Below are positions 1-64,000 of a DNA stretch of 64,000 nt, in pieces. Every line of letters starts with the position of its first letter. The first letter of the stretch is position 1. Made by a program: the position numbers and the translations under genes. Source of the stretch: Nocardia sp. NBC_01730 (GTDB taxonomy: Bacteria > Actinomycetota > Actinomycetes > Mycobacteriales > Mycobacteriaceae); NCBI RefSeq assembly GCF_035920445.1, contig NZ_CP109162.1:5332001-5396000 (forward strand). Direction: 5' to 3'. The notes under the pieces were generated by a model. The model ran no database searches, was not told the origin of the DNA, and saw only the letters and a program-made list of their open reading frames with translations.

Positions 1-537
1 CACCGCGTGCGGGTCGTGCGCGTCCACCAGCGCGCGCACCTCCTCGAACGCGGGCCCGCGCTCAGCCGGGTCCCTGGGGAACGGCACATGATGGAATTTC
101 ACGCCGTGCGCCTCGGCCATTGCCGCCAGATCCGGATGGTTGCCGATCACCGCCTCGATGGCGGCGGGCAGCTCGCCGCTCGCGGCGCGTCCGAGCAGGT
201 CGTGCAGGCAGTGTCCATCCTTGCTGACCAGCAGGACGGCGCGACGCCGCTCGCCGGAGTCGAGCAGCTGCCATTCGGTCTCCGGACCGAGACCGGCAGC
301 CACCCCGGCGAACCGGTCGCGCAGTTCCGCGAGACCGAACGACACCGTCGCGGCCCTGATCGCCTGCCGGGTGAAGAACCAGCCTGTGTCGGGGTCGGAG
401 TGGTAGCCCGCCTCCACGATCGACCCGCCGAACTCGGCGATGAACGAGGTGATCCCCGCGATGATCCCGGGACGGTCCGGGCAGCCCAGGGTCAGCACGT
501 AGCGGCGGTCGTCCTGGACGGGTGGAGCTGAACTCAT
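1..537 (-). CDS. purU: Formyltetrahydrofolate deformylase, N-terminal part (runs off window)
   Basis: Hydrolyses 10-formyl-THF to formate and THF, balancing one-carbon pools and feeding formate to purine synthesis. The reading frame opens at ATG 537 and stays open to base 1. The first ~85 residues form an ACT-type domain (YVLTLGCPDRPGIIAGITS, then SIVEAGYHSD), and the start of the formyltransferase-like catalytic domain follows (AVLLVSKDGHCLHDLL, about residues 95-110). An AGAGAGG ribosome site lies about 8 bases upstream of the ATG. The C-terminal catalytic Asn-His-Asp region is outside the window. Identification rests on family knowledge of the ACT-plus-transformylase layout. Confidence 0.93.
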   Translation of the reverse strand, partial: MSSAPPVQDDRRYVLTLGCPDRPGIIAGITSFIAEFGGSIVEAGYHSDPDTGWFFTRQAIRAATVSFGLAELRDRFAGVAAGLGPETEWQLLDSGERRRAVLLVSKDGHCLHDLLGRAASGELPAAIEAVIGNHPDLAAMAEAHGVKFHHVPFPRDPAERGPAFEEVRALVDAHDPHAV

Positions 538-1011
538 GGGTTCATCCTCTCTGTCTTTGGCCGCGCGGGCGCGGCGGGTTCGTGGCCCCCTTATGGCGCG
601 AACGGGAAATGCTCGGTCTCGCTGCGCTCGGAAGCCGGGGCCGTTACGGTCACATCAGCAGGCGAGAGGACAGGTGTCAATCGGCCCCGCCTGCGGCACC
701 GCATACCCACCCCCTCATCGCACGAACCCAAAGCGACCGCCACACACCACTACATCGCGGACACATCGGCCACTCGAACACGAGCCCGGCCACGAACGGA
801 CAATGCCCGGTCTCGCTGCGCTCGGAAGCCGGAGTGGGGTCGATGTGGAACAGGCGTTTCGTAAGAATCGAGTCTGCGGGGTCGAGTCGGCTGTTCAACA
901 CCCCGCGCGAGCGGCGGCAACGGCCTTGATGGCTGTCCTCCGCTGGCTACCTCCGCCGGACTCGGGGCACGAACGGTGCACGCCGTCCAGATGTCCGGCG
1001 GATGCCGAAGG
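538..1011. repeat. Intergenic region with a 24-bp direct repeat and a dispersed GC-rich element
   Basis: No convincing gene lies between purU and the GNAT gene. A 24-bp direct repeat starting GGTCTCGCTGCGCTCGG occurs at 615-638 and again at 809-832. Bases about 555-595 resemble GC-rich elements at 5480-5520, 19250-19290 and 19335-19380: a short GC-rich dyad followed by GTTCGTGGCCCCC or a close variant. The open frames here lack plausible codon bias and ribosome sites. Confidence 0.6.
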
Positions 1012-1575
1012 TCAGAGCTCGTAAAACGGTTCGGTATAACGGAATTCGCCGACGATCTGCGCGTCGTAGGCGGACAGCGCTCGTACCTGGAAGTGGGTGA
1101 TCCAAGCGGGCTCGTCAGGGGCGATACCGACCCGGGCCGCGGGGACGAAGCCGAAGCGCGGGTAGAACTCCGGGCTGCCGAGCACGCCGATCAGCGGCTC
1201 GTCGAGTGCGTCGGCGGCGCCGAGGGCCGCATGCATGAGCGCCGAACCGACCCCGCTGCGCTGATGATCGGCGAGCACCCCGAGCGGGCCGAGCGCCAAC
1301 ACCGGAAACGGGCCGACCGCTGCCCTGGTCAGGCACAGGTGACCGATCACGCCGTCATGCTCGATCGCCACCATCGAGAGAGTGGGGATCCAGCCCTCGT
1401 CGCTGCGCAGACGGGCGATCAGGTCCACCTCGGGCGGGTCCGCGCCGCGGTTGTCGCCGAGCGCGGGCGGCGACTCGCCGACATCGACGCGGTGGGCGTA
1501 TCGCGGTGCGAACGCGCTGCGGTGCACTGCCGCGATCGCAGTAGCGTCGTCGGCGCGTTCGCGACGGATCAGCAC
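1012..1575 (-). CDS. GNAT-family N-acetyltransferase
   Basis: Predicted acyl-CoA-dependent acetyltransferase of about 187 residues. The central segment [21 protein letters not shown] is the GNAT acetyl-CoA pyrophosphate loop (Q-x-x-G-x-G/A type), followed by the strand and helix [16 protein letters not shown] seen in YhbS-like members. GTG 1575 is chosen as start because GGGAGGAG lies about 7 bases upstream; a longer frame to 1641 has no ribosome site. The substrate cannot be read from sequence. It stands alone between purU and the divergently placed deoC. Confidence 0.85.
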
Positions 1576-1730
1576 GGTCGTCTCCTCCCGAACGAAGTTG
1601 GGCTCATCCGCACACGTTAGTCGCCTCGACCGGGGCGTCACTATCGTCGAATCGCCAACCAGTTACGAGTGTGCGGGAAGCGGCGGAGGCGCGCAATGGA
1701 ATTCGCCTCGGTATGCCAGACTCTCATCCC

Positions 1731-2399
1731 ATGGCAAGTTCCGCGTCGCTGACCAGGGCCGAAGTCGCCGGCCTGATCGACCACACGCTGCTGGCTCCGG
1801 AGGCGTCGATCGCCGATGTCGCCGCGTTGGTCGAGGACGCGCGTGTGCTCGGCGTGTTCGCGATCTGCGTGTCGCCGTCCATGCTTCCGGTGCGCGCGCC
1901 GGGTCTGGCGGTCGCGGCGGTCGCCGGATTCCCATCGGGTAAGCATCATTCGCTGGTGAAGGGCGCCGAGGCGCGGCTCGCGGTGGACCAGGGCGCGGAC
2001 GAGGTCGACATGGTGATCGACATCGGCGCGGCGCGCGCCGGTGACTACACGGCGGTGCTCGCCGATATCGTCACGGTGCGCGAGGCGGTGGGCGATCGGG
2101 CGCTGCTCAAGGTGATCATCGAATCCGCGGCACTGCAGGACCAGGTGATCGTCGAGGTGTGCCGGGTCGCCGAGCGCGCAGGAGCTGATTTCGTGAAGAC
2201 CTCCACGGGATTTCACCCCGCGGGCGGCGCCAGCGCACACGCGGTGCGGTTGATGGCGGAGACAGTCGGCGGGCGGCTCGGCGTCAAGGCCAGCGGCGGC
2301 ATCCGCACCGCCGAGACGGCGGCCGAAATGATCGCCGCAGGCGCGACCCGGCTTGGATTGTCGAAGTCTCGCGAGATCCTCGACGGCTTTCCAGCCTGA
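1731..2399 (+). CDS. deoC: Deoxyribose-phosphate aldolase
   Basis: Cleaves 2-deoxyribose-5-phosphate to glyceraldehyde-3-phosphate and acetaldehyde in deoxynucleoside salvage. The 222-residue class I aldolase has the expected core: DHTLL near residue 18, the Schiff-base lysine in VKTSTGF (K156), and the second active-site lysine in [10 protein letters not shown] (K186). Length matches the family. ATG 1731 gives the usual N-terminus ([16 protein letters not shown]); ATG 1713 is in frame but neither has a strong ribosome site. No nucleoside phosphorylase or deoxyribonucleoside kinase gene is adjacent. Confidence 0.95.
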
Positions 2400-2475
2400 A
2401 TTCACGCATCGAGTGGCACGCCACGGCGGGGCTGCACGCAGGTCGCCGCAACCATGCACCACTCGTGGGCCATGG

Positions 2476-2667
2476 TCAGGGAGTGGAGGGCATGGCACCG
2501 AGGGCGACCATGCGGTGGAGAATGGCCGGCGACAACGCGAGTTCGAATTCGTTTCCGCCGCTTTCGAAGACGAAAGCCAGGTAGTTGTCCCGAGGTAATG
2601 GCGCCAGTCGGACCGTGCAGTGCTCCCCTACGATTACCCAGCCACCGATGGTCAACTGATCGGACAT
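2476..2667 (-). CDS. Small hypothetical protein downstream of the GntR regulator
   Basis: A 63-residue acidic protein starting MSDQLTIGGWVIVGEHCT. ATG 2667 is preceded by GGGTGGGAGAGCG, a good ribosome site, whereas the longer frame to 2733 has none. It lies about 80 bases downstream of the GntR gene on the same strand and may be cotranscribed. No family motif is recognised. Confidence 0.6.
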   Translation of the reverse strand: MSDQLTIGGWVIVGEHCTVRLAPLPRDNYLAFVFESGGNEFELALSPAILHRMVALGAMPSTP

Positions 2668-2747
2668 CGCGCTCTCCCACCCTTCGATACTTCCGACAAG
2701 TGGACTATGCCACTTGTGATTCGAGGGTGTCAACGGCGGAAATTAGC

Positions 2748-3476
2748 CTATGACCTGGTGGAATACTCCCGCTGGAGTGCCCAGCGTCCGGGCGGGTGGA
2801 CCACTTCGTCGAACTCGATCACCACACCATCGACGTCGTGCGCGGTGCGGTGCCGGACCAGCACCGCTGCGGGCCGCGACAGCCCGAGATGACGCCGCTC
2901 TTCCGCCGTGGCCAGTCGCGCACCCACACGGTCACACACGAACGCGACGCTCCGACCGACCGCGGATTCCAGATACCGCAGCGTTCCGCCGGGTAGCCGC
3001 TTCGCGTCGAGCAGCAGAGCGGCGGACTCGGCGAACCCGCCGGGGAACCACGAGACCACCAGCTCCATCGCACCGAAATCGTCGGCGCTCAGCCGCTTTC
3101 GCGTAACCACCGCACTACCCCGCGGCAGGCCGAGCACATCGTTGACCTCGCTCGGCCCTGCGACGACCGCCGCTTCCAGCACGGTCACCGACTGGTCCTC
3201 GGCAAAGGACGGTCCGTACCGCGGCGCCCGCTCCCGCACCAGCGCGGGCCGATCGACCACGTAGGTCCCCGACCCACGGTGTGATTCCACGATCCCCTGC
3301 TGCCGCAAGGCATTCAGCGCCTTGGCCGCAGTGGGCCGGGCGACCTTCCAGCGCGCGGCGAGCTCGCGCTCGGAGGGGACTTCGGCGCCGGGAGCCAGCT
3401 CGCCGCGCTCGATCTGCTCACGGAGATACCCCGAGATCCGGAGATATTTCGGGAGCCCTTCATCGATTTCGGACAC
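2748..3476 (-). CDS. GntR/HutC-family transcriptional regulator
   Basis: A 242-residue regulator with an N-terminal winged helix (LPKYLRISGYLREQIERGEL, then VPSERELAARWKVARPTAAKAL), followed by the UTRA ligand-binding domain typical of the HutC subgroup (FGAMELVVSWFPGGF; ERRHLGLSRPAAVLVRHRTAHD; VVIEFDEVV). GTG 3476 is chosen because GGCGGAAGGCGACC precedes it. The effector is unknown. Neighbours are a small protein downstream and a divergent EspG module upstream, so the target is not obvious. Confidence 0.88.
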   Translation of the reverse strand: MSEIDEGLPKYLRISGYLREQIERGELAPGAEVPSERELAARWKVARPTAAKALNALRQQGIVESHRGSGTYVVDRPALVRERAPRYGPSFAEDQSVTVLEAAVVAGPSEVNDVLGLPRGSAVVTRKRLSADDFGAMELVVSWFPGGFAESAALLLDAKRLPGGTLRYLESAVGRSVAFVCDRVGARLATAEERRHLGLSRPAAVLVRHRTAHDVDGVVIEFDEVVHPPGRWALQREYSTRS

Positions 3477-3659
3477 CGGTCGCCTTCCGCCGCGGACACC
3501 GCCCCTCGGACCACTGGCCAGTGTAACAACGGCACGCCCGCGCACCGAGAGCTCGCACCAGCCCGCCCCGAGCCGGTCCCGCGGGGCACTACCGACCGAT
3601 AGAGTTGCCGGACCAGTACAGCGCGGTACGGACAGGACCGAACGGAAGGGGGCTTCCAG

Positions 3660-4052
3660 ATGGCGGTACCCGATACCGGGCAGGGGACGGCTCGAAAGCT
3701 GTACGCGGCGGCCATCGGCGAAGGCGGCGACGAGCCCTTCGCACTGGACACCGCGGTCGCCGAGAACCTCGCCACGGCATGCGACAAACTAGTCGACGAC
3801 CTGCACCGGGCCATGTCCGACCGGTATCTCGTCACCGATGTAACCGGCTTCCCGAATCTGCCGACAGGACATGGCCTCACACGCGGATTCGCAGACAAAG
3901 GCAGGCAGTACCTGGACACGCTCGCGGCGTTCCAGGAGACGGCGCTGCTGTTCAAAGCCGCGTACCTGGCGGCCGCCAACCGTCTCGCCGAAGCCGAGGC
4001 CGCGAACCAGGCGGCCCTGCGATTGATCACCGAGTACCTGGAGCCCAGGTGA
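3660..4052 (+). CDS. Helical PE/WXG100-like protein, first gene of an EspG module
   Basis: A 130-residue, mostly helical protein with no signal peptide. A strong AAGGGGG ribosome site precedes ATG 3660. Two Ala-rich helical stretches (LATACDKLVDDLHRAMSDRY and AAFQETALLFKAAYLAAANR) are in the size range of type VII secretion substrates, but no WxG triplet was found. The assignment rests on context: it sits 39 bases ahead of a PPE-like gene and an EspG gene. Homology to the small partner of a PE/PPE-type pair is inferred. Confidence 0.6.
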   Translation: MAVPDTGQGTARKLYAAAIGEGGDEPFALDTAVAENLATACDKLVDDLHRAMSDRYLVTDVTGFPNLPTGHGLTRGFADKGRQYLDTLAAFQETALLFKAAYLAAANRLAEAEAANQAALRLITEYLEPR

Positions 4053-4091
4053 GTACGCACTTCCGCGCCGGGATCGACTGAGGGGAACGAA

Positions 4092-4745
4092 TTGGCCGAC
4101 TCCGTGGCTCGCGCCGCCGCCGACGGCATCCGGCAGGAACTGGCCGGATTCACCGAAGGAGCAACCGATCCCCCGTACGCACCGGATCGGGAACTGTTCG
4201 GCGCCTACACCCACCAGCAGATCTGGGAGCTGGTGCACGAGGCGCTCGACCCGGCCGCGCTCAACCGGACTGCCGACGCATGGCAGGCGAACGCCCGCGC
4301 GGTCGCCGAAGCGTTCCAGGCGTTCTCCGACGCAACCAACCGAGAATTCGCGCACTGGTCGGGCCGCGCGGCCGACGCCGCGGTGCGCGCGACAAGGGAA
4401 TTCGTCCGTGCGGGCACCGAGGCGCACGATGTATGTCGCGCAATAGCGCGCCTTATGGAGTTGAATGGCGATGCCGCGCAAACGGTCCGGGGTGCGATCC
4501 CGCCGCAGCAGCGGTATCGGCCGCTGGAGGATCCAGCCGCCGAGGCGGTGTACGGCGGAAAACGTAGGATGGATCACGACAGTGCGGCGGCCGACATCGA
4601 GGCGGATGTCCGGGACACGATGACCTACGTCTACGCCCCGACCATGCCCGCCTCCGGCGACCGCGTTCCGCAATTCCCCCGGCCGCAAGGGCCTGCAGGC
4701 ACCTCGCCCGATCCCGGCTCTGTCCGCGGAGGCGGCGCACGGTGA
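4092..4745 (+). CDS. PPE/WXG100-like type VII secretion substrate candidate
   Basis: A 217-residue protein starting at TTG 4092 behind AGGGGAACGA. Residues about 30-140 form long helices with a Trp in the DALDPAALNRTADAWQANA segment and another in the EFAHWSGRAADAAV segment; S-G-x-A-A-D-A is a common turn in WXG100/PPE-like proteins of this order. The C-terminal 60 residues are Pro/Gly-rich and probably disordered. Its stop overlaps the EspG start (GTGA), which supports a substrate-chaperone pairing. No ESX machinery gene is in the window. Confidence 0.65.
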   Translation: MADSVARAAADGIRQELAGFTEGATDPPYAPDRELFGAYTHQQIWELVHEALDPAALNRTADAWQANARAVAEAFQAFSDATNREFAHWSGRAADAAVRATREFVRAGTEAHDVCRAIARLMELNGDAAQTVRGAIPPQQRYRPLEDPAAEAVYGGKRRMDHDSAAADIEADVRDTMTYVYAPTMPASGDRVPQFPRPQGPAGTSPDPGSVRGGGAR

Positions 4746-5467
4746 AATGGGTGCTCACCCCGGACGAGTTCACGCATGTCTGGGCAAACGAAACAAGCCT
4801 GGACCGGAGGCCCTATCCGATCAACATGGTCCCGTCGGCCATCGTGCGCACCGCATCGGAATATCGCGCACTACGCCTGCCGCAGCGGTTCGCCCGCCAA
4901 GCCGACCCCGACCTGGCCGCCGCGCTGATGGTCTGCGCCCGCACCGACGCGACCACCATCACCATCTCTGGCGAGCGCTCCACCCTCCCGCGCAATGGAG
5001 ACGACGCCGACCCCGAACGGATCCTCGCCTTCGCCGCGGTGGTGCACAACCACGCCGGCATCCTGGTCGCCACCCCGGACAAGGTGACCGTGCTGATGTG
5101 CCATGCGCGCGCCCTCGGCGAACGCCTGGTGCAGATCATCGGGTCAGCCCAGCCGGGCAGGCTCGAACCGATGCGCGAGCCACAGGACGCGGTGCTCGGC
5201 CCGGACCACAGGGAATCATTCGCCACCAACGGTCACTGCGGCGCAGTCCGATTCCGCCAGACCCTACGTAAACCAGTCGACGGCCGCGGCTTCATCACCG
5301 TCACCGTGGAACCGGACAACCCCATGTCGCCACCGACCCGCCACCGCACCTGGCTGGATATCACCGGGGATGGGCGCTACATGCTGACCACGGCACACGA
5401 CCTCATCCTCGCCCCGGTCTCCGATGCGGATTTCGCCACTCAGTTGCAACGCTTGGCTTGTATCTGA
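4742..5467 (+). CDS. EspG-family type VII secretion chaperone
   Basis: EspG proteins are cytosolic chaperones that bind the tip of PE-PPE dimers and deliver them to an ESX secretion channel. This 241-residue protein opens with WVLTPDEFTHVWANETS, the usual EspG N-terminus, then carries a beta-rich middle (ITISGERS; GILVATPDKVTVLMCHARAL) and ends in HDLILAPVSDADFATQL. It starts at GTG 4742, overlapping the stop of the PPE-like gene by four bases. The module is an orphan here, since no eccC, mycP or other ESX gene lies nearby. Confidence 0.82.
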   Translation: MKWVLTPDEFTHVWANETSLDRRPYPINMVPSAIVRTASEYRALRLPQRFARQADPDLAAALMVCARTDATTITISGERSTLPRNGDDADPERILAFAAVVHNHAGILVATPDKVTVLMCHARALGERLVQIIGSAQPGRLEPMREPQDAVLGPDHRESFATNGHCGAVRFRQTLRKPVDGRGFITVTVEPDNPMSPPTRHRTWLDITGDGRYMLTTAHDLILAPVSDADFATQLQRLACI

Positions 5468-5474
5468 TTGCTCT

Positions 5475-5522
5475 GCTTGTTTTGCAGCGCCTGCGGCGCT
5501 GCGTGTTCGCGGCCCCCTTGTG
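5475..5522. repeat. Dispersed GC-rich intergenic element
   Basis: A dyad (CAGCGCCTGCGGCGCTG) followed by CGTGTTCGCGGCCCCCTTG. Closely similar sequence occurs at 19254-19290, with weaker copies at 19335-19380 and 555-600 and a related motif near 20715. All are intergenic. Confidence 0.6.
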
Positions 5523-5626
5523 GCTCGTGGCTCCGAACGACGCTCGTACCCGCTGGGGCGGAAGCGCCGTGAGCGGGGCGGTTGTTCTGGCGCACCGCGG
5601 TCGGAATCGGTGGTTAGGTATATCGC

Positions 5627-6472
5627 ATGGCGAAGCGTTGGGCTGTTGCGGCTACCGATGCACTGAAAGCCGACGGGTTGCGGATCGGCGAGCTGGACAC
5701 GTCAGGGCGGCCGGGGTTCACGGGTGACAAGAAGGCGGGCACCGAGCTGCTCGCGGAGCGCGCCCTGGTGCTGTCGGATCTGCAGGAGAAGCTCTACGCC
5801 AACGGCCGCTCCGGAGATAAACGCGGCGTGCTGCTGGTGTTGCAGGGCATGGACACCGCAGGCAAGGGCGGCATCGTCCGGCACGTCATCGGCTCGGTCG
5901 ACCCGCAGGGCGTCGACCACGCCGCGTTCGGTGTGCCGACGCCGGAGGAGAAGCGCCACCACTTTCTGTGGCGCATCCGCAAGGCGCTCCCGCGTGCCGG
6001 CCAGCTCGGGGTGTTCGACCGCTCGCACTACGAGGACGTGCTGGTGGTGCGGGTACACAACCTGGTGCCGCCCACGGTGTGGGAGCCGCGCTACGACGAG
6101 ATCAACGCCTTCGAGCGCGAACTGGTGGGCGAGGGCATCACGCTGGTGAAGGTCGCGTTGTTCATCTCGCTCGACGAACAGAAGAAGCGGCTTTCCGAGC
6201 GCCTGAATCGCCCGGACAAGTACTGGAAGTTCAGCGCGGCCGATATCGACGAGCGCGCGTTCTGGCCCGACTACCAGGAGGCCTACCAGGCGATAGTGGA
6301 CCGCACGTCCACCGAGCTCGCGCCTTGGTACGTCCTGCCCGCCGACCACAAGTGGTACTCCCGGCTCGCGGTCACCGAACTGCTCATCGACGCATTCGAG
6401 CGGCTGCAACTCGATTGGCCCCCAGCGAAATTCGACGTCGAGGAGCAGAAGCGGCGCCTCGCGCAGGCCTGA
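5627..6472 (+). CDS. ppk2: PPK2-family polyphosphate:nucleotide phosphotransferase
   Basis: Transfers phosphate between inorganic polyphosphate and nucleotides. The 281-residue single-domain protein has the PPK2 Walker A (GMDTAGKGG, residues 74-82), the Walker B-like DRSHYEDV (131-138), the lid-region arginines in LNRPDKYWKFS, and WPDYQEAY plus APWYVLPADHKWYSRL near the C-terminus. These match the short one-domain PPK2 class. Nucleotide preference (ADP, GDP or AMP) cannot be decided by eye. It is monocistronic. Confidence 0.93.
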   Translation: MAKRWAVAATDALKADGLRIGELDTSGRPGFTGDKKAGTELLAERALVLSDLQEKLYANGRSGDKRGVLLVLQGMDTAGKGGIVRHVIGSVDPQGVDHAAFGVPTPEEKRHHFLWRIRKALPRAGQLGVFDRSHYEDVLVVRVHNLVPPTVWEPRYDEINAFERELVGEGITLVKVALFISLDEQKKRLSERLNRPDKYWKFSAADIDERAFWPDYQEAYQAIVDRTSTELAPWYVLPADHKWYSRLAVTELLIDAFERLQLDWPPAKFDVEEQKRRLAQA

Positions 6473-6500
6473 GTCGCGACGCGCCGCCTCTCGTCAAGGA

Positions 6501-6830
6501 GACCAAGGGCCGGACTTCCTCTGTGACAAAGCGGATGTAGGCGGCGGGATCGGGGTCGTCGGCGGTGGTTTGGAGGACAACGGTGTCGGCGCCCGCCTCC
6601 GCCAGCCGACGGACGGCCGTGGCGACTGCGCGTGCATCACCCGCGACACCGGCGTCGGGGGCGTGGTCGGGGGTGCGTTCGGCGGTAAGGCGGGCCGCGG
6701 CGTCCGGGCCGGTGACGGCGAGCAGATTCGCCACCACGTAGTGGCGGTCGGTGCGGCCCGCCGCGGCGCGACCCTCGTCGATCAGCGTGCGCGCGGCGCG
6801 GACCATTCCTACCCGGCACGGACGGCCACC
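6501..6830 (-). pseudogene. C-terminal remnant of a luciferase-like (F420/flavin) monooxygenase
   Basis: The reading frame encodes about 105 residues that look like the C-terminal end of an LLM-class oxidoreductase (VGMVRAARTLIDEGRAAAGR near the start; AEAGADTVVLQTTADDPDP and YIRFVTEEVRPLV at the end). The N-terminal two thirds of the barrel are missing: upstream of about 6830 the frame turns into unrelated Arg-rich sequence, and downstream it runs past the normal family end. The whole 6473-7023 interval holds no other gene. Confidence 0.7.
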
Positions 6831-7023
6831 GCACGCATTGTTCGACGCGCCCGTGCGCCGCGGACTTCCGGCCCAGCGTGCTCGTTCGCGGGCCGCTACG
6901 TCGCACACAGACCTCCTCCCGCTCCTGCCCGCCTTGGCACCGACTGCTCAGGCAGCCACACCGGCCAGCCGAAGCGTGCGGGTCGCGGGAAGCTCCGCGT
7001 GGTCGCCCCGCGATCGGCTCGGC

Positions 7024-8361
7024 TCAGGGCAACTGCTGGATGAAGCGTGAGCCGGGCCGGTGCGGCAGCCAGTTCGCGGCGCCGACCCGTCCGGTGTGCA
7101 CGAATTCGCCCCAGTATCGGCGGATTCGAACGCCGAGCGCCTCGACCTCCGCGGGGGCGAGTGGTTTCAGCATCTCCGCGTCGCGCCAGGCGATGCCGTC
7201 CCCGAACAGCAGCGGCAGTTCGATGCAGTGGCAGGCGCCGTACGGGTTCGCCGGATGCAGCTGCCCGACGCGGTAGCAGAAGACGTCGGCACCGGCGTCG
7301 GCCAGCTGATCGGCGAACCGGAACATGCCGTCCTCGAACACCTTTCGACCGATGACCCGCTGTGCGGCGGAGCTGAGCCTTGCCCCGATCATCGGCACCT
7401 GCCGCACCGGGGCGAACACCGGGTGCGGTCCCCCGTAGAACGCCCGCGCCTCCTCCGCCGTGCACCCGATCACCACATGGAGACCGGCGGCGGCGCTGCG
7501 CACATTCTTCCGCCACGGGTGCTCGTCGGGCAACGGACCCGCGTCGGCGACCGGCAGGAAGGGCGGCGCCGATTTCAGCGCGCCCGGCCCCGCCATCCGA
7601 CGGACGGTACGACCCTGCGCGGCAAGCAGATCGGGCACCGATGCCGCGAGCGGGTCGGCGTCGAGTTCGGCCAGGAACACCGCACCCACCCGCTCGGCCC
7701 GCCGATGGCTCTGGAACCCGACGCCGAACGGTGCGCTCTGCACGATCGCGCGCGCGAACAGCGGCCTGGCCTGCTCGATACCGAGCAGCGCCACCACCGA
7801 CTGCGCGCCCGCTGATTGCCCCGACAACGTGATCCGCTCGGTGTCCCCGCCGAACGCGCGAATGTTCTCCCGCACCCAGCGCAATGCCGCGATTTGATCC
7901 AGTAGACCGAGGTTTCCCGCCGAAACACCCGGCGCCCGAAGGTACCCGAGCGCACCCAGGCGGTAGCTCACCGAGACCACCACGATGCCGGTCTCGCGCA
8001 CGAGCCGGTCGGCGTCGTACAGATTCCACTGCCCACTACCGGCGAGATAGGCGCCGCCGTGCAGCCACACCAGCACCGGGCAGCTGCCGGGCTCGGCGCG
8101 CGCCGGGGTGGTCACAGTCAGCGCCAAACAGTCTTCCGACTGGTCCAGCGGTTCCGCCCGCCCCATCACCCCCTCGAGCCGACCGGGCAATTGCGGCGCG
8201 ATGGCATGCCGCCGGATCGCCTCGAATACCCCGTCGTGCGGTGCGAGCGGCTCCGGCACACCGAATCGCTCGGCCCGCGCGTAGGCCATGCTGCGGAACA
8301 CCGCGACGTCGCCTACCACTTCGCCCAGCCAGTGCCCGGAGGGCGCGACCACATCATGCAT
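7024..8361 (-). CDS. Type B carboxylesterase
   Basis: Alpha/beta-hydrolase ester hydrolase of 445 residues. It shows the oxyanion-hole motif WLHGGAY, the nucleophile elbow LSGQSAGA, the SEDCL motif of the carboxylesterase/cholinesterase family, and a C-terminal active-site histidine in GACHCIELPLLFG. There is no signal peptide, so it is probably cytosolic. It is transcribed divergently from a TetR gene 91 bases away, and a palindrome lies between them, suggesting control by that repressor. Confidence 0.9.
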   Translation of the reverse strand: MHDVVAPSGHWLGEVVGDVAVFRSMAYARAERFGVPEPLAPHDGVFEAIRRHAIAPQLPGRLEGVMGRAEPLDQSEDCLALTVTTPARAEPGSCPVLVWLHGGAYLAGSGQWNLYDADRLVRETGIVVVSVSYRLGALGYLRAPGVSAGNLGLLDQIAALRWVRENIRAFGGDTERITLSGQSAGAQSVVALLGIEQARPLFARAIVQSAPFGVGFQSHRRAERVGAVFLAELDADPLAASVPDLLAAQGRTVRRMAGPGALKSAPPFLPVADAGPLPDEHPWRKNVRSAAAGLHVVIGCTAEEARAFYGGPHPVFAPVRQVPMIGARLSSAAQRVIGRKVFEDGMFRFADQLADAGADVFCYRVGQLHPANPYGACHCIELPLLFGDGIAWRDAEMLKPLAPAEVEALGVRIRRYWGEFVHTGRVGAANWLPHRPGSRFIQQLP

Positions 8362-8373
8362 GCCACTCTCGCC

Positions 8374-8401
8374 TTCTATCGCAAGTTGACCTGCGATAGA
8401 A
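8374..8401. promoter_or_regulatory. Perfect 10-bp inverted repeat, probable TetR operator
   Basis: TTCTATCGCA and its exact complement TGCGATAGAA are separated by eight bases in the gap between the esterase and TetR genes. A partial half-site (CTTGCGATAA) recurs at about 8434-8443. The position suits autorepression plus control of the esterase. Confidence 0.65.
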
Positions 8402-8452
8402 CGCTACGAGTCAGGCCCGCACAACGCAAGAGGGCTTGCGATAATTGCACGC

Positions 8453-9028
8453 ATGATCGAATCCTCGCCGCAGATCCGCGGGGCGCGGCTGCGGAAAGCC
8501 GTGCTCGACGCGACGCTCACGCACATCGAGTCCGTCGGCATCGGCAACGTGCGGGTCGCCGACGTCGCCGCGGCCGCCGGTGTCCACGAGACCTCGATCT
8601 ACCGACGCTGGAAGACCCTGCCCCGACTGCTGCTCGACGCGCTGCTGTCCCGGGTGGGCGAAGAGATCCCCCTGCCCGACACCGGTGCGGTGCGCGGCGA
8701 CCTGGAGACCTTCATGACCGACCTGATCCGCTTCGCCCAGACGCCATCGGGCTTTGCCCTGATCCGCGGCACGGTGGTCGCCGACACCGACCCGGACGCC
8801 GAAACGGCGCGGCGCGAATTCTGGGCGCGGCGGCTGGCGGCGTCCGAGGAGATCGTCCGGCGCGGCATCGCCCGCGGCGAGCTGGCTCCGACCGTTGACC
8901 CGCGACTGACCATGCTCGCGCTCGGTGGGCTGGTGCATCTGCACGTCACACAGTTGGGCGGTCCACTGCCCACCGATCTCGCGCACACTGCCGTCGATCT
9001 CGTCCTCGCCGGGATCACCCCGCGCTGA
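8453..9028 (+). CDS. TetR-family regulator
   Basis: A 191-residue repressor. The N-terminal helix-turn-helix reads NVRVADVAAAAGVHETSIYRRW (about residues 29-50), followed by a helical ligand-binding domain with a TetR_C-like pattern (AEGE-type linker absent; RGTVVADTDPDAE). It faces the carboxylesterase across a 10-bp palindrome, so the esterase and the regulator itself are the likely targets. The ligand is unknown. Confidence 0.9.
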   Translation: MIESSPQIRGARLRKAVLDATLTHIESVGIGNVRVADVAAAAGVHETSIYRRWKTLPRLLLDALLSRVGEEIPLPDTGAVRGDLETFMTDLIRFAQTPSGFALIRGTVVADTDPDAETARREFWARRLAASEEIVRRGIARGELAPTVDPRLTMLALGGLVHLHVTQLGGPLPTDLAHTAVDLVLAGITPR

Positions 9029-9260
9029 CCGGCAGCACTGATGGCCGGCATCGCGCCGGTAACCGAAAACGCGGCGGGTCGACCGACATCTTCCGCACCG
9101 ACCGACACCGACGCGCGTATCCGCGCCAGGCATTTCGGAATCTCTCAGGTTCACCCGCGATGATGTGGACCGTGGCCCGATCACTCGGGGACGTGTTCGG
9201 AGGATCTACCATCGTGGCGGCAGGAACCGGCAGGCGAGCGAAAGGCGTGGTGAGCGCACG

Positions 9261-10037
9261 GTGAGCAAGAACCCGGGTGGGAAGTCGAACCCGCTGCTGG
9301 CGGCGGAACGCGCCGACCGCAATCGCAAGATCTTCATCCAGGTGGCCGTCGCCGCCGTGCTCGTCGGGCTCGTCGCGGCGATCGGCATCGGCATCGCCGT
9401 GAAGAAGGCCCGCAAGGACGACCCCGGCCCCACACCGTCCATCGCCGCGACCGGGAACATGAATACCGGGGGCACCCCCGGCTCGATCACCGACAACGGC
9501 GCCGTCCGGATCGGCAAGCCGGACGCGAAGGTGACCGTTCGCGTCATCGCCGACCTGCAGTGCCCCGCCTGCAAAGCCTTCGAGGCGGCCAACACCCAGG
9601 TGCTCGCGGACGCGGTCGACAAAGGCACAGCCAAGGTCGAGTACAACGTGATCGCGTTCCTGGACAAGGCCTCCACCACTCAGTACTCCTCGCGCGCGGC
9701 GAACGCCTCCTACTGCGTCGCCGAGTCCGACCCCGCCAAGTACCAGGCATGGCTGGCCGCGATGTTCGCCCAGCAGCCCGCGGAGGGCGGCAGCGGTCTG
9801 CCCGACGACAAGCTGATCCAGATCGCCAAGGACACCGGCTACACCGACGACGCGGTCGCCCAGTGCATCACCGAACGCAAGTACGACAAGTACATCCAGG
9901 CCCGCACCAAGGACGTGCTGGAAAGCGGCATCCAGTCGACCCCGTCGATCTTCGTCAACGGCAAGCAGATCCAGTCGAGCCAGGAGATCTTCGGCCCCGG
10001 CGGCCTCGCGCCCACGATTGCCGCCGCAGCCCAGTGA
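9261..10037 (+). CDS. Membrane-anchored DsbA-like thioredoxin-fold oxidoreductase
   Basis: Introduces disulfides into exported proteins. GTG 9261 is chosen because the upstream extension has no ribosome site and codes only basic residues. Residues 25-47 form one transmembrane anchor; the extracytoplasmic domain carries the redox motif CPAC (101-104), a second Cys pair (YC in NASYCVAE and QCITERK) and a cis-Pro loop (STPSIFVNG). Its stop overlaps the VKOR start (GTGA). The pair resembles the mycobacterial Rv2969c/Rv2968c arrangement, in which VKOR reoxidises the DsbA-like protein. Confidence 0.9.
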   Translation: MSKNPGGKSNPLLAAERADRNRKIFIQVAVAAVLVGLVAAIGIGIAVKKARKDDPGPTPSIAATGNMNTGGTPGSITDNGAVRIGKPDAKVTVRVIADLQCPACKAFEAANTQVLADAVDKGTAKVEYNVIAFLDKASTTQYSSRAANASYCVAESDPAKYQAWLAAMFAQQPAEGGSGLPDDKLIQIAKDTGYTDDAVAQCITERKYDKYIQARTKDVLESGIQSTPSIFVNGKQIQSSQEIFGPGGLAPTIAAAAQ

Positions 10038-10600
10038 TCACCGCTCGACCACGGGCCGCGTGGATCCTGCTGATCGGCGGACTCGCGGGCTGGCTGGCCG
10101 CGGTGGCGCTCACGGTCGAACGGTTCAAGCTGTTCACTGACCCCGGCTACACCCCGTCGTGCAGCATCAACCCGATCCTGTCCTGTGGGTCGGTGATGGT
10201 GACCGACCAGGCGGCCGTGTTCGTGTTCCCCAACCCGCTCATCGGCGTCGTCGGTTTCTCCGTCGTGGTCACCCTCGGCGTGCTCGCAGTGGCCGGGGTG
10301 GGCTTCCCGCGCTGGATCTGGGGCGGGCTCTGGCTGGGGACCGCGTTCGGCGTCGGCTTCATCTGCTGGCTGATCTTCGAAAGCCTCTATCGGATCAACG
10401 CGCTCTGCCCGTACTGCCTGGTGGTGTGGGCGATCATCACGCCGCTGCTCGCCGTAATCACCGACCAGCTGTGGGGGCGTTCACCCGGCCCGCTCGGCGT
10501 ACTCGTCGAGTGGCGCTGGACCATCGTCGCGCTGTTCTACGCGGTGGTCCTGCTGCTGGTGTTCCTGCGCTTCCAGGACTACTGGCTGTCGCTGGTCTGA
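10034..10600 (+). CDS. Vitamin K epoxide reductase (VKOR) family protein
   Basis: Membrane quinone reductase that reoxidises the DsbA-like partner and passes electrons to menaquinone. It has 188 residues with about five transmembrane segments. The diagnostic cysteines are present: C43 and C51 in PSCSINPILSCGS and the CPYC pair C125/C128. GTG 10034 overlaps the stop of the upstream thioredoxin-fold gene by four bases, which fixes the start. The two genes form a compact oxidative-folding operon. Confidence 0.93.
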   Translation: MITARPRAAWILLIGGLAGWLAAVALTVERFKLFTDPGYTPSCSINPILSCGSVMVTDQAAVFVFPNPLIGVVGFSVVVTLGVLAVAGVGFPRWIWGGLWLGTAFGVGFICWLIFESLYRINALCPYCLVVWAIITPLLAVITDQLWGRSPGPLGVLVEWRWTIVALFYAVVLLLVFLRFQDYWLSLV

Positions 10601-10610
10601 TCCGGCCGGA

Positions 10611-11729
10611 TCAGTTCGGCGGGCCCACGGTCAGCACCACCGTCACCGTGCGCTGTCCGCGCGGGGCGGTGACGGACAGCCGCACGGTGTCGTTCGGTCT
10701 GCGCGTGTTCAGCGCCGCGTGCAGTGATTTCGCGCTGGTGATCACGCGGTCGTCGACCGAGGTGATCACATCGCCCGTGCCCAGTCCCGCCGCATGGGCA
10801 GGCATGCCGTAGATCGCGGCGTCCACACGGGCGCCGGTGCCGATGGGCAGTGCGTTCGAGGTGATCACGCCGAGGGTGGCCGTCGGACCGATGTGCACGG
10901 TGTCAGTCGCGGTGCCGGAACGGATCTGGCGGACCACTCGCATGGCCGTATCGATCGGCACCGCGTAGCCGGTCGGCGATCGGGCGTCCGGGAGAGCAGA
11001 CGCACCTGTTGCCGCGGCGATGACCCCGACCACACCCCCCTGCCGGTCGACCAATGCCCCGCCGGACTGGCCCGAGGTGACCGCCGCGGCGACCTCGAGC
11101 ATGCCGCTGAGCGATTTGCGCGACAGGTCGGCGGAGTTGACCGCCACGATGGCACTGTCCAGGTCGGTGATGTGGCCCTGGACCGCGGTCGGGGTGCCGC
11201 CCGCCCCTCCTGCGTTGCCGATCGCTATCACCTCGTCCCGCACACGCAGGTCGGCCGAGCTGCCGATGGTGGCGATCCTCAGTGCCGACGCGGCGGAGAG
11301 GCCCAGCAGTGCGATGTCGGCACCGGAGTCGTATCCGAGCACCGTGGCGTCGTAGACCGTTCCGTTGCCGACATCGGTGACAGTCACGTTTTCCGCGCCC
11401 TTGATCACGTGGTGGCTGGTGAGCACCTCTCCGTCGGCGGTGAGCACGATGCCGGACCCGGCCGCGTCGAGCCCGGATGTCTTGGTGGACGCGTTGATGT
11501 TGACCAGCGCCGACTCCACGGCCGCCTCGACGGACATCGGATCGGGCGGCGCGGGCGGCGCCAGGGTGATCGGGGTCGCGATCTCGGACGGGTGGGACCA
11601 GGTACGGGTCGGCAGTTCGCCCCGATACCCGACGAAAGCGGTCACGGCGAGCACGATGGTGACGATCATCACCATTGCGCGTCCGAGACCCGACGGGCGC
11701 CGGGTCATGTGCTGCCGTTCCTCGTCCAT
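10611..11729 (-). CDS. Membrane-anchored trypsin-like serine protease with PDZ domain
   Basis: HtrA/PepA-type protease of 372 residues. A short cytoplasmic N-terminus and one transmembrane helix (about 17-35) precede the chymotrypsin-fold domain. The catalytic triad is visible: His in LTSHHVIKG (107), Asp in SGADIALLG (138) and Ser in TSGQSGGALVD (222). A PDZ domain follows (GTGARVDAAIYGMPAHAAG; GDVITSVDDRVI). The domain faces outward. ATG 11729 has GGGAG five bases upstream; ATG 11708 with GAGGAA is an alternative. It is convergent with VKOR, with an 11-base gap. Confidence 0.9.
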   Translation of the reverse strand: MDEERQHMTRRPSGLGRAMVMIVTIVLAVTAFVGYRGELPTRTWSHPSEIATPITLAPPAPPDPMSVEAAVESALVNINASTKTSGLDAAGSGIVLTADGEVLTSHHVIKGAENVTVTDVGNGTVYDATVLGYDSGADIALLGLSAASALRIATIGSSADLRVRDEVIAIGNAGGAGGTPTAVQGHITDLDSAIVAVNSADLSRKSLSGMLEVAAAVTSGQSGGALVDRQGGVVGVIAAATGASALPDARSPTGYAVPIDTAMRVVRQIRSGTATDTVHIGPTATLGVITSNALPIGTGARVDAAIYGMPAHAAGLGTGDVITSVDDRVITSAKSLHAALNTRRPNDTVRLSVTAPRGQRTVTVVLTVGPPN

Positions 11730-11914
11730 GGTTCTCCCGCCTCGGCTGAACCGCTGACCAATTCCATTGTGGCCGCAAATCTTCGCCGAAGATCAGGAAA
11801 CGTAAGGGTAGGTCCGGTCCGCACCGCCCGAAGACGGCCTCCACCGGCCCCGCCGCTGCCCCTTCCGTGTCCGCAGGTTGGCAACCGCACGCATGCGACG
11901 GTAGGCATGTATTC

Positions 11915-11998
11915 ATGAGCGAGCGCAGCGAGCGAACAATCAGCACAGCCACCCCGGTGGTCATGGCGGAGCCGAGCGCCAGCAAGGTGGAGGCATGA
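11915..11998 (+). CDS. 27-codon leader ORF coupled to adhC
   Basis: ATG 11915 opens a 27-codon frame beginning [11 protein letters not shown] and ending EPSASKVEA. Its TGA overlaps the ATG of adhC (ATGA). The GGTGGAGG ribosome site of adhC lies inside its last codons. The DNA of the first seven codons is the recurrent motif GAGCGAGCGCAGCGAGCG. There is no proof of translation; it is listed because the geometry equals that of the micro-ORF arrays elsewhere in the window. Confidence 0.4.
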
Positions 11999-13047
11999 GA
12001 ACAGCTGCCGCCTACGCCCTGTCCGCACCCGATGGCTTGTTCGCGAAGGTCACGATCGAGCGCAGGGATCTGGGTCCACACGATGTGCTGATCGACATCA
12101 AGTTCGCGGGCATCTGTCACTCCGACATCCACACGGCGCGCGACGAATGGGGCGGAGCCAGATACCCCTGCGTGCCGGGACACGAAATCGCGGGCCTGGT
12201 CGCGGCGGTCGGGTCCGCGGTGACCAAACACCAGGTCGGCGACCGCGTCGGCGTCGGGTGCATGGTCGACTCGTGCGGGGTCTGCGCGCCCTGCCTCGCC
12301 GACGAGGAGCAGTACTGCACCGCGGGCGCGACGATGACCTACAACACCACGGTCGATTCGGCGGTACAGCCCGGCGGGTACACCCTCGGTGGTTACTCGA
12401 CGCAGGTCGTGGTGACCGAGAACTTCGTCGTCCAGATCCCGGAGGGCATCGAGCTCGATGTCGCGGCCCCGCTGCTGTGCGCCGGCGTCACGCTGTACTC
12501 GCCACTGCGGCACTGGGGCGCCGGGCCGGGCAAAAAGGTCGCCATCATCGGCATGGGCGGGCTCGGACACGTCGGCGTGAAGATGGCGGCAGCGCTGGGC
12601 GCCGAGGTCACCGTGCTCAGCCATTCGCTGAGCAAGCAGGACGACGGCAAGCTTTTCGGCGCGAGCGGGTACTACGCGACCAGCGACAAGCAAACCTTCC
12701 GCGACCTGCGCGGACGGTTCGACCTCATCCTGAACACCGTCTCGGCGAACCTCCCGCTGGACAACTACCTGCGGCTGCTGAACCTGGACGGCACCCTGGT
12801 GATCCTCGGCCTCCCCGAACACCCGTTGACCGTCAAGCCGTTCACCCTCGCCGGATATCGGCGCTCACTGTCGGGCTCGACGATCGGCGGCATCGCGCAG
12901 ACCCAGGAGATGCTGAACTTCTGCGCCGAGCACGGCATCGGCGCCGAAATCGAACTGATCTCCGCCGACGAGATCGACGGCGCCTACGACCGCGTCGTGG
13001 CCAGCGACGTGCGCTACCGGTTCGTCATCGACGCCGCGACCATGTGA
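11995..13047 (+). CDS. adhC: Zinc-dependent NADP alcohol dehydrogenase, AdhC/CAD type
   Basis: Medium-chain dehydrogenase of 350 residues that reduces aldehydes to alcohols. Catalytic zinc ligands are C41 (GICHSD), H63-E64 (GHE) and C162; the structural zinc cysteines are C94, C97, C100 and C108 ([15 protein letters not shown]). The cofactor loop GMGGLGH sits near 186-192. These match the cinnamyl-alcohol-dehydrogenase-like class found in mycobacteria. The start is fixed by GGTGGAGGC directly upstream and by overlap with the leader ORF. Confidence 0.92.
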
Positions 13048-13119
13048 CCCGCGTCGCGGACCGGCGCGGAAAGGCGGTGTCGGCCGACGAACCGGTCCCG
13101 GCATGGGTACCTTGGCCTT

Positions 13120-14340
13120 GTGTCTGCGGAGGAAAAGGACGAAACGACACAACCCGACGGCGCATCCGCCGACAAGGCGGTGGTTGCCGCCGAGGCGGTC
13201 TCGAGTCCACCGCCGTGGTTGCTGCGTGCGTTCCTGCTCGGCGCGGCGACCGTCGCCGGGCTGGTGGCGGGATTCTGGGTGCTCCAGAAATTGCAGGGCC
13301 TGCTGACGGTTCTGCTCGTCTCGCTGTTCCTCGCCTTCGCTATCGAGCCGGCGGTGAACTGGCTGGCCCAGCGTGGAATGCGCCGAGGTCCCGCCACCGG
13401 ATTGGTGTTCCTCGCCGTGACCGCCCTCGTCGTCGCCTTCGGGTGGACACTGGGTAACCTGCTGATCGACCAGGCCACCATGCTGGTGCGAAATGCGCCC
13501 GACTATGCCGACCGGGCCGTGGACTGGATAAACCACACGTTCAAGACCGACATGTCCAGTACTGATATCCAGAAGTACGCCACCGACTGGAGCTCTAACC
13601 TGGAGGGCTACCTGACCGGGTTGGCAGGCAACGTATGGGGCATCGGCACCGCCGCGATCGGCGCCGTCTTCCAGGGCCTCGGCATCCTGCTGTTCACCTA
13701 CTATTTCGCCGCCGACGGCCCGCGCTTCCGCCACGCCGTCTGCTCGCTGCTGCCGCCGCGGCGACAGCGACATGTGTTGCGCGCCTGGGACATCGCGGTG
13801 GCGAAGACCGGCGGCTACATCTTCTCGCGCGGTCTGCTCGCGCTCATCTCGACGCTCGCGCACTACGCCGCGCTGCGCGTCTTGGACATGCCCTCCGCGT
13901 TCGCGCTCGCGCTCTGGGTCGGTGTGGTCTCGCAGCTCATCCCCACGGTCGGCACCTATCTCGCGGGTGCGCTTCCGGTGATCGTCGCGCTGGTACACGG
14001 TCCGAGCACCGCGCTGTGGATTCTCGGCTTCATCGTGCTCTATCAGCAGTTCGAAAACTATGTGCTGCAACCGCGCATCACCGCGACCACGCTGGATATG
14101 CACCCGGCCGTCACGTTCGGCGCGGTGCTGGCGGGCGCGGCGCTACTCGGCCCGACCGGCGCGCTGCTCGCCATTCCGGTGACCGCGACGGTCCAGGCGT
14201 TCTCCAGCGCGTACATCCGCCGCTACGACGTTCATCCGGGCCTCGACATCAATGCGCCGGAACCCAAGCAGCCACGCCGAAAGTGGACCAGAAAGTTGAG
14301 TATTCGCTTCTCCGGCAGCGGCAAACCGCCCGCACGGTGA
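13120..14340 (+). CDS. AI-2E family transporter (TqsA/YdiK-like)
   Basis: Integral membrane protein of 406 residues with about eight transmembrane segments in the AI-2E layout: two N-terminal helices, a soluble insert (about 115-170), then a C-terminal membrane bundle with ALWVGVVSQLIPTVGTYLAG and FIVLYQQFENYVLQP, the best conserved signature of the family. Substrates of actinobacterial members are mostly unknown; autoinducer export should not be assumed. GTG 13120 has no clear ribosome site, and TACCTT just upstream may be the -10 of a leaderless message. Confidence 0.88.
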   Translation: MSAEEKDETTQPDGASADKAVVAAEAVSSPPPWLLRAFLLGAATVAGLVAGFWVLQKLQGLLTVLLVSLFLAFAIEPAVNWLAQRGMRRGPATGLVFLAVTALVVAFGWTLGNLLIDQATMLVRNAPDYADRAVDWINHTFKTDMSSTDIQKYATDWSSNLEGYLTGLAGNVWGIGTAAIGAVFQGLGILLFTYYFAADGPRFRHAVCSLLPPRRQRHVLRAWDIAVAKTGGYIFSRGLLALISTLAHYAALRVLDMPSAFALALWVGVVSQLIPTVGTYLAGALPVIVALVHGPSTALWILGFIVLYQQFENYVLQPRITATTLDMHPAVTFGAVLAGAALLGPTGALLAIPVTATVQAFSSAYIRRYDVHPGLDINAPEPKQPRRKWTRKLSIRFSGSGKPPAR

Positions 14341-14467
14341 GGCTGCGGGCGAATCACCGCGTGCGAACATAACGTGGCGTCCGGTATGTCGCCACGGCTG
14401 GCCATCGGCTCGCCTCCCGGGTAGAACTTCTTCGGAGACGATTCGCACCGCACGGTGCCGAGGCTGG

Positions 14468-15808
14468 ATGGGGACAATGCTGAAGCGGCCGCCGGACCTT
14501 GCCTTCGACCTCGGCAAGATGCACCGCAGGCGCAACGACGTGGCGGCCGCGCGCGAGGCGTTCCAAGCCGCTGTCGCGTCCGAGCACCCGAACTGGGCGC
14601 CGCTGGCCGCGGTGGAGTTGGGTGACGTACTCAGCGCGGCGGGCGACAAACCGGAGGCTGAGGCGGCCTACCGGGTGGCCGTCGATTCCGGTCATGCCGA
14701 GGCGGCGCCGCGCGCGGCGTACAACCTCGCCGTGTTGCTTGCCGAGCGCGGCGATATCGCCGCCGCGGAGGCGGCGTACCAGCTCGCCGCTGAGTCCGGG
14801 CATCCGGACGCGGCGCCCCGCGCATGGATCAATCTCGGCTATTCGCTGGCCCTGCGCGGAGATTCCGGTGCGGCGCGAGCGGCCTACGGGCATGCGATCG
14901 CCTCCGGCCCCGGCGAGATCGCCCGGCTCGCCCTGTCCAACCTGGCCTACCTGTTGCGCAACGAGGACGACCTGGACGGTGTGAAGATCGCCTACCGCAC
15001 CGCCATCGATCGGTGGCCCGCTGAGCAGGCCGTCGTGGTGGCGCGCGATCTCGTCCAGCACTTGAGCGAGGCCGGCGATCTGGCCGGAGCCAGGGACGTC
15101 AGCCGCCACTTTGTCGACTCGGGCGATCCCGCTGTCTCCGCACGCGCCAGCTTCGGCGTCGGGCTGCTCAGCAACATGCTCGGCGACACCGCCGCGGCGC
15201 TGGCCGCCTTCCAGCACGCACTGGATTCGACCGATGCCGAAACCCGAGGACAGGCGGCGGCGGCCATCGCGCCGATCTACTGGGAGCGCGCCGCGACCGT
15301 GCTGCGCGAGACCGACTGGGCTGGGCTGGAACACGCCTACGGTTCCGCATCCGACGCGCCCGCATTGCTCGCCGATTTGATCAGCGCCGAAACCGATGAT
15401 CAGTCGCGCGGCATAGATTTTCTGTATTCCACTGTTCTGCACCAGGGTTCGATCTACTCCGTCACCGCGCCCGCCGCCGTCGTCGTGCTCGGCGCCATGC
15501 TGCACGAGCGCACCGACGTGATGCACGCCAGCACATTCCGCTGGCTCACCGGACCGCAGCCGTTGCGGCTCGGCTTACTCAACTGGCTGCATGAGGTGAT
15601 CGCCACCGCCGCATGGCAGTCCGACGCCGAGGTCGACGCTGATCTCACCCCGGCCGACCGCGCCGCCGCGGCGGCCTGCGTCGCGCTGTTCACCGACTTC
15701 CGTGCTGCCGCCGCGGCAGCGCTGGCCTCGGCTGGGCCCGACGCGGTCGCCAAAGCTGCCACCGACGTGCTCGCGACGCTCACCTCGCTGACCGCCCTCA
15801 GCGAGTGA
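14468..15808 (+). CDS. Tetratricopeptide-repeat protein
   Basis: A 446-residue soluble protein. Residues about 10-260 consist of six to seven 36-residue helix-pair repeats (A-A-x-x-A-Y-x-x-A-x-x-S-G-H-x-x-A-A-P-R-A-x-x-N-L), a TPR pattern used for protein-protein contacts. The C-terminal 170 residues are helical and unrecognised. The last 11 bases overlap the convergent TetR gene. The partner cannot be inferred from neighbours. ATG 14477 is an alternative start. Confidence 0.8.
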   Translation: MGTMLKRPPDLAFDLGKMHRRRNDVAAAREAFQAAVASEHPNWAPLAAVELGDVLSAAGDKPEAEAAYRVAVDSGHAEAAPRAAYNLAVLLAERGDIAAAEAAYQLAAESGHPDAAPRAWINLGYSLALRGDSGAARAAYGHAIASGPGEIARLALSNLAYLLRNEDDLDGVKIAYRTAIDRWPAEQAVVVARDLVQHLSEAGDLAGARDVSRHFVDSGDPAVSARASFGVGLLSNMLGDTAAALAAFQHALDSTDAETRGQAAAAIAPIYWERAATVLRETDWAGLEHAYGSASDAPALLADLISAETDDQSRGIDFLYSTVLHQGSIYSVTAPAAVVVLGAMLHERTDVMHASTFRWLTGPQPLRLGLLNWLHEVIATAAWQSDAEVDADLTPADRAAAAACVALFTDFRAAAAAALASAGPDAVAKAATDVLATLTSLTALSE

Positions 15809-16364
15809 TCGCGCGCAGCACCGCCTCGACCGACTGCCCGGCGAGTTCATCCGACAGCGGCAGGTGCCCGAACAGCGCGCGGTAATAGATCGGCGCGGCG
15901 ACCGCGTCCAGCACGAAGTCCAGATCGATCCCCGGATCGACCTCACCCCGCTCGATGGCCGACCGCAGCGCGATCGCGGTGGTCTGCCTGCGCGGGTCGA
16001 ATACGGTGGCCAGGAAGTGGGCGCGCAGCGGCGCGTCGCCCGCCAAGTCCGCGACCAGTGCGGGCAGCACCCGGTGCAGCGAGGTATCACGCAGCGCGGC
16101 AATGAGAGTGCGCATGGCGTGGGTGAGGTCGGCGCGCAGGTCACCGGTGTCAGGGGTCGGTTGCAGGCCGAGCAGGTCGGCGACCACGTCGACCACCAGG
16201 TGGCGCTTCGACGGCCACCTGCGGTAGATCGCCGGGCGGTGCAGGCCCGCGCGAGCGGCGACCCGACCGATGGACAGGTCGGCATAGCCGACCTCGTCGA
16301 GCACCTCGCGTGCGGCGATCAGCACCGCGGCGTCGATCCGGTCGTCGCGGGTCCGGCCCGCCAT
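15798..16364 (-). CDS. TetR-family regulator
   Basis: A 188-residue repressor with the helix-turn-helix LSIGRVAARAGLHRPAIYRRW near residues 30-50 and a C-terminal domain of the TetR_C type (RGEVDPGIDLDFVLDAVAAPIYYRALFGHLP is typical). Its ATG overlaps the stop of the VOC gene by one base (TGATG), so the two are cotranscribed and translationally coupled. It may control its own operon from the promoter upstream of the VOC gene. Confidence 0.9.
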   Translation of the reverse strand: MAGRTRDDRIDAAVLIAAREVLDEVGYADLSIGRVAARAGLHRPAIYRRWPSKRHLVVDVVADLLGLQPTPDTGDLRADLTHAMRTLIAALRDTSLHRVLPALVADLAGDAPLRAHFLATVFDPRRQTTAIALRSAIERGEVDPGIDLDFVLDAVAAPIYYRALFGHLPLSDELAGQSVEAVLRAITR

Positions 16365-16783
16365 CAGAAGACCGGGCGTGGCATCAGCACGACGCGCCAG
16401 CCGTCCGGATCAGGAAAGGTCAAGCCGCCGTTGGCTGCCCAGAACGGGTTTTCCGCTGGCACCGGTTCGACACCGAATTCGCCGAGCCGTTGCGCCACGT
16501 CGTACATGTGGGTCTCGCCGTCGAAGTAGAAGACCAACAGATTCTCCGCACTCGGCGCATCGCCGGGGCTGCCGTTCTCATGTGTGGTGAATTCCAGGTG
16601 ATACCCGGCCCCGGGCAGTCCGAGCATCACCCCGTCGTAGCCCGCGTGGTTCTCGAATCGGTAGAGCTCGCGCAGGCCGAGACCCTCGACATAGAAGCGC
16701 ACCACCTCGTCGAGCCGGTCGGTCGGCCGGGCGATACGGACCTGCGCGACGCGCAGTAAGTCCGGCCAGCTGTCGGTTTCCAT
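16364..16783 (-). CDS. Glyoxalase/bleomycin-resistance (VOC) fold protein
   Basis: A 139-residue VOC protein with two beta-alpha-beta-beta-beta modules: QVRIARPTDRLDEVVRFYVEGLGL in the first and LLVFYFDGETHMYDVAQRLGEFG in the second, ending GLTFPDPDGWRVVLMP. The metal-ligand pattern His/Glu is only partly conserved, so a sequestration or binding role is as likely as catalysis. ATG 16783 is chosen because a TATTAT -10 element sits six bases upstream, fitting a leaderless message. Confidence 0.82.
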   Translation of the reverse strand: METDSWPDLLRVAQVRIARPTDRLDEVVRFYVEGLGLRELYRFENHAGYDGVMLGLPGAGYHLEFTTHENGSPGDAPSAENLLVFYFDGETHMYDVAQRLGEFGVEPVPAENPFWAANGGLTFPDPDGWRVVLMPRPVF

Positions 16784-16825
16784 ACCTGGATAATACGGTA
16801 CGAACCGAATCGAATTAAGACAGTC
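16784..16825 (-). promoter_or_regulatory. Promoter of the VOC-tetR operon
   Basis: Read on the minus strand, TATTAT (16795-16790) is a good sigma-A-type -10 placed six bases before the ATG, so transcription may start at the A of the start codon. A weak -35 (TTAATT) sits about 17 bases further upstream. Overlapping GAACCGAATCGAATT sequence could be an operator. Confidence 0.5.
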
Positions 16826-16841
16826 GTACTCCACGCAGACC

Positions 16842-16882
16842 CCGGGCCGCCTTCGATTCTGTCGAACGCGACGGCGGCCTGG
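16842..16882 (-). terminator. Hairpin downstream of the metE-like gene
   Basis: Nested inverted repeat: CCGGGCCGCC (16842-16851) pairs with GGCGGCCTGG (16873-16882), and TTCGA/TCGAA pairs inside. It lies 25 bases past the stop of the metE-like gene. There is no U tract, which is common for actinobacterial terminators. Confidence 0.5.
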
Positions 16883-16906
16883 GCTTCTTCGCTGGTCAGC
16901 GCCGCC

Positions 16907-19210
16907 TCACTCGGCGGCCTCGACACGCCTGCGGACACGGCGCGCCGCGGCAACCAGATTGCGCAATGACGGCTCGAGCTGCCAGTAGTGGCGCGTCTTC
17001 AAGCCACCGTCCGGATTCGCCCACAACCGCTCCGGCGTCACCGCTTCCGCTGCCGCCGTGAGCAATTCGTCGAGCTCGTCGATGTCCGGGATGCGCGCGG
17101 AACGACTCTCGTACACGCCGGGGCCGACGCCGTGGCTGAGCCCGTGCCCCGAGCGGAAGTCCTCTCTCAGCGCCCGCAGCACCCACTCGATGGAGCGTGT
17201 CGCCACGATCGCCGTGACGTCGGCGTCGAGTTCCTCGATCGCCTCGACGACCTCGGCGCGGCCGGAATAGCCGATATGCGTGTGGATCTGGGTCTCCGCC
17301 TGGACACCGGAGGTGGCCAGCCGGAACGCGCCCACCGCCCAGCGCAGGTACTCCGCCCTGCCCTCCGGACGCAATGGCAGCATCTCGCGGATCGCGGGCT
17401 CGTCGACCTGAATGATCGAGATACCCGCCTTTTCCAGGTCGACCACCTCGTCCCGAATCACCAGCGCCACCTGGTCGGCGGTCTCGTGCAACGGCTGGTC
17501 CTGACGGACGAACGAGCGCGCGATCATGGTGACGGGTCCGGTCACCATGCCCTTGACCGGTTTGTCGGTGAGCGACTGCGCGTAGCCGATCCACTCCACC
17601 GACATCGGCGCGGGCCGCGCCACGTCGCCGTAGAGGATCGGCGGCCGCACACACCGGGATCCGTACACCTGCACCCAGCCGAAGTGCGTGGTCGCGAATC
17701 CGTCGAGTAGCTCGGCGAAGTACTGGATCATGTCGTTGCGCTCGTGCTCGCCGTGCACGAGCACGTCGAGACCGATGTCCTCCTGCAGCCGGATCGTCGC
17801 CTCGATCTCGGCCTCGATTCGCTTGCGGTAGTCCTCGTAGGACAGCCGACCCTCACCGAGTTCATAACGCGCCTGGCGGATGCGACCGGTCTGCGGGAAC
17901 GACCCGAGCGTGGTCGCGGGCACCGGCGGCAGATTCAGCTTGCGCTGCTGCGCTTCCCTGCGCACCTCGTAGGGCTCGCGCGAACGCATGTCCGGCGTCA
18001 CCGCGTAGACCCGCTGCCGCACCGCGTGCTTCTGCTTGAAATGCACCTCGGTCGGACGTTTGCGCCACTTGTCCGACGCACCCTCGGTGAGCGCCTTCGC
18101 GAGCGAAACAACCTCCCCCACCTTCTGTTTCGCAAAGGCGAGGCGGTCGGCGACATGGCCCTCGATATCGTATTCGGCCAGCAGGTCGTATGGCACATGC
18201 AGCAGCGTGGTCCCGGTCGAGACAACCAGGTCCGGGCACACCTGAGCGAGCTCGTTGAGGTATTCCAGCGTCACGTAGCGGTCGGCACGCCACACGTTGC
18301 GACCGCTGATCACACCCGCATACAAACGCTTGCGCCGAATGCCAGGCACCTTGGCCAGATCATCCGGACGGATCCGGTAGCTGGCCAGGTCGAGGCCGAT
18401 CGCCTCGACGCCGGTGCCGGCCAGGATGGTCAATGCCTCGCCGAAATCGCCGTACTGGCCGGTGACCAGGATCCGTGGGCGCAACGGCGCCTTCGAAAGA
18501 CGGTGGTAGGCGACCTCGAACGCGGCCAGTTCGGCGGGCGTGCGCTCGCTGGTGAACGCGGGTTCGTCCAACTGCACGCAGGTGGAGCCGCGCTTGGCGA
18601 GGATCTCGAACAGCTCCTCATATACCGGGAGCAGCTTGTCCAGCAGACTCAGGGTGTCGAAATCCGGCTCACCCGGAATGTGCCCGGCCTTGGACAGCAG
18701 CAGCAGCGACACCGGGCCGATGACCACCGGCCGCAGCTCGATGTCGCGCTCCTTCGCGCGGTCGAATTCGTCGAGCAGGGCCTCGGGGTGCAGCGAGAAT
18801 TCGGTGTCGGCGTCCAGTTCCGGCTGGCGGTAGTGGTAGTTGGTGCCGAAGAAACGGACCAGCTCCAGCGGCGGCAGGTCGGGCCGGCCACGCGCCATCA
18901 GGAAGTAGAAGTCCAGCGGGTCCAACCCGTCCCGGTACGGCTCGAACCGCTTGGGGACCGCACCGAACAACAGCGCGTTGTCCAGCACGTGGTCGTAGAG
19001 CGAAAAGGTATTGCCAGGAACCTGAGTCAGCCCGGTGGCGGCCAGCTCGCTGAACTGCTGCTCCTGGATATCGCGGCCGACCGCGAGCAGTTCGTCGCGC
19101 CCGATCGCACCGCGCCAGTAGGCCTCCAGTGCCCGCTTGAGCTCCCGGTGCGGTCCGATCCTGGGATAGCCCAGGACGCTCGACCCATAGCCGTCAGTCA
19201 CGTTCACCAT
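16907..19210 (-). CDS. MetE-like cobalamin-independent methionine synthase homologue lacking zinc ligands
   Basis: A full-length two-barrel MetE fold (767 residues): N-terminal domain from residue 1 (GYPRIGPHRELKRALEAYW), linker near 400-430, C-terminal domain from TTLGSFPQTGRIRQAR (434). Folate and substrate motifs are kept (GEHERNDM 487-494, GMVTGPVTM, IIQVDEPAIRE with D603). However, in canonical MetE (E. coli numbering) zinc is held by H641, C643, E665 and C726, and H707 is the acid. Here only the first survives (H645); the others read G647, V669 and G736, with R703 for the acid. The codons were rechecked in the DNA. Methionine synthesis by the usual mechanism is therefore doubtful. Start ATG 19210 has AGGAG upstream. 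No cobalamin riboswitch was seen. Confidence 0.85.
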   Translation of the reverse strand: MVNVTDGYGSSVLGYPRIGPHRELKRALEAYWRGAIGRDELLAVGRDIQEQQFSELAATGLTQVPGNTFSLYDHVLDNALLFGAVPKRFEPYRDGLDPLDFYFLMARGRPDLPPLELVRFFGTNYHYRQPELDADTEFSLHPEALLDEFDRAKERDIELRPVVIGPVSLLLLSKAGHIPGEPDFDTLSLLDKLLPVYEELFEILAKRGSTCVQLDEPAFTSERTPAELAAFEVAYHRLSKAPLRPRILVTGQYGDFGEALTILAGTGVEAIGLDLASYRIRPDDLAKVPGIRRKRLYAGVISGRNVWRADRYVTLEYLNELAQVCPDLVVSTGTTLLHVPYDLLAEYDIEGHVADRLAFAKQKVGEVVSLAKALTEGASDKWRKRPTEVHFKQKHAVRQRVYAVTPDMRSREPYEVRREAQQRKLNLPPVPATTLGSFPQTGRIRQARYELGEGRLSYEDYRKRIEAEIEATIRLQEDIGLDVLVHGEHERNDMIQYFAELLDGFATTHFGWVQVYGSRCVRPPILYGDVARPAPMSVEWIGYAQSLTDKPVKGMVTGPVTMIARSFVRQDQPLHETADQVALVIRDEVVDLEKAGISIIQVDEPAIREMLPLRPEGRAEYLRWAVGAFRLATSGVQAETQIHTHIGYSGRAEVVEAIEELDADVTAIVATRSIEWVLRALREDFRSGHGLSHGVGPGVYESRSARIPDIDELDELLTAAAEAVTPERLWANPDGGLKTRHYWQLEPSLRNLVAAARRVRRRVEAAE

Positions 19211-19233
19211 GAGCGGGTACTCCTGTGTTTGTT

Positions 19234-19400
19234 TGGCAACGCTGTGTTCGATTTTCAGCGCCTGCGGCGCTGTGTGTTCACGGCCACTCGACGGATTGCT
19301 TTCGAGCGGGTGAGACTGGCAACTGTGTTGGTTTTTGCCGCGCCTGCGACGCGCGTGTTCACGGACCCTGTACGGCTCGCGTACGAGCGAGCGAGGTTCG
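19234..19400. repeat. Two imperfect tandem copies of the dispersed GC-rich element
   Basis: The 329-base gap between fadB2 and the metE-like gene contains two imperfect copies of about 85 bases (19234-19312 and 19318-19400). Each has GGCAAC, TGTGTT, a CGCCTGCGGCG or CGCCTGCGACG dyad and GTGTTCACGG. They are related to the element at 5475-5522. No gene or recognised riboswitch was found here. Confidence 0.6.
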
Positions 19401-19457
19401 CCCCTTCGCCTCACCCACTCGGACACGAACCGGATCGCGAACGGTGCTCGTAAGACT

Positions 19458-19524
19458 CGCACCCGAAGGGGCCGGGAGGGTGCGGATCAGGCGGTAGGTG
19501 TCCGGGGTTCGCCGAACACCTACC
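19458..19524 (-). terminator. Two hairpins downstream of fadB2
   Basis: GGTAGGTGT (19493-19501) pairs with ACACCTACC (19516-19524), beginning 16 bases past the fadB2 stop. A second hairpin, CGCACCC/GGGTGCG, spans 19458-19484. Together they make a plausible double terminator without a U tract. Confidence 0.55.
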
Positions 19525-19539
19525 CGTTGTAGCGGACGC

Positions 19540-20409
19540 CTACCGGTTGTACTGATAGAAGCCAGCTCCTGTCTTTTTACCCAGTAGTCCCGCCTCCACC
19601 ATGCGCATGAGCAGGGGCGGAGCCGAGTACAGCGGCTCTTTGAACTCCGAGTACATCGAGTCGGCGATGGACTTCACGGTGTCGAGGCCGACCAGGTCGG
19701 TCAGCGCCAGCGGACCCATCGGGTGGGCGCAGCCGAGCACCATCGCCTTGTCGACGTCCTCCTTGGTGGCGAAGCCGGACTCGACCATGCGGATGGCCGA
19801 GAGCAGGTACGGCACCAGCAGGGCGTTGACCACGAAACCGGAGCGATCGGCGGAGCGCACGACCTGCTTGTCGAGTACGTCGCCCGCGAAGGCCTCGGCC
19901 CGCGCGGCGACCGACTCGCTGGTTTTGAGCGTGGTGACCAGCTCGACCAGCGGCAGCACCGGGACTGGATTGAAGAAGTGCATGCCGACCACACGCTCGG
20001 GGTTCGCCGTGGCGACCGCGATCTTCATGATCGGGATGGAGGATGTGTTGGAGGCAAGCACGGCGGACGGGTCGGTGACGACCTTGTCCAGCTCGGCGAA
20101 GATGCTGGTCTTCACCTTCTCGTCCTCGAGTACCGCCTCGACCACCAGCTGGCGGTCGGCGAAGTCGCCGATGTCGGAGGTGAAGCGCAGGCGCCACGCG
20201 GCCTGTTCGCGCTCGCGCTCGGTGATCTTGCCGCTGCTCACGCCACGGTCGAGCGACCGGAGGATGCGGGCGCGGCCCGCGGCAGCCAGTTCCCGGGTCT
20301 GCTCGTACACCAGCACGTCGATGTGCGCTCTGGCACACACCTCCGCGATTCCGGCGCCCATCTGGCCGGCGCCGATAACACCGACGCGTTGGATCTTTTC
20401 GCTGCTCAC
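19540..20409 (-). CDS. fadB2: 3-hydroxybutyryl-CoA dehydrogenase
   Basis: Oxidises 3-hydroxyacyl-CoA with NAD in short-chain beta-oxidation. The 289-residue protein starts at GTG 20409 behind AGGAGCGGGAC. The Rossmann loop GVIGAGQMGAGIA is near residue 9, the catalytic stretch NTSSIPIMKIA and MHFFNPVPVLPLVEL hold the active Asn/His, and the C-terminal helical domain ends GKKTGAGFYQYNR. It lies downstream of aceA as in mycobacteria (Rv0468 next to Rv0467), linking fatty-acid breakdown with the glyoxylate shunt. Confidence 0.93.
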   Translation of the reverse strand: MSSEKIQRVGVIGAGQMGAGIAEVCARAHIDVLVYEQTRELAAAGRARILRSLDRGVSSGKITEREREQAAWRLRFTSDIGDFADRQLVVEAVLEDEKVKTSIFAELDKVVTDPSAVLASNTSSIPIMKIAVATANPERVVGMHFFNPVPVLPLVELVTTLKTSESVAARAEAFAGDVLDKQVVRSADRSGFVVNALLVPYLLSAIRMVESGFATKEDVDKAMVLGCAHPMGPLALTDLVGLDTVKSIADSMYSEFKEPLYSAPPLLMRMVEAGLLGKKTGAGFYQYNR

Positions 20410-20675
20410 GTCCCGCTCCTGCTGGTTTGTCTGGCTGTCGGGTGGCTTTGTGGCGAAGGTGCCGCTCGGGTGTGAGCGAAGCCTTCGATGGTCCAAGGTA
20501 TAGGGATGCCCTCCCCGCCGGGGCTGTTCAGCGGGGAGGGCGGACACCCCTACCGGAGTACAGGATTGTCGGTATTCACGTCAGGAACCTCACTTCCCTG
20601 GGCGAGCCCCAGCCGAGCCCCAAATCGTTAGGTCACTGCGTACGCAACCACAACGCGCGAGGCCATCGAGCGCCG

Positions 20676-20762
20676 TTCGCGGCCCGTCTCGCGTCCGAGT
20701 GACCGTTGCGCATGCGCCGCAGGCGCGAGCAGCGGTCGCTCGGACGCGAGACGGGCCGCGAA
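20676..20762. repeat. 30-bp inverted repeat between aceA and fadB2
   Basis: Arms at 20676-20705 and 20733-20762 match at 29 of 30 bases and enclose a 27-base loop rich in GCGC. The arm starts TTCGCGGCCCGTCTCGCG. It begins about 30 bases past the aceA stop and would form a very stable hairpin in the transcript. The rest of the 382-base gap holds no gene. Confidence 0.85.
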
Positions 20763-20791
20763 CACGCCGCGCGGAGGCGCGGCCATTCGAC

Positions 20792-22075
20792 TCAGAACTG
20801 CCCTTCTTCGGTGGAGCCCTTCAGCGCCGCCGTCGAGGTGTTCGGGTCGACCGTGGTCGCGATCAGGTCGAAGTAGCCTGCGCCGACCTCACGCTGGTGC
20901 TTGGTGGCGGTGTACCCGCGCTCCTCGGCGGCGAATTCGCGTTCCTGCAGGTCGACGTAGGCGGTCATGCCTTCGCGGGCGTAGCCGTAGGCCAGGTCGA
21001 ACATGCCGTAGTTGAGCGAGTGGAAGCCGGCCAGCGTGATGAACTGGAATTTGAAGCCCATCGCGCCGAGCTCCTTCTGGAACTTCGCGATGGTCGCGTC
21101 GTCCAGGTGCGCCTTCCAGTTGAAGGACGGGGAGCAGTTGTAGGCGAGCAGCTGGTCCGGGAACTCGCTGCGCACGGCCTCGGAGAACTGCTTGGCCAGC
21201 TCGAGGTCGGGCTTGCCGGTCTCCATCCAGATCAGGTCGGCGTAGGGGGCGTAGGCCTTGGCACGCGCGATGCAGGGCTCGATGCCGTTCCGCACGCCGT
21301 AGAAGCCTTCGGAGGTGCGGGTGCCGTCCAGGAACGGCCGGTCGCGCTCGTCCACGTCCGAGGTGATCAAGGTGGCGGCCTCGGCGTCGGTGCGGGCGAT
21401 GATCACCGAGGGGACGTCGGCGACGTCGGACGCCAAACGCGCGGAGGTCAGGGTGCGGATGTGCTGCTGGGTCGGGATGAGGACCTTGCCGCCCAGGTGG
21501 CCGCACTTCTTCTCGGAGGCGAGCTGGTCTTCCCAGTGCACGCCGGCGGCACCGGCCTGGATCATGGCCTTCTGCAGCTCGTAGGCGTTCAGCGCGCCAC
21601 CGAAGCCGGCTTCGGCGTCTGCGACGATCGGGGCGAGCCAGTTGGAGACGGAGGTGTCGCTCTCGACTTTGGCGATCTCGTCGGCGCGCAACAGCGCGTT
21701 GTTGATGCGGCGGACCACGGCGGGCACCGAGTTGGCCGGGTAGAGGCTCTGGTCCGGGTAGGTGTGGCCGGACAGGTTCGCGTCACCGGCGACCTGCCAA
21801 CCCGACAGGTAGATGGCCTTCAGGCCGGCGCGGACCTGCTGGACCGCCATGTTGCCGGTGAGGGCGCCGAGCGAGTTGATGTAGTCCTCGTTGTTGACGA
21901 GATCCCAGAGGATCTCCGAACCGCGCCGCGCGAGGGTGGACTCCTCGACGACGGTGCCCTGGAGCTTCGACACCTGCTCCGCGGTGTAGTTCCGGGTGAC
22001 GCCCTTCCAGCGGGGGTTGGTGTCCCAATCCTTCTGGATTTCCGCAGCGGTCTTCGGGGTGCCGGTGGTCGACAT
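20792..22075 (-). CDS. aceA: Isocitrate lyase
   Basis: Splits isocitrate into succinate and glyoxylate, the first step of the glyoxylate shunt. The 427-residue protein has the catalytic KKCGH motif (in [12 protein letters not shown]), the GVHWEDQ metal-site strand, NCSPSFNWK and the C-terminal lid region, all as in the short Icl1 class. ATG 22075 has GGAG six bases upstream. Glyoxylate also comes from the purine cluster further along the window. The 5' region carries repeated TTTGC half-sites. Confidence 0.97.
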
Positions 22076-22249
22076 CTCTGACTCCACTTCCTCGTTCGTT
22101 CGATGCCGCAGGGGTCGAGCGTTGAGACAACTCAGACTGCTGGAGCGGCAATTTGCAGGCTTGCTAGGCCTATCGGATGTACTTCCACACGATTGCACAA
22201 CGAGAAATGGCCGTCTACCTGTTGCTACTGCGAATCTCAGCTAGGTTTC

Positions 22250-22305
22250 GAGCAACGTTTGCCAACTCTGCAAAATTTGCCACCGGATTGCAAGCGCGTA
22301 ACCTA
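22250..22305. promoter_or_regulatory. Clustered TTTGC/GCAAA half-sites upstream of aceA, RamB-like
   Basis: Within 56 bases the sequence shows GTTTGCC, CTGCAAAATTTGCC and ATTGCAAGC; another AATTTGCAGG lies near 22150. RamB of corynebacteria and mycobacteria binds AACTTTGCAAA-like sites in front of icl/aceA, so a RamB-type site is a reasonable guess. No ramB gene is in the window. Confidence 0.4.
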
Positions 22306-22737
22306 CCGGCCAGTAGCTCTGACATGCGGTTTTAGCGTAACGCTCGTACTGTTAGTGATCGACCGCCGGTCCGCCCGCGGCGCACCCGGCAATTCCCTCC
22401 TGTGAGCACATTCACAAGTCCGCTGTGTCCCGCGCCACCCGAAGGCTGGGGACCGGATCGCCGATTTCCGAACCCCCACACTGGCCCATGCCGAGCAGGA
22501 GCGAGAACATCCCACCTACCGGTAGGCAACCCGCACGCGCGCGAGCGGTGAGCTTTGGACGCGTGCGGATCTGTAGCACCACCCTTGGATGCTCTCGGTC
22601 GCGCGGGCGGGGTAAGGGTGGGACGAGTGGACGGCCGCCACCACCTCCTGCCCAGCCCGACCTGACAGATCGCTTCCGAAGTGGTTGGGCGGTGATTCAA
22701 TACGGTGCGCTATCCGCTAGGGCGTGAACTCCGCTGG

Positions 22738-22788
22738 ACCCGGACCATTTCCCGGCCGATCCGCGCACCTGGGAGCAGAACACTCCCG
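22738..22788 (+). pseudogene. 51-base fragment of the P450 gene
   Basis: These 51 bases match 24661-24711 inside the P450 gene with three mismatches and no gaps. They would encode a PDHFPADPRTWEQ-like stretch. Sequence on either side does not match, so it is a displaced fragment of that gene or of a paralogue. Confidence 0.75.
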
Positions 22789-22802
22789 TTGGCTGCCGCC
22801 GG

Positions 22803-23648
22803 TCAGTGTCGGTGGTCGGTGTGATAGGCCTCGTCGGAGGTCGGGAGTCCGATGCTGTCGGCGAAGTGGAGGAACTGGGGGTGGCGGCAGTTGTCCCAGT
22901 AGTCGGCGGCATGCGCCTCCCATTGGAGGCCGAAGTACTCTGCCCACTCGGGTTGAGCTTGGTGGACCAATCGTCCGCGCCAGCGGAACTGGATGCGGAC
23001 CACGTCGGGGTCCTCGCCGCAGGCGGCGGTTTGCAACCAGGGCGGGTCGATCGCGGTCAACAGGTCGCTTTGGTAACAAGGTGTGGTGGGTGTGATCAGG
23101 TCGAACGGGCCTGGTGGCCGGTGCGGCGTGGTAACCGTGGCGCTGTGGCCGCCCTCAGCGCCGCGCTCGTTGGAGGCCAGGTAGCCGCCGGTGATCGAGG
23201 CGATCCAGGTATGTCGGTCGTGCGGACGCCACAGCCCGTCCGGGCCGCAGCGGGGTGGCTGCTCGCCTGCGGTCGTTATCCGAACCTCGTCGAACCCGTA
23301 GCGGCACTCCCCGTCGTCTTCGGTTTCGAGGTCGAGTCGCACGATCCGATCCGGATCGCCATTGCCGGGATTGACTCTCTCCCAGGTGGCGAGATAGCGG
23401 GCGGGGTCGAAGTAGTGGTCTATGAATTCGATCAGTCCGACTCCGTTGCCGTGTTGCACGTCGAGGTAGCGGCCCTCCGATCCGATCCTGACATGCACCG
23501 GAACGTGGTACGAGCCGCGCCGACCGATTCTCAGGCCGTCGGCATTGATCATGTAGTCGATCATCCGGTCCGCTTCGTTCCGGTCGATCCGGTGATCGGG
23601 CTGCGCATAGACCCGCGCGAAGTACGTCAAAATGTTCGCCACGCCCAT
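22803..23648 (-). CDS. Hypothetical protein
   Basis: A 281-residue soluble acidic protein of unknown function. It begins MGVANILTYFARVYAQ (ATG 23648, no clear ribosome site). It has a beta-rich middle (YHVPVHVRIGSEGRYLDVQH; GECRYGFDEVRIT) and a Trp-rich C-terminus (FRWRGRLVHQAQPEWAEYFG; DYWDNCRHPQFLHF). The frame is long and uninterrupted with normal composition, so it is probably a real gene. It sits between the P450 fragment and an IS701-type remnant, a zone of rearrangement. I do not recognise the family. Confidence 0.6.
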   Translation of the reverse strand: MGVANILTYFARVYAQPDHRIDRNEADRMIDYMINADGLRIGRRGSYHVPVHVRIGSEGRYLDVQHGNGVGLIEFIDHYFDPARYLATWERVNPGNGDPDRIVRLDLETEDDGECRYGFDEVRITTAGEQPPRCGPDGLWRPHDRHTWIASITGGYLASNERGAEGGHSATVTTPHRPPGPFDLITPTTPCYQSDLLTAIDPPWLQTAACGEDPDVVRIQFRWRGRLVHQAQPEWAEYFGLQWEAHAADYWDNCRHPQFLHFADSIGLPTSDEAYHTDHRH

Positions 23649-23999
23649 AGTTTGGCGTTGACACCTGCCCCGAAGCCACGGCATTTACGCGGCAGACGCC
23701 GCGCACCCGTGATCGAACCCCTGAGCCCCGACGACCGGGCGAGAAGGCAGCCGGCACCACGATGAACCTTCTCCCGCTTCGAGGCCGGTACTACGACTTT
23801 GCCGGACCCCGGGCCCAACCCTGAGCAGTGTCAGGCCGCGGGCGCGCGATCCGCAGTGGCTGACTCGGTGCTCGTAGATCTCATGCTTCGGCTTGGATCA
23901 TGTTGCAGCCGAACTTGATTCGCTAATGTCTCGGATCCGGGACCGATCCGCCCGGAGCCAGCCGAGCTCCCGGGCGCGGAGTACGTATTGGACCTGGAA

Positions 24000-24310
24000 C
24001 GCAAGACTGCTGAACGCTGTCGGTGTGTGCCGGTGAGGTGTCCCCGGACGGGATGCAGCGGCTGCTACGCAAAGCGGACCGGGATGTCGATCGCGTGCGT
24101 GACGATGTGCGCGCTTACGTGCTCGAGCAGCTAGGTGCTTCCGACGGCGTGCCGATCGGTGACGAGACCGTATTCCTGGTGAAGGACGTGAAAGGCGTTG
24201 GGGCGCAACGACAGCACTCTGGCGCCGTCGGCGGATCGAGAATCCGCGGATCGGGGTCCGCCTGGGGTATGCGTCGCAGCGCGGCCCCGCCGACGAACCA
24301 CGCCGTACCG
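24000..24310 (+). mobile_element. IS701-family transposase remnant
   Basis: Frame from about 24023 reads GEVSPDGMQRLLRKADRDVD, then DDVRAYVLEQLGA and a degraded VLIVDDTGF-like stretch (IGDETVFLVKDVKGVGAQRQ). After a frame change, IENPRIGVRLGYASQRG continues the alignment to the IS701-type transposase. Both ends are missing and at least one frameshift is present, so it is dead. The remaining parts of 23649-24425 hold nothing I can name. Confidence 0.75.
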
Positions 24311-24425
24311 CGGCCGACGCGGCCGCAAAACCCGATCCGAACCAAATCAGGCAAGCACATCAACGGCACGAAAGATCCAGGTTAGGCTCACGGCCCTTGT
24401 TGTTCGACCGCTTGGAGTTTCGCCG

Positions 24426-25685
24426 ATGACGATGCCCCCGTCTCCAGCGCACAGCCGACCCGGCCGCACGCCACACGGCTCGCCGATCGACACCGACGGC
24501 CCGCGAATTCCGCTGCACTCACCGGAATTCTCTTCGGATCCGCACGGCACCTATCGCAAGATGCGTGAACGGTACGGGTCGTTGGTGCCGGTGGAGTTGG
24601 CGCCTGGTGTGCCGGCCACCTTGGTGATCGGGTATTACGCCGCGGTTCGGATCCTCAACGACCCGGACCATTTTCCGGCCGATCCGCGCACCTGGGAGCA
24701 GGACATTCCCGCCGAATGCCCGTTGTTACCGATGATGCAGTGGCGGCCGAACGCGCTGCGTAACTCGGGCGCCGAGCATGTCCGTTATCGGCAAGCCAAT
24801 ATCACGGGTCTCGACGGTGTCGATCAGTACGGCCTACATGACATCGTGGCGCAGATCGCGATCCCGCTGATCAACTCGTTCTGCGCGGACGGGTCCGCGG
24901 ATCTGGTTCGCCAGTATGCGCTTCCGCTGGCCTTCAGAGTGCTGAACGCCATGCTTGGTTGTCCCGCCGAGCTCGCACAGCAGGCCGCAACCAGTTTGAG
25001 GGCTATTGTCGAGGGCGGCGCGGGCGCGGAGGACGGGAACAAGACCCTCGCCGACGCGCTGACGAAGTTGATCCTGCTCAAGCGAGCCGAACCCGGCGAC
25101 GACGTGACGACGCGGATAATGCAGCACCCGGCCGAGCTGAGCAATACGGAAATGGTGTATCAGCTGAGCACACTGTACGGCGCGGGCATCGAACCGCAGC
25201 AGAATCTGATCGTCAACACCCTGCTGCTGATCCTGACCGACGAGCGATTCGGCGGCAGTGTGCTCGGTGGGAGCCTGTCGACCCGGGATGCTCTCGACGA
25301 GGTGCTGTTCAACGATCCGCCGATGGCGAACTTCTGTATCAGCTTCCCGAAGCAGCCGATCCTGATCGACGACTTCTGGCTGCCCGCCCACCAACCTGTC
25401 CTGATCAGCATGACCGCCTGCAATACCGACCCAGCGATCGGCTCGGACCAGTACGCGGGGAATCGCGCCCATCTGGCTTTCGGTGGAGGGCCACACAGGT
25501 GCCCCGCCAGTTCGCTGGCTTACCTGATCGCCCAGGACGCCATCGACCAGCTGCTCGACGCGTTGCCCGAGATGCGTCTGGCACTACCACCTGGTGAGCT
25601 GACCTGGCGGCCTGGCCCGTTCCACCGAGCAATGACGTCCCTGCCCGTCGTCTTCCCGGAATCGCCGCCGCTGCCTCTGGCGTGA
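24426..25685 (+). CDS. Cytochrome P450-like protein without ExxR (CYP157/conservon-like)
   Basis: A 419-residue P450 fold with the heme-thiolate loop FGGGPHRCPASSLA. Two normally invariant features are altered. The K-helix ExxR reads EVLF (in ALDEVLFNDPP), and the I-helix Thr position in AG-x-D/E-T reads Pro (YGAGIEPQQ). The N-terminal half (IPLHSPEFSSDPHGTYRKMRERYG; VELAPGVPATLVIGY) resembles CvnE/CYP157 P450s of Streptomyces conservons, some of which also lack ExxR. No cvnA-D partners are nearby. ATG 24426 is chosen; ATG 24432 is equally possible. Confidence 0.8.
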   Translation: MTMPPSPAHSRPGRTPHGSPIDTDGPRIPLHSPEFSSDPHGTYRKMRERYGSLVPVELAPGVPATLVIGYYAAVRILNDPDHFPADPRTWEQDIPAECPLLPMMQWRPNALRNSGAEHVRYRQANITGLDGVDQYGLHDIVAQIAIPLINSFCADGSADLVRQYALPLAFRVLNAMLGCPAELAQQAATSLRAIVEGGAGAEDGNKTLADALTKLILLKRAEPGDDVTTRIMQHPAELSNTEMVYQLSTLYGAGIEPQQNLIVNTLLLILTDERFGGSVLGGSLSTRDALDEVLFNDPPMANFCISFPKQPILIDDFWLPAHQPVLISMTACNTDPAIGSDQYAGNRAHLAFGGGPHRCPASSLAYLIAQDAIDQLLDALPEMRLALPPGELTWRPGPFHRAMTSLPVVFPESPPLPLA

Positions 25686-25970
25686 ACGCGCCACGGTCGA
25701 CGGCCACCAGGAGAACCGGACTTCCCACCGACTGCAATCGACCGTTTCGTCGATCAGCATTGAATCAGGAATTCTCCCAATGACTTTCAGTTCGCAGGCA
25801 CAGTCGCAGCCACACCGGCAGCCGCAGGTGCGGGTGCCGGAGGAAGCGGGCGAATACAGGATAGGTCTGGCAGCAGTAACGGACGGCTTCCTGGTGCTAT
25901 TCGTCGGATCGGCACCCTGCTTGTCCGGGGAAGTATCGCCAAGCTCCTCTAGCATCGATCGGTACTCGTC

Positions 25971-26348
25971 GTGACCAGCGACATCCTCGAGCACCCGGAC
26001 AGCACGGTGGGTGAAATCGCCGCGCGCACCGGTCTTCCGCAGAGTGCGGTGTCCACGGCGGTGGCCCGGCTGAAGGAGGCAGGGGCGATCATCACGACGG
26101 TCGACCCGCGCGACCGGCGGCGCTCACTCGTGCGCAGGGCCGAGCACGCTTCGCGGCGCGTAGCCCAGGTGCGGGCGACACCGGTGGATGACGCGGTGGC
26201 GGCGGCACTGGCCGACACCAACCCGGCTGCCGTGCGCGAGGTGCTCGACGCGCTCGGCACGTTGACTCGCCACCTGCGTCCGCGTGAACCGCGGGTCACC
26301 GATCGAAACTCCCCCCGCAGCAATCGAACTCCGCGCGTCGCGCGCTGA
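25971..26348 (+). CDS. MarR-type winged-helix regulator, short or N-terminally damaged
   Basis: Encodes 125 residues with a clear winged helix: STVGEIAARTGLPQSAVSTA, then VARLKEAGAIITTVDPRDRRRSLV. MarR relatives usually have 25-40 more residues ahead of this. Here GTG 25971 is the first possible start, has no ribosome site, and follows an in-frame stop at 25950. An upstream frame in another phase (25780-25974, beginning MTFSSQAQSQPHRQ) ends just past the start, so a frameshifted longer gene is possible. It is convergent with puuE. Confidence 0.55.
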   Translation: MTSDILEHPDSTVGEIAARTGLPQSAVSTAVARLKEAGAIITTVDPRDRRRSLVRRAEHASRRVAQVRATPVDDAVAAALADTNPAAVREVLDALGTLTRHLRPREPRVTDRNSPRSNRTPRVAR

Positions 26349-26381
26349 TCCAACGGCTCTCACCGCCGCGCCCGTCCAGGC

Positions 26382-27290
26382 TCAGGCCGAGAGTCGTGCC
26401 GGATGCTCCTTCTGCCAGTGTTCGGCGATATCGATGCGGCGGGTGATCCAGACCTGGTCGTGCGATTGCACATGGTCGAGCAACCGCTCCAGCGCGGCGG
26501 TGCGAGCGGGACGACCGACCAGCCTGCAGTGCAGCCCGATCGACAGCATCTTCGGACTGCCCTCCGCACCTTCGCGATACAGCACGTCGAAGGCGTCGCG
26601 CAGATGCGCGAAGAACTGCTCGCCGGTGGGGAATCCGGCGGGCGAGGCGAAACGCATGTCGTTGGTGTCCAGGGTGTAGGGCACCACCAGATGGTCCCGG
26701 TCGTGCACCCGCACCCAGTACGGCAGGTCGTCGGCGTAGGAGTCCGAGTCGTAGACGAACCCGCCGTGCTCCACCACCAGCTCACGGGTGTGCGGCGAGT
26801 CGCGGCCGGTGTACCAGCCGAGCGGCGCGGCGCCGGTCAGTTCGGTCAGGATGCGGACCGCCTCCGCCATGTGCGCGCGTTCGGTGCCGCGGTCGGCCAG
26901 CTGGTAGGACTTCCAGCGCAGGCCGTGGCAGGCGATCTCGTGGCCGAGATCGCGAAAGGCGGCCACCGCCTCGGGGTTTCGCTGCATAGCACGGGCAACG
27001 GCGAATATGGTCAAGGGCAGCTCGCGCCGATCGAAGACGCGAAGCACCCGCCACAGCCCAGCACGGGAGCCGTATTCGTAGAGCGATTCCATGCTCATAT
27101 GGCGGTTCGGAAACGCTTCCGCCGGAGTCATTTCCGAAAGAAATGTCTCGGAGTGCGCGTCACCGTCGAGGACGCTGTTCTCGCCACCTTCCTCGTAGTT
27201 GAGCACGAACTGGACCGCGATCCGCGCGTCACCCGGCCATTTCGGGTCGGGTGGCCTCGGGCCGTAGCCGACGAAATCCCGTTCGTTCAT
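26382..27290 (-). CDS. puuE: Allantoinase, PuuE type
   Basis: Opens the allantoin ring to allantoate. This 302-residue protein belongs to the polysaccharide-deacetylase-fold allantoinases, not the amidohydrolase type. Signatures are RDFVGYGPRPPDPKWPGDARIAVQ at the N-terminus (FVGYG), FVLNYEEGGE, YGSRAGLWR, the CHG metal-site motif (IACHGLRWKSYQ) and WYTGRDSPHTRELV. The ATG overlaps the stop of the last 26-codon micro-ORF (ATGA) and uses the same GAGAGGACAC ribosome site. It is the last gene of the purine operon. Confidence 0.92.
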   Translation of the reverse strand: MNERDFVGYGPRPPDPKWPGDARIAVQFVLNYEEGGENSVLDGDAHSETFLSEMTPAEAFPNRHMSMESLYEYGSRAGLWRVLRVFDRRELPLTIFAVARAMQRNPEAVAAFRDLGHEIACHGLRWKSYQLADRGTERAHMAEAVRILTELTGAAPLGWYTGRDSPHTRELVVEHGGFVYDSDSYADDLPYWVRVHDRDHLVVPYTLDTNDMRFASPAGFPTGEQFFAHLRDAFDVLYREGAEGSPKMLSIGLHCRLVGRPARTAALERLLDHVQSHDQVWITRRIDIAEHWQKEHPARLSA

Positions 27291-27367
27291 TCGGTGTCCT
27301 CTCTGGCATGAGCGGGAGGCCCTCCGTGGTTACGCAGGCTGCCTCCTCCGGGCCTTGACCCGCTCAT
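27287..27367 (-). CDS. Micro-ORF A5 (26 aa), coupled to puuE
   Basis: Same as A1-A4 except that the last residue is Glu instead of Ala, because the last bases lead into puuE. Its TGA overlaps the puuE ATG. The puuE start is not in a 12-bp stem, unlike A2-A5. Confidence 0.5.
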   Translation of the reverse strand: MSGSRPGGGSLRNHGGPPAHAREDTE

Positions 27368-27444
27368 GCCGTGTCCTCTCTGGCATGAGCGGGAGGCCCT
27401 CCGTGGTTACGCAGGCTGCCTCCTCCGGGCCTTGACCCGCTCAT
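27364..27444 (-). CDS. Micro-ORF A4 (26 aa)
   Basis: Identical to A1-A3. Coupled at both ends by ATGA overlaps. Confidence 0.5.
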   Translation of the reverse strand: MSGSRPGGGSLRNHGGPPAHAREDTA

Positions 27445-27521
27445 GCCGTGTCCTCTCTGGCATGAGCGGGAGGCCCTCCGTGGTTACGCAGGCTGCCTCC
27501 TCCGGGCCTTGACCCGCTCAT
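27441..27521 (-). CDS. Micro-ORF A3 (26 aa)
   Basis: Identical to A1 and A2, in the next reading phase because 77 is not a multiple of three. Coupled at both ends by ATGA overlaps. Confidence 0.5.
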   Translation of the reverse strand: MSGSRPGGGSLRNHGGPPAHAREDTA

Positions 27522-27598
27522 GCCGTGTCCTCTCTGGCATGAGCGGGAGGCCCTCCGTGGTTACGCAGGCTGCCTCCTCCGGGCCTTGACCCGCTCAT
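27518..27598 (-). CDS. Micro-ORF A2 (26 aa)
   Basis: Identical to A1. Start and stop overlap A1 and A3 as ATGA. The start codon lies in the 12-bp stem formed with the end of A1. Confidence 0.5.
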   Translation of the reverse strand: MSGSRPGGGSLRNHGGPPAHAREDTA

Positions 27599-27675
27599 GC
27601 CGTGTCCTCTCTGGCATGAGCGGGAGGCCCTCCGTGGTTACGCAGGCTGCCTCCTCCGGGCCTTGACCCGCTCAT
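27595..27675 (-). CDS. Micro-ORF A1 (26 aa)
   Basis: Starts MSGSRPGGGSLRNHGG and ends PPAHAREDTA. Its ATG overlaps the allantoicase stop and its TGA overlaps the start of A2, both as ATGA. Basic, Gly/Pro-rich; no known family. Confidence 0.5.
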   Translation of the reverse strand: MSGSRPGGGSLRNHGGPPAHAREDTA

Positions 27676-28649
27676 GCGCCGAGCTCCCCGTACAGCCGTA
27701 GCCGCGCGAGCCCGCCGTCGGGATAGATGTCCAGGCGAACCTCCTCCACCGACGCGGCCATCGGCGCGATCGGAAAACGGTGCCTGGTGTCGGGCAGCAG
27801 CGCGGTACGCGGCAACAACTCCAGCTCGGTGCCGTCGCTGGTGCGGCCGGTGAGCCGGGCCGCGCCCGGACTGTTGCCGAGGAAGTAGGAGGTGTCGAGC
27901 TCGGCGAGCCGGATCATTCCGGGCCCGGCCAGCCGGATGTGCACCCAGTCGTTGCCGTCATCCCTGCGACGGGCGGTCTCCCAGCCGTCGCCCATGCGCC
28001 TGGCCAGTCCCGGATAGAGCAACTGATTGGGCGAGCTGTAGAAGCGATTGGAGCAGTCCAGCACCAGCGCGCCGTTCTCCAGCGCGGCCAGATCCAGCGG
28101 GCCGATGCCGAGCAGTCTCCGGTCGGGCCTGCCCTCGCCGTGCACCCGCAGCCTGGCCACGCCGCCGTCGGGGTGCATGGTGAGTTTCACATGCGTCCAG
28201 CGCTTCTCACTCTCGACGGTGAAAAGGTTGCGGCTGTCTCCCACGACCGGGGAACGGTCGATCAGCACGACCCAATCATCGTGCGCGGCAATGGAATCCG
28301 CAGGCAGATAGTCATCGATCTCCAGCGCGGAGACCGAGACCGCAGGCGGGTAGTTGCCCGTGAACCAAGCGGTGTCGACCACGATCCCGCGGATCACGCC
28401 TGGCACGCCGAGCCGCACGATCGCCGAGTCGTCACCGGGCCGTCCGCGATGTCTGCGAGTCTCCCAGCCGTCGTAGATCTGCCCCTTGTGCCCGAAGGTG
28501 GACGGCCGGTAATCGGCCGGGCCCGGGTTGATCAAATTCTCCTTCTCCGCGAAGAATTCGTCATCGGCCCAGATCACCGCGCCGCCGAGCGGACGAACCG
28601 CCAGATCCGGCAGCAGCGTGAACTCTTCGTTCTCTACGAGATCGCGCAT
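27672..28649 (-). CDS. alc: Allantoicase
   Basis: Hydrolyses allantoate to ureidoglycolate and urea. It has 325 residues made of two tandem jelly-roll repeats, as in the family. Repeat one has DDSAIVRLGVPGVIRGIVVDTAWFTGN; repeat two has NDWVHIRLAGPGMIRLAELDTSYFLGN. Each ends with a PDGG-ARLR(V/L)-GE strand. An early DEFFAEKENLINPG segment is also typical. ATG 28649 overlaps the stop of the last 23-codon micro-ORF (TGATG) behind AGGAGGTGTG, and its own stop overlaps micro-ORF A1. Confidence 0.95.
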   Translation of the reverse strand: MRDLVENEEFTLLPDLAVRPLGGAVIWADDEFFAEKENLINPGPADYRPSTFGHKGQIYDGWETRRHRGRPGDDSAIVRLGVPGVIRGIVVDTAWFTGNYPPAVSVSALEIDDYLPADSIAAHDDWVVLIDRSPVVGDSRNLFTVESEKRWTHVKLTMHPDGGVARLRVHGEGRPDRRLLGIGPLDLAALENGALVLDCSNRFYSSPNQLLYPGLARRMGDGWETARRRDDGNDWVHIRLAGPGMIRLAELDTSYFLGNSPGAARLTGRTSDGTELELLPRTALLPDTRHRFPIAPMAASVEEVRLDIYPDGGLARLRLYGELGA

Positions 28650-28720
28650 CACACCTCCTGTGTTCTGCGGGACACCCGCACCCGGTCGGCGCCGATGAGC
28701 GCTGCGCGATTGTGTCTCAT
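28649..28720 (-). CDS. Micro-ORF B3 (23 aa), coupled to allantoicase
   Basis: Identical to B2. Its TGA shares one base with the allantoicase ATG, and its last codons contain the AGGAGGT ribosome site of allantoicase. Confidence 0.5.
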   Translation of the reverse strand: MRHNRAALIGADRVRVSRRTQEV

Positions 28721-28791
28721 CACACCTCCTGTGTTCTGCGGGACACCCGCACCCGGTCGGCGCCGATGAGCGCTGCGCGATTGTGTCTCAT
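28720..28791 (-). CDS. Micro-ORF B2 (23 aa)
   Basis: Begins MRHNRAALIG and ends VRVSRRTQEV. Overlaps B1 and B3 by one base each as TGATG. Strongly basic. Confidence 0.5.
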   Translation of the reverse strand: MRHNRAALIGADRVRVSRRTQEV

Positions 28792-28910
28792 CACACCTCC
28801 TGTGTTCTGCGGGACACCCGCACCCGGTCGGCGCCGATGAGCGCTGCGCGATTGTGTCTCATCACACCTCCTGTGCCGTACGGGACCGCACCGTTCGAGT
28901 GGCCGTTCAT
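28791..28910 (-). CDS. Micro-ORF B1, 39 aa (16-codon head plus repeat unit)
   Basis: ATG 28910 overlaps the stop of the aldolase gene (ATGA). A head MNGHSNGAVPYGTGGV is in frame with the first repeat unit (MRHNRAALIG to VSRRTQEV). ATG 28862 behind AGGAGGTGTG is an internal alternative start. The stop overlaps B2. Confidence 0.5.
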   Translation of the reverse strand: MNGHSNGAVPYGTGGVMRHNRAALIGADRVRVSRRTQEV

Positions 28911-30136
28911 CGTGGCTCCGGCGGAATCGGTGCACGGGCCACCAAGGCGCGCAGGACCGCTTCGGTCAACTCCGGGGCGCCCGAGTCGTCGCGGGCGCCG
29001 CAGTCGATCCCGCGCAGCACGGTGGCGGCCAGCGCTTCCGCGGTGGCCGGCTCGTCCAGCACGCCGCCGCCGCGCCGGTCCAGGTAGGCCCGCAGACGCG
29101 GCACCGCCACGTCGATCGCCGTGCGGAAGAAGTCGTAGGTAGCCAGCCAGCGGGTGACCAGATGGCCGGGATGCATGTCCCAACCCTGGTAGTAACCGCG
29201 TCGCAGCGAGCGGGCGACCAGGCGGTGATGGTTGTGCAGTGCCGCTTCGGGCTCGGCGTCGGGCACGATCTGGGTGGAGCCGTCGCACACCCACACCCCG
29301 GTCTGCGCGGCCGCCACCTGCATGACTGCCTTGGCGTAGTCGGCGGCCGGGTGGTCGAGCGCCTGGTCCGGCGCGGCGACACCGCAGGCGGCGGTGTAGT
29401 CGTAGGTGCCGAAATGCAGTCCGCTGCACCGCCCCTCGGCCTGTCCGATCATCTCGGCTACCGGCGTGGTGCCGTCCGCGGCGATGATCGCCTGCGGACT
29501 CTCGATCTGCAGTTCGAAACGCAGCGCGCCCTCCGCGATGCCGTAGCCACGTTCGAGGCCGGCGCATAGCTGCCTCAGCGCCGTAACCTGTTGCACAGCA
29601 CGAATTTTCGGCACAGTGAAGATGAACCCGTCCGGTACCCCGCCCGCGCTGTCGAGCACCAATTCGAGCGTTCGCAGGGCACGGTGCCGCTCGCCGCCTG
29701 CCAGGCCCTTCATCCGAATGCCACCGGTCGGGCTTCCGGGCCGTCGCGCCCAGGCCGCGAGCACGGCGCCCGCCGACACGGCGGCGCGGTCCTCCTCGAC
29801 GTCGGCGCGGAAGCCGTAGCCGTCCTCGAAGTCGATCCGCAGGTCCTGGACCGGATCCCGCTCCAGCCGTTTCCGAACGTCCGGCAGCGACGCGGTTCCG
29901 TCGAGGGGCGCCAGCAGGTCGAAATAACGGTCGAGTAGCTCGATCGCGGCCGCGCCCCATTCCCGCGGGGTCGCCTCGGTGACCCGATCGGCGGGGACGT
30001 ACACGGTGTGGATCGGCTGTGTTCTGCCGTGCGGCGGCCTGCTGTTCGAGCCTGGATACCTGCGCCGCAGGTCGGCGTCGACCCCGTCGAGCAGCGCCTC
30101 GATCCTGGCGTGGATATTCGCGGGCACTTTGGTCAC
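28907..30136 (-). CDS. HpcH/HpaI-type aldolase family protein in the purine cluster
   Basis: A 409-residue TIM-barrel protein related to HpcH/HpaI aldolase/citrate lyase (the group often labelled DUF6986). Barrel motifs are QDLRIDFEDGYGFRAD (metal-binding Glu/Asp), FELQIESPQAI (catalytic-site Glu), HFGTYDYTAACG and YYQGWDMHPGHLVTRW. Position between xanthine dehydrogenase and allantoicase suggests action on a two- or three-carbon product of purine ring breakdown, perhaps condensing glyoxylate, but this is inference. GTG 30136 overlaps the xanthine dehydrogenase stop (GTGA). Confidence 0.8.
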   Translation of the reverse strand: MTKVPANIHARIEALLDGVDADLRRRYPGSNSRPPHGRTQPIHTVYVPADRVTEATPREWGAAAIELLDRYFDLLAPLDGTASLPDVRKRLERDPVQDLRIDFEDGYGFRADVEEDRAAVSAGAVLAAWARRPGSPTGGIRMKGLAGGERHRALRTLELVLDSAGGVPDGFIFTVPKIRAVQQVTALRQLCAGLERGYGIAEGALRFELQIESPQAIIAADGTTPVAEMIGQAEGRCSGLHFGTYDYTAACGVAAPDQALDHPAADYAKAVMQVAAAQTGVWVCDGSTQIVPDAEPEAALHNHHRLVARSLRRGYYQGWDMHPGHLVTRWLATYDFFRTAIDVAVPRLRAYLDRRGGGVLDEPATAEALAATVLRGIDCGARDDSGAPELTEAVLRALVARAPIPPEPR

Positions 30137-32937
30137 CGTCGGCCGCCCTCCTCTCGGATCGCACGCCAGATCCGGTCCGCCGTCATCGGCAGCCGGGCCA
30201 CGCGCACTCCCACGGCATCGCGGATCGCGTTGGCCAGGGCGGGCGCGACCGGGTTGTACGGTGATTCGCTCATCGACTTGGCGCCGAGCGGTCCCAGCTC
30301 GTCGGCCGTGTCGGCGAAGTACACCTCGGTGCGTGGCACGTCGGCGAACTGCGGGACGTGGTAGTGCCGCAAGGTCCGTGTGGTCACCACACCATGATCA
30401 CTGCGCATGTCCTCATACAACGCCGAACCGACGGCCTGGGCGACACCGCCCTCCACCTGCCCGCGGCACTGCACCGGGTTGAGCACCGTGCCCGCGTCGG
30501 CGGCATGAACCGACTGGAGAATGCGGACCGAGCCGGTGTCGGGGTGCACGGCGACGCGGACGGCGTGCACGTTGAAGCTCACCGACCTGGGGCTGCCCGC
30601 GTGCTCGCCGTGCGCGGTCAACTCACCGTCGACCAGCAGCTCGTCCGCGCGGAGCAGCCGGTTGCCGCAACGGACGCCGCCGGCCTCCAGCACGCAGTCG
30701 TGCTCGGGAATTCCCGCGAGCTTCGCCGCCCTGGCCAGTATGAGAGCGCGCAGCTCCCGCGCCGCCGCATAGCAGGCGTTACCGGCGACCACGATGCCGG
30801 TGGAGCCGAACGCGCCGGTGTCGTGACCGACCAGGTCGGTGTCGGACTGCCGGATCACGATGCGGGACGCGTCGGTGTCCAGCGCGGTGGCTGCCAGCTG
30901 CGCGTGCACCGTCGTCGTGCCGTTGCCGAATTCCGCCGTGCCGACCCGGATCTCGTAGCGTCCGTCCGGCAGCAGGCTCACCGTCGCGTCCGAATGGTGA
31001 CCGCGCGGCGGAATCGTCGCGATCATCGCGGTGGCCATACCCGTGCCGACCCGCCATTCCGGGCCGGGCGCACGAACATCGTTGCCTCGCAGCAGAGCTC
31101 GCTCGGCGAGGTCGAGACACTGATCCAGGCCGTAGCTGCCGAACACCAGGTCGCCCTCGTTCACCGCGGCGCCGACGAACGGGTCGCCGGGCACCACCAC
31201 GTTGCGCCGCCGGAACTCGAACGGGTCGATGCCGAGCATGCTGGCAAGATCGTCCAACGCCGACTCCACCCCGAAGATCACCTGGCCGAGGCCGTAGCCG
31301 CGGAATGCGCCGGAAGGAAGGTTGTTGGTGTACACCACCTGGGCGTCGACCCGCTTGTTGGCGCAGCGGTAGATCTCCACCGACTCACCGACACCGTGGA
31401 ACATCACTCCCGCACTGTGGTTGCCGTACGCACCGGCATCGGCTAGAACGTCGACGGCCAGCGCGGTCAGCACGCCGTTCGCGTCGGCGCCCGCCGACAC
31501 CGCGACCCGCATCGGATGGCGGCAGGTCGCGGCGGTGAACTCGTCGGAGCGGGTGAACTCGTACTGCACCGGCCTGCCGGTGCGCAGCACGGCCAGCGCG
31601 ATCAGGTCTTCGGCCAGCATCTCCTGCTTGGCGCCGAACCCGCCGCCGACCCGCGCGGCGAACACCCGCACCTGCGCGCGCGACAGCCCGAAAAGGTGGC
31701 ACAGCTCGTCGCGCACCAGGAACGGAACCTGGGTGCTGCACCGGATGACGAGCCTGCCGTCCGCGTCCAGCCACCCGATCCCGCCGTGCGTCTCCATATG
31801 CACGTGCTGCCCGCGCGGCGAATGCCACACACCCCGCACCACGTGCGCCGCGGCGGCCAGACCCGCCACCACGTCGCCGACGGCGCCGTGCACTTCGGCG
31901 ACCAGATTGCGGTCGGCGTCCGCGATTCGCGCGGCGTCCGCTTTGTCTCCATGCAGTTTCGGCGCACCCGGGAGCAGCGCCTCCTCCGGGTCGAACACCG
32001 CGGGCAGAATCTCGTAGTCCACCCGCAGCAGCGCGCACGCCGCACGGGCGACCGCGACGCTCTCCGCCACGACCGCCGCCACACGCTGTCCGACGAAGCG
32101 GACGGTGCGGTCGAGCAGATAGGTGTCATCGGGATCGTCCGCCCGCAGCTGGTGCCGCGCGGTCGAGAACGCGACGGGTGGCGAGTCGGCGTGGGTGAGT
32201 ACCGCATGCACGCCGGGCAGCGCTTCGGCTGCCACGGTGTCGATCGATCGGATCACCGCGTGCGCGTGCGGGCTCGGCAGCACCGCGATATGCAGCGGGG
32301 GCGTCGGAGGCGCCGTGGCGGGATCACCCGGTCGCCCGCCGTCCGCGATGACGCGGGGCAGCACGTCGAAGGTGAAGGGCTCGGTGCCGGTGACGATGCG
32401 GGGTCCGGCCGGAGCCCTGACGCCGCTGCCGACTCGCCCCGTCACCTCGACCCGTTGTGCGGGAGTCGCGTCGGCGGCGAGGTCGTCAGTGGTCGGTGTG
32501 CCCAGCGCCGCTCCGATCGCCCGGTAACCCGTGCATCGACACAGGTTTCCCTTCATCAATTCGGCGTGTTCCGTCTCGGATCCGCCGACCAGTCCTTCGC
32601 TCCCGCAGCCGAGACCGGCGGCTGTGACGACCATGCCCGCGGTGCAGAAACCACATTGGAATCCGGCGTTGTCGAGGAACCTGCGCTGCACCGGGTGCGG
32701 GTCGTCCGGCGTCCCGAGCCCGGCCGCCGTGGTGACGGCACGTCCCGCGGCGCGGTAGGCCGGAAACACGCACGAGTGCACCGTCGCGCCGTCGACCAGG
32801 ACCGAGCACGCGCCGCAATCGCCCGCGTCACAACCCTTTTTCACCGCCAGGTGACCACTGTCGCGCAGCGCGGTCCGCAGGCATTGCCCCGGCCGCACCT
32901 CGATCTCCACGGGCCTGCCGTCTACCTCGAACCTCAT
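30133..32937 (-). CDS. Xanthine dehydrogenase, fused [2Fe-2S] and molybdopterin subunits
   Basis: Oxidises hypoxanthine and xanthine to urate. The 934-residue fusion has an N-terminal ferredoxin domain (C36, C41, C44, C56) and the second [2Fe-2S] domain (C95, C98, C133, C135 in QCGFC and LCRCTGYRAIG). From about 165 onward it is the molybdopterin-binding subunit (GTEPFTFDV; VGGGFGAKQEML; SGAFRGYGLGQ; the near-C-terminal active Glu in KSMSESPYNP). The FAD domain is a separate gene upstream. ATG 32937 overlaps that gene's stop (TGATG). Fusion of small and large subunits without the FAD domain is less usual than the three-gene or one-gene forms. Confidence 0.9.
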   Translation of the reverse strand: MRFEVDGRPVEIEVRPGQCLRTALRDSGHLAVKKGCDAGDCGACSVLVDGATVHSCVFPAYRAAGRAVTTAAGLGTPDDPHPVQRRFLDNAGFQCGFCTAGMVVTAAGLGCGSEGLVGGSETEHAELMKGNLCRCTGYRAIGAALGTPTTDDLAADATPAQRVEVTGRVGSGVRAPAGPRIVTGTEPFTFDVLPRVIADGGRPGDPATAPPTPPLHIAVLPSPHAHAVIRSIDTVAAEALPGVHAVLTHADSPPVAFSTARHQLRADDPDDTYLLDRTVRFVGQRVAAVVAESVAVARAACALLRVDYEILPAVFDPEEALLPGAPKLHGDKADAARIADADRNLVAEVHGAVGDVVAGLAAAAHVVRGVWHSPRGQHVHMETHGGIGWLDADGRLVIRCSTQVPFLVRDELCHLFGLSRAQVRVFAARVGGGFGAKQEMLAEDLIALAVLRTGRPVQYEFTRSDEFTAATCRHPMRVAVSAGADANGVLTALAVDVLADAGAYGNHSAGVMFHGVGESVEIYRCANKRVDAQVVYTNNLPSGAFRGYGLGQVIFGVESALDDLASMLGIDPFEFRRRNVVVPGDPFVGAAVNEGDLVFGSYGLDQCLDLAERALLRGNDVRAPGPEWRVGTGMATAMIATIPPRGHHSDATVSLLPDGRYEIRVGTAEFGNGTTTVHAQLAATALDTDASRIVIRQSDTDLVGHDTGAFGSTGIVVAGNACYAAARELRALILARAAKLAGIPEHDCVLEAGGVRCGNRLLRADELLVDGELTAHGEHAGSPRSVSFNVHAVRVAVHPDTGSVRILQSVHAADAGTVLNPVQCRGQVEGGVAQAVGSALYEDMRSDHGVVTTRTLRHYHVPQFADVPRTEVYFADTADELGPLGAKSMSESPYNPVAPALANAIRDAVGVRVARLPMTADRIWRAIREEGGRR

Positions 32938-33785
32938 CACAATGCACGCTCCCGCAGTTCCTCGGCGACCTCGCGGGCTAGCAGGCCTGCGACGTGCCGA
33001 CGCCAGTCCGGCGAACCGTGCGGGTCGTCGAACCACAAGGCGGAATCGATCGCGCCGACCGCGCCCGCGATCTCGGTCTCGCTCGGCGGCCCAGCGAAAT
33101 CCAGGACGACGGGCCGGATCGTCGCGGCGGTGAGGGTGACAACGCTCCGACCGTCCGGGTCCCGCCGACCCATCACCACGGCACCGGACCGCCCGAGCGG
33201 CGCGAGCGCGATCTTCCGAAAGCTGGTCCGCGCCAACAGACTCGACAGTGGAACGGTGATCGACCGCAGTACGTCACCCTGCCCCAGCACGGTGCGTCCC
33301 GGTTCGAAGACGAAGTCCCGCAAGGGAATACCTCGATCCGAACCATCCGACGCCCACACCAGCGCGACACCGTCGAGTGCGGTCAGCGCCCCGAGCACCG
33401 CACCGGCGGGCAGCGCGAGACAGACGTTGCCGCCCACCGTGGCAGTACGCCATATCTTGTGTGACGCAAGCAGGGCCCGGCAGGACTGCGCGAACAGCAC
33501 GGTTCCCGGCCATCCTTCGCGCAGCACGGGTGTCCCCAGCTCGCGCCCCGGCGCGGCCCCAGCGAATTCGGCCAGGGTGCAAGTCGCGGCGATCTCCAGT
33601 CCGTCCGCCACCACCTCCAAGGCGGGCCACCCCATGGTCGTGATGTCCACCAGCCGCTCCAACCGATCCTGCGGCTCGGAAAACAGAAACGTCCCTCCGG
33701 CGAGAACCGCGGTCGACGCCCCGAGCGCCCCCAGATCCGCCCGTTCGCGCGCGACCACTACCTCCCGGATCGTGTCCAGGTCCAC
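32937..33785 (-). CDS. Xanthine dehydrogenase FAD-binding subunit
   Basis: Passes electrons from the iron-sulfur domain to NAD. The 282-residue CoxM/XdhB-type protein has the FAD pyrophosphate loop VLAGGTFLFSEPQDRLERLVDI, the second flavin motif SHKIWRTATVGGNVCLALPAGA, and the C-terminal CO_deh_flav_C domain. GTG 33785 has GAGGTGAGAC upstream. It is the first gene of this half of the purine operon; the earlier genes lie beyond the 34-45 kb island. Confidence 0.9.
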   Translation of the reverse strand: MDLDTIREVVVARERADLGALGASTAVLAGGTFLFSEPQDRLERLVDITTMGWPALEVVADGLEIAATCTLAEFAGAAPGRELGTPVLREGWPGTVLFAQSCRALLASHKIWRTATVGGNVCLALPAGAVLGALTALDGVALVWASDGSDRGIPLRDFVFEPGRTVLGQGDVLRSITVPLSSLLARTSFRKIALAPLGRSGAVVMGRRDPDGRSVVTLTAATIRPVVLDFAGPPSETEIAGAVGAIDSALWFDDPHGSPDWRRHVAGLLAREVAEELRERAL

Positions 33786-34259
33786 GTCTCACCTCGTTCC
33801 TGCCTCTCGCCCAAGGTAGAGCCAGTCGGTTGCCGCGATGTTGCGCAACACCCACCGCAGATTTCGCGGCCGTTACCTGGTCGCAGCGACCGTCCCGGCC
33901 GAGCCCCGGCCCAGCCGAGCGTCGCCGCCACAGCTGCACCGGCCCCGGGTCTACCGACTGTCCGAGCCGACACTGTTCCAGTATCTCGCTTATGTCCTGA
34001 CCAGGCACGACACCGGGAGGGCCAGGCACTGCGCTCGACGACGTCACCCGACGGAAGCAGCACCCCGCGATCGAGGACGGCTCGGATCGTTGCTTGATCG
34101 ATCCATGCGAGATAACGGCGTCCAGCAGCAGGCCGGAAACGAGAGCGGCCAAGATCGGACGGTCGCGAGGTTTTCACTAGTTTGATACTTGACGGCATTG
34201 GTGCCTGGTGACATCGGTCGAAGTCTCAATAGTTGATTCAACGATACGATTTAGACACG
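33786..34259. other. 474-base intergenic region at the left edge of the island
   Basis: No intact gene found. On the minus strand a short stretch ending just before the FAD subunit reads NLRWVLRNIAATDWLYLGRE and could be the end of a lost gene, but the frame is closed 25 codons upstream. Bases 34000-34200 code only short open frames. I see no direct repeat or integrase that would mark an attachment site. Confidence 0.5.
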
Positions 34260-34495
34260 TGAGCCAAGACATTCGAGACTTCGCACCCCCGCCGTGTGAT
34301 CTGTTGGCACTCGGTGAGCCGACGGAACCGGCCTCCGGGTACATCCGTAACGAACTGTTCGCATCGCTTGCGAACCAGGGCTTCCGGTCCATCACCCTGA
34401 AGACAGATCGAATGTCGGCGCTCGCGGTCAAAGGCTTTGTCCAGGACGGAACAGGAACCCTCGACGACCGCAGGAAGCGCCGTACCCATGGGTAG
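34260..34495 (+). pseudogene. N-terminal fragment of an erythromycin-esterase-like protein
   Basis: GTG 34260 opens a frame reading SQDIRDFAPPPCDLLALGEP, then FASLANQGFRSITLKTDRMS and ALAVKGFVQDGTGTLDD. This is the start of the erythromycin esterase-like fold (L-L-x-L-G-E-P-T near the N-terminus is diagnostic). It breaks off after about 70 residues into RRKRRTHG and a stop, where the DUF2332 gene begins. The catalytic His and Glu further along are absent. It marks a deletion or insertion joint. Confidence 0.7.
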
Positions 34496-35552
34496 GGCTC
34501 GCACACTCGCTCAGGTGTACCGGCACTTCGGTGCGGTCGACGCCGCCGAAACATCGCCGCTGTACGAGCGCGTCGCCGTCGCCCTGAGTGAGTCCGACGA
34601 GGCGCTGCGCGCCATCGAGGCGGCGCCGGCGCGCAAGCGGCACCCCACGGTCATCCTCGCCGCGTTGCACGACCTCGCCCTCGCCGGACGCGCCCCGGCG
34701 CTTGCCGCGGCCTATACCGCTAGGGACGGCGACGCTGCCGCCGGCGCGGCGATCGACACGCTGGTGCGAATGACCGACTCGGTCGTGGCCGTCGCCGCGC
34801 GTCGGAAGCCGCGGACAGACGAGACCGAACGCTGCGCCGTGCTGTATCCAGCCATTGCCGAGGCGGCGCGCCGGGTAGGCGCGAATGCGGTGGGGCTGAT
34901 CGACGTGGGCTGTTCGGCTGGGCTCAATCTCAATGTCGATCGCGTCGGCATCACGTACAGCAACGGACAATCGCTGGGCGACCCGTCATCTCCAGTGCAG
35001 CTTTCGTCTTCGATCGTGGGCGACCGAGCCATCCCGACGCGGGCGATACCCGAGGTCGTCGCCCGGGTCGGCGTCGACCTCGATCCGGTCGACGTGACCG
35101 ACGCGGAGGACGCCCGCTGGTTACGCGCCTGCCTGCGGCCGGATCAACCGGAGCGGATCGCGAGGCTCGAAGCGGAGATGGCGTTGGCCGCGACGGACCC
35201 TCCACTGCTGCTGCAAGGTGACATCGTCGAGGTGATGCCCGACGCCTTCGCCCGGGTGCCCGCGGACGCCCTGCCTGTCGTCACCACGACGTGGGCGCTG
35301 TCGCGCTTCCCCCTCGAGAGCCGCCTACGCTTCCTGCATCGCCTCGGCGAAGCGGCTACCGGTCGGCCGGTGGCGTGGGTGTCAGCGGAGGGCGTCGGAG
35401 TCGCGCCGACAATACCGACATTTGGCGATCGCCGCGCTTCCGGCCACAGCATCATCGGCCTGGCGGTGTTCGGCCAGTCGACTCTGCGCGCCGAGGCCAT
35501 TGGCCGCTGCTGGTCGCGGGGCCGCTTGCTGGCTTGGCTGACAGACTCCTAG
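34488..35552 (+). CDS. DUF2332-family protein
   Basis: A 354-residue actinobacterial protein beginning MGRARTLAQVYRHFGAVDAA. The segment ALYPAIAEAARRVGA/VGLIDVGCSAGLNLNVDR (about residues 125-155) looks like a methyltransferase-style nucleotide loop, and DPPLLLQGDIVEVMP plus VVTTTWALSRFPLESRLRFL follow as in other DUF2332 members. Function is unknown; a SAM-dependent methyltransferase relationship is inferred from the loop. ATG 34488 is preferred over an upstream TTG. It overlaps the tail of the esterase-like fragment. Confidence 0.8.
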   Translation: MGRARTLAQVYRHFGAVDAAETSPLYERVAVALSESDEALRAIEAAPARKRHPTVILAALHDLALAGRAPALAAAYTARDGDAAAGAAIDTLVRMTDSVVAVAARRKPRTDETERCAVLYPAIAEAARRVGANAVGLIDVGCSAGLNLNVDRVGITYSNGQSLGDPSSPVQLSSSIVGDRAIPTRAIPEVVARVGVDLDPVDVTDAEDARWLRACLRPDQPERIARLEAEMALAATDPPLLLQGDIVEVMPDAFARVPADALPVVTTTWALSRFPLESRLRFLHRLGEAATGRPVAWVSAEGVGVAPTIPTFGDRRASGHSIIGLAVFGQSTLRAEAIGRCWSRGRLLAWLTDS

Positions 35553-35676
35553 GGCGCCGCCGGGCCGGACGCTCAGCAGGGCTTCGATGGTGTACCCGTG
35601 GGAGCGGGCATAGCGGCGTGTATATCGTCGGCAGTTTGGGAGCCGAAAATGTCGCGGCGCACGAAGGCGATGGCCC

Positions 35677-35982
35677 TCACTGCTTGTCCTCGCGCGGGTT
35701 GTCGCTGACGTCGACGACCCGGCCGTCTGCAAACACCACCGCCCACGTGCCGTCGTTGCGCAGCAGGATTCCCTGCGGCTTGTCCATGTCGCGGTCGGGG
35801 TCCCGCGTGATTCGCCAACTCATACGGGCACCGCCGCCAGTCGGTGCTGCGGCGATGAACAGGTTGCATCCGCCGTGCGCGGTCGCAGCGAATTTGGCGT
35901 GATCGAGGCCGCTTATGTAGGTGTCGTTGCACGGCTGCATGCGCCACCGGTTCAGCTGGTAAGTGGGCGCGACGGCGATCAT
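35677..35982 (-). CDS. Hypothetical protein
   Basis: A 101-residue protein. ATG 35982 overlaps the stop of the upstream small membrane-protein gene (ATGA), which decides the start. It contains Cys/His-bearing loops (RMQPCNDTYISGLDHAKF; TAHGGCNLFIAAAP) and a C-terminal beta hairpin (GILLRNDGTWAVVFADGRVV). It is the last of three overlapping small genes read on the minus strand. No family recognised. Confidence 0.6.
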   Translation of the reverse strand: MIAVAPTYQLNRWRMQPCNDTYISGLDHAKFAATAHGGCNLFIAAAPTGGGARMSWRITRDPDRDMDKPQGILLRNDGTWAVVFADGRVVDVSDNPREDKQ

Positions 35983-36230
35983 CGGACGGGCCGCCATGGC
36001 TTGACGATCTTGGCTTCGATGAGGACATCGAGCGCAGCGGCCTTATCGGCGCACGTTTCGGTGTCGCAGCCGATCCGCGCCTGCCACACCAGGTGTGCAT
36101 CTTCCCGTGTGTAGGGGACATCAGGTGCGGGGTGGCACGTCTCCGTGCTTCTCACGGGCCGATCGAAGAACCAGATCGTGCCGTAGATGACTGCGGCGAC
36201 GATGAAGGCGATCACCAGAGCTATCGACAT
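35979..36230 (-). CDS. Small membrane protein, hypothetical
   Basis: An 83-residue protein with one N-terminal transmembrane helix (MSIALVIAFIVAAVIYGTIW) and a Cys-containing soluble tail (ETCHPAPDVPY; ARIGCDTETCADKAAALDVL). ATG 36230 lies inside the end of the upstream frame. The four cysteines suggest disulfides if the tail is extracytoplasmic. No family recognised. Confidence 0.6.
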   Translation of the reverse strand: MSIALVIAFIVAAVIYGTIWFFDRPVRSTETCHPAPDVPYTREDAHLVWQARIGCDTETCADKAAALDVLIEAKIVKPWRPVR

Positions 36231-36592
36231 CGGCCGATGCCCTCTGGTCGCTGTATGTAGGTGATACGCCCGATGCCGGGGGTCGCTGCACCCAGGCACT
36301 GGGACGATTCGAGGCGAGGCTGGGCTGCCCACTCGCGGATGGCGTCGGCGACGCGCTCCAAAAGTTGGAGCGTCGACGGATCGAAGTCGACCACAGTTGT
36401 GGGGCCGCTGTCGTGCGGAGTTCGTTGCGGCAGTTTCACTTTGGACACTGGAATATACCCCTGGGTGCGTTGTGTTTTGTTAGCTGCCAGCAGATCGGCT
36501 GGTGGCAAGACGCAGTCATCAGCCGGAGCAGGACGCGCCTGGGACCCGTTGCGGCAGGGCCGCATACTCGACCGAATGATCAGCGCCGACAC
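36221..36592 (-). CDS. Hypothetical protein
   Basis: Up to 123 residues. GTG 36592 or ATG 36565 may be the start; neither has a clear ribosome site. The middle has TVVDFDPSTLQLLERVADAI, a plausible helix, and the end overlaps the small membrane-protein gene. The three small overlapping genes look like one operon of unknown role inside the island. Confidence 0.45.
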   Translation of the reverse strand: MSALIIRSSMRPCRNGSQARPAPADDCVLPPADLLAANKTQRTQGYIPVSKVKLPQRTPHDSGPTTVVDFDPSTLQLLERVADAIREWAAQPRLESSQCLGAATPGIGRITYIQRPEGIGRCR

Positions 36593-36601
36593 TCGTATTG
36601 A

Positions 36602-37669
36602 TCATTCGGCATAAATGGCGCGGTGCCGCTCGAGGAACAGGCTGTGCTCGTCACGCCTATAGTCAAGAAACGTGCGATCTGGCCCCGGCATGCGGGTATC
36701 GGCGAGCCGCTCCCGAACTTCCTCTAGTGCACGAACGAACCGCTCCCCGTATTGAAATGTTCGGCCGTCGCCCCAATCGAACCAGACAGGTTCATCGACA
36801 CGCTCAGAGTGGATGGAGTACTGCTGTTTGAGGTGTCCGACGTTCGCGCACATCGGAATCAGGTTGAGATCGAATGCGAACTCGAGCTGACCGGAGTGGC
36901 TGCCGTACAGGTATGGGAGTAGAAGGACGTCGGCGTCCAGACCTGCTTCGGCAATGACGGAGTCAGATCGGTACGACTGAATACTGGCGCGAATGCGTTG
37001 GTCGACCTGGAGTACCGATAGCAGCGCAGGGATGTCGTGCCGGGCGAAGTCTGCCGGACTGAATGGGCGTAGCAGTAGGTCCAATTTCGCATTGGGATTC
37101 GGTTCGCTCAGGGTCCAGTTCGATACTGCTGCAAGTAGATCGCGATTGGGACGCAGCGCACCGTACATGAGGCTACTGATCGTCTCAGCATCGTCGTCGC
37201 GCCGACGGCCATACAGTTGGTCGGGTGGCACGACGAATCCGTGCGGGATCACATCGATGGGCGGTAGGTGCGGGACAGCCCTGCGTAGTTCAGCAACGGA
37301 TGATTCGGTGAGGCCGACCCAGCGATCTGCTGCCTGTGCGATCAGATTCATGCGCGCATGGAAGTCGCTGGGGGTGAGGAACATAGGCTCGACATCATGG
37401 GCGGTGTATACAACCCTGATCGAATGGTCGGCGCATGCCGACAGGAGTCGTTCGAGTGCTTCGATGTCCTCAAACTCGATGTGATGCAGGTGCAGTACGT
37501 CAAGCCAGTCGAGTGGTCGGTGCCGTAATAGCCAGGTGGCGCTCACGCTGGCGGGCACGATCCCATGCCGGGTGTTAGTGCCGTTGAGCTGGTGAATGTC
37601 GGCCGAGAGGATTTTTCGAACATAAGGGGTCCGGGCAGGCAGGTGCACCACCCGTATCGGCCTGCTCAT
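36602..37669 (-). CDS. GT4-like glycosyltransferase
   Basis: A 355-residue GT-B fold candidate. The N-terminal domain shows VVHLPARTPYVRKIL, LDVLHLHHIEFED and IRVVYTAHDVEPMFLTP (the H-D-V-E-P region typical of GT4-like acceptors). The domain junction reads IDVIPHGFVVPPDQLYG, and LLLPYLYGSHSGQLEFAFDL matches the donor-sugar E-x7-E region loosely. Sugar and acceptor are unknown. ATG 37669 overlaps the stop of the HAD phosphatase gene (ATGA), so both act from one transcript. Confidence 0.72.
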   Translation of the reverse strand: MSRPIRVVHLPARTPYVRKILSADIHQLNGTNTRHGIVPASVSATWLLRHRPLDWLDVLHLHHIEFEDIEALERLLSACADHSIRVVYTAHDVEPMFLTPSDFHARMNLIAQAADRWVGLTESSVAELRRAVPHLPPIDVIPHGFVVPPDQLYGRRRDDDAETISSLMYGALRPNRDLLAAVSNWTLSEPNPNAKLDLLLRPFSPADFARHDIPALLSVLQVDQRIRASIQSYRSDSVIAEAGLDADVLLLPYLYGSHSGQLEFAFDLNLIPMCANVGHLKQQYSIHSERVDEPVWFDWGDGRTFQYGERFVRALEEVRERLADTRMPGPDRTFLDYRRDEHSLFLERHRAIYAE

Positions 37670-38172
37670 CGCGGCATCCATGTCGCTTGCTGGACCGGCC
37701 AGCCCCTGTCACGTAGCGCGGTCACTACGGTGTCATCGTCATCGACTATGAGGCGGATATCGAAGTGTGCCGCGATGTCAAGTATCCGAGCGACTTTGAA
37801 CTCTGCGACCGGTCGGCGGTCGTGGTTAGGACGCATGTACAGCATGTCGACCGGCAGGCCGTGTTGAGCCAGCCAGGCGACGGTGATGACGCGGAACCTT
37901 TCCGGTCGGCCGGTGAGCCAGACTGTGCGGTTGCCGGGTGCTGCTTCAAATACCAGTTCCATTCCCCGTCTCAACGGCGGGTCGTTGGTTGCCTCGGCGA
38001 AGAACGCATCCCAGTCAGGATTGGCGGAGGTCACGTAGTGCATGCGGTGACGGCAGTCCGACACGGTGCCGTCGATGTCGGCGACCACAGCCGGCGCGCG
38101 AACCCCCTTGGTCTGCAGACCTTGATCGTTTGGGGAACGTGTTGCTGTCCAAAGCTTCTCCGCGAATCTCAT
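37666..38172 (-). CDS. HAD-superfamily phosphatase (polynucleotide-kinase-phosphatase-like)
   Basis: A 168-residue HAD fold: motif I VVADIDGTVSD, motif II VWLTGRPERFR, and motif III/IV RLIVDDDDTVV. The order and the RHRMHYV insert resemble the 3'-phosphatase-like domain fused to polynucleotide kinases, but no kinase domain is present. It probably removes a phosphate from a small molecule or nucleotide in the island pathway. ATG 38172 is chosen; GTG 38226 is an alternative. Coupled to the glycosyltransferase downstream. Confidence 0.75.
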   Translation of the reverse strand: MRFAEKLWTATRSPNDQGLQTKGVRAPAVVADIDGTVSDCRHRMHYVTSANPDWDAFFAEATNDPPLRRGMELVFEAAPGNRTVWLTGRPERFRVITVAWLAQHGLPVDMLYMRPNHDRRPVAEFKVARILDIAAHFDIRLIVDDDDTVVTALRDRGWPVQQATWMPR

Positions 38173-38320
38173 ATGCCGAGCGTCGCTCACTATCGACGGG
38201 AACGATAGATCACGTTGGTCCCTCACGGTGAGGGGGCTGCCTGGTCTGTCCGCCAGACGCGGGGCTCACGGATTCTTGCTGAGCAAGGACCCAAGTTGTG
38301 ATGTCAGATGGGAGCGCAGC
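38173..38320. promoter_or_regulatory. Divergent promoter region of the island
   Basis: The only gap between the minus-strand HAD-glycosyltransferase unit and the plus-strand TrpRS-like to metalloprotein unit. It must hold promoters for both directions. TATCGACGGGAACGATAGA near 38192-38210 is a partial palindrome (TATCG/CGATA) and a possible operator. Confidence 0.45.
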
Positions 38321-39397
38321 ATGACGTCAGCGCTGAACAGCCGCAAAGAGCCGGCGCCGGGTGATGCGGGCCAAGGCCCGCTTACCTTCACCGAAGGTTA
38401 TTACCGGCAGATCATCGACCGATTCGGCTATGACGATTTCGAGCTAACCAGGTTCGCATTCAATTTCGCCGGCATGCGGTCGGACGAGTTGAACATGCGG
38501 TGGCTCTGCCACCATCGCGCTGATCAGTTCCTCGCCACTGAGCGAACGAGGAGGGTGGTGACCACCGGGTTCGGAATGTCGGGTCTGCCGCATATGGGGA
38601 CGGTCGCCCAGATCATAGGCATTACCCGGATGCAGCAGAGTGGTGAAAGAACGCAGGTAGTACTCGGGGATCTGGACGCGCACAATGGCAAGGGTCGTCC
38701 GTTGGGTGGCGCGCAGGAGCTGGCGGACCGGTTCGCGATATTCTGCCGTCGGCTTGGCTACGACGACACGGTTGGTGGCCTACGGAATCAGTTCGATGAT
38801 GCGGAGAGCCTTCGGAATCTTTATCTGCTCAGTCATTACGCCGACGATGCCGATTTCGAGCGAGCTGAGGAAGACAATCACCGCTATTACGCCTCGCTCG
38901 GGGTCGTCGACGATCGAATGACGTTTCGGCGCAAGACTTCTCTGGCGCTGATGGCGGCCGACTTCCTTACGCTGGGCCAGCATGCCGATGCGGTTCTGGT
39001 CCTGTTGGGTATCGATGAGCACAAGTACGTCAGATTCGCTGCGGAGATCGCAAGCCGTTTGAGCGGCAACACAAGTCTCCGTGGCACATTCGTCCTTGCC
39101 TCGATCTATACGAGGCTGGCCAGTGGATTTGGCGGTCATCCGAAGATGTCCAAGAGCATCCCCGGCTCGTCTATCGACGTGACCTCCTCGCCTGACGAGA
39201 TCAAGCGGCGGATCAACTGCGACGACGTGCGCGCAGCGGAGCAGTCGCCGACGTTCCAACTGATCAATCAGCTGTTTCTCCGTCCGGCCGAAGATTGCCG
39301 CCAACTTCGCCGTGAATGCGCTGACGCCTCACCGGCTTGGATGGAAACAAAGGCCGAATTGGTCGATTCCCTTGTCGCGATCACGGAATTGTGGTGA
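38321..39397 (+). CDS. Tryptophanyl-tRNA-synthetase-like class I protein
   Basis: A 358-residue stand-alone class I synthetase core. The HIGH-type motif is SGLPHMGT (87-94), the KMSKS motif is PKMSKSIPGSS (274-284), and GIDEHKYVRFAAEIA matches the DQDxYFR region of archaeal/eukaryotic-type TrpRS. It is not the bacterial TrpS type. It may charge tRNA-Trp as a resistance variant, or activate an amino acid for a pathway. ATG 38321 has GGGAGCGCAGC upstream. First gene of a plus-strand set of six. Confidence 0.78.
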   Translation: MTSALNSRKEPAPGDAGQGPLTFTEGYYRQIIDRFGYDDFELTRFAFNFAGMRSDELNMRWLCHHRADQFLATERTRRVVTTGFGMSGLPHMGTVAQIIGITRMQQSGERTQVVLGDLDAHNGKGRPLGGAQELADRFAIFCRRLGYDDTVGGLRNQFDDAESLRNLYLLSHYADDADFERAEEDNHRYYASLGVVDDRMTFRRKTSLALMAADFLTLGQHADAVLVLLGIDEHKYVRFAAEIASRLSGNTSLRGTFVLASIYTRLASGFGGHPKMSKSIPGSSIDVTSSPDEIKRRINCDDVRAAEQSPTFQLINQLFLRPAEDCRQLRRECADASPAWMETKAELVDSLVAITELW

Positions 39398-39408
39398 ACG
39401 GAGCGGAT

Positions 39409-40539
39409 ATGCGGACCAACCTGATCGGTTTCCCCGAGACACCGTTTGCTACGCATTTCGGGCCCTACCTGAGCCGCCTGAACTCGGGACTCAGGTTGAC
39501 CTATCACGAGGCCGCGCATTACATGCGGCTCGTGCTGGCCATCGATGACCCGCGGACACGTAGCGCGCAACTTGGTGTCCTGCTCAACGGGTTCATGGCC
39601 AAACACCCAACTGTCGAGGAAGCCAGCGGAATCATCGATGCGGCATTGGAATTAGATTCCCACTCTCCGACGACGCGTCCGTTACACCCGTTCACTGGCG
39701 AGCGGGTGGTCGGGGTCGCGGGTAGCGGCAAGAAAGGATTCAAGACACCGAACGTTTCGACCTCGGCTGCGCTGGTGGCAGCCGCGGCAGGGGTCAAGGT
39801 CGCAAAATGTGCTTCGGCGGCAACTTCTTCCGTGGCCGGCTCCGCCGACACACTCAAACGGCTCGGCGTGCATCTGACAGCGAGCGCTCCGCAGACGTTG
39901 GATGTGATGGCGAAGTGCGGTCTGGGGGTGTTCGAGATCGAGCAGATCATTCCCCGATTCGACGCCGCATACGGTGGCCTGTTCTACGCCCCGCATGTCC
40001 TGTCGCTGGCCCTGCCGGCATTGCTCCTGCCGATCCGGACCGACACGCTCCTGTACGGCATAGCGCACCCTGACGTGAGCCTGTCGTTGGAGGTGCTGGG
40101 CCGCTACCACGACGGAGATCTGTTCGTCGTGGCTTCCACACCAGACAACGTGCGCTGGCTCGACGAAGTAGGCATCGTCGGCGAAACATCGATGGTCGGC
40201 ATCCACCGTGGAGTGCGCGGAAGAATGCTTCGGCTGAACGTGGCCGATCAACTCGGCATCGGGCCCTACTCGCTCGACGGCCTCACCCCGGGCTCGACAG
40301 TGACCGAGCAAGCCCGCATCGTGGTCGAGGTCTTGACAGGCCGGGCGAATGCAAGCCTCACCGATCTCGTGGCCGCCAATGCTGCAACGCTGATCTTTCT
40401 CGGTGAGGTTCGCGCAACGCTAGCCGAAGCATTCGGTCTCGCTCGCGAAATACTGTACAGCCGTGCCGCATTCGACAAGCTTCGGGAGCTTGTCCGTGCC
40501 ACCACCGGAACGGCTTCGAGTCTTCGGGAGTGGCGGTGA
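39409..40539 (+). CDS. Anthranilate phosphoribosyltransferase-like (TrpD/YbiB-like) protein
   Basis: A 376-residue class IV phosphoribosyltransferase/nucleoside-phosphorylase fold. The PRPP loop equivalent is VAGSGKKGFKTPNVSTSAAL (103-122), followed by VAKCASAATSSVAGSADTLKRLGV, which parallels the G-T-G-G-D / N-x-S-T / V-A-K-H-G-N / S-S-G-S-A-D series of TrpD. The Asp of GTGGD is replaced (GSGKK) and KHGN reads KCAS, so the substrate or chemistry may differ. GGAGCGG precedes ATG 39409. No other trp gene is nearby. Confidence 0.75.
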   Translation: MRTNLIGFPETPFATHFGPYLSRLNSGLRLTYHEAAHYMRLVLAIDDPRTRSAQLGVLLNGFMAKHPTVEEASGIIDAALELDSHSPTTRPLHPFTGERVVGVAGSGKKGFKTPNVSTSAALVAAAAGVKVAKCASAATSSVAGSADTLKRLGVHLTASAPQTLDVMAKCGLGVFEIEQIIPRFDAAYGGLFYAPHVLSLALPALLLPIRTDTLLYGIAHPDVSLSLEVLGRYHDGDLFVVASTPDNVRWLDEVGIVGETSMVGIHRGVRGRMLRLNVADQLGIGPYSLDGLTPGSTVTEQARIVVEVLTGRANASLTDLVAANAATLIFLGEVRATLAEAFGLAREILYSRAAFDKLRELVRATTGTASSLREWR

Positions 40540-41447
40540 CGACGATACCTGTTCCCGTCGTCGCGGCTGGGTTGTGTGGATCCGATCTCCAGCGTCTCCG
40601 TGATGGCCAATCCTGGGCGTCCCTCGGCCATGAACTTGTCGGGCATCGCCCCAGCGACCGAGCGCTGGTCGCCATCCGGCCTCTGCGTCCGTGTCGAAAC
40701 TGCCCGGCATGCCATCGAGGTTGGACAGAGCAATGTCCGTACGACGAAAGCATCGGTCGCCGAGACAACAGCCGAGGTGGATTCAGCGGGTCAGCCGACG
40801 TCACTGAGGAACAGCTCTACCCTCTGCAATCAGGTGTAGGAGCTGTGGTGGCAACTCTGGCCGATCCGTTGGCCTGCGTCTTGCACGCGCTGCGACCGGT
40901 GAACCTCGACGGTGAGGTACTGATCATCGGCGACGGACCAATGGCGGCTCTAGCCGCCGTGCGCTCCCGGCAGGTAGATGCCCAGCGGGTGACAGTAGCG
41001 GTGAAACACCCCGACCGGATCGGCAAGCTCGCAGGGTTCGCTGACGAGGTAGTTGCGTCCGCAGATTTGGCGGCGGACCGCTACGATGTTGTGGTCGAAA
41101 CCGTAGGAGGCATCAGCAGTGAACCGATATTGACAGCAGTGACCGCGGTGGCACCCCTGGGACAGGTGGTGGCACTCGGGGTCTATCACGCGCAAGCGAC
41201 TGCTGATCTATCGGTTCGACGCTTTCTGGAGAAAGAAGCAACACTCCACGGCAGCAAGGCATACCGGATCACCGAAGAGATCGACGACTTCGCCGATGCT
41301 CTCGATCTCCTTGCCCATCATCCCGGTGATTTCCTGCCAGTCATCACCGAGGTCGAAACTCTGCCGACCGAGGTTCCGCAGTCGTTTGCCAGCGAACGCG
41401 CACACACGCTCAAGGTCGTCTACACCCGCGAGACGACCACTCGTTGA
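40536..41447 (+). CDS. Zinc-dependent medium-chain dehydrogenase
   Basis: A 303-residue MDR enzyme of the threonine/sorbitol-dehydrogenase type, somewhat short. Catalytic zinc residues are C14 (GLCGSDLQR) and H32-E33 (GHE); structural zinc cysteines are C53, C56, C59 and C67. The Rossmann segment is EVLIIGDGPMAALAA. GTG 40536 overlaps the stop of the upstream gene (GTGA), so it is coupled to the TrpD-like protein and probably oxidises its product or a precursor. Confidence 0.82.
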   Translation: MTTIPVPVVAAGLCGSDLQRLRDGQSWASLGHELVGHRPSDRALVAIRPLRPCRNCPACHRGWTEQCPYDESIGRRDNSRGGFSGSADVTEEQLYPLQSGVGAVVATLADPLACVLHALRPVNLDGEVLIIGDGPMAALAAVRSRQVDAQRVTVAVKHPDRIGKLAGFADEVVASADLAADRYDVVVETVGGISSEPILTAVTAVAPLGQVVALGVYHAQATADLSVRRFLEKEATLHGSKAYRITEEIDDFADALDLLAHHPGDFLPVITEVETLPTEVPQSFASERAHTLKVVYTRETTTR

Positions 41448-41476
41448 TCGCATCCGACTCGTGAACAGGAAACCTC

Positions 41477-42898
41477 ATGTTGGATCCCCACACCGGTCTC
41501 GGCGCCTCGCACCGAGAACTCTCAGCCGTCCTGGAAACCGCTCCCGACCTGAGGGAAGGCCCGCAGCTCGACACGATCCTCGAGCTTTTGGCACAGCGCC
41601 GGACCATGGACCTGTCGGACCTGCCGCCCGCCGATCAAGCGCAACTGGTCTCCGCACGCACCCAAGCACTCCTGCCGTCGGTCGGCCATCTCGACGAACT
41701 ACTGACCTCCGCGAAGGACCGGCAGCTGATCGTGAAATTCGGCATCGACCCGACCGCCGCTGACGTGCACGTGGGCCATGCCGTCCCGATGATCCTCGCC
41801 AGCCGCTTCCAGCGCATGGGCCATCGCGTCGTGTTTATCGTCGGCGATATCACCGCCAAGATCGGCGATCCCACCGGCCGGGTCGCCGACCGGCCCCCAC
41901 TCACTGACGACGACATCCGCGCCAACATGCAGTCCTACCGTGACCAGGTCACCCCCTTCTTCGACTTCGAACACGCCGACTTTCGGTTCAACAGCGAATG
42001 GCTTGCCCCGTTCACCCTTCCCCAGTTCATCGGTGTCCTCGAAGGGCTCCCCCTCTCGATATCGCTGCAGCGGGAGGACTTCCGCAACCGCCTCGAAACC
42101 GGCAGCGGACTATCCATGGCCGAGCTGGTGTACTCAGTCGTCATGGCGCTGGACTCGGTCGAGATCAACGCCGACATCGAACTCGGTGGCCTCGACCAGC
42201 TGCTGAACATGCAGATGTGCCGCCGCGTCATGGAAAACCGCGGACAGACACCGGAAGTGATCCTCGCGACCAGGCTGATCGAAGGCACCGACGGATCCGG
42301 CGCGAAGATGAGCAAGAGCAAGGGCAACTACGTCGGGCTGGCCTTCGAGCCCAAAGACGTATTCGGCAAGCTCATGTCCGCCGCCGACCGGCTCCTGCCC
42401 GGCTACCTCGCTGCCCTCACCGAACTGCTCGATCCCGAGATCAATCTTCTTCGGGACATGATGCAGGACAAACGAATCCACCCCATGGGTGTGAAGACCC
42501 TGCTCGCTTCGGACGTCACCGGCGCGATCCACGGCCGCGTACCAGCGGAAGCCAGCCGCGCCAGATTTGCCGCCCAGTTCTCACGAAAGCGATTCTCCGA
42601 CACTCCGGACCTGCCGGTCATCAACGTCGAAGAACACTCGGACGCCACCGTGGCCGAGCTGCTCGTGAACATCACCGCCCTCGTTCCCAGCGTCGGCCAG
42701 GTCCGGCGCATCGCCAAAGGCGGTGGGCTCCGGCTCGTCGTAGAAACCGATGCCGATCAGCAAGATTCGGTGGTCCTGAGCGCAGACGAAGTCAAGGCGA
42801 CCGTTATTGTCCTGACCAACACATACGCACCCTTGACGGATCAGCCGCAGGCGCGGCGATTCGTCAAATGCGGGCGCGCCCTCTTCGAACTGCGGTGA
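41477..42898 (+). CDS. tyrS: Tyrosyl-tRNA synthetase, probable second copy
   Basis: A 473-residue TyrRS. Signatures: HVGH (98-101), YRDQVTPFFD region, the tyrosine-pocket stretch ELVYSVVMALDSVEINADIELGG, GAKMSKSKGNYVGL, and a C-terminal S4-like RNA-binding domain (IAKGGGLRLVVE). It has about 45 extra N-terminal residues compared with usual TyrRS (ATG 41606 is an internal alternative). AGGAAACCTC precedes ATG 41477. Its place in a low-GC island rather than a housekeeping locus suggests a resistance or pathway copy. Confidence 0.88.
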   Translation: MLDPHTGLGASHRELSAVLETAPDLREGPQLDTILELLAQRRTMDLSDLPPADQAQLVSARTQALLPSVGHLDELLTSAKDRQLIVKFGIDPTAADVHVGHAVPMILASRFQRMGHRVVFIVGDITAKIGDPTGRVADRPPLTDDDIRANMQSYRDQVTPFFDFEHADFRFNSEWLAPFTLPQFIGVLEGLPLSISLQREDFRNRLETGSGLSMAELVYSVVMALDSVEINADIELGGLDQLLNMQMCRRVMENRGQTPEVILATRLIEGTDGSGAKMSKSKGNYVGLAFEPKDVFGKLMSAADRLLPGYLAALTELLDPEINLLRDMMQDKRIHPMGVKTLLASDVTGAIHGRVPAEASRARFAAQFSRKRFSDTPDLPVINVEEHSDATVAELLVNITALVPSVGQVRRIAKGGGLRLVVETDADQQDSVVLSADEVKATVIVLTNTYAPLTDQPQARRFVKCGRALFELR

Positions 42899-42968
42899 CA
42901 CGGCGCCCACCCCCGCCGCTACACTCAACGCCGTCCAGCGACGTGCACGGCAGCGGGGGTGGGTTCAC

Positions 42969-43955
42969 ATGGTGCCACGTAATCCAATCGAACCGACCTG
43001 GTGGGACACGCAATTCCACGGCGGCGTGCACATGCGGCAGATCCTGGCGGCCCGGGACATCGGAGCGGTATTCGGATTCCTGCACAGCCGTGGATGGAGC
43101 TGGGCGGCGATCGCCCGCGCAACCGACCTCGGTGATCAGCGAGTCCGCGAAATCGCCAGCGGCAGACGCAAAGTCGAGAACTACGACGTGTTCCTTCGTA
43201 TCGCCGCCGGCCTCGAAATCCCCAAGTCTTATCTCGGCCTGGGATTACAAAAGCCTGACCATCAACCAGCGACGGAACTCGCGCACGCCGCGGTGTCGGA
43301 CGCGGACCGATATACACCCATACCGCAGTATCCGAACGGGCCCGACCCGATAACTCACCTTGACGACCAGAAAAGAAGCGATCTCGGGCACATGGCTGGG
43401 AACACCATCTACCTCGACAATCGAATCGAGATTCGAATCGGCAGCGATGGAGCAGCCTGCGTTGCATATCGGTACGAAATATTCAACTTGACCGACCGTC
43501 CGTTGACACGCCTCGCCCGGGACCTGTGGTTCAAATACACCGACGGAGGATTGGAAATCGCACCCGCGCCGGACTGCAGTCGCCGCGTCGTAATCCAGCG
43601 AGTGCACGATACCCTGAACCTGGCCAAATTCTCCTGCAAACTGTCGCCGGCCATCCAGCCAGGCGAGTCCGCGACGATCGGCTACACCTGCCGTGGCGGA
43701 CGTTTTGTCGATGCCCTGTACTGGCGTCAGTCAATTTATCGCCATACGTGCAAATTTGCGATATCTATTTGGCATCAATGGGTTGAAGAGCTAGCCGATT
43801 GTTCGGCCATCGAAGAATACCCGAACGGATCTGAACGATCAGTCACTGAGAATCTGGTCTGGGACCGAATGGAAGACGGCATGATCATTTCCCTCACCCG
43901 CGAAAACCTCACCCCCAACCAATCGGTTACCGTCTCCTGGGGGATCAACGCATGA
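42969..43955 (+). CDS. HTH protein with a C-terminal domain of unknown function
   Basis: A 328-residue protein. Residues about 20-90 are a helix-turn-helix of the type common in Streptomyces (MRQILAARDIGAVFGFLHSR then GWSWAAIARATDLGDQRVRE). The rest is beta-rich and unrecognised (GNTIYLDNRIEIRIGSDGAA; AIQPGESATIGYTCRGG). GGGGGTGGG precedes ATG 42969. Its stop overlaps the start of the HExxxH gene (ATGA), a layout that recalls regulator/metalloprotease pairs such as ImmR-ImmA, though the families differ. Confidence 0.72.
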   Translation: MVPRNPIEPTWWDTQFHGGVHMRQILAARDIGAVFGFLHSRGWSWAAIARATDLGDQRVREIASGRRKVENYDVFLRIAAGLEIPKSYLGLGLQKPDHQPATELAHAAVSDADRYTPIPQYPNGPDPITHLDDQKRSDLGHMAGNTIYLDNRIEIRIGSDGAACVAYRYEIFNLTDRPLTRLARDLWFKYTDGGLEIAPAPDCSRRVVIQRVHDTLNLAKFSCKLSPAIQPGESATIGYTCRGGRFVDALYWRQSIYRHTCKFAISIWHQWVEELADCSAIEEYPNGSERSVTENLVWDRMEDGMIISLTRENLTPNQSVTVSWGINA

Positions 43956-45118
43956 GTATCCGTGATGAGGTCGAACACACCCTCCGGTCGTGGAACCACC
44001 ATGAGATCATCCGCGGAGCTCCAGCAGTGATCGACTTCGACTTCGTCCCCGTAAAACAGCAACCGGATCCGGTCGACCGGCTCACGACGTTTCGACGATT
44101 GAACGAAATGCTGCAGGATGCGGACCATCCATCAGTCGTGCAGAGAATCACTGCCGATCTGGCCTACCTCCGCGCACTCATGGGCGAACGCCCACCTCTG
44201 GACGACTACATCCGCGCAACCCAAGGATGCCCTGCTGCGGGTTGGCCACCCGACTACGTCACAGCCAAAGGCGAAGTCGCCCGTCACTGCGTCGAAAGCC
44301 TCGGCATCCGCTGGGGCAAGCACACTACGGCCGACCTTGCCGCCGCAGAAGGACCGATCGACGCCGCCGACGCACCGGATGCCATCCGCCAAGCCGCGCT
44401 CGAGCACGAGCAATCCGTACGGCTTGCAACCGGCAGCACAGCGGTCTACGACCTGACGATCGAGTCCACCGATGCCGATGCATACTGGGCATACTGGCTT
44501 GACGGCGCCGGTTCGCAAGTCCGCCTGCGGCTGAACATGCGCAACGCCAGCTACACGAAGGTGCAAGCCCGGCAGTTCGCACTGCACGAGGTACTCGGTC
44601 ACGGATTGCAAAGCGCCAGCATCGCTGCACGTTGCGCCACGGAAGACGTTCCCTGGGTGCGATTGTCGTCCGTCCACGGACCCCAGCAAGTACTGCTGGA
44701 GGGCCTGGCGCAAGCCATGCCGCTATTCGTCGCCTGCGACGATGAACCGTTGGTCACGCGAGTCCGGATCGACCACTACACCCAACTCGTGCGCAGCGAA
44801 ATCCATATCGCGTTGAATTCCGGAAAGCCCATCGAAGAATGCGCCGATCACGCTCGATCGCGAGTTCCGTGGTGGACAGAAAGTCAGATTGCTGGCCTCC
44901 TGACCGACCGTAGTGCTGATGCGCTGCTGAGAACGTATATGTGGTCATACGTAGCCGGTATCGACTGGTTCACCGCCCTCGCTGAGGCAGGAGGGCCGAC
45001 AATTCGAAAGGTACTCAAATCGGCTTATCGAGCCCCGCTGGTGCCGGCCGACCTTGAAAAACTTTGGCCCGAGGGGCCAGCTGTCGGCGGGCCTGGATCG
45101 AGATCGCAACTCGGATAG
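43952..45118 (+). CDS. HExxxH zincin-like metalloprotein
   Basis: A 388-residue soluble protein. FALHEVLGHGLQ (H212, E213, H217) fits the HExxGH zinc motif used by dipeptidyl-peptidase III-like and a few other zincins; E250 in LLEGLAQAMP is a candidate third ligand. An N-terminal helical domain (about 1-130) and a C-terminal helical tail surround it. No signal peptide, so it is cytosolic. Coupled to the HTH gene. It could process a regulator or a peptide product; this is inference. Confidence 0.65.
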   Translation: MSIRDEVEHTLRSWNHHEIIRGAPAVIDFDFVPVKQQPDPVDRLTTFRRLNEMLQDADHPSVVQRITADLAYLRALMGERPPLDDYIRATQGCPAAGWPPDYVTAKGEVARHCVESLGIRWGKHTTADLAAAEGPIDAADAPDAIRQAALEHEQSVRLATGSTAVYDLTIESTDADAYWAYWLDGAGSQVRLRLNMRNASYTKVQARQFALHEVLGHGLQSASIAARCATEDVPWVRLSSVHGPQQVLLEGLAQAMPLFVACDDEPLVTRVRIDHYTQLVRSEIHIALNSGKPIEECADHARSRVPWWTESQIAGLLTDRSADALLRTYMWSYVAGIDWFTALAEAGGPTIRKVLKSAYRAPLVPADLEKLWPEGPAVGGPGSRSQLG

Positions 45119-45660
45119 TCGGGCGCAGTGTTGGCGCAGCGAACGCCCGGGTTTCCCAGCCGCACATGTGCAAGATGCACCGCACGGATGGGAGGTTTTT
45201 CTGGGTGCGACAACCGGCAACAATAAAACGGCTCGACCGGGCACGCCACCGGGCGGGCCGATGAACACCCCGGACACGAGGATGCTCGTGGAAGCACCGA
45301 CCACCAACGGCAGGCGAAATCTGCGCTGCTGTCCGAGACCCTCCGTACGTGGCCTGGCTGGGGAAGCGCCAGCGCGGGCGGCCCCGAGATGCGACGGTGA
45401 CCGAGCGGGTGCTGTTCGGGCTGGTCGCGGACCGGGCGCCGACGTTGTCGTCGAAACCAGCTGCCGCGAAATAGATCTGCAACGACTTCCGTATTCCCGA
45501 CCTGACCGAGACGAGCGACGACGCCTGCTACCTTGCGTGCACGAAGGGGCGCAGGTCTTCCTGGCCGAGGGGCTCGCGCTCTACGAGAGCCTCGGCAAGC
45601 AGCTGACCGGCAAGGTGCGCGCGGAGCCACACCAGTTCCAGCGCTGAAGCACCAGACGGA
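45119..45660. other. 542-base region at the right edge of the island
   Basis: Holds the IS1634-type remnant (45343-45545). A plus-strand tail in another phase, FLAEGLALYESLGKQLTGKV up to a stop at 45647, looks like the end of a lost gene convergent with the purine-cluster deaminase. No intact gene is present. Confidence 0.55.
45343..45545 (+). mobile_element. IS1634-family transposase remnant
   Basis: The frame reads YVAWLGKRQRGRPRDATVTE, then RVLFGLVADRAPTLSSKPAA, an in-frame TAG, then IPDLTETSDDACYLA. This matches the conserved TERVLFALVANRALAPSSKLAAA and TSDDACYRAMDW region of IS1634-type transposases. The catalytic DDE parts are absent and the frame is interrupted, so it is a dead fragment. 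Confidence 0.7.
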
Positions 45661-47022
45661 TCACCCGGCCTTCGCGATCAAGGCTGCCTGCGCGCGCGCC
45701 ACCTGCGCGGCCACCGCGTCCATCGCGACGGTGCGCACTTCACTATCGCGCACCACCGCACGCCCGTTGACGATCAGCGCGGCCAGGGGTGGGGCGGAGC
45801 CGAGGACGAGCGCGGTCACCGGGTCGTCTATCCCGGCGTGAGCGGCCGTGTCCAGGCGCCACAGCGCCAGGTCCGCCAGCTTGCCTACCTCGATGGAGCC
45901 GATCTCGTTGTCTCGTCCGAGCACTCTGGCACCGCCGATGGTGGCCAGTTCCAGCGCGGTGCGGGCGGTCATCGCACCGGGGCCACCCTTGTTGCGGGCA
46001 TACAGCAGCGCGTTGCGCGGTTCCTCGATCATCGAGCCTGCTTCGTTGCTCGCGGCGCCGTCGACGCCCAGTCCCACCGGGACGCCCGCGTGCACCAGGT
46101 CGGCGGTGCGGGCGACACCGGCGCCGATCCGTGCGTTCGAGGTCGGGCAATGTGCCACGCCGGTATGGGTTTTCGCCATGGTGGCGATGGCGGCGTCGTC
46201 GAGGTGGATGGCGTGCGCGTACCAGACGTCGGGGCCGAGCCAGCCGAGCCGCTCCAGGTACTGCGCGGGCGTGCAGCCGAAAGTCTGCTCGCAGTAGTCC
46301 TGTTCATCGATGGTCTCCGCGAGGTGGGTGTGCAGCCGCACCCCGGACGAGCGGGCCAGCACCGCCGACTCGCACAGCAGGTCCGGCGTGACCGAGAACG
46401 GCGAACACGGAGCCAGCGCGATCCGCAGCATCGAGTCGAACGACGGATCATGCCAGCGGGCAACGGCTTCCGCGCTGGCAGCGAGAATGTCGTCCAGGCT
46501 CTCCACCACGTGATCGGGTGGCAGCCCACCCGCGCTCGCACCCAGATCCATCGAGCCACGGCACGGATGAAAGCGCAGACCCACCTCCTCCGCCGCGGCG
46601 ATCTCGGCGCCGAGCAGGTCACCGCCCTCGCGCGGGAAGAGATAGTGGTGATCGGTCGTGGTGGTGCATCCCGTTCGGGCGAGCGCGGCGAGCGCACCGG
46701 TGGCGGCGACCCGCACCGCGTCCTCATCGATACCCGCCCAGATCGGGTACAGCGTGGTAAGCCACTCGAACAGTGAGCTGTCCACCGCGAGGCCGCGGGT
46801 GATCCACTGGTAGAGGTGGTGGTGGGTATTCACCAGCCCCGGGGTCAGCAGGCAGCCTCGGCCGTCGAAGCGCCGCGCGCCCGGTTCGGGTTCGGGCGCC
46901 TGCCCCGCACCGACCGCCGCAATTCGATTGCCGCGTACAACGACGTGACCGCGCCGGTATTCGGTGCGCTGCGCGTCGACCGTCGCGATCGCACAGCCCT
47001 CGATGACGGTCACCTGGTCCAT
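45661..47022 (-). CDS. Amidohydrolase-family purine deaminase (8-oxoguanine/guanine deaminase-like)
   Basis: A 453-residue metal-dependent hydrolase of the AtzB/TrzN/8-oxoguanine-deaminase group. Metal ligands: NTHHHLYQW, HTHLAET, and the late Asp in GLGVDGAASNEAGSM; HAIHLDD supplies another His. An N- and C-terminal beta sandwich (IEGCAIATVDAQRTEYRRGH; GKLADLALWRLD) is typical. In this cluster it most likely deaminates guanine or 8-oxoguanine to feed xanthine or urate production. ATG 47022 overlaps uricase by 13 bases; GTG 47013 (GTGA overlap) is an equally good start. Confidence 0.85.
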   Translation of the reverse strand: MDQVTVIEGCAIATVDAQRTEYRRGHVVVRGNRIAAVGAGQAPEPEPGARRFDGRGCLLTPGLVNTHHHLYQWITRGLAVDSSLFEWLTTLYPIWAGIDEDAVRVAATGALAALARTGCTTTTDHHYLFPREGGDLLGAEIAAAEEVGLRFHPCRGSMDLGASAGGLPPDHVVESLDDILAASAEAVARWHDPSFDSMLRIALAPCSPFSVTPDLLCESAVLARSSGVRLHTHLAETIDEQDYCEQTFGCTPAQYLERLGWLGPDVWYAHAIHLDDAAIATMAKTHTGVAHCPTSNARIGAGVARTADLVHAGVPVGLGVDGAASNEAGSMIEEPRNALLYARNKGGPGAMTARTALELATIGGARVLGRDNEIGSIEVGKLADLALWRLDTAAHAGIDDPVTALVLGSAPPLAALIVNGRAVVRDSEVRTVAMDAVAAQVARAQAALIAKAG

Positions 47023-47915
47023 GCGAGCCCGGCTTCTGGTGCGTCGGCACGCGCCACGGTGGCGTGGATCAGGCCGTAGGGACGGTCGGCGGCGTGGTAG
47101 ACCTCGCCGCGGTTCTCGATGCCGAATCGGGCAAGGTCGTAGTCGAAGTGGTGTTTGTTCGGCGCGGCGAGCCGGATCTCGGCCAGCACCGGGTACGTCT
47201 CCAGCGCGGCCTTGCCCATCTCGAACAGCGTCTGCTGTAGCGCCTTCGAGTGCTTCGTCGCGTAGGTCTCCACCAGCCGCGCCCGCACCCCGGCGTAGAC
47301 CTCGTCCCAGGCGACTTCGTCGGTGGCCGCGAATCGCCACTCGGCGATCAGCGAGGTGGCCAGCATCCGATCGTGGGTCGGCGCGAGCACAGTGAATTCG
47401 TCGGTCAGGAAGTCAGCGAACTCGGAGCCGGTCGACTTCAGGATGGTCAGGTCCTTCACTCCGCCGACGACCCACGCCTGCCGGTCCTCGCCCTTGCCCG
47501 CCACGGTGACCGCCGCCGTGCGCACCTCCGGGCCTCGGCGCACCCAGGTGTGATCGTGCTCGACGCCGCCGACCGGCACCCGCTGCCAGGCGTATTCGTC
47601 GACGTCGACGCGCGCGCTGGTCACCGGCTCGATCTCGGCGACGAAATGACCGGCCAACGCCAGCGCGTAGTCCTCGATCGCCCGCAGTCCCGGTTGCTTC
47701 GCGTAGGCGTACGCGGTCTGCTTCTGGGTATCGGTCGGCAGCACCTTCGCCTGGCTACCTGCGACGTACGCGTCGGCGAAATCGCCGCGCAGCACCGTGG
47801 AGACGTTCACGTCGCGGATCTCGTGCCGCGCGGTCTCCCGGTATATCCGGACGATCCGGTTCTCCGCCTTGCCGTATCGATGATCCGACAGCACGATCGG
47901 CCCGGTCAGTTCCAT
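47010..47915 (-). CDS. pucL: Urate oxidase (uricase)
   Basis: Oxidises urate to 5-hydroxyisourate without cofactor. The 301-residue protein carries two T-fold domains. Catalytic residues fit: K16 in RYGKAENRIVR, T61-D62 in LPTDTQKQ, and the His in LAAPNKHHFDYDL near the C-terminus. ATG 47915 follows 6 bases after the uraH stop. Its product goes to UraH and then UraD, encoded just upstream. Confidence 0.96.
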   Translation of the reverse strand: MELTGPIVLSDHRYGKAENRIVRIYRETARHEIRDVNVSTVLRGDFADAYVAGSQAKVLPTDTQKQTAYAYAKQPGLRAIEDYALALAGHFVAEIEPVTSARVDVDEYAWQRVPVGGVEHDHTWVRRGPEVRTAAVTVAGKGEDRQAWVVGGVKDLTILKSTGSEFADFLTDEFTVLAPTHDRMLATSLIAEWRFAATDEVAWDEVYAGVRARLVETYATKHSKALQQTLFEMGKAALETYPVLAEIRLAAPNKHHFDYDLARFGIENRGEVYHAADRPYGLIHATVARADAPEAGLAWTR

Positions 47916-47921
47916 CTCGGC

Positions 47922-48239
47922 TCAGCTCCCTCGGTAGGTGGAATAGGCGAAAGGCGACAGCAACAACGGGACGTGGTAGTGCCGCTCTTCGGTGACGGCG
48001 AACGCGATGGCGACCTCCGGGTAGAAGGTTTCGACCTCGTGGTGAGCGAAATAGGCGCCGGTGTCGAACACCAGACGATAGGTATCCGGTTCGAGCTCCG
48101 CGCCGAACGCCCCGATCCGGCCGTCGTCGTCGGTCGCGCTCGAATCGAGCTGCCGCGCATGCTGATACAGCGTCACAGTGACCCCGGCGGCAGGCATGCC
48201 ACGCACCGCGTCGAGCACATGGGTGCTCAATGTGCTCAC
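47922..48239 (-). CDS. uraH: 5-hydroxyisourate hydrolase
   Basis: Transthyretin-related enzyme of 105 residues. Signatures: LSTHVLDAVRGMPAAGVTVTL (active His in STHVLD), DDDGRIG, FPEV-like FYPEVAIAF, HYHVPLLLSPFAYSTYRGS ending with the diagnostic Y-R-G-S tetrapeptide. GTG 48239 overlaps the uraD stop (GTGA). Confidence 0.97.
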   Translation of the reverse strand: MSTLSTHVLDAVRGMPAAGVTVTLYQHARQLDSSATDDDGRIGAFGAELEPDTYRLVFDTGAYFAHHEVETFYPEVAIAFAVTEERHYHVPLLLSPFAYSTYRGS

Positions 48240-48739
48240 CGCCGGTCCTCCAGCAGCCCGCGCAGCCGGATCCGGTTGATCTTCGCCAGTTCAGTTCGCA
48301 CAACTCGCCTTTCGGTCTCGGGATCGTTGCGTAGCCGGGCCGTGAGCAGCGCGAGCACCTCCTCGGCAGACTTACCGGTCGCGCATACCAGGTAGATGTG
48401 CCCGAACCGCTCCTCGTAGGTTCGGTTGCCCTCGGCCAGCGCCTCACGAACCTCGTCCGCGGCCGCCGCGACCCCGGCCTGCTCACGCGCCGAGTCTGCC
48501 GAACGCGGCCGCTCCCCTATCCGGAAATGCCCCGCGAGGGCCAGATCGATCTCGGACTCGGGCAGCCGCGCCACCGCCGCGTCAGCGGCGTCCAAGAGCG
48601 CCTCGACACTCGGATACGGACGGCCCACGACCAGCGAACGAGCAAGACCCGGCGACGAGCAACAGGCGAGCAACGCCTGATGGGCCGCGTCGTCGGACAT
48701 CGCGTCGAACCCCGCGAGGCCTGGTCCCTGGTCTGCCAT
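48236..48739 (-). CDS. uraD: OHCU decarboxylase
   Basis: Decarboxylates 2-oxo-4-hydroxy-4-carboxy-5-ureidoimidazoline to (S)-allantoin. This 167-residue protein has the family pattern: DAAHQALLACCSSPGLARSL, ALAGHFRIGERP (active-site His in a P-x-I/G-H-like loop), REALAEGNRTYEERFGHIYL and EELAKINRIRLRGLL-type C-terminus (RTELAKINRIRL). ATG 48739 has no clear ribosome site and may be leaderless. First gene of the purine operon; the only one with free upstream space for a promoter. Confidence 0.93.
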   Translation of the reverse strand: MADQGPGLAGFDAMSDDAAHQALLACCSSPGLARSLVVGRPYPSVEALLDAADAAVARLPESEIDLALAGHFRIGERPRSADSAREQAGVAAAADEVREALAEGNRTYEERFGHIYLVCATGKSAEEVLALLTARLRNDPETERRVVRTELAKINRIRLRGLLEDRR

Positions 48740-49141
48740 CGGACCAGCATTGACCACGACCCGCCCGGCCGCCACCCAGAAGCGCGAGATCACCTTCGGC
48801 GTGTCGCACCGGGCGACACGGCAGGCGTGCTTCGTAGCGTCCGTCGGTGTGGGGTTGTCTGATGGTGCCGGGTTGCCGTGCAGAGTTCGACATTCGGGCT
48901 GCGTTGCACCCATCTCGGGAGTATCGCGACGCACTACACCTGCCCCGCTAGCGGCCGTCCTTTTGGACCGCCGAATCGGTCAACATCGTATTTTGAATGC
49001 GCGTTCACCTGCCTCGGCAGCATCAGCCGATCCGAGGATTCTGGCCGGGACGGGGTCTTCCTCCAGCTTTCCGCAGACGCGTTCCTGGACATCACGCCAC
49101 GATGTCGCCCATGTGTCCGGTTCCTCCCGCAGGTCGACGCA
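48740..49141. other. 402-base region between argS and uraD
   Basis: Must contain the uraD promoter. On the minus strand the argS frame stays open past its TAG for 53 codons to TGA at 48980 (see separate entry). Otherwise no gene seen. Confidence 0.5.
48980..49141 (-). other. 53-codon in-frame extension after the argS TAG
   Basis: Directly after the argS TAG the same frame codes CVDLREEPDTWATSW, then QERVCGKLEEDP and VPARILGSADAAEAGERAFK before TGA. It reads like ordinary protein, but there is no ATG or GTG in frame, and ArgRS normally ends at the ERM/DRM found just before the TAG. Remnant, readthrough extension or chance are all possible. Confidence 0.3.
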
Positions 49142-50866
49142 CTACATCCGGTCGGGTGCCGCGATGCCGAGCAGGTCCAATCCGGTGGCCAGGACTTGGG
49201 CGGTGAGATCACACAGGGCCAGGCGGCTGCTGCGGCTGGGTTCCTCGGTTTTGAGCACGGGGCATCGCTCGTAGAATGCGGTGAACGCGGTCGACAGTGT
49301 GTAGAGGTAGTTCGCGAGTCGGTGAAACTCCACGGTGTCCGCCACTTCGGCGATGATGTCCGGAAAGGCCAGCAGTTCGATTGCCAGCGTGCGCTCTGCC
49401 AGCTCGACGATGTGCACGGGTTCGCCGTCGCGAGCGGGGATGACGTTGCCGCGGCGAAAGATCGACCGAATCCGAGCATGCGCGTACTGGAGGTAGGGGG
49501 CGGTGTTGCCGTCGAAGGACAGCATGCGATCGAAGTCGAAGGTGTAGTCGCGTGCCCGGTCGGTCGACAGGTCTGCGTACTTGACCGCACCGATTCCCAC
49601 GGCGCGGGCGACTTCCGCACGGGCTTCGGCATCGAGGTCGGGGTTCTTCTCCGCGATCGCCGCCGTCGCACGTTCGACAGCCTCGTTGAGCAGGTCGACG
49701 AGCTTGATGGTGCCGCCGACGCGGCTGCGCAGCGTCTTGCCGTCGGATCCCAGTACGGACCCGAAGCCGACGTGCGTGGCGCGCGAGGGCGGCGCGAGCC
49801 ACCCGGCCGCCCTCGCGGTCGCGAATACCATCGCGAAATGCTGCTGCTGCGGAATTCCGACGACATAGAGGAGTCGGGTAGCCCCCAGTTCGGTGAGCCG
49901 GTTCCGGATCGCCGCCAGATCGGTTGTGGCGTAACCATAGCCGCCGTCGCTCTTACGAGCGATCAGAGGGACCGGCCGGCCGTCACGGCCGACGAACCCC
50001 TCGGGGAACACGCACTCGGCGCCGTCGCTAACCTGAAGCAATCCGAGCCGATCGAGGTCTTCCACCACTGAAGCGAGGTTGTCGTTGTAGGCGCTCTCGC
50101 CGACGAAGTCCGATTCGACCAGGCGAACATCGAGGCTGTCGTACACCCGCATGAAGTATCGCTTGGATTCGGCGACCAGCAACCGCCACAGTCGCGAGGT
50201 GGCCTCGTCGCCACCCTGCAGTAGGACGACCCGCCGCCGGGACCGCTCCTTGAATTCATCCGACGCGTCGAACTTTCGCCGAGCCGACGTGTAGAAGTCG
50301 CTCAGGTCGCCGACCGAGAGTTCGGCGGCCGCCTCCGCCTCGCCGACATCGAGCAGATGCTCGATGAGCATGCCGAACGGAGTACCCCAGTCTCCTAGGT
50401 GGTTTCGCTTGATGGCCTGATGCCCCAACCACTCCGTGACCCGTACCGCGGCATCACCGATGATCGTGCTCCTGAGGTGACCGACATGCATCTCCTTCGC
50501 CGTGTTCGGCGCCGAGTAATCGATCACCACGGTCTCGGGATGCGCTGCGGTCGGCACGCCGAGCCGACCGTCGGCGCCGACCGTCCCGACGAGCCGGCCC
50601 AACACCTCTGATCGGACAGTGAGATTGATGAATCCCGGCCCGGAGATCTCGGTGCGCTCCACGAGATCATCGAGATCCGCCGCCGCCAGCACCTTGGCCG
50701 CAACCTCCCGCGGGTTCGCGCTCATTCGCTTGGCCAACCCCAACGCCGCGTTCGACTGGTAGTCGGCGTACTGCGACCGCTGGACAACCGGGTCGACCGG
50801 TTCACCGGCCACGATCTCGAAGGCCTGCGCAAGGCGATCACGCAGTAGCTGCTTGGGAGTTCCCAC
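49142..50866 (-). CDS. argS: Arginyl-tRNA synthetase, possibly an additional copy
   Basis: A 574-residue class I synthetase. N-terminal Add1 domain (QYADYQSNAALGLAKRM), DYSAPNTAKEMHVGHLRST with the HIGH-type HVGH, GDWGTPFGMLIEHL, the tRNA-binding YATTDLAAI and a degenerate KMSKS (SDGKTLRSR), then the DALR anticodon-binding domain to RM. It resembles the DYSAPN-type ArgRS found in Streptomyces and eukaryotes rather than the usual copy beside lysA-hom. GTG 50866 is preferred; TTG 50875 is also in frame. It lies two genes beyond the aaRS-bearing island. Confidence 0.9.
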   Translation of the reverse strand: MGTPKQLLRDRLAQAFEIVAGEPVDPVVQRSQYADYQSNAALGLAKRMSANPREVAAKVLAAADLDDLVERTEISGPGFINLTVRSEVLGRLVGTVGADGRLGVPTAAHPETVVIDYSAPNTAKEMHVGHLRSTIIGDAAVRVTEWLGHQAIKRNHLGDWGTPFGMLIEHLLDVGEAEAAAELSVGDLSDFYTSARRKFDASDEFKERSRRRVVLLQGGDEATSRLWRLLVAESKRYFMRVYDSLDVRLVESDFVGESAYNDNLASVVEDLDRLGLLQVSDGAECVFPEGFVGRDGRPVPLIARKSDGGYGYATTDLAAIRNRLTELGATRLLYVVGIPQQQHFAMVFATARAAGWLAPPSRATHVGFGSVLGSDGKTLRSRVGGTIKLVDLLNEAVERATAAIAEKNPDLDAEARAEVARAVGIGAVKYADLSTDRARDYTFDFDRMLSFDGNTAPYLQYAHARIRSIFRRGNVIPARDGEPVHIVELAERTLAIELLAFPDIIAEVADTVEFHRLANYLYTLSTAFTAFYERCPVLKTEEPSRSSRLALCDLTAQVLATGLDLLGIAAPDRM

Positions 50867-50988
50867 GGACGACAACCCTAGCGAACGTCGGGGCTATCCG
50901 CGCTGGTAGACAGACACGGCCGGGCATGCCGCCTGAGCACCGGTTTTACCCCGTGCGGAGGAAACGACGCGGTATTACCTTCATACCC

Positions 50989-51576
50989 ATGATGGTCCCC
51001 ATAACCCCGGTATGTGCGGGCATCGTGCTCGCCGCGGGCGCCGGAACACGCTACGGGCGGCCGAAGGCTATCGCCGAAGGTGGCGCATGGCTGCGTGCCG
51101 CGGTGGCCGCGCTGACCGGTGGAGGCTGCGATCCGGTGATCGTGGTCCTCGGTGCGACCGGCCCTTCGCCGCGGATCGTCGATCTGCCGCAGGGCACCCA
51201 GCATGTGTGGGCGGCGGACTGGGCCACCGGACTCGGCGCCTCGCTGCGGGCAGGTCTGATCGCGGCGGCGCGCACGCCCGCGCAGTTCGCCGCGATCATG
51301 CCGGTCGACACCCCGGATGTCGGGGCCGAGGTTGTCGCTCGAGTGACCGTCGCCGCGTTCGCGGCTCCGAGCGGTCTCGCGCGAGCTGTGTTCCACAACA
51401 CACCGGGCCATCCCGTTGTGATCGCGCACAAGCATTGGAACGCGGTTTGCGCGGCCGCCGTAGGAGATTCCGGAGCTCGCACCTATTTGTCAGGCAGGGA
51501 CGATATGGTGTGCGTCACGTGCGACGATTTGGCGACGGGGGTCGATCGTGACTTCCCGGCCACGACCGCACGGTGA
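50989..51576 (+). CDS. MobA-like molybdenum cofactor nucleotidyltransferase
   Basis: A 195-residue nucleotidyltransferase with GIVLAAGAGTRYGRPKA, the MobA/MocA NTP-binding loop, and IMPVDTPDVG as the metal-site strand (usual M-P-x-D-x-P). NTPGHPVVI is another family mark. It probably makes the cytosine- or guanine-dinucleotide form of the cofactor for the xanthine dehydrogenase. ATG 50989 and 50992 are both possible; TATTAC upstream may be a -10. XdhC follows 13 bases downstream. Confidence 0.85.
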   Translation: MMVPITPVCAGIVLAAGAGTRYGRPKAIAEGGAWLRAAVAALTGGGCDPVIVVLGATGPSPRIVDLPQGTQHVWAADWATGLGASLRAGLIAAARTPAQFAAIMPVDTPDVGAEVVARVTVAAFAAPSGLARAVFHNTPGHPVVIAHKHWNAVCAAAVGDSGARTYLSGRDDMVCVTCDDLATGVDRDFPATTAR

Positions 51577-51589
51577 TCGGAGCTAGCTG

Positions 51590-52627
51590 ATGCGGGACAT
51601 CGTCGACGATCTGTTGCGGGTGTGGCATTCGGGCCGGACGGGTGGGCTTGCCACCATCGTGCGCACGGTGGGTTCCGCCCCGCTACCGATGGGCTCGGCA
51701 ATGCTTGTCGACCAGGATGGCGGCGTGTACGGCGCGGTCGGTGCGGGTGGGCTGGAGGAGATCGCCTACGAGGCGGTACTCCAAGCCGCGCGTACAGGCC
51801 GCCGCGCTTTACACCGCTACGGCGTCGCTACCGGTATGGAGACGGGCGCGAACGGCGAGAGCATGATGGATGTCTTCACCGAGCCGTTCTCCCGCCGCCA
51901 CTTTCCCGAGTTTCCCGATGTGGCGGCCGAGATCGCCGCGCATCGCAGGGTCACCGTTTTCACGGTGGTGTGGAATTCCGACCAGGACCTGATCGGCCAG
52001 CATCTGATCACCGACAAGAAACACGCCACCGAGCTGGTCGCGCTGCCGGATTCGGATGTGTTCGTCGCCTCGTTCGCCCCGCCGCCTCGGCTGATCATCT
52101 TCGGCGCCAACTCCTTCGCCGCAGCGCTCACGGTGCAGGCCGGGCTGCTCGGATACCGGGTGACGATCTGCGACTCGCGGCCCAATTTCGCGACGCCGGA
52201 ATCGTTTCCGGGCGCGGAGGTCGTCGTCGACTGGCCGCACCGGTATCTCAACACCCTGTCCTCGGCCGGGGAAATCGACAGCAGCACCGGCATCGTCGTC
52301 CTCTCGCACGACCCCATGTTCGAGATTCCACTGCTCACCGTCGCGCTGCGATTACCCGAGCTCGGGTATCTCGGTGCGATGGGGTCGCGTCAGATGCACT
52401 TCCGGCGCATGGAGGACCTGCGGGCAGGTGGTTTCAGCGACGAGACACTGGCCCGGCTGCGTTCCCCGGTGGGTGTGGACATCGGCGCCCGCACCGCGCC
52501 GGAGGTGGCGGTCGCAATCGCGGCCGAACTGCTCGCCGCGCGCGCCGCCCAGCCGGCGCGACCGTCCGACCCGTACAGCGGAGAGATCCCGGTTACGCCG
52601 AAAACCGTTGTGCGGCTCGGGATCTAG
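51590..52627 (+). CDS. XdhC-family molybdenum-enzyme maturation factor
   Basis: A 345-residue XdhC/CoxI protein. XdhC binds molybdenum cofactor, helps its sulfuration and inserts it into xanthine dehydrogenase. The N-terminal domain has TIVRTVGSAPLPMGSAMLV; the C-terminal Rossmann domain has LIIFGANSFAAAL and YLGAMGSRQMHFRRMEDLR. The conserved Cys positions of the N-terminal domain (usually S-G-G-C-V-E and L-x-C-G-G) read G-A-G-G-L-E and G-A-N-G-E here. It pairs with the MobA-like gene. Confidence 0.85.
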   Translation: MRDIVDDLLRVWHSGRTGGLATIVRTVGSAPLPMGSAMLVDQDGGVYGAVGAGGLEEIAYEAVLQAARTGRRALHRYGVATGMETGANGESMMDVFTEPFSRRHFPEFPDVAAEIAAHRRVTVFTVVWNSDQDLIGQHLITDKKHATELVALPDSDVFVASFAPPPRLIIFGANSFAAALTVQAGLLGYRVTICDSRPNFATPESFPGAEVVVDWPHRYLNTLSSAGEIDSSTGIVVLSHDPMFEIPLLTVALRLPELGYLGAMGSRQMHFRRMEDLRAGGFSDETLARLRSPVGVDIGARTAPEVAVAIAAELLAARAAQPARPSDPYSGEIPVTPKTVVRLGI

Positions 52628-52773
52628 TACCAATGCCGCGCAGTTGGCGCGGAGGGGCCAGGCGCAAGTGGGTGTTGTTGTGGTGGTTGGTGTGTCGTGA
52701 AATGGGACAGCGGAACTGCTGGTAGAGAGGTTATCTGCCAAGAAAGCCGCCTGCCGGTTCCTTCACCCGACAC

Positions 52774-52788
52774 CGGTTGTCAACCGGG
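52774..52788. terminator. Short hairpin between convergent xdhC and tetR
   Basis: CCGGTT and AACCGG separated by three bases, in the 167-base gap between two convergent genes. Position suits a bidirectional terminator; the stem is short. Confidence 0.35.
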
Positions 52789-52794
52789 CGTGCT

Positions 52795-53490
52795 TCAGAG
52801 CTGGTTCGAGGAGGAGCGCGCGAAGCGGATCATGGCGCGGTAGAGGGCGGCGGGGGTGGGTGATTGGGGCAGTGGCGGGATCGGGGCGCCGGGAGCGGCG
52901 AGGGCGCGGAGCATCTGTCCGACGAGGCGGCGCCAACTGTCGGGCGCGGCGTTGCCGGTCGCGGCGATGACGCCCGCGTTGGCCATGAGCAGGATGACGA
53001 GGTCTTCCGGGGTGAAGTCGGCCCGTAGGTGACCGGTTGCCTGGGCGCGGGCGATTAGTTCGAGAAAGCCGTTGTAGGCGTCGGCACGCCGGGCTTCGAG
53101 GGCTTTGGCGGCGGGGAAGGTCATGGTCAGGACGTCGGCGAAGCCGCGGTCGGCAGCTTGCATGGCGCAGACGGCTTGGATGTATCGGGTGAAGCCGTGC
53201 CAGGGGTCGGGGTCGGCGAGCGCCTCGGTGGTGGCGGTGGCGTAGGCGTCCATGCGGTCGGCGAATACGGCGTTGATGAGGTCTTCGCGGGTGGCGAAGT
53301 GGCGGGAGAGGGTGGCTTTGCCAACGCCGGCCTCGCGGGCGACCGAGGCCATTGAGACACCAATACCTTCACTGCCGTACAGGTGGCGGGCGGCCTTCGT
53401 GATGCGCTCGCGGTTGCGCTCGGCGTCGGCACGCAGGGCGGGTTCGGGCTGCTGACCTGGTGCTTCGGACGAGTTCGCGGTTGGTGTCAT
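52795..53490 (-). CDS. TetR-family regulator
   Basis: A 231-residue repressor with an N-terminal flexible stretch and helix-turn-helix GVSMASVAREAGVGKATLSRHF at about 45-66, followed by REDLINAVFADRM and a TetR_C domain. It is divergent from an SDR-DoxX-epimerase set, with a large nested palindrome between them. Start ATG 53490; GTG 53496 also possible. Ligand unknown. Confidence 0.9.
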   Translation of the reverse strand: MTPTANSSEAPGQQPEPALRADAERNRERITKAARHLYGSEGIGVSMASVAREAGVGKATLSRHFATREDLINAVFADRMDAYATATTEALADPDPWHGFTRYIQAVCAMQAADRGFADVLTMTFPAAKALEARRADAYNGFLELIARAQATGHLRADFTPEDLVILLMANAGVIAATGNAAPDSWRRLVGQMLRALAAPGAPIPPLPQSPTPAALYRAMIRFARSSSNQL

Positions 53491-53508
53491 GTCCACATTC
53501 TACTAACT

Positions 53509-53568
53509 GGAACACCCTTCCCGAATGTTCTGATACGCTGGCGGCATCAGAAACGGGAAGGCCGTTCC
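53509..53568. promoter_or_regulatory. Nested inverted repeats, probable operator of the TetR-SDR divergon
   Basis: TTCTGAT (53528-53534) and ATCAGAA (53546-53552) form the inner dyad; TTCCCG/CGGGAA (53518-53523, 53554-53559) and GGAAC/GTTCC (53509-53513, 53564-53568) flank it with slightly unequal spacing. TGATAC inside the dyad could be a -10 for the rightward genes. Confidence 0.65.
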
Positions 53569-53663
53569 ATTTCTTGTGAAGCCAGTAAAAGACAGCTCCT
53601 CGCCCCGACCACCGACTGACTACCGCACGAACACCCTGCAACTACCGAGAAAGGAAACTCCTG

Positions 53664-54344
53664 ATGCCCACTATCGCCATCGTCGGCGCAGGCCCTGGCA
53701 TGGGCCTGTCCATCGCCAAGGTCTTCGGCGACCGCGGCTTCGACGTCGCCCTGATCGCCCGCGACAAAGAGAAGCTGGACGGCCTGGTCGCCCGCCTCGC
53801 CGAGCAGAACATCACCTCGGCGGCGTTCACCGCCGACGTCATGAACCGTCCCGCGCTCACTACCGCCCTGGACGCCGCCGCGCGGCACTTCGGTGGCATC
53901 GACGTCCTCGAATACTCGCCCGCCCCGCACACCGCAACTCCCGGCGTCGAGATCGCCGGGGCGTTGGAGGTCACGCCGGAGAACCTTCAGCCGCAGATCG
54001 AGTACAACCTCTACGGCGCCGTGACCGCCGCCGGCGCGGTGCTGCCCGCCATGCTGGACGCCGGGGCAGGAGCCTTGCTGTTCACCACCGGCGGAGGCTC
54101 CGTCACCCCCAACCCGATGTTCGGCAACGTCAACGCCGCCGCAGCCGCCCTGCGCAACTGGGTCCTCAACCTCAACAACGTCCTGGCGGACAAGGGCTTG
54201 TTCGCGGGACATGTCGCGATCAACGTCTGGATCGGCGGGGGCGGTCCCGAAGGCTTCCCGTCCGCCGAGCCCGACACGATCGCCGCCCGGTACTGGGACC
54301 TGTACGAGCGCCGCGACAAAGCCGAAGTGGTCTTCAACGGCTGA
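53664..54344 (+). CDS. SDR-fold protein with altered catalytic residues
   Basis: A 226-residue Rossmann protein beginning TIAIVGAGPGMGLSIAKVFG with the dinucleotide loop GxGPGMG, and ALIARDKEKL for cofactor binding. The usual Ser and Tyr-x3-Lys are missing: the strand reads FTTGGGSVTPNP and the helix GNVNAAAAALRNW. Such members occur in actinobacteria; activity is uncertain. It leads the operon with DoxX and epimerase genes, opposite the TetR gene. Confidence 0.8.
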   Translation: MPTIAIVGAGPGMGLSIAKVFGDRGFDVALIARDKEKLDGLVARLAEQNITSAAFTADVMNRPALTTALDAAARHFGGIDVLEYSPAPHTATPGVEIAGALEVTPENLQPQIEYNLYGAVTAAGAVLPAMLDAGAGALLFTTGGGSVTPNPMFGNVNAAAAALRNWVLNLNNVLADKGLFAGHVAINVWIGGGGPEGFPSAEPDTIAARYWDLYERRDKAEVVFNG

Positions 54345-54395
54345 CCCCCGGCACTTCCATCCTCCCAGTACCGACTCGAAAGATCTCCGCTGCTC

Positions 54396-54767
54396 ATGAA
54401 CGTCTTCCTGTGGATCGCGCAGGCCGTGCTCGCCGCCATGTTCGCCATCGCCGGTGTCATGAAAGCCACCCAGCCCAAGGACAAGCTCGCCGAAAAGCTG
54501 CCGTGGGTCACCGACTTCTCACCCGCGACGGTCCGCTTCATCGGCTTCGTGGAGTTCGCCGCCGCACTGGGCCTGATCCTGCCCGCGGTCACCGGTATAG
54601 CCCCCGTCCTCACACCGCTGGCCGCGACCGGACTAGTCATCACCATGATCCTCGCCGCGATCATCCACGCCAGCCGCAAGGAACCCTCCGCGATCGCCTT
54701 CAACGCCGTCCTGCTGGTCCTAGCCGCCGTGGTCGCCTGGGGCCGCTTCGGCCCTTACGCCTTTTAG
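54396..54767 (+). CDS. DoxX-family membrane protein
   Basis: A 123-residue four-helix membrane protein. It starts MNVFLWIAQAVLAAMFAIAG and contains KLPWVTDFSPATVRFIGFVE, the usual DoxX/DUF417-like second segment, then two more helices. DoxX proteins are linked with quinone or oxidative-stress functions in mycobacteria; role here unknown. It lies 51 bases after the SDR gene. Confidence 0.82.
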   Translation: MNVFLWIAQAVLAAMFAIAGVMKATQPKDKLAEKLPWVTDFSPATVRFIGFVEFAAALGLILPAVTGIAPVLTPLAATGLVITMILAAIIHASRKEPSAIAFNAVLLVLAAVVAWGRFGPYAF

Positions 54768-54814
54768 TACTGAGAGCAGTCGCTCTCCTTGAACTCTGAG
54801 AAGGGAGTCCGACC

Positions 54815-55735
54815 ATGTCTTTGCACGTGATTGTCGGTGCCAGTGCCAGTGGTGTCGCCACGGCGAGACTATTGGCCGATCGTGGTGACCGGGTGCGGAT
54901 CGTGTCCCGCCGGGGCGCTGGTCCCCAGCACCCGGCGATCGAGCGGGTCGCCGCGAACGCCGCCGACGCCGACGCCGACCAGCTCACCACGCTGACCGAG
55001 GGTGCCGCGGCCCTGTACAACTGCGCCAACCCGCCATACGACCGCTGGCTGACCGAGTGGCCACCGTTGGCCGCCTCGCTGCTCACCGCCGCCGAACGCA
55101 CCGGCGCCGTACTCGCCTCAATGGCGACCCTGTACGGCTACGGACCCGTGGCAGGACCGATGACCGAGAACACCCCGCTGAACGCGGACCATCCCAAACT
55201 GCGCCTGCGCGCCGACATGTGGCGCACCGCCCTCGCCGCCCACCAGGCCGGTCGGGTCCGGGCCACCGAGGTGCGCAGCAGCGACCTTCTCCAGGGCACC
55301 GGACTGCTCAGCCAGACCGTGGCCAAGCCTGTAGTCACCGGCAAACTGGCCTTCGCGCCCGAGCCGCTCGACCAACCCCACACCTGGACCTCGGTCAACG
55401 ACGTGGCCGCGCTGCTGGTCACCGTCGCGGGTGACGAGCGTGCCTGGGGCAAGCCCTGGCACGTACCGTCCAACCCACCCATGACCCTGCGCCAGCTAGC
55501 CACCCGGCTCAGCCAGGTCGCCGGTGCCCCGGCGCCCAAACTCACCCAGATCCCCTACCCCCTGCTGTGGACCGCCGGGATCATCGTCCCGATCGTGCGC
55601 GAGTTGCGCATCACCCACTACCAGTGGAACCGCCCGTTCGTCATGGACTCCACAGCCGCGACCGTGACCTTCGGCCTCGAGCACCAACCCATTGACGACG
55701 CGCTACGTGAGACAGCACAACTCGTACACGGGTGA
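54815..55735 (+). CDS. NAD-dependent epimerase/dehydratase family protein
   Basis: An extended-SDR-like protein of 306 residues. The N-terminus LHVIVGASASGVATARLLAD carries an atypical G-x-x-x-x-G loop; YGYGPVAGPMTEN holds the usual post-Tyr region and WHVPSNPPMTLRQLATRLSQ is typical of the NmrA/epimerase group. GAGAAGGGAG precedes ATG 54815. Substrate unknown. Probably cotranscribed with DoxX. Confidence 0.82.
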   Translation: MSLHVIVGASASGVATARLLADRGDRVRIVSRRGAGPQHPAIERVAANAADADADQLTTLTEGAAALYNCANPPYDRWLTEWPPLAASLLTAAERTGAVLASMATLYGYGPVAGPMTENTPLNADHPKLRLRADMWRTALAAHQAGRVRATEVRSSDLLQGTGLLSQTVAKPVVTGKLAFAPEPLDQPHTWTSVNDVAALLVTVAGDERAWGKPWHVPSNPPMTLRQLATRLSQVAGAPAPKLTQIPYPLLWTAGIIVPIVRELRITHYQWNRPFVMDSTAATVTFGLEHQPIDDALRETAQLVHG

Positions 55736-55792
55736 GAGCCTCGCCGTTCGACAGGCACGAGTCCGATCAGCAGCGAGGCACCGAAGTTGGAC

Positions 55793-56884
55793 CTAGTATT
55801 TCAGTCCGGGGTTCTCGGCGTACACCTCGCGCAATACGGACAGGTCGAAAAGCTGCTCGGCCTTGATGTCGATCTTGGCGGTGCGTAGCGCTGCGATGTT
55901 CTGCTCGATCAGCATGTCGGTCATCGTGAGCAGGCCGTTCGCGGCCGTGTCCGGCGAGACCACCAGTTCGTTCTGGGCGGCGGCCTCTTTCGTCTGCTCG
56001 TCGAGATCGAGCTTCTGGTCCTTGCCGTACACCTCGACCGCCAGCCTGGCTGACTCGGCGGGGTCGGCCACCGCGTCCTTCCAGCCCTTGATCTCGGCGA
56101 CCAGAAATGCCTTCAGCTTGTCGCGCTCCTTGTCGATCGTGGACTGTGTCACCGTCAGCGTCTCAGCAACCAACGGCAAGTTGAAGTCGGCGAACAGGAA
56201 ATGCGCGTTCTGGAACCCCTTGGCCGCCAAGGTGATCGGCTCGTTGGTCACGTAACTGACCCATCCGTCGACCTCGCCGCTGGCCAGCGGGGTCGGATCG
56301 AACTGGGCGGGCACGATGGTGACATCGCTCGGCTTCAGCCCGTTGGCGGCGAGCAGTGCGTTGAAGATCAGCTGGTTCGTGTCCTGCACGCCGATCTTGC
56401 GACCCTTCATGTCCTCGGGGGTCCTGATCGGCTTGCCCGCGGAACTGACGATCGCGAACGGGTTCTTCTGGTACGTGGTGCCGACGATCTTCGCGGGCAG
56501 GCCCTCCAACACCGCGGGCGCGGTGGTCTGCGGAGCGGAAAGTCCCAGCCACATCTTTCCGGTGTCCAAGCCTGCTTCCACCGAGGTGCTCGCGGCACCG
56601 CCCGCGACCAGATCGACCGAACCGAAGCCTGCTTCTTTGAAATAGCCCTTCGCGTCCGCGAAGTACTCTCCGGCGAACTCGATGTTCTTCAGCCAGGACA
56701 GCTGCACCGCGACCCTGCCGTATCTGGAACCGTCCGGGGTCGACCCGCCCGACGAGTCGCTGGAATCGCTGCCGCAGGCGGCCAGCGCTCCGGTACCGCC
56801 GAGCACGGCGCCGGTCAGTGCGGAGTAACGGAGAAACGAGCGTCGGTTCAGGTGCCCGAACGAAGAGCGTTGCGCGGGTGTCAT
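55793..56884 (-). CDS. NMT1/SsuA-type ABC transporter substrate-binding lipoprotein
   Basis: A 363-residue periplasmic-type binding protein. The leader has a twin-arginine motif (NRRSFLRYS) and a lipobox ending at C37 (ALAAC), so it is exported by Tat and lipidated. VQLSWLKNIEFAGEYFADAKG and PAVLEGLPAKIVGT match the NMT1/THI5-like family that binds pyrimidines, sulfonates or nitrate. TAGATT six bases ahead of the ATG suggests its own leaderless promoter. Last gene of the importer set. Confidence 0.85.
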   Translation of the reverse strand: MTPAQRSSFGHLNRRSFLRYSALTGAVLGGTGALAACGSDSSDSSGGSTPDGSRYGRVAVQLSWLKNIEFAGEYFADAKGYFKEAGFGSVDLVAGGAASTSVEAGLDTGKMWLGLSAPQTTAPAVLEGLPAKIVGTTYQKNPFAIVSSAGKPIRTPEDMKGRKIGVQDTNQLIFNALLAANGLKPSDVTIVPAQFDPTPLASGEVDGWVSYVTNEPITLAAKGFQNAHFLFADFNLPLVAETLTVTQSTIDKERDKLKAFLVAEIKGWKDAVADPAESARLAVEVYGKDQKLDLDEQTKEAAAQNELVVSPDTAANGLLTMTDMLIEQNIAALRTAKIDIKAEQLFDLSVLREVYAENPGLKY

Positions 56885-56974
56885 GGGCCGAATCTAGGTC
56901 TACCGCGTTTCAATTTCTTTACTTTGACGTTCCGAGCGTGGATTCGCGCGAATTCTGCCGACCGAATCGGCCGG

Positions 56975-57772
56975 TCAGTACCGTCCTGCCTCCGTCCCGA
57001 AGCGCGCGAGCACCAGGTTCTCGACCACACCGACGATCGCGTAGAGCACCACCGAAACCAGCGTCACGATGACGATCGACGCCCACAGCTTGCTGTATTG
57101 GAAGGTCGGGATGGCCCGGATCAGGCTGGCGCCGAGCCCGGTTCCGCTGCCGAGCCATTCTCCGAGCAGCGCGCCGATCAGCGCGCCGGGCACCGAGATT
57201 CGCGCGGCGGCGAACACCGAGGGCAGCGCGGCGGGGACGGCCACCATCCGTAGCCCGGTCCACCGCGATCCGCCGTACGCGGCCACCAGATCCAAGGCCT
57301 GGCGCGGCGCGTTGCGCAGGCCCGCCATGATCATGACCAGGGCCGGGAAGAACACGACGATCGCGGCCATCACCGTCACCCCGGCCAGCCCGCGGCCGAA
57401 CACCAGCACGATGATCGGGGTCAGCGCGACCAGCGGCACCGAACGCAACAGCATCGCCACCGGCAGGAACGTCTGCTCGACGGCGGCGAACGACACGAAC
57501 AGCGCCGCGACCACCAACGCGGCGAGCATGCCCGCACCGAACCCGATCGCCGCGTCTCGCAGCGTGATCTGCAGATCGTCGATGATCGCCTGCCGTGCGG
57601 TGCTCGCATTGGGGGCGGTCACCAGATAGGTCCAGATGTCACCCGGCGACTTACCGACCCGCGGCCCGACCTGCGGGAAAGCCTTCAGGAAGACGTACCA
57701 GATCACCAGCATCAACAGCAGCGAGGTCAACAGCGGGAACAGGAATCGTCCGATCCGTCGCAGCAGTTTCAT
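56975..57772 (-). CDS. ABC transporter permease (BPD_transp_1, SsuC/ThiX-like), second permease
   Basis: A 265-residue inner-membrane permease with about six transmembrane helices. The EAA-type loop reads RQALDLVAAYGGSRWTGLRMVAVPAALPSVFAAARIS. ATG 57772 coincides exactly with the end of the 71-bp micro-ORF array (ATGA overlap with micro-ORF C3), which fixes the start. It works with the other permease as a heterodimer or is an alternative subunit. Confidence 0.9.
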   Translation of the reverse strand: MKLLRRIGRFLFPLLTSLLLMLVIWYVFLKAFPQVGPRVGKSPGDIWTYLVTAPNASTARQAIIDDLQITLRDAAIGFGAGMLAALVVAALFVSFAAVEQTFLPVAMLLRSVPLVALTPIIVLVFGRGLAGVTVMAAIVVFFPALVMIMAGLRNAPRQALDLVAAYGGSRWTGLRMVAVPAALPSVFAAARISVPGALIGALLGEWLGSGTGLGASLIRAIPTFQYSKLWASIVIVTLVSVVLYAIVGVVENLVLARFGTEAGRY

Positions 57773-57843
57773 CGCTCCTCCTGTATTTTGCGGGACACCC
57801 GCACCCGGTCGGAGCGATCAGGCGCTGCGCAATGGTTCCTCAT
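57769..57843 (-). CDS. Micro-ORF C3 (24 aa), coupled to the second permease
   Basis: As C1 except one Glu-to-Lys change (SRKIQEER). The TGA overlaps the permease ATG, and AGGAGGAGCG serves that permease. Confidence 0.5.
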   Translation of the reverse strand: MRNHCAAPDRSDRVRVSRKIQEER

Positions 57844-57914
57844 CGCTCCTCCTGTATTTCGCGGGACACCCGCACCCGGTCGGAGCGATCAGGCGCTGCG
57901 CAATGGTTCCTCAC
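57840..57914 (-). CDS. Micro-ORF C2 (24 aa, GTG start)
   Basis: Same peptide as C1 but starts with GTG. Its AGGAGGAGCG end supplies the ribosome site of C3. ATGA overlap with C3. Confidence 0.5.
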   Translation of the reverse strand: MRNHCAAPDRSDRVRVSREIQEER

Positions 57915-57985
57915 CGCTCCTCCTGTATTTCGCGGGACACCCGCACCCGGTCGGAGCGATCAGGCGCTGCGCAATGGTTCCTCAT
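57911..57985 (-). CDS. Micro-ORF C1 (24 aa)
   Basis: Begins MRNHCAAPDRSD and ends RVRVSREIQEER. The ATG overlaps the stop of the first permease gene (ATGA); the TGA overlaps C2 as GTGA. Confidence 0.5.
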   Translation of the reverse strand: MRNHCAAPDRSDRVRVSREIQEER

Positions 57986-58728
57986 CGCTCCTCCTGGGCA
58001 GTCCACGGAGCGACCAGCCGTGCGGCCAGCGCCACCACCACGTACCCGAGTCCGGCCAGCGCCGCCGCGGCCAGCGCCATCCCCCAGGTGCGCGGCACGT
58101 TGTAGGCGGTCTGCGCTGCGGTCAGCGCCACCCCGATTCCGCTGTCCACGCCGCCGAGGTATTCGCCGATGATCGCGCCGAGCACGGCGGACGGCGCGGC
58201 GATCTTCAACGCCGCGAAAGTGTTCGGCAGCGCCGATATCACCTGCACCCGGTACAACTGCTGCCAGCGCCCACCACCGTAGGCGCGCACCAGGTCGAGG
58301 CTGGTCCGGTCGGCCGATCGCAACCCGGTGACGGTGCCGACCATCGTCGTGAAGAAGCAATACATCGCGGCGAGGAACACCGTCGGAGTTCGTCCGCCGA
58401 ACACGACAAGGATGATCGGGCCGAGCGCGAGCAGCGGCGTGCAGTAGCTCAGGATCGCCAGCTGGGTGGCCAGCGACTCGATCGGCGGGACCAGCACGAT
58501 CAGGATGGCCAATGCGATGGCCAGCCCGTTGCCCCAGACGAACCCCTTCAGCGCGCCGAGCGCGGTGATCCGGAAGTTCGGCCCATACAGCCCCCACCCG
58601 TCGGTGACCATCGTGTGCAGCACCTGCCACGGGCTGGGTATGGTTCCGCCTGCGACGCCGAGCGCCGCGAGTATCCACCACACCACGACCAGCCCGAGTA
58701 CGCCGAGCACACCGCCGAGGCGCTTCAT
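57982..58728 (-). CDS. ABC transporter permease (BPD_transp_1, SsuC/ThiX-like), first permease
   Basis: A 248-residue membrane protein, about six helices, with the ATPase-contact loop RTSLDLVRAYGGGRWQQLYRVQVISALPNTFAALKIA. ATG 58728 is chosen because it overlaps the stop of the 39-codon micro-ORF (ATGA) and has GGGAGGCG upstream. Its own stop overlaps micro-ORF C1. Confidence 0.9.
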   Translation of the reverse strand: MKRLGGVLGVLGLVVVWWILAALGVAGGTIPSPWQVLHTMVTDGWGLYGPNFRITALGALKGFVWGNGLAIALAILIVLVPPIESLATQLAILSYCTPLLALGPIILVVFGGRTPTVFLAAMYCFFTTMVGTVTGLRSADRTSLDLVRAYGGGRWQQLYRVQVISALPNTFAALKIAAPSAVLGAIIGEYLGGVDSGIGVALTAAQTAYNVPRTWGMALAAAALAGLGYVVVALAARLVAPWTAQEER

Positions 58729-58844
58729 TGTGCGCCTCCCTCGCCGCGTCGGATGCACCGCGCGAGCGGGTGCGGGTGCGTGCTCACCCGCTGCCGGCTG
58801 GGCTTACCGTAGCGCAGACAGCGCGCCGGATCGTGGGCGTTCAT
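58725..58844 (-). CDS. Micro-ORF D, 39 aa, between ATPase and first permease
   Basis: Begins [14 protein letters not shown] and ends [11 protein letters not shown]. Its ATG overlaps the ATPase stop and its TGA overlaps the permease ATG, both as ATGA. Same length (39 codons) and same MN-x-H start as micro-ORF B1, with a similar C/G-rich core. Confidence 0.5.
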
Positions 58845-59644
58845 GCCACACCTCCCTTCCCGGACTTTCCGAACAGCAGCTCCGACAGGTAGTCGTGCAG
58901 CTTGTGGAACTCCGGCGTTCGCATCATCTCGGGCAGCCGCGGACGCGGCAGATCGATCTCGACCAGCTCCAGCACCCGACCCGGCCGCGGGCTCATCACG
59001 GCGACCACATCCGACAGGAAGACCGCCTCGGCGATGCCGTGCGTGACCATCAGCGTGGTCGCGGGCTTCTCGGTCCAGATCCGCAGCAGCTCCAGATTGA
59101 GCCGCTGCCTGGTCATGTCGTCGAGTGCGCCGAACGGTTCGTCCAGCAGCAATACAGTCGGCTTCACCACCAGCGCCCGCGCGATCGAGACACGCTGACG
59201 CATGCCGCCGGAAAGCTGCGCGGGTTTGGCCTTCTCGAATCCGTCCAGTCCCACCAGCCGGATCAGGTCGGCGATCTGCGCCGGATCGGGCGTCATTCCG
59301 GCGACCTGAAGCGGCAGCTTGATATTCGACTCCACCGAACGCCAGGGCAGCAGCGCCGAATCCTGGAACGCGATGCCCAATTCGTGGCGACCGCGCAGTT
59401 CAGCGGGGGTCTCGCCGTCGATCAGCGCCTTGCCCGCGGTCGGCGTCTCCAGCCCGGCGAGAATGCGCAGCACCGTGGACTTGCCGCAACCGGACGGACC
59501 GAGCAGCGCGAGAAACGCGCCCTGCTCGGTATGCAGATCCACGGAGTCCAGCGCCTGCACCGTTTTCCGCCCGACCCGGAAGGTCTTGGTCAACCCGCTG
59601 ATGTGAATTCCGGTCCCCCCGGCAGTGCTGCTGTCCGTGCTCAT
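58841..59644 (-). CDS. ABC transporter ATPase (SsuB/ThiZ-like)
   Basis: A 267-residue nucleotide-binding subunit: Walker [13 protein letters not shown]-loop FQDSALLPW, signature [15 protein letters not shown], Walker [13 protein letters not shown], and the switch His in [10 protein letters not shown]. Energises the two permeases downstream. ATG 59644 is chosen because TAGGGT, a -10 type sequence, is seven bases ahead, fitting a leaderless message. First gene of the importer operon. Confidence 0.92.
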
Positions 59645-59794
59645 GACGGCCACCCTAAGAGCACCTGGTTGCGCGGATATTGCGAATCGCATCGCCATAT
59701 TGCGCAATCGTTACATGCCGGGCGTCGAGCGGGTATTTCGAATCGAAGCGAGCCGATCCGGATGGGACACGGCCCGCCACGGGTTACACAGCAG
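59645..59794. promoter_or_regulatory. Divergent control region of the NMT1-type importer and pnuC
   Basis: Contains TAGGGT (-10 candidate for the ATPase gene) and a cluster of ATATTGCG/CGCAAT sequences at about 59678-59710 (GGATATTGCGAATCGC then CATATTGCGCAATCG), which form overlapping palindromes and look like an operator. No thiamine or FMN riboswitch signature was found. Confidence 0.45.
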
Positions 59795-60487
59795 GTGAAC
59801 CCGATCATCACGTTGCTCGATGCCGAGCTGCACATCGCAGGCTCGGAGATCCTCTGGCGCGAGGTGATCGGCAACGGCTTCGGCCTCGCCTCCGCGATCG
59901 GCGGCATGCGCCGCCGGGTCTGGGCCTGGCCGATCGGCATCACGGGGAACGCCCTGCTGTTCACGGTGTTCGTCGGCGGCGTATTCCACACGCCGCAGCA
60001 GCTGAACATGGCGGGCCAGGCCGGACGCCAGTTGATGTTCATCGCCGTCAGCGTCTATGGCTGGTGGAGTTGGTACCGGCACGCGTCCAGGGGTGCCGGG
60101 CTGGAGCATCGCGGTGTCGACCCGCGCTGGGCGACTGCGCGCGAACGCCTCGTCCTCGTCCTCGCGATGCTCGCCGGCACAGCCGTCTTCGCCCAGCTCT
60201 TCGAGCGGCTGCACTCCTACGGTCCATGGGCCGAAGCCTGGATCTTCACCGGTTCGGTCCTGGCCACATATGGCATGGCGCGCGGGCTCGCCGAATTCTG
60301 GTTGATGTGGATCGCAGTCGACGTCGTCGGCATTCCGCTGCTGGTTCGGGCCGGTTACTACCCCTCGGCCACCATGTATCTGGTCTACGCGGGCTTCGTG
60401 GCCTGGGGCTTCCTGGTCTGGAAGCGCAGCATGCGGCCGTCCGCCGAAACGGCTCGGCCGCTGGCGCCGGTACCAGCTCTGGACTAG
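59795..60487 (+). CDS. pnuC: PnuC-family nicotinamide riboside transporter
   Basis: A 230-residue membrane protein with seven predicted helices. NPIITLLDAELHIAGSEILW at the N-terminus, the substrate motif YGWWSWYRH (W-x-x-W), and WIAVDVVGIPLLVRAGYYPSA with AGFVAWGFLVWKRS at the end match PnuC. It takes up nicotinamide riboside or a related vitamin. GTG 59795 gives the usual family start; ATG 59762 is in frame upstream. Divergent from the NMT1-type importer. Confidence 0.88.
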   Translation: MNPIITLLDAELHIAGSEILWREVIGNGFGLASAIGGMRRRVWAWPIGITGNALLFTVFVGGVFHTPQQLNMAGQAGRQLMFIAVSVYGWWSWYRHASRGAGLEHRGVDPRWATARERLVLVLAMLAGTAVFAQLFERLHSYGPWAEAWIFTGSVLATYGMARGLAEFWLMWIAVDVVGIPLLVRAGYYPSATMYLVYAGFVAWGFLVWKRSMRPSAETARPLAPVPALD

Positions 60488-60547
60488 TCGACCGATCCGG
60501 GACCTATTGCGTTGCTTCGCTTTCGACCCCGTGCCGTCTGTCGGCGC

Positions 60548-61339
60548 CTACACCAGGTCGACCCGCACTCCCGCCGCGCGGATCGCCGCCACCGCCGCGG
60601 GGTCGGCGTCACTGTCGGTAACCAGGACCTGCACCTGCTCGATGCCGCAGATCCGGGCCAGCGCCGTGCGTTCCAGCTTGTCGGCGGTGGCGACCACCAT
60701 CACGTGTCCCGAGCGCCGCACCATCTCGGTGGTGACCCCGGCCTCATCGATGTGCCTGCACTGCGCGCCCCCCTGGGCGGAGATCGCGTTCACGCCGAGG
60801 ATGAGTTCGTCGAGGCGCAATTCGGCCAGCGCCCGTTCGGCCAGCGGCCCGTGCAGCTCGTAGGACTCCCGCCGCGCCACGCCACCGAGGACGATCGTGC
60901 GCATGTGCGGCCGCAGCACCATCTCACCCGCGATGTTGAGCGCGTTGGTGACGATGGTCAGCTGATCGTCGCCGGACATCCCGAGATCGGTGCGCACGGC
61001 CAGCGCCCTGGCCACCGCCGTGGTGGTGGTGCCACCGTTCATCGCCACCACTGCGGACGGATCGACAAGGGACGCAGCGTGTTCCGCGATCCGCTGCTTG
61101 GCTTCACCCCCGGTCTGACGGTAGCGGGCGGGCAGGTCGTAGGCGACCGAGGTCGCCACGACGCCGCCGTGCGTCCTGGTCGCCAGCTGCTGCTGCGCCA
61201 GCGCGGTGAAATCGCGGCGCACCGTCGCGGGGGACACGCCCAGCCGCTCTGCGGCCTCGTCCACCGAGAGCCGCCCGGATTCGGCGAGCAGTTCCAGCAA
61301 CCGGTTCCACCGCTGTGGCCGGTCCGTCGATCCGGTCAT
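60548..61339 (-). CDS. DeoR-family transcriptional regulator
   Basis: A 263-residue sugar-metabolism regulator. N-terminal helix-turn-helix GRLSVDEAAERLGVSPATVRRD, then the DeoR sugar-phosphate sensor domain with AMNGGTTTTAVARAL and IVTNALNIAGEM, and CRHIDEAGVTTEMVRRSGH. It lies downstream of the sugar ABC importer on the same strand and probably controls it. Confidence 0.92.
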   Translation of the reverse strand: MTGSTDRPQRWNRLLELLAESGRLSVDEAAERLGVSPATVRRDFTALAQQQLATRTHGGVVATSVAYDLPARYRQTGGEAKQRIAEHAASLVDPSAVVAMNGGTTTTAVARALAVRTDLGMSGDDQLTIVTNALNIAGEMVLRPHMRTIVLGGVARRESYELHGPLAERALAELRLDELILGVNAISAQGGAQCRHIDEAGVTTEMVRRSGHVMVVATADKLERTALARICGIEQVQVLVTDSDADPAAVAAIRAAGVRVDLV

Positions 61340-61340
61340 C

Positions 61341-61427
61341 TCACACCGCCAGGGCCGTGTGGACGACCTGCTGTTTCTCCAAGCACGCGAACAATATGAC
61401 CACAGGCACGGTGCCGACCGTCAAGAT
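61341..61427 (-). pseudogene. C-terminal remnant of a second MalG-type permease
   Basis: The frame ending at 61341 reads ILTVGTVPVVILFACLEKQQ and stops eight residues later. It resembles the end of the intact permease just upstream (STVGIIPVVLLFALIEKRLV). Upstream sequence does not continue the match. In another frame, a 90-codon ORF (61336-61608) runs from just after the permease stop to an ATGA overlap with the DeoR start, but its codons look random. Confidence 0.5.
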
Positions 61428-61608
61428 TCTCGGGCGGCGATGCCGAGCCGGGCCTGCGCTTCGCCTGGGAAACACGTGGCACGGTGAGTTCGGTGTGCCG
61501 GACGTCGTACCCGCCGCCCGACAGCATCGACACCAGTCGGAGTTGTTGCCTGCGCCAATCATTCACCGCATGGCTCACCTCGACCGGTAACCGATCAGAC
61601 CGGGTCAT

Positions 61609-62502
61609 CTACTTGACGCCACCGGCGGTCAGACCTGCCACCAGACGCTTCTCGATGAGCGCGAACAGCAACACCACCGGAATGATGCCGACAGTGGAAA
61701 TGGCAAACACATATTGCCACGCCGTGTCGTACTGCCCGACGAACTTGGTCAACGCCACCGACAGCGGCTGGTTCTCCGGTGTGGTCAGCACGACCAGGCT
61801 CGCAGCGAACTCGTTCCAGCACGAGACCACGACGAAGATCGTCGCGGTAACGATGCCAGGCCAGACCAGCGGCAGACTGACCCGGATCAGCGTCTGCCAG
61901 CGGTTCAACCCGTCGAGCAGCGCCGCTTCCTCGATCTCCACCGGGATGGCGGCGAAGAAGCTGTGCAGGATCCACACCGCGAACGACAGGTTGAACGCGG
62001 CGTTCACCAGGATCATCGCCAGCCAGGTGTCGTTGATGCCAAGCGCGAAGAACTCCCGGATCAACCCGGTCACCAGGACGGTCGGCTGCAGCATCTGGGT
62101 CACCAGCACCAGGCCGAGAAACACCACGCGGCCCGGAAAACGATGGCGCGCTGTGTAATATCCCGCCGGAATCGCGACGACAAGCACAAGCGCGGTCGCG
62201 CAGAGCGAGATGATGATCGTGCTGACCAGGTTGAACGGCAGCGGCGTCTCCGGGGTATTCCACATCGTGGCGTAGTTGTCCGGGTGCCACTCCTGCGGCA
62301 GGTACGTCGGCGGGATGCTCAGGATTTCGGCCCTGCTCTTCAGCGAACCGAGAACCATCACGAGGAACGGCAGCAGGAACATCGCGGAAAGCACCACACC
62401 GACCACGGTGAGTTCCCAGCGACGCCGCTTGGTCCGCGGGCCTGTGCGCGCGCCAGGGTCGGCCGCACCGTCGACCCCCGCCACGTCCGCCTGGATGGTC
62501 AT
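61609..62502 (-). CDS. Sugar ABC transporter permease, MalG type
   Basis: A 297-residue permease with a Thr/Arg-rich cytoplasmic N-terminus and six helices. The EAA loop EIEEAALLDGLNRWQTLIRVSLPLVWPG is clear, and the protein ends GLTAGGVK as MalG proteins do. ATG 62502 overlaps the stop of the MalF-type gene (ATGA). Carbohydrate uptake CUT1 class. Confidence 0.93.
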   Translation of the reverse strand: MTIQADVAGVDGAADPGARTGPRTKRRRWELTVVGVVLSAMFLLPFLVMVLGSLKSRAEILSIPPTYLPQEWHPDNYATMWNTPETPLPFNLVSTIIISLCATALVLVVAIPAGYYTARHRFPGRVVFLGLVLVTQMLQPTVLVTGLIREFFALGINDTWLAMILVNAAFNLSFAVWILHSFFAAIPVEIEEAALLDGLNRWQTLIRVSLPLVWPGIVTATIFVVVSCWNEFAASLVVLTTPENQPLSVALTKFVGQYDTAWQYVFAISTVGIIPVVLLFALIEKRLVAGLTAGGVK

Positions 62503-63380
62503 CGGTCGACCTCCTGGGTCGGCCGGATCACCTTCACGTAGATCGCGATGATGACAAGGATCAATACGAAGTTCAGCACGCTCATCGCGGCGGCGGTGTC
62601 GATCTGCTGGTTCTGCCGAATCAGTTTGAAGGTCAACGTCGTCGTGGTGTCCGCGGAGAACCCCGCGATGCTTCCGGTGATCACCTGCAGAATCGGCAGC
62701 GAGTTGAACACGTTGATGATGTTGATGATGGTCGCCACCGCGATCGCCGGACGCAACTGCGGCAGCGTGAGATAGCGGTAGCGCTGCCATGCGCCGGCGC
62801 CGTCGACCCGGCCCGCTTCGTCGGTCTCGGCCGGAATCGATTGCAGCCCGGCCAGAATGGTGTAGGTGGTGAATGGCACAGACACGAACACCGCGACGCC
62901 CATCGCCACGAGGAACGCCTGCGTCGGCTGCTTGGTGAAGCCATAACCCCGGTCGAGCACCCCGATGTCGACGAGAAATCGGTTCGCGATGCCGACGTCC
63001 GGATCGAGCATGTAGTAGAAGATCGACGTCGTCATCACCACCGACGCCGCCCACGGCACCAGGATCGCCATCCGTACCGCGGTGCGGCCGGGAAAGTCCT
63101 TGTTCAAGAACTGGGCCAACGCCGCGGAGAGCAGCAGCGTGATCAACACGACACCGACCACCCAGATCACCGTGTGGACCAGGACCGAGCCCAGCTCCGA
63201 GATCCCGAACAGGGTCCGGTAGTTGGCCAGGCCGGCGTTGCCCCGGTCCTGGCCGTAAGCGCTCAGGTCCCTGGTGCTGGTCCACACCATGTAACAGGCG
63301 GGGAAGGCGACGATCGCCGCGATCAAGACCAGCGACGGTCCGATCCACGGCATCGCCGCCAGTATTCCTCTGCGCCGCAC
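62499..63380 (-). CDS. Sugar ABC transporter permease, MalF type
   Basis: A 293-residue permease with six helices; the coupling loop is SIPAETDEAGRVDGAGAWQRYRYLTLPQLRP. GTG 63380 starts one base after the stop of the binding-protein gene. It forms a heterodimer with the MalG-type partner downstream. No ATPase gene lies in the visible part; a shared MsiK-type ATPase is common in actinobacteria. Confidence 0.93.
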   Translation of the reverse strand: MRRRGILAAMPWIGPSLVLIAAIVAFPACYMVWTSTRDLSAYGQDRGNAGLANYRTLFGISELGSVLVHTVIWVVGVVLITLLLSAALAQFLNKDFPGRTAVRMAILVPWAASVVMTTSIFYYMLDPDVGIANRFLVDIGVLDRGYGFTKQPTQAFLVAMGVAVFVSVPFTTYTILAGLQSIPAETDEAGRVDGAGAWQRYRYLTLPQLRPAIAVATIINIINVFNSLPILQVITGSIAGFSADTTTTLTFKLIRQNQQIDTAAAMSVLNFVLILVIIAIYVKVIRPTQEVDR

Positions 63381-63381
63381 G

Positions 63382-64000
63382 CTACTTCACGGCTTCCTGG
63401 ATCCGCTGCAACACCTGGGCCGGGTCCGCGCCCTGGCCGATGGTGCCCATCTGCTGACGGATGGCCCCCTGGGCGGCGCCCCATTTCGCGTTGTTGCTCG
63501 GGTAGAACCGCGCCACCGGCAGCGTCCCGGCGAACGCCTTGGTGACCGGGTCGTCCGCGAGCTTGACGGCGGCGCTCTCGGTGATCGGGATGAAGCCCTC
63601 GTGCCGCACGAAGTTCGAGTACACGTCGGCGGAATAGAAGTAGTCGAGGAACTTCTTGATCGTCTCGGTCTTCTTGCCGTCCTTCTGGAAGGCCATCAGG
63701 TGGTCGGCGACGCCGAGAGTGACCGGCTCACCCGTCTTCGTCGGCGAGGGTGCGGTCGCGTACTGCAGGCCCGGATTCTTCGCGGCGATCTGGCCGATGG
63801 TCGGCGGCAGGCCCTCGATCATGCCGATCTTGCCCTGGATGAAGGCGTTGATCACGTCCTTGCGGTCGGTCGCGCCTGGATTCGGCTGGGTCGCGCCTGC
63901 ATCGATCAGATCCCGCATCGCCTGCACGCCCTCCAGGTTCTGCGGGGTGTCCACGGTGATCCGGTCGCCATCGGCCCAGGAGCCGCCCGCACCGAAGGTC
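63382..64000 (-). CDS. Sugar ABC transporter substrate-binding protein, C-terminal part (runs off window)
   Basis: About 205 residues of an extracellular solute-binding protein family 1 member: FIQGKIGMIEGLPPTIGQIA, GVADHLMAFQKDGKKTETIK and FLDYFYSADVYSNFVRHEGF are typical of the second lobe. The N-terminus with the lipoprotein signal is beyond base 64000. First visible gene of the importer operon. Confidence 0.9.
   Translation of the reverse strand, partial: TFGAGGSWADGDRITVDTPQNLEGVQAMRDLIDAGATQPNPGATDRKDVINAFIQGKIGMIEGLPPTIGQIAAKNPGLQYATAPSPTKTGEPVTLGVADHLMAFQKDGKKTETIKKFLDYFYSADVYSNFVRHEGFIPITESAAVKLADDPVTKAFAGTLPVARFYPSNNAKWGAAQGAIRQQMGTIGQGADPAQVLQRIQEAVK

Follow-up and report, generated by a model that had tools for sequence, protein, structure and literature searches.

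MIRU-like relay cassettes that may preserve termination-reinitiation between allantoicase and puuE in Nocardia

How can a tandem repeat fill the space between two genes of one operon and leave no base over? The question is raised by a 64,000-nucleotide stretch of the Nocardia sp. NBC_01730 genome (the window), in which a tandem-repeat scan found an array of period 77 with 5.1 copies and 99% matches at 27287-27677. The two flanking genes are part of a uric-acid breakdown operon, and the names allantoicase and puuE, which a sequence-only reading had given them, agree with models TIGR02961 and TIGR03212, both scoring above cut-off (Table 1). Each 77-bp unit is an 81-nt ORF of 26 codons that has an ATGA in common with both neighbours; the first ORF starts in the ATGA of the allantoicase stop, the last one stops in the ATGA of the puuE start, and the chain from allantoicase to puuE runs through the offsets 0, 77, 154, 231, 308 and 385. 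The same reading had described five identical ORFs: five units, the 77-bp period and exact bridging by ATGA were recovered, but only units 1-4 are identical, unit 5 carrying two substitutions at its 3' end and encoding DTE, not DTA. In the units of this array the SD-like sequence AGAGAGGACACGGC precedes the next ATGA. Allantoicase itself may start either at GTG 28652 or at ATG 28649.

In our judgement the array is probably a set of MIRU-like relay cassettes, that is, of insertions that would preserve termination-reinitiation between the genes on either side. The window contains two further arrays, of 71-bp units, built on the same stop-start plan. In the one upstream of allantoicase, a single 39-codon frame comes first and is followed by the 71-bp units (chain 0, 116, 187, 258), with GTGATG junctions preceded by AGGAGGT.

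Table 1. Features discussed in the text; positions refer to the window, except for those with the prefix C1.
Feature	Position	Strand	Basis
Family-1 relay array, 5 x 77-bp units	27287..27675	-	tandem-repeat and ORF lists
26-aa ORFs of the array	27595-27675, 27518-27598, 27441-27521, 27364-27444, 27287-27367	-	ORF list
Allantoicase, gene upstream of the array	27672..28649	-	TIGR02961, PF03561
puuE-type allantoinase PuuE, gene downstream of the array	26382..27290	-	TIGR03212 over cut-off
Family-2 relay, DUF6986/HpcH-like gene to allantoicase	28649..28910	-	repeat scan, ORF chain
sORFs of the family-2 relay upstream of allantoicase	28791-28910, 28720-28794, 28649-28723	-	71-bp period
DUF6986 / HpcH-HpaI-like gene, upstream of the 71-bp array	28907..30136	-	PF22484, PF03328
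Second family-2 relay array, 3 x 71-bp units	57769..57985	-	chain 0, 71, 142, 213
Three 71-bp ORFs of the second family-2 array	57911-57985, 57840-57914, 57769-57843	-
ABC-transporter-permease-like genes flanking the second family-2 array	57982-58758, 56975-57772	-	NCBIfam permease models, below cut-offs
Family-3 examples in own genome	C1:4550803, 5291190, 5304441, 6513917

The openness of the window array is by itself not striking in GC-rich DNA: when it was shuffled by dinucleotides with both ends fixed, the chain was still complete in 7.6% of 1000 trials, and in 8% of 100 trials of a smaller run. The stronger evidence is that the same plan recurs across loci, families and species, which also supports the earlier suggestion of a chain of re-initiation events.

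Units of both lengths belong to dispersed families. The 77-bp query (family 1) was found in at least 40 places of its own genome, with 40 of 53 candidates scored, and the 71-bp query (family 2) in at least 20 (40 of 65 candidates scored). Units of 40-100 bp at many chromosomal loci, partly in tandem, are also a feature of MIRUs. Among 40 genomes, its own included, family 1 occurs in all 24 of the genus and in none of the 16 others. Within the same GTDB family it is present in 31 of 301 genomes, 29 of which are of the genus, while the remaining two are an incomplete genome of another genus and a weak match; in the genus of Mycobacterium aurum, one of 297 genomes gave a weak match. Family 2 is distributed otherwise: of 121 genomes, 11 have a match, spread over 7 of 31 genera and in several cases with E near 1e-4, and three or more genomes of the genus among these 121 have none. 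Six family-2 places were found in G188, a genome of another genus, and at one of these a three-unit 68-bp relay links open frames of 503 and 456 codons; on the reverse strand of the same site a two-link chain is also present, but between short frames. A third family, found in the genome survey, consists mostly of single-copy relay cassettes of the form ATGAGCGAGCG...GGAGCCGAGCG..AGCGAGG.GCAGGCATGA. A composite relay at C1:7375496 consists of a family-1 unit with a family-3-like piece joined to it in frame.

Among the 80 of 192 confirmed loci that were used, the closest named relatives by allantoicase belong to Nocardia. The junction was compared in 46 Nocardia loci, the window and 45 named ones. 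In 31 of them a direct in-frame NTGA overlap joins allantoicase to puuE, and 12 contain inserted DNA of 56-490 bp to the puuE start, which forms a complete stop-start relay in every case (12/12); the remaining three have CTGA as the upstream stop, and no relay was scored in them. Family 1 matches three of the 12 inserts (the window, L081 and L090) and family 3 matches seven, including L090, which matches both. The insert of L094 resembles those of L087 and L091 at 84%, and those of L086 and L089 match neither of these families nor each other at E<=1e-3. The view that the 12 inserts are unrelated sequences was abandoned, with 10 of 12 linked through families 1 and 3 at that threshold, and because the inserts are less diverse than they had seemed by eye, confidence in the relay reading was slightly lowered. 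When each insert was shuffled with its ends fixed, between 7.6% and 93% of the shuffles were complete at this junction and between 43% and 100% at the upstream one, and nine of the 12 allantoicase-puuE inserts stay open also when reversed; as a test of single junctions, fixed-end shuffles are too permissive and constitute weak evidence. The upstream junction, from the HpcH-like gene to allantoicase, comprises 5 relays, 29 direct overlaps, 10 broken and 2 missing cases in the 46 loci, and coupling is therefore looser there, which speaks against the relay reading.

Several loci show other arrangements. In L093, which is counted among the 31 direct overlaps, allantoicase has a C-terminal extension of ~25 codons (around 4858-4935) ending in an ATGA that overlaps the start of puuE, which looks like the fusion of an inserted unit to allantoicase. 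In L110, likewise counted as direct, the puuE frame extends upstream by another 66 nt, and in both L110 (puuE) and L083-L091 (allantoicase) the downstream frame is open back to the upstream NTGA, giving an in-frame N-terminal extension that would also preserve coupling.

A second operon was compared in 30 loci. Its X>Y junction is complete in 30 of 30, seven loci having 1, 2 or 4 copies of a 74-bp unit, four having other short frames and 19 having none; the Y>Z junction is likewise complete in 30 of 30, of which 29 lack the unit, two copies being present only in the genome studied here. Between species, the copy number at the AtuA-like to acyl-CoA dehydrogenase junction is 0, 1, 2 or 4. Such variation at a single junction would suit a translational rheostat, in which ribosomes are lost at each relay step and copy number is selected to set puuE output, and repeat length upstream of M. 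tuberculosis fpg1 is reported to be linked to expression, with mixed strain data (PMC2734929). On the other hand, most of the orthologous junctions examined lack a unit, which suggests that units are tolerated and not needed; the rheostat may be regarded as a possible but rather doubtful explanation.

What is kept in the units can be judged from their reading frames. The 199 family-1 matches, some at overlapping loci, comprise 64 that passed a strict test for bounded relay units and 135 that failed, and yielded 41 distinct units. These read the same core in three frames, as ...ARRRQRSVTTEG..., ...RPGGGSLRNHGG... and ...PEEAACVTTQ..., and therefore the peptide is not what is kept. Moreover, the 77-bp unit of the window differs from the 74-bp unit by indels of -2, +1 and -2 (net 3), so that the interior is read in another frame and the ATGA at either end is retained. 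The usual unit end, ...GAC ACG GCA TGA, comes after a purine run, and an SD-like match of at least 4 bases before the terminal NTGA is present in 29 of the 41 distinct units, vs 22% of shuffles. These findings bear on the proposal that the array is a functional 26-aa peptide family, amplified inside the operon for dose, which had been the other suggestion of the sequence-only reading. Peptides are indeed alike within one frame class (MSGQARRRQRSVTTEG...), and codon position 3 is the most variable in two of the three frame classes; however, position 2 is the most variable in the 77-bp class, and over all classes no consistent third-position excess was found, a test that is weak with so few units. 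Homologous DNA thus yields unrelated peptides in three frames, the compensating indels exchange the internal frame, and in other species the junction is occupied by different sequences that form the same relay. The functional peptide family was accordingly rejected on three-frame use and the compensating indels, and it appears very improbable.

The rules that copies follow in the genome were derived from a survey of 2.456 Mb (28% of the genome) with 1268 co-directional gene pairs, in which genes were called by our own gene caller and start codons are thus approximate. Among gaps of 50-100 nt bounded at both ends by ATGA or GTGA, 21 of 32 have a length of 2 mod 3 (binomial p=1.9e-4) and 15 of the 32 are a single open ORF, whereas in control gaps, whose upstream stop is not NTGA, 14 of 46 are 2 mod 3. 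In gaps of 8-49 and of 101-600 nt within the same 2.456 Mb, no significant excess of 2 mod 3 was found. Orientation follows the genes as well: copies between co-directional genes are sense or antisense in 41/3 cases for family 1, 18/1 for family 2 and 26/0 for family 3, i.e. 85 of 89 in sense over all three families, copies of one array not being independent. Of the 144 copies in total, this count leaves out 19 that lie within called genes and 36 whose flanking genes differ in direction.

In addition, the period of tandem arrays depends on their place. All 15 arrays inside genes have a period of 0 mod 3, and among the 14 that fill a co-directional gap the period is 2 mod 3 in 11, vs an unbiased 10 of 26 for other intergenic arrays (Fisher p=0.022). 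Two of the three exceptions among the 14 filled gaps have CTGA as their stop, where no counted start codon is available, and the third has a period of 73 according to the repeat finder, yet relay spacings of 74 and 74. Within the 11 filled gaps at 2 mod 3, the one at 6351700 is incomplete as a relay and the one at 7351288 has the upstream stop GTAG. In the first 1.656 Mb, 11 of 19 co-directional gaps that contain arrays are complete relays vs 2.7 expected, the other eight being incomplete, while 32 gaps that do not contain arrays are complete vs 31.8 expected. Three 75-bp arrays that overlap family-1 matches (C1:6264433, 6414506 and 6517551) have a period of 0 mod 3 and form no relay, and their adjoining genes stop in CTGA. 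Open single-ORF relays are bounded left and right by ATGA/ATGA in 14 cases, GTGA/GTGA in 4, GTGA/ATGA in 3 and ATGA/GTGA in none (p=0.006); a target-site duplication was not concluded from this, as other gaps show a like tetranucleotide bias (p=0.013).

These rules also bear on the view that the array is an ordinary minisatellite or selfish repeat, whose open relay would follow from GC-rich sequence and a unit length inherited on spreading. High GC does keep frames open, single-link chains are often completed by shuffles, and copies occur in non-relay places too. Placement without regard to stop/start overlap, which the sequence-only reading had named as evidence against itself, was found in part: some copies lie elsewhere between or within genes. 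A mere repeat would not be expected to vary in period mod 3 with its place, to show a significant 2 mod 3 excess in NTGA-stop gaps of 50-100 nt that is absent from the control, or to lie in sense in 85 of 89 cases; this view is therefore thought unlikely.

Slightly less credit still is given to an RNA structure or internal promoter element that acts on the downstream gene. A short GGCCC/GGGCC stem is present in most of the 41 family-1 units, with an alifold z of -4.2 for family 1 vs column shuffles and a z of -1.9 for the fold of a single unit, and promoter activity is reported for the senX3-regX3 repeat region of M. tuberculosis (PMC4213456). In contrast, family 2 gives no fold signal (z -0.2), an Rfam search of the 64-kb window returned no match, and a scan of 27150-29000 for sigma-70-like promoters and terminators, with other promoter types outside its reach, returned neither. 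A structured RNA was set aside on this weak signal in family 1 only and on the empty Rfam result for the window; furthermore, neither structure nor promoter would explain the mod-3 and stop/start rules.

The preferred reading, that of relay cassettes, places the elements beside the MIRUs, which have the same orientation as their neighbouring genes, as do the Nocardia cassettes. MIRUs are described as repeats of 46-101 bp that occupy 41 loci in M. tuberculosis H37Rv (PMC3914561), apparently mobile and inserted at start codons, with an internal ORF coupled at -4 nt that probably limits the effect on the gene (PMC12548453, a 2025 review citing Supply 1997); ETR-D of M. tuberculosis combines 77-bp units with one of 53 bp (PMC2453075), and the senX3-regX3 MIRUs are confined to M. 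leprae and the M. tuberculosis complex (PMC4213456). Both ETR-D unit lengths are 2 mod 3. As in MIRUs such as senX3-regX3/ETR-D/MIRU04, the ORF of the Nocardia unit overlaps both the upstream stop and the downstream start (-4 nt). Moreover, the cassettes occupy what in relatives is a bare stop/start overlap, an empty site. In MIRUs the copy number varies between strains; the counts of 0, 1, 2 or 4 at one Nocardia junction are from a comparison between species. The Nocardia cassettes differ in their host, which is Nocardia and not Mycobacterium, in forming three sequence families and in a short palindromic core. A senX3 primer match was found in none of 396 sampled genomes. The Nocardia elements are filed as MIRU-like and not as MIRU because the host genus differs, and the likeness rests on published descriptions and not on sequence. 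The plan of the array is not new in kind and matches that of MIRUs as presented in PMC12548453. Among the matches listed in the open-licence PMC literature, no description of such elements in Nocardia was found.

REP/RAYT systems consist of short, dispersed, palindromic mobile repeats that flank a Y1 transposase gene. The Nocardia elements are likewise short and dispersed, with a short inverted repeat. The genome has three partial matches to Y1_Tnp, all over cut-off, and the ~3.1-kb loci around them contain no copy of family 1 or family 3, so that a mobiliser of the REP/RAYT type was rejected and no mobilising gene was found at these loci. One of the three matches, a frame of 36 aa at L275 (C1:4637793) that resembles a Y1 transposase, is ~1.5 kb away from a family-2 array.

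How the array may have arisen and may work can be outlined as follows. An element of ~70-80 bp, probably mobile, would have come to sit exactly at the ATGA overlap that joins allantoicase and puuE in relatives, and would then have multiplied in tandem. Each unit would supply a start codon that overlaps the preceding stop, followed by ~25 open codons, and would close with a purine run resembling an SD site and a further ATGA. After ending allantoicase, a ribosome would re-initiate at the overlapping ATG, cross each unit and terminate at the next ATGA, until it reaches the puuE start. Termination-reinitiation is known at ATGA and TGATG overlaps (PMC6728339, PMC10666635); the same overlaps occur at the Nocardia arrays and the same ribosome behaviour is proposed, with the difference that the step, which elsewhere links two genes directly, would here recur in a series of tiny frames made of repeated DNA. 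A distance of ~20 nt almost abolishes this coupling in E. coli and H. volcanii, where overlap or very short spacing is needed (PMC10666635). Because coupling is lost with distance in these other hosts, a non-relay insert of at least 70 bp is expected to uncouple the genes. What is kept, probably by selection for coupling, is the unbroken stop-start relay, with sense units whose length is 2 mod 3, which lack an internal stop and have NTGA at both ends, the peptide being dispensable. Hence the inserted DNA is apparently arranged so as not to cut the path of the ribosome from gene to gene.

A bolder version, which we hold to be rather unlikely, would have several distinct mobile cassette families in Nocardia converge on landing at stop-start overlaps, where the ribosome is kept moving, with slippage in cassette number acting as a heritable dial of protein ratios within operons. 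For Nocardia, the probable meaning of the array is that the MIRU plan exists outside Mycobacterium, in three sequence families. The natural controls that these genomes offer, namely empty sites, period mod 3 by place and three-frame use, separate the case in which the peptide matters from that in which the relay matters. With its 0, 1, 2 and 4 copies, the AtuA-like to acyl-CoA dehydrogenase junction would provide ready-made alleles for serial re-initiation and its cost per step, and tiny ORFs in such relay places may be poor candidates for functional small proteins.
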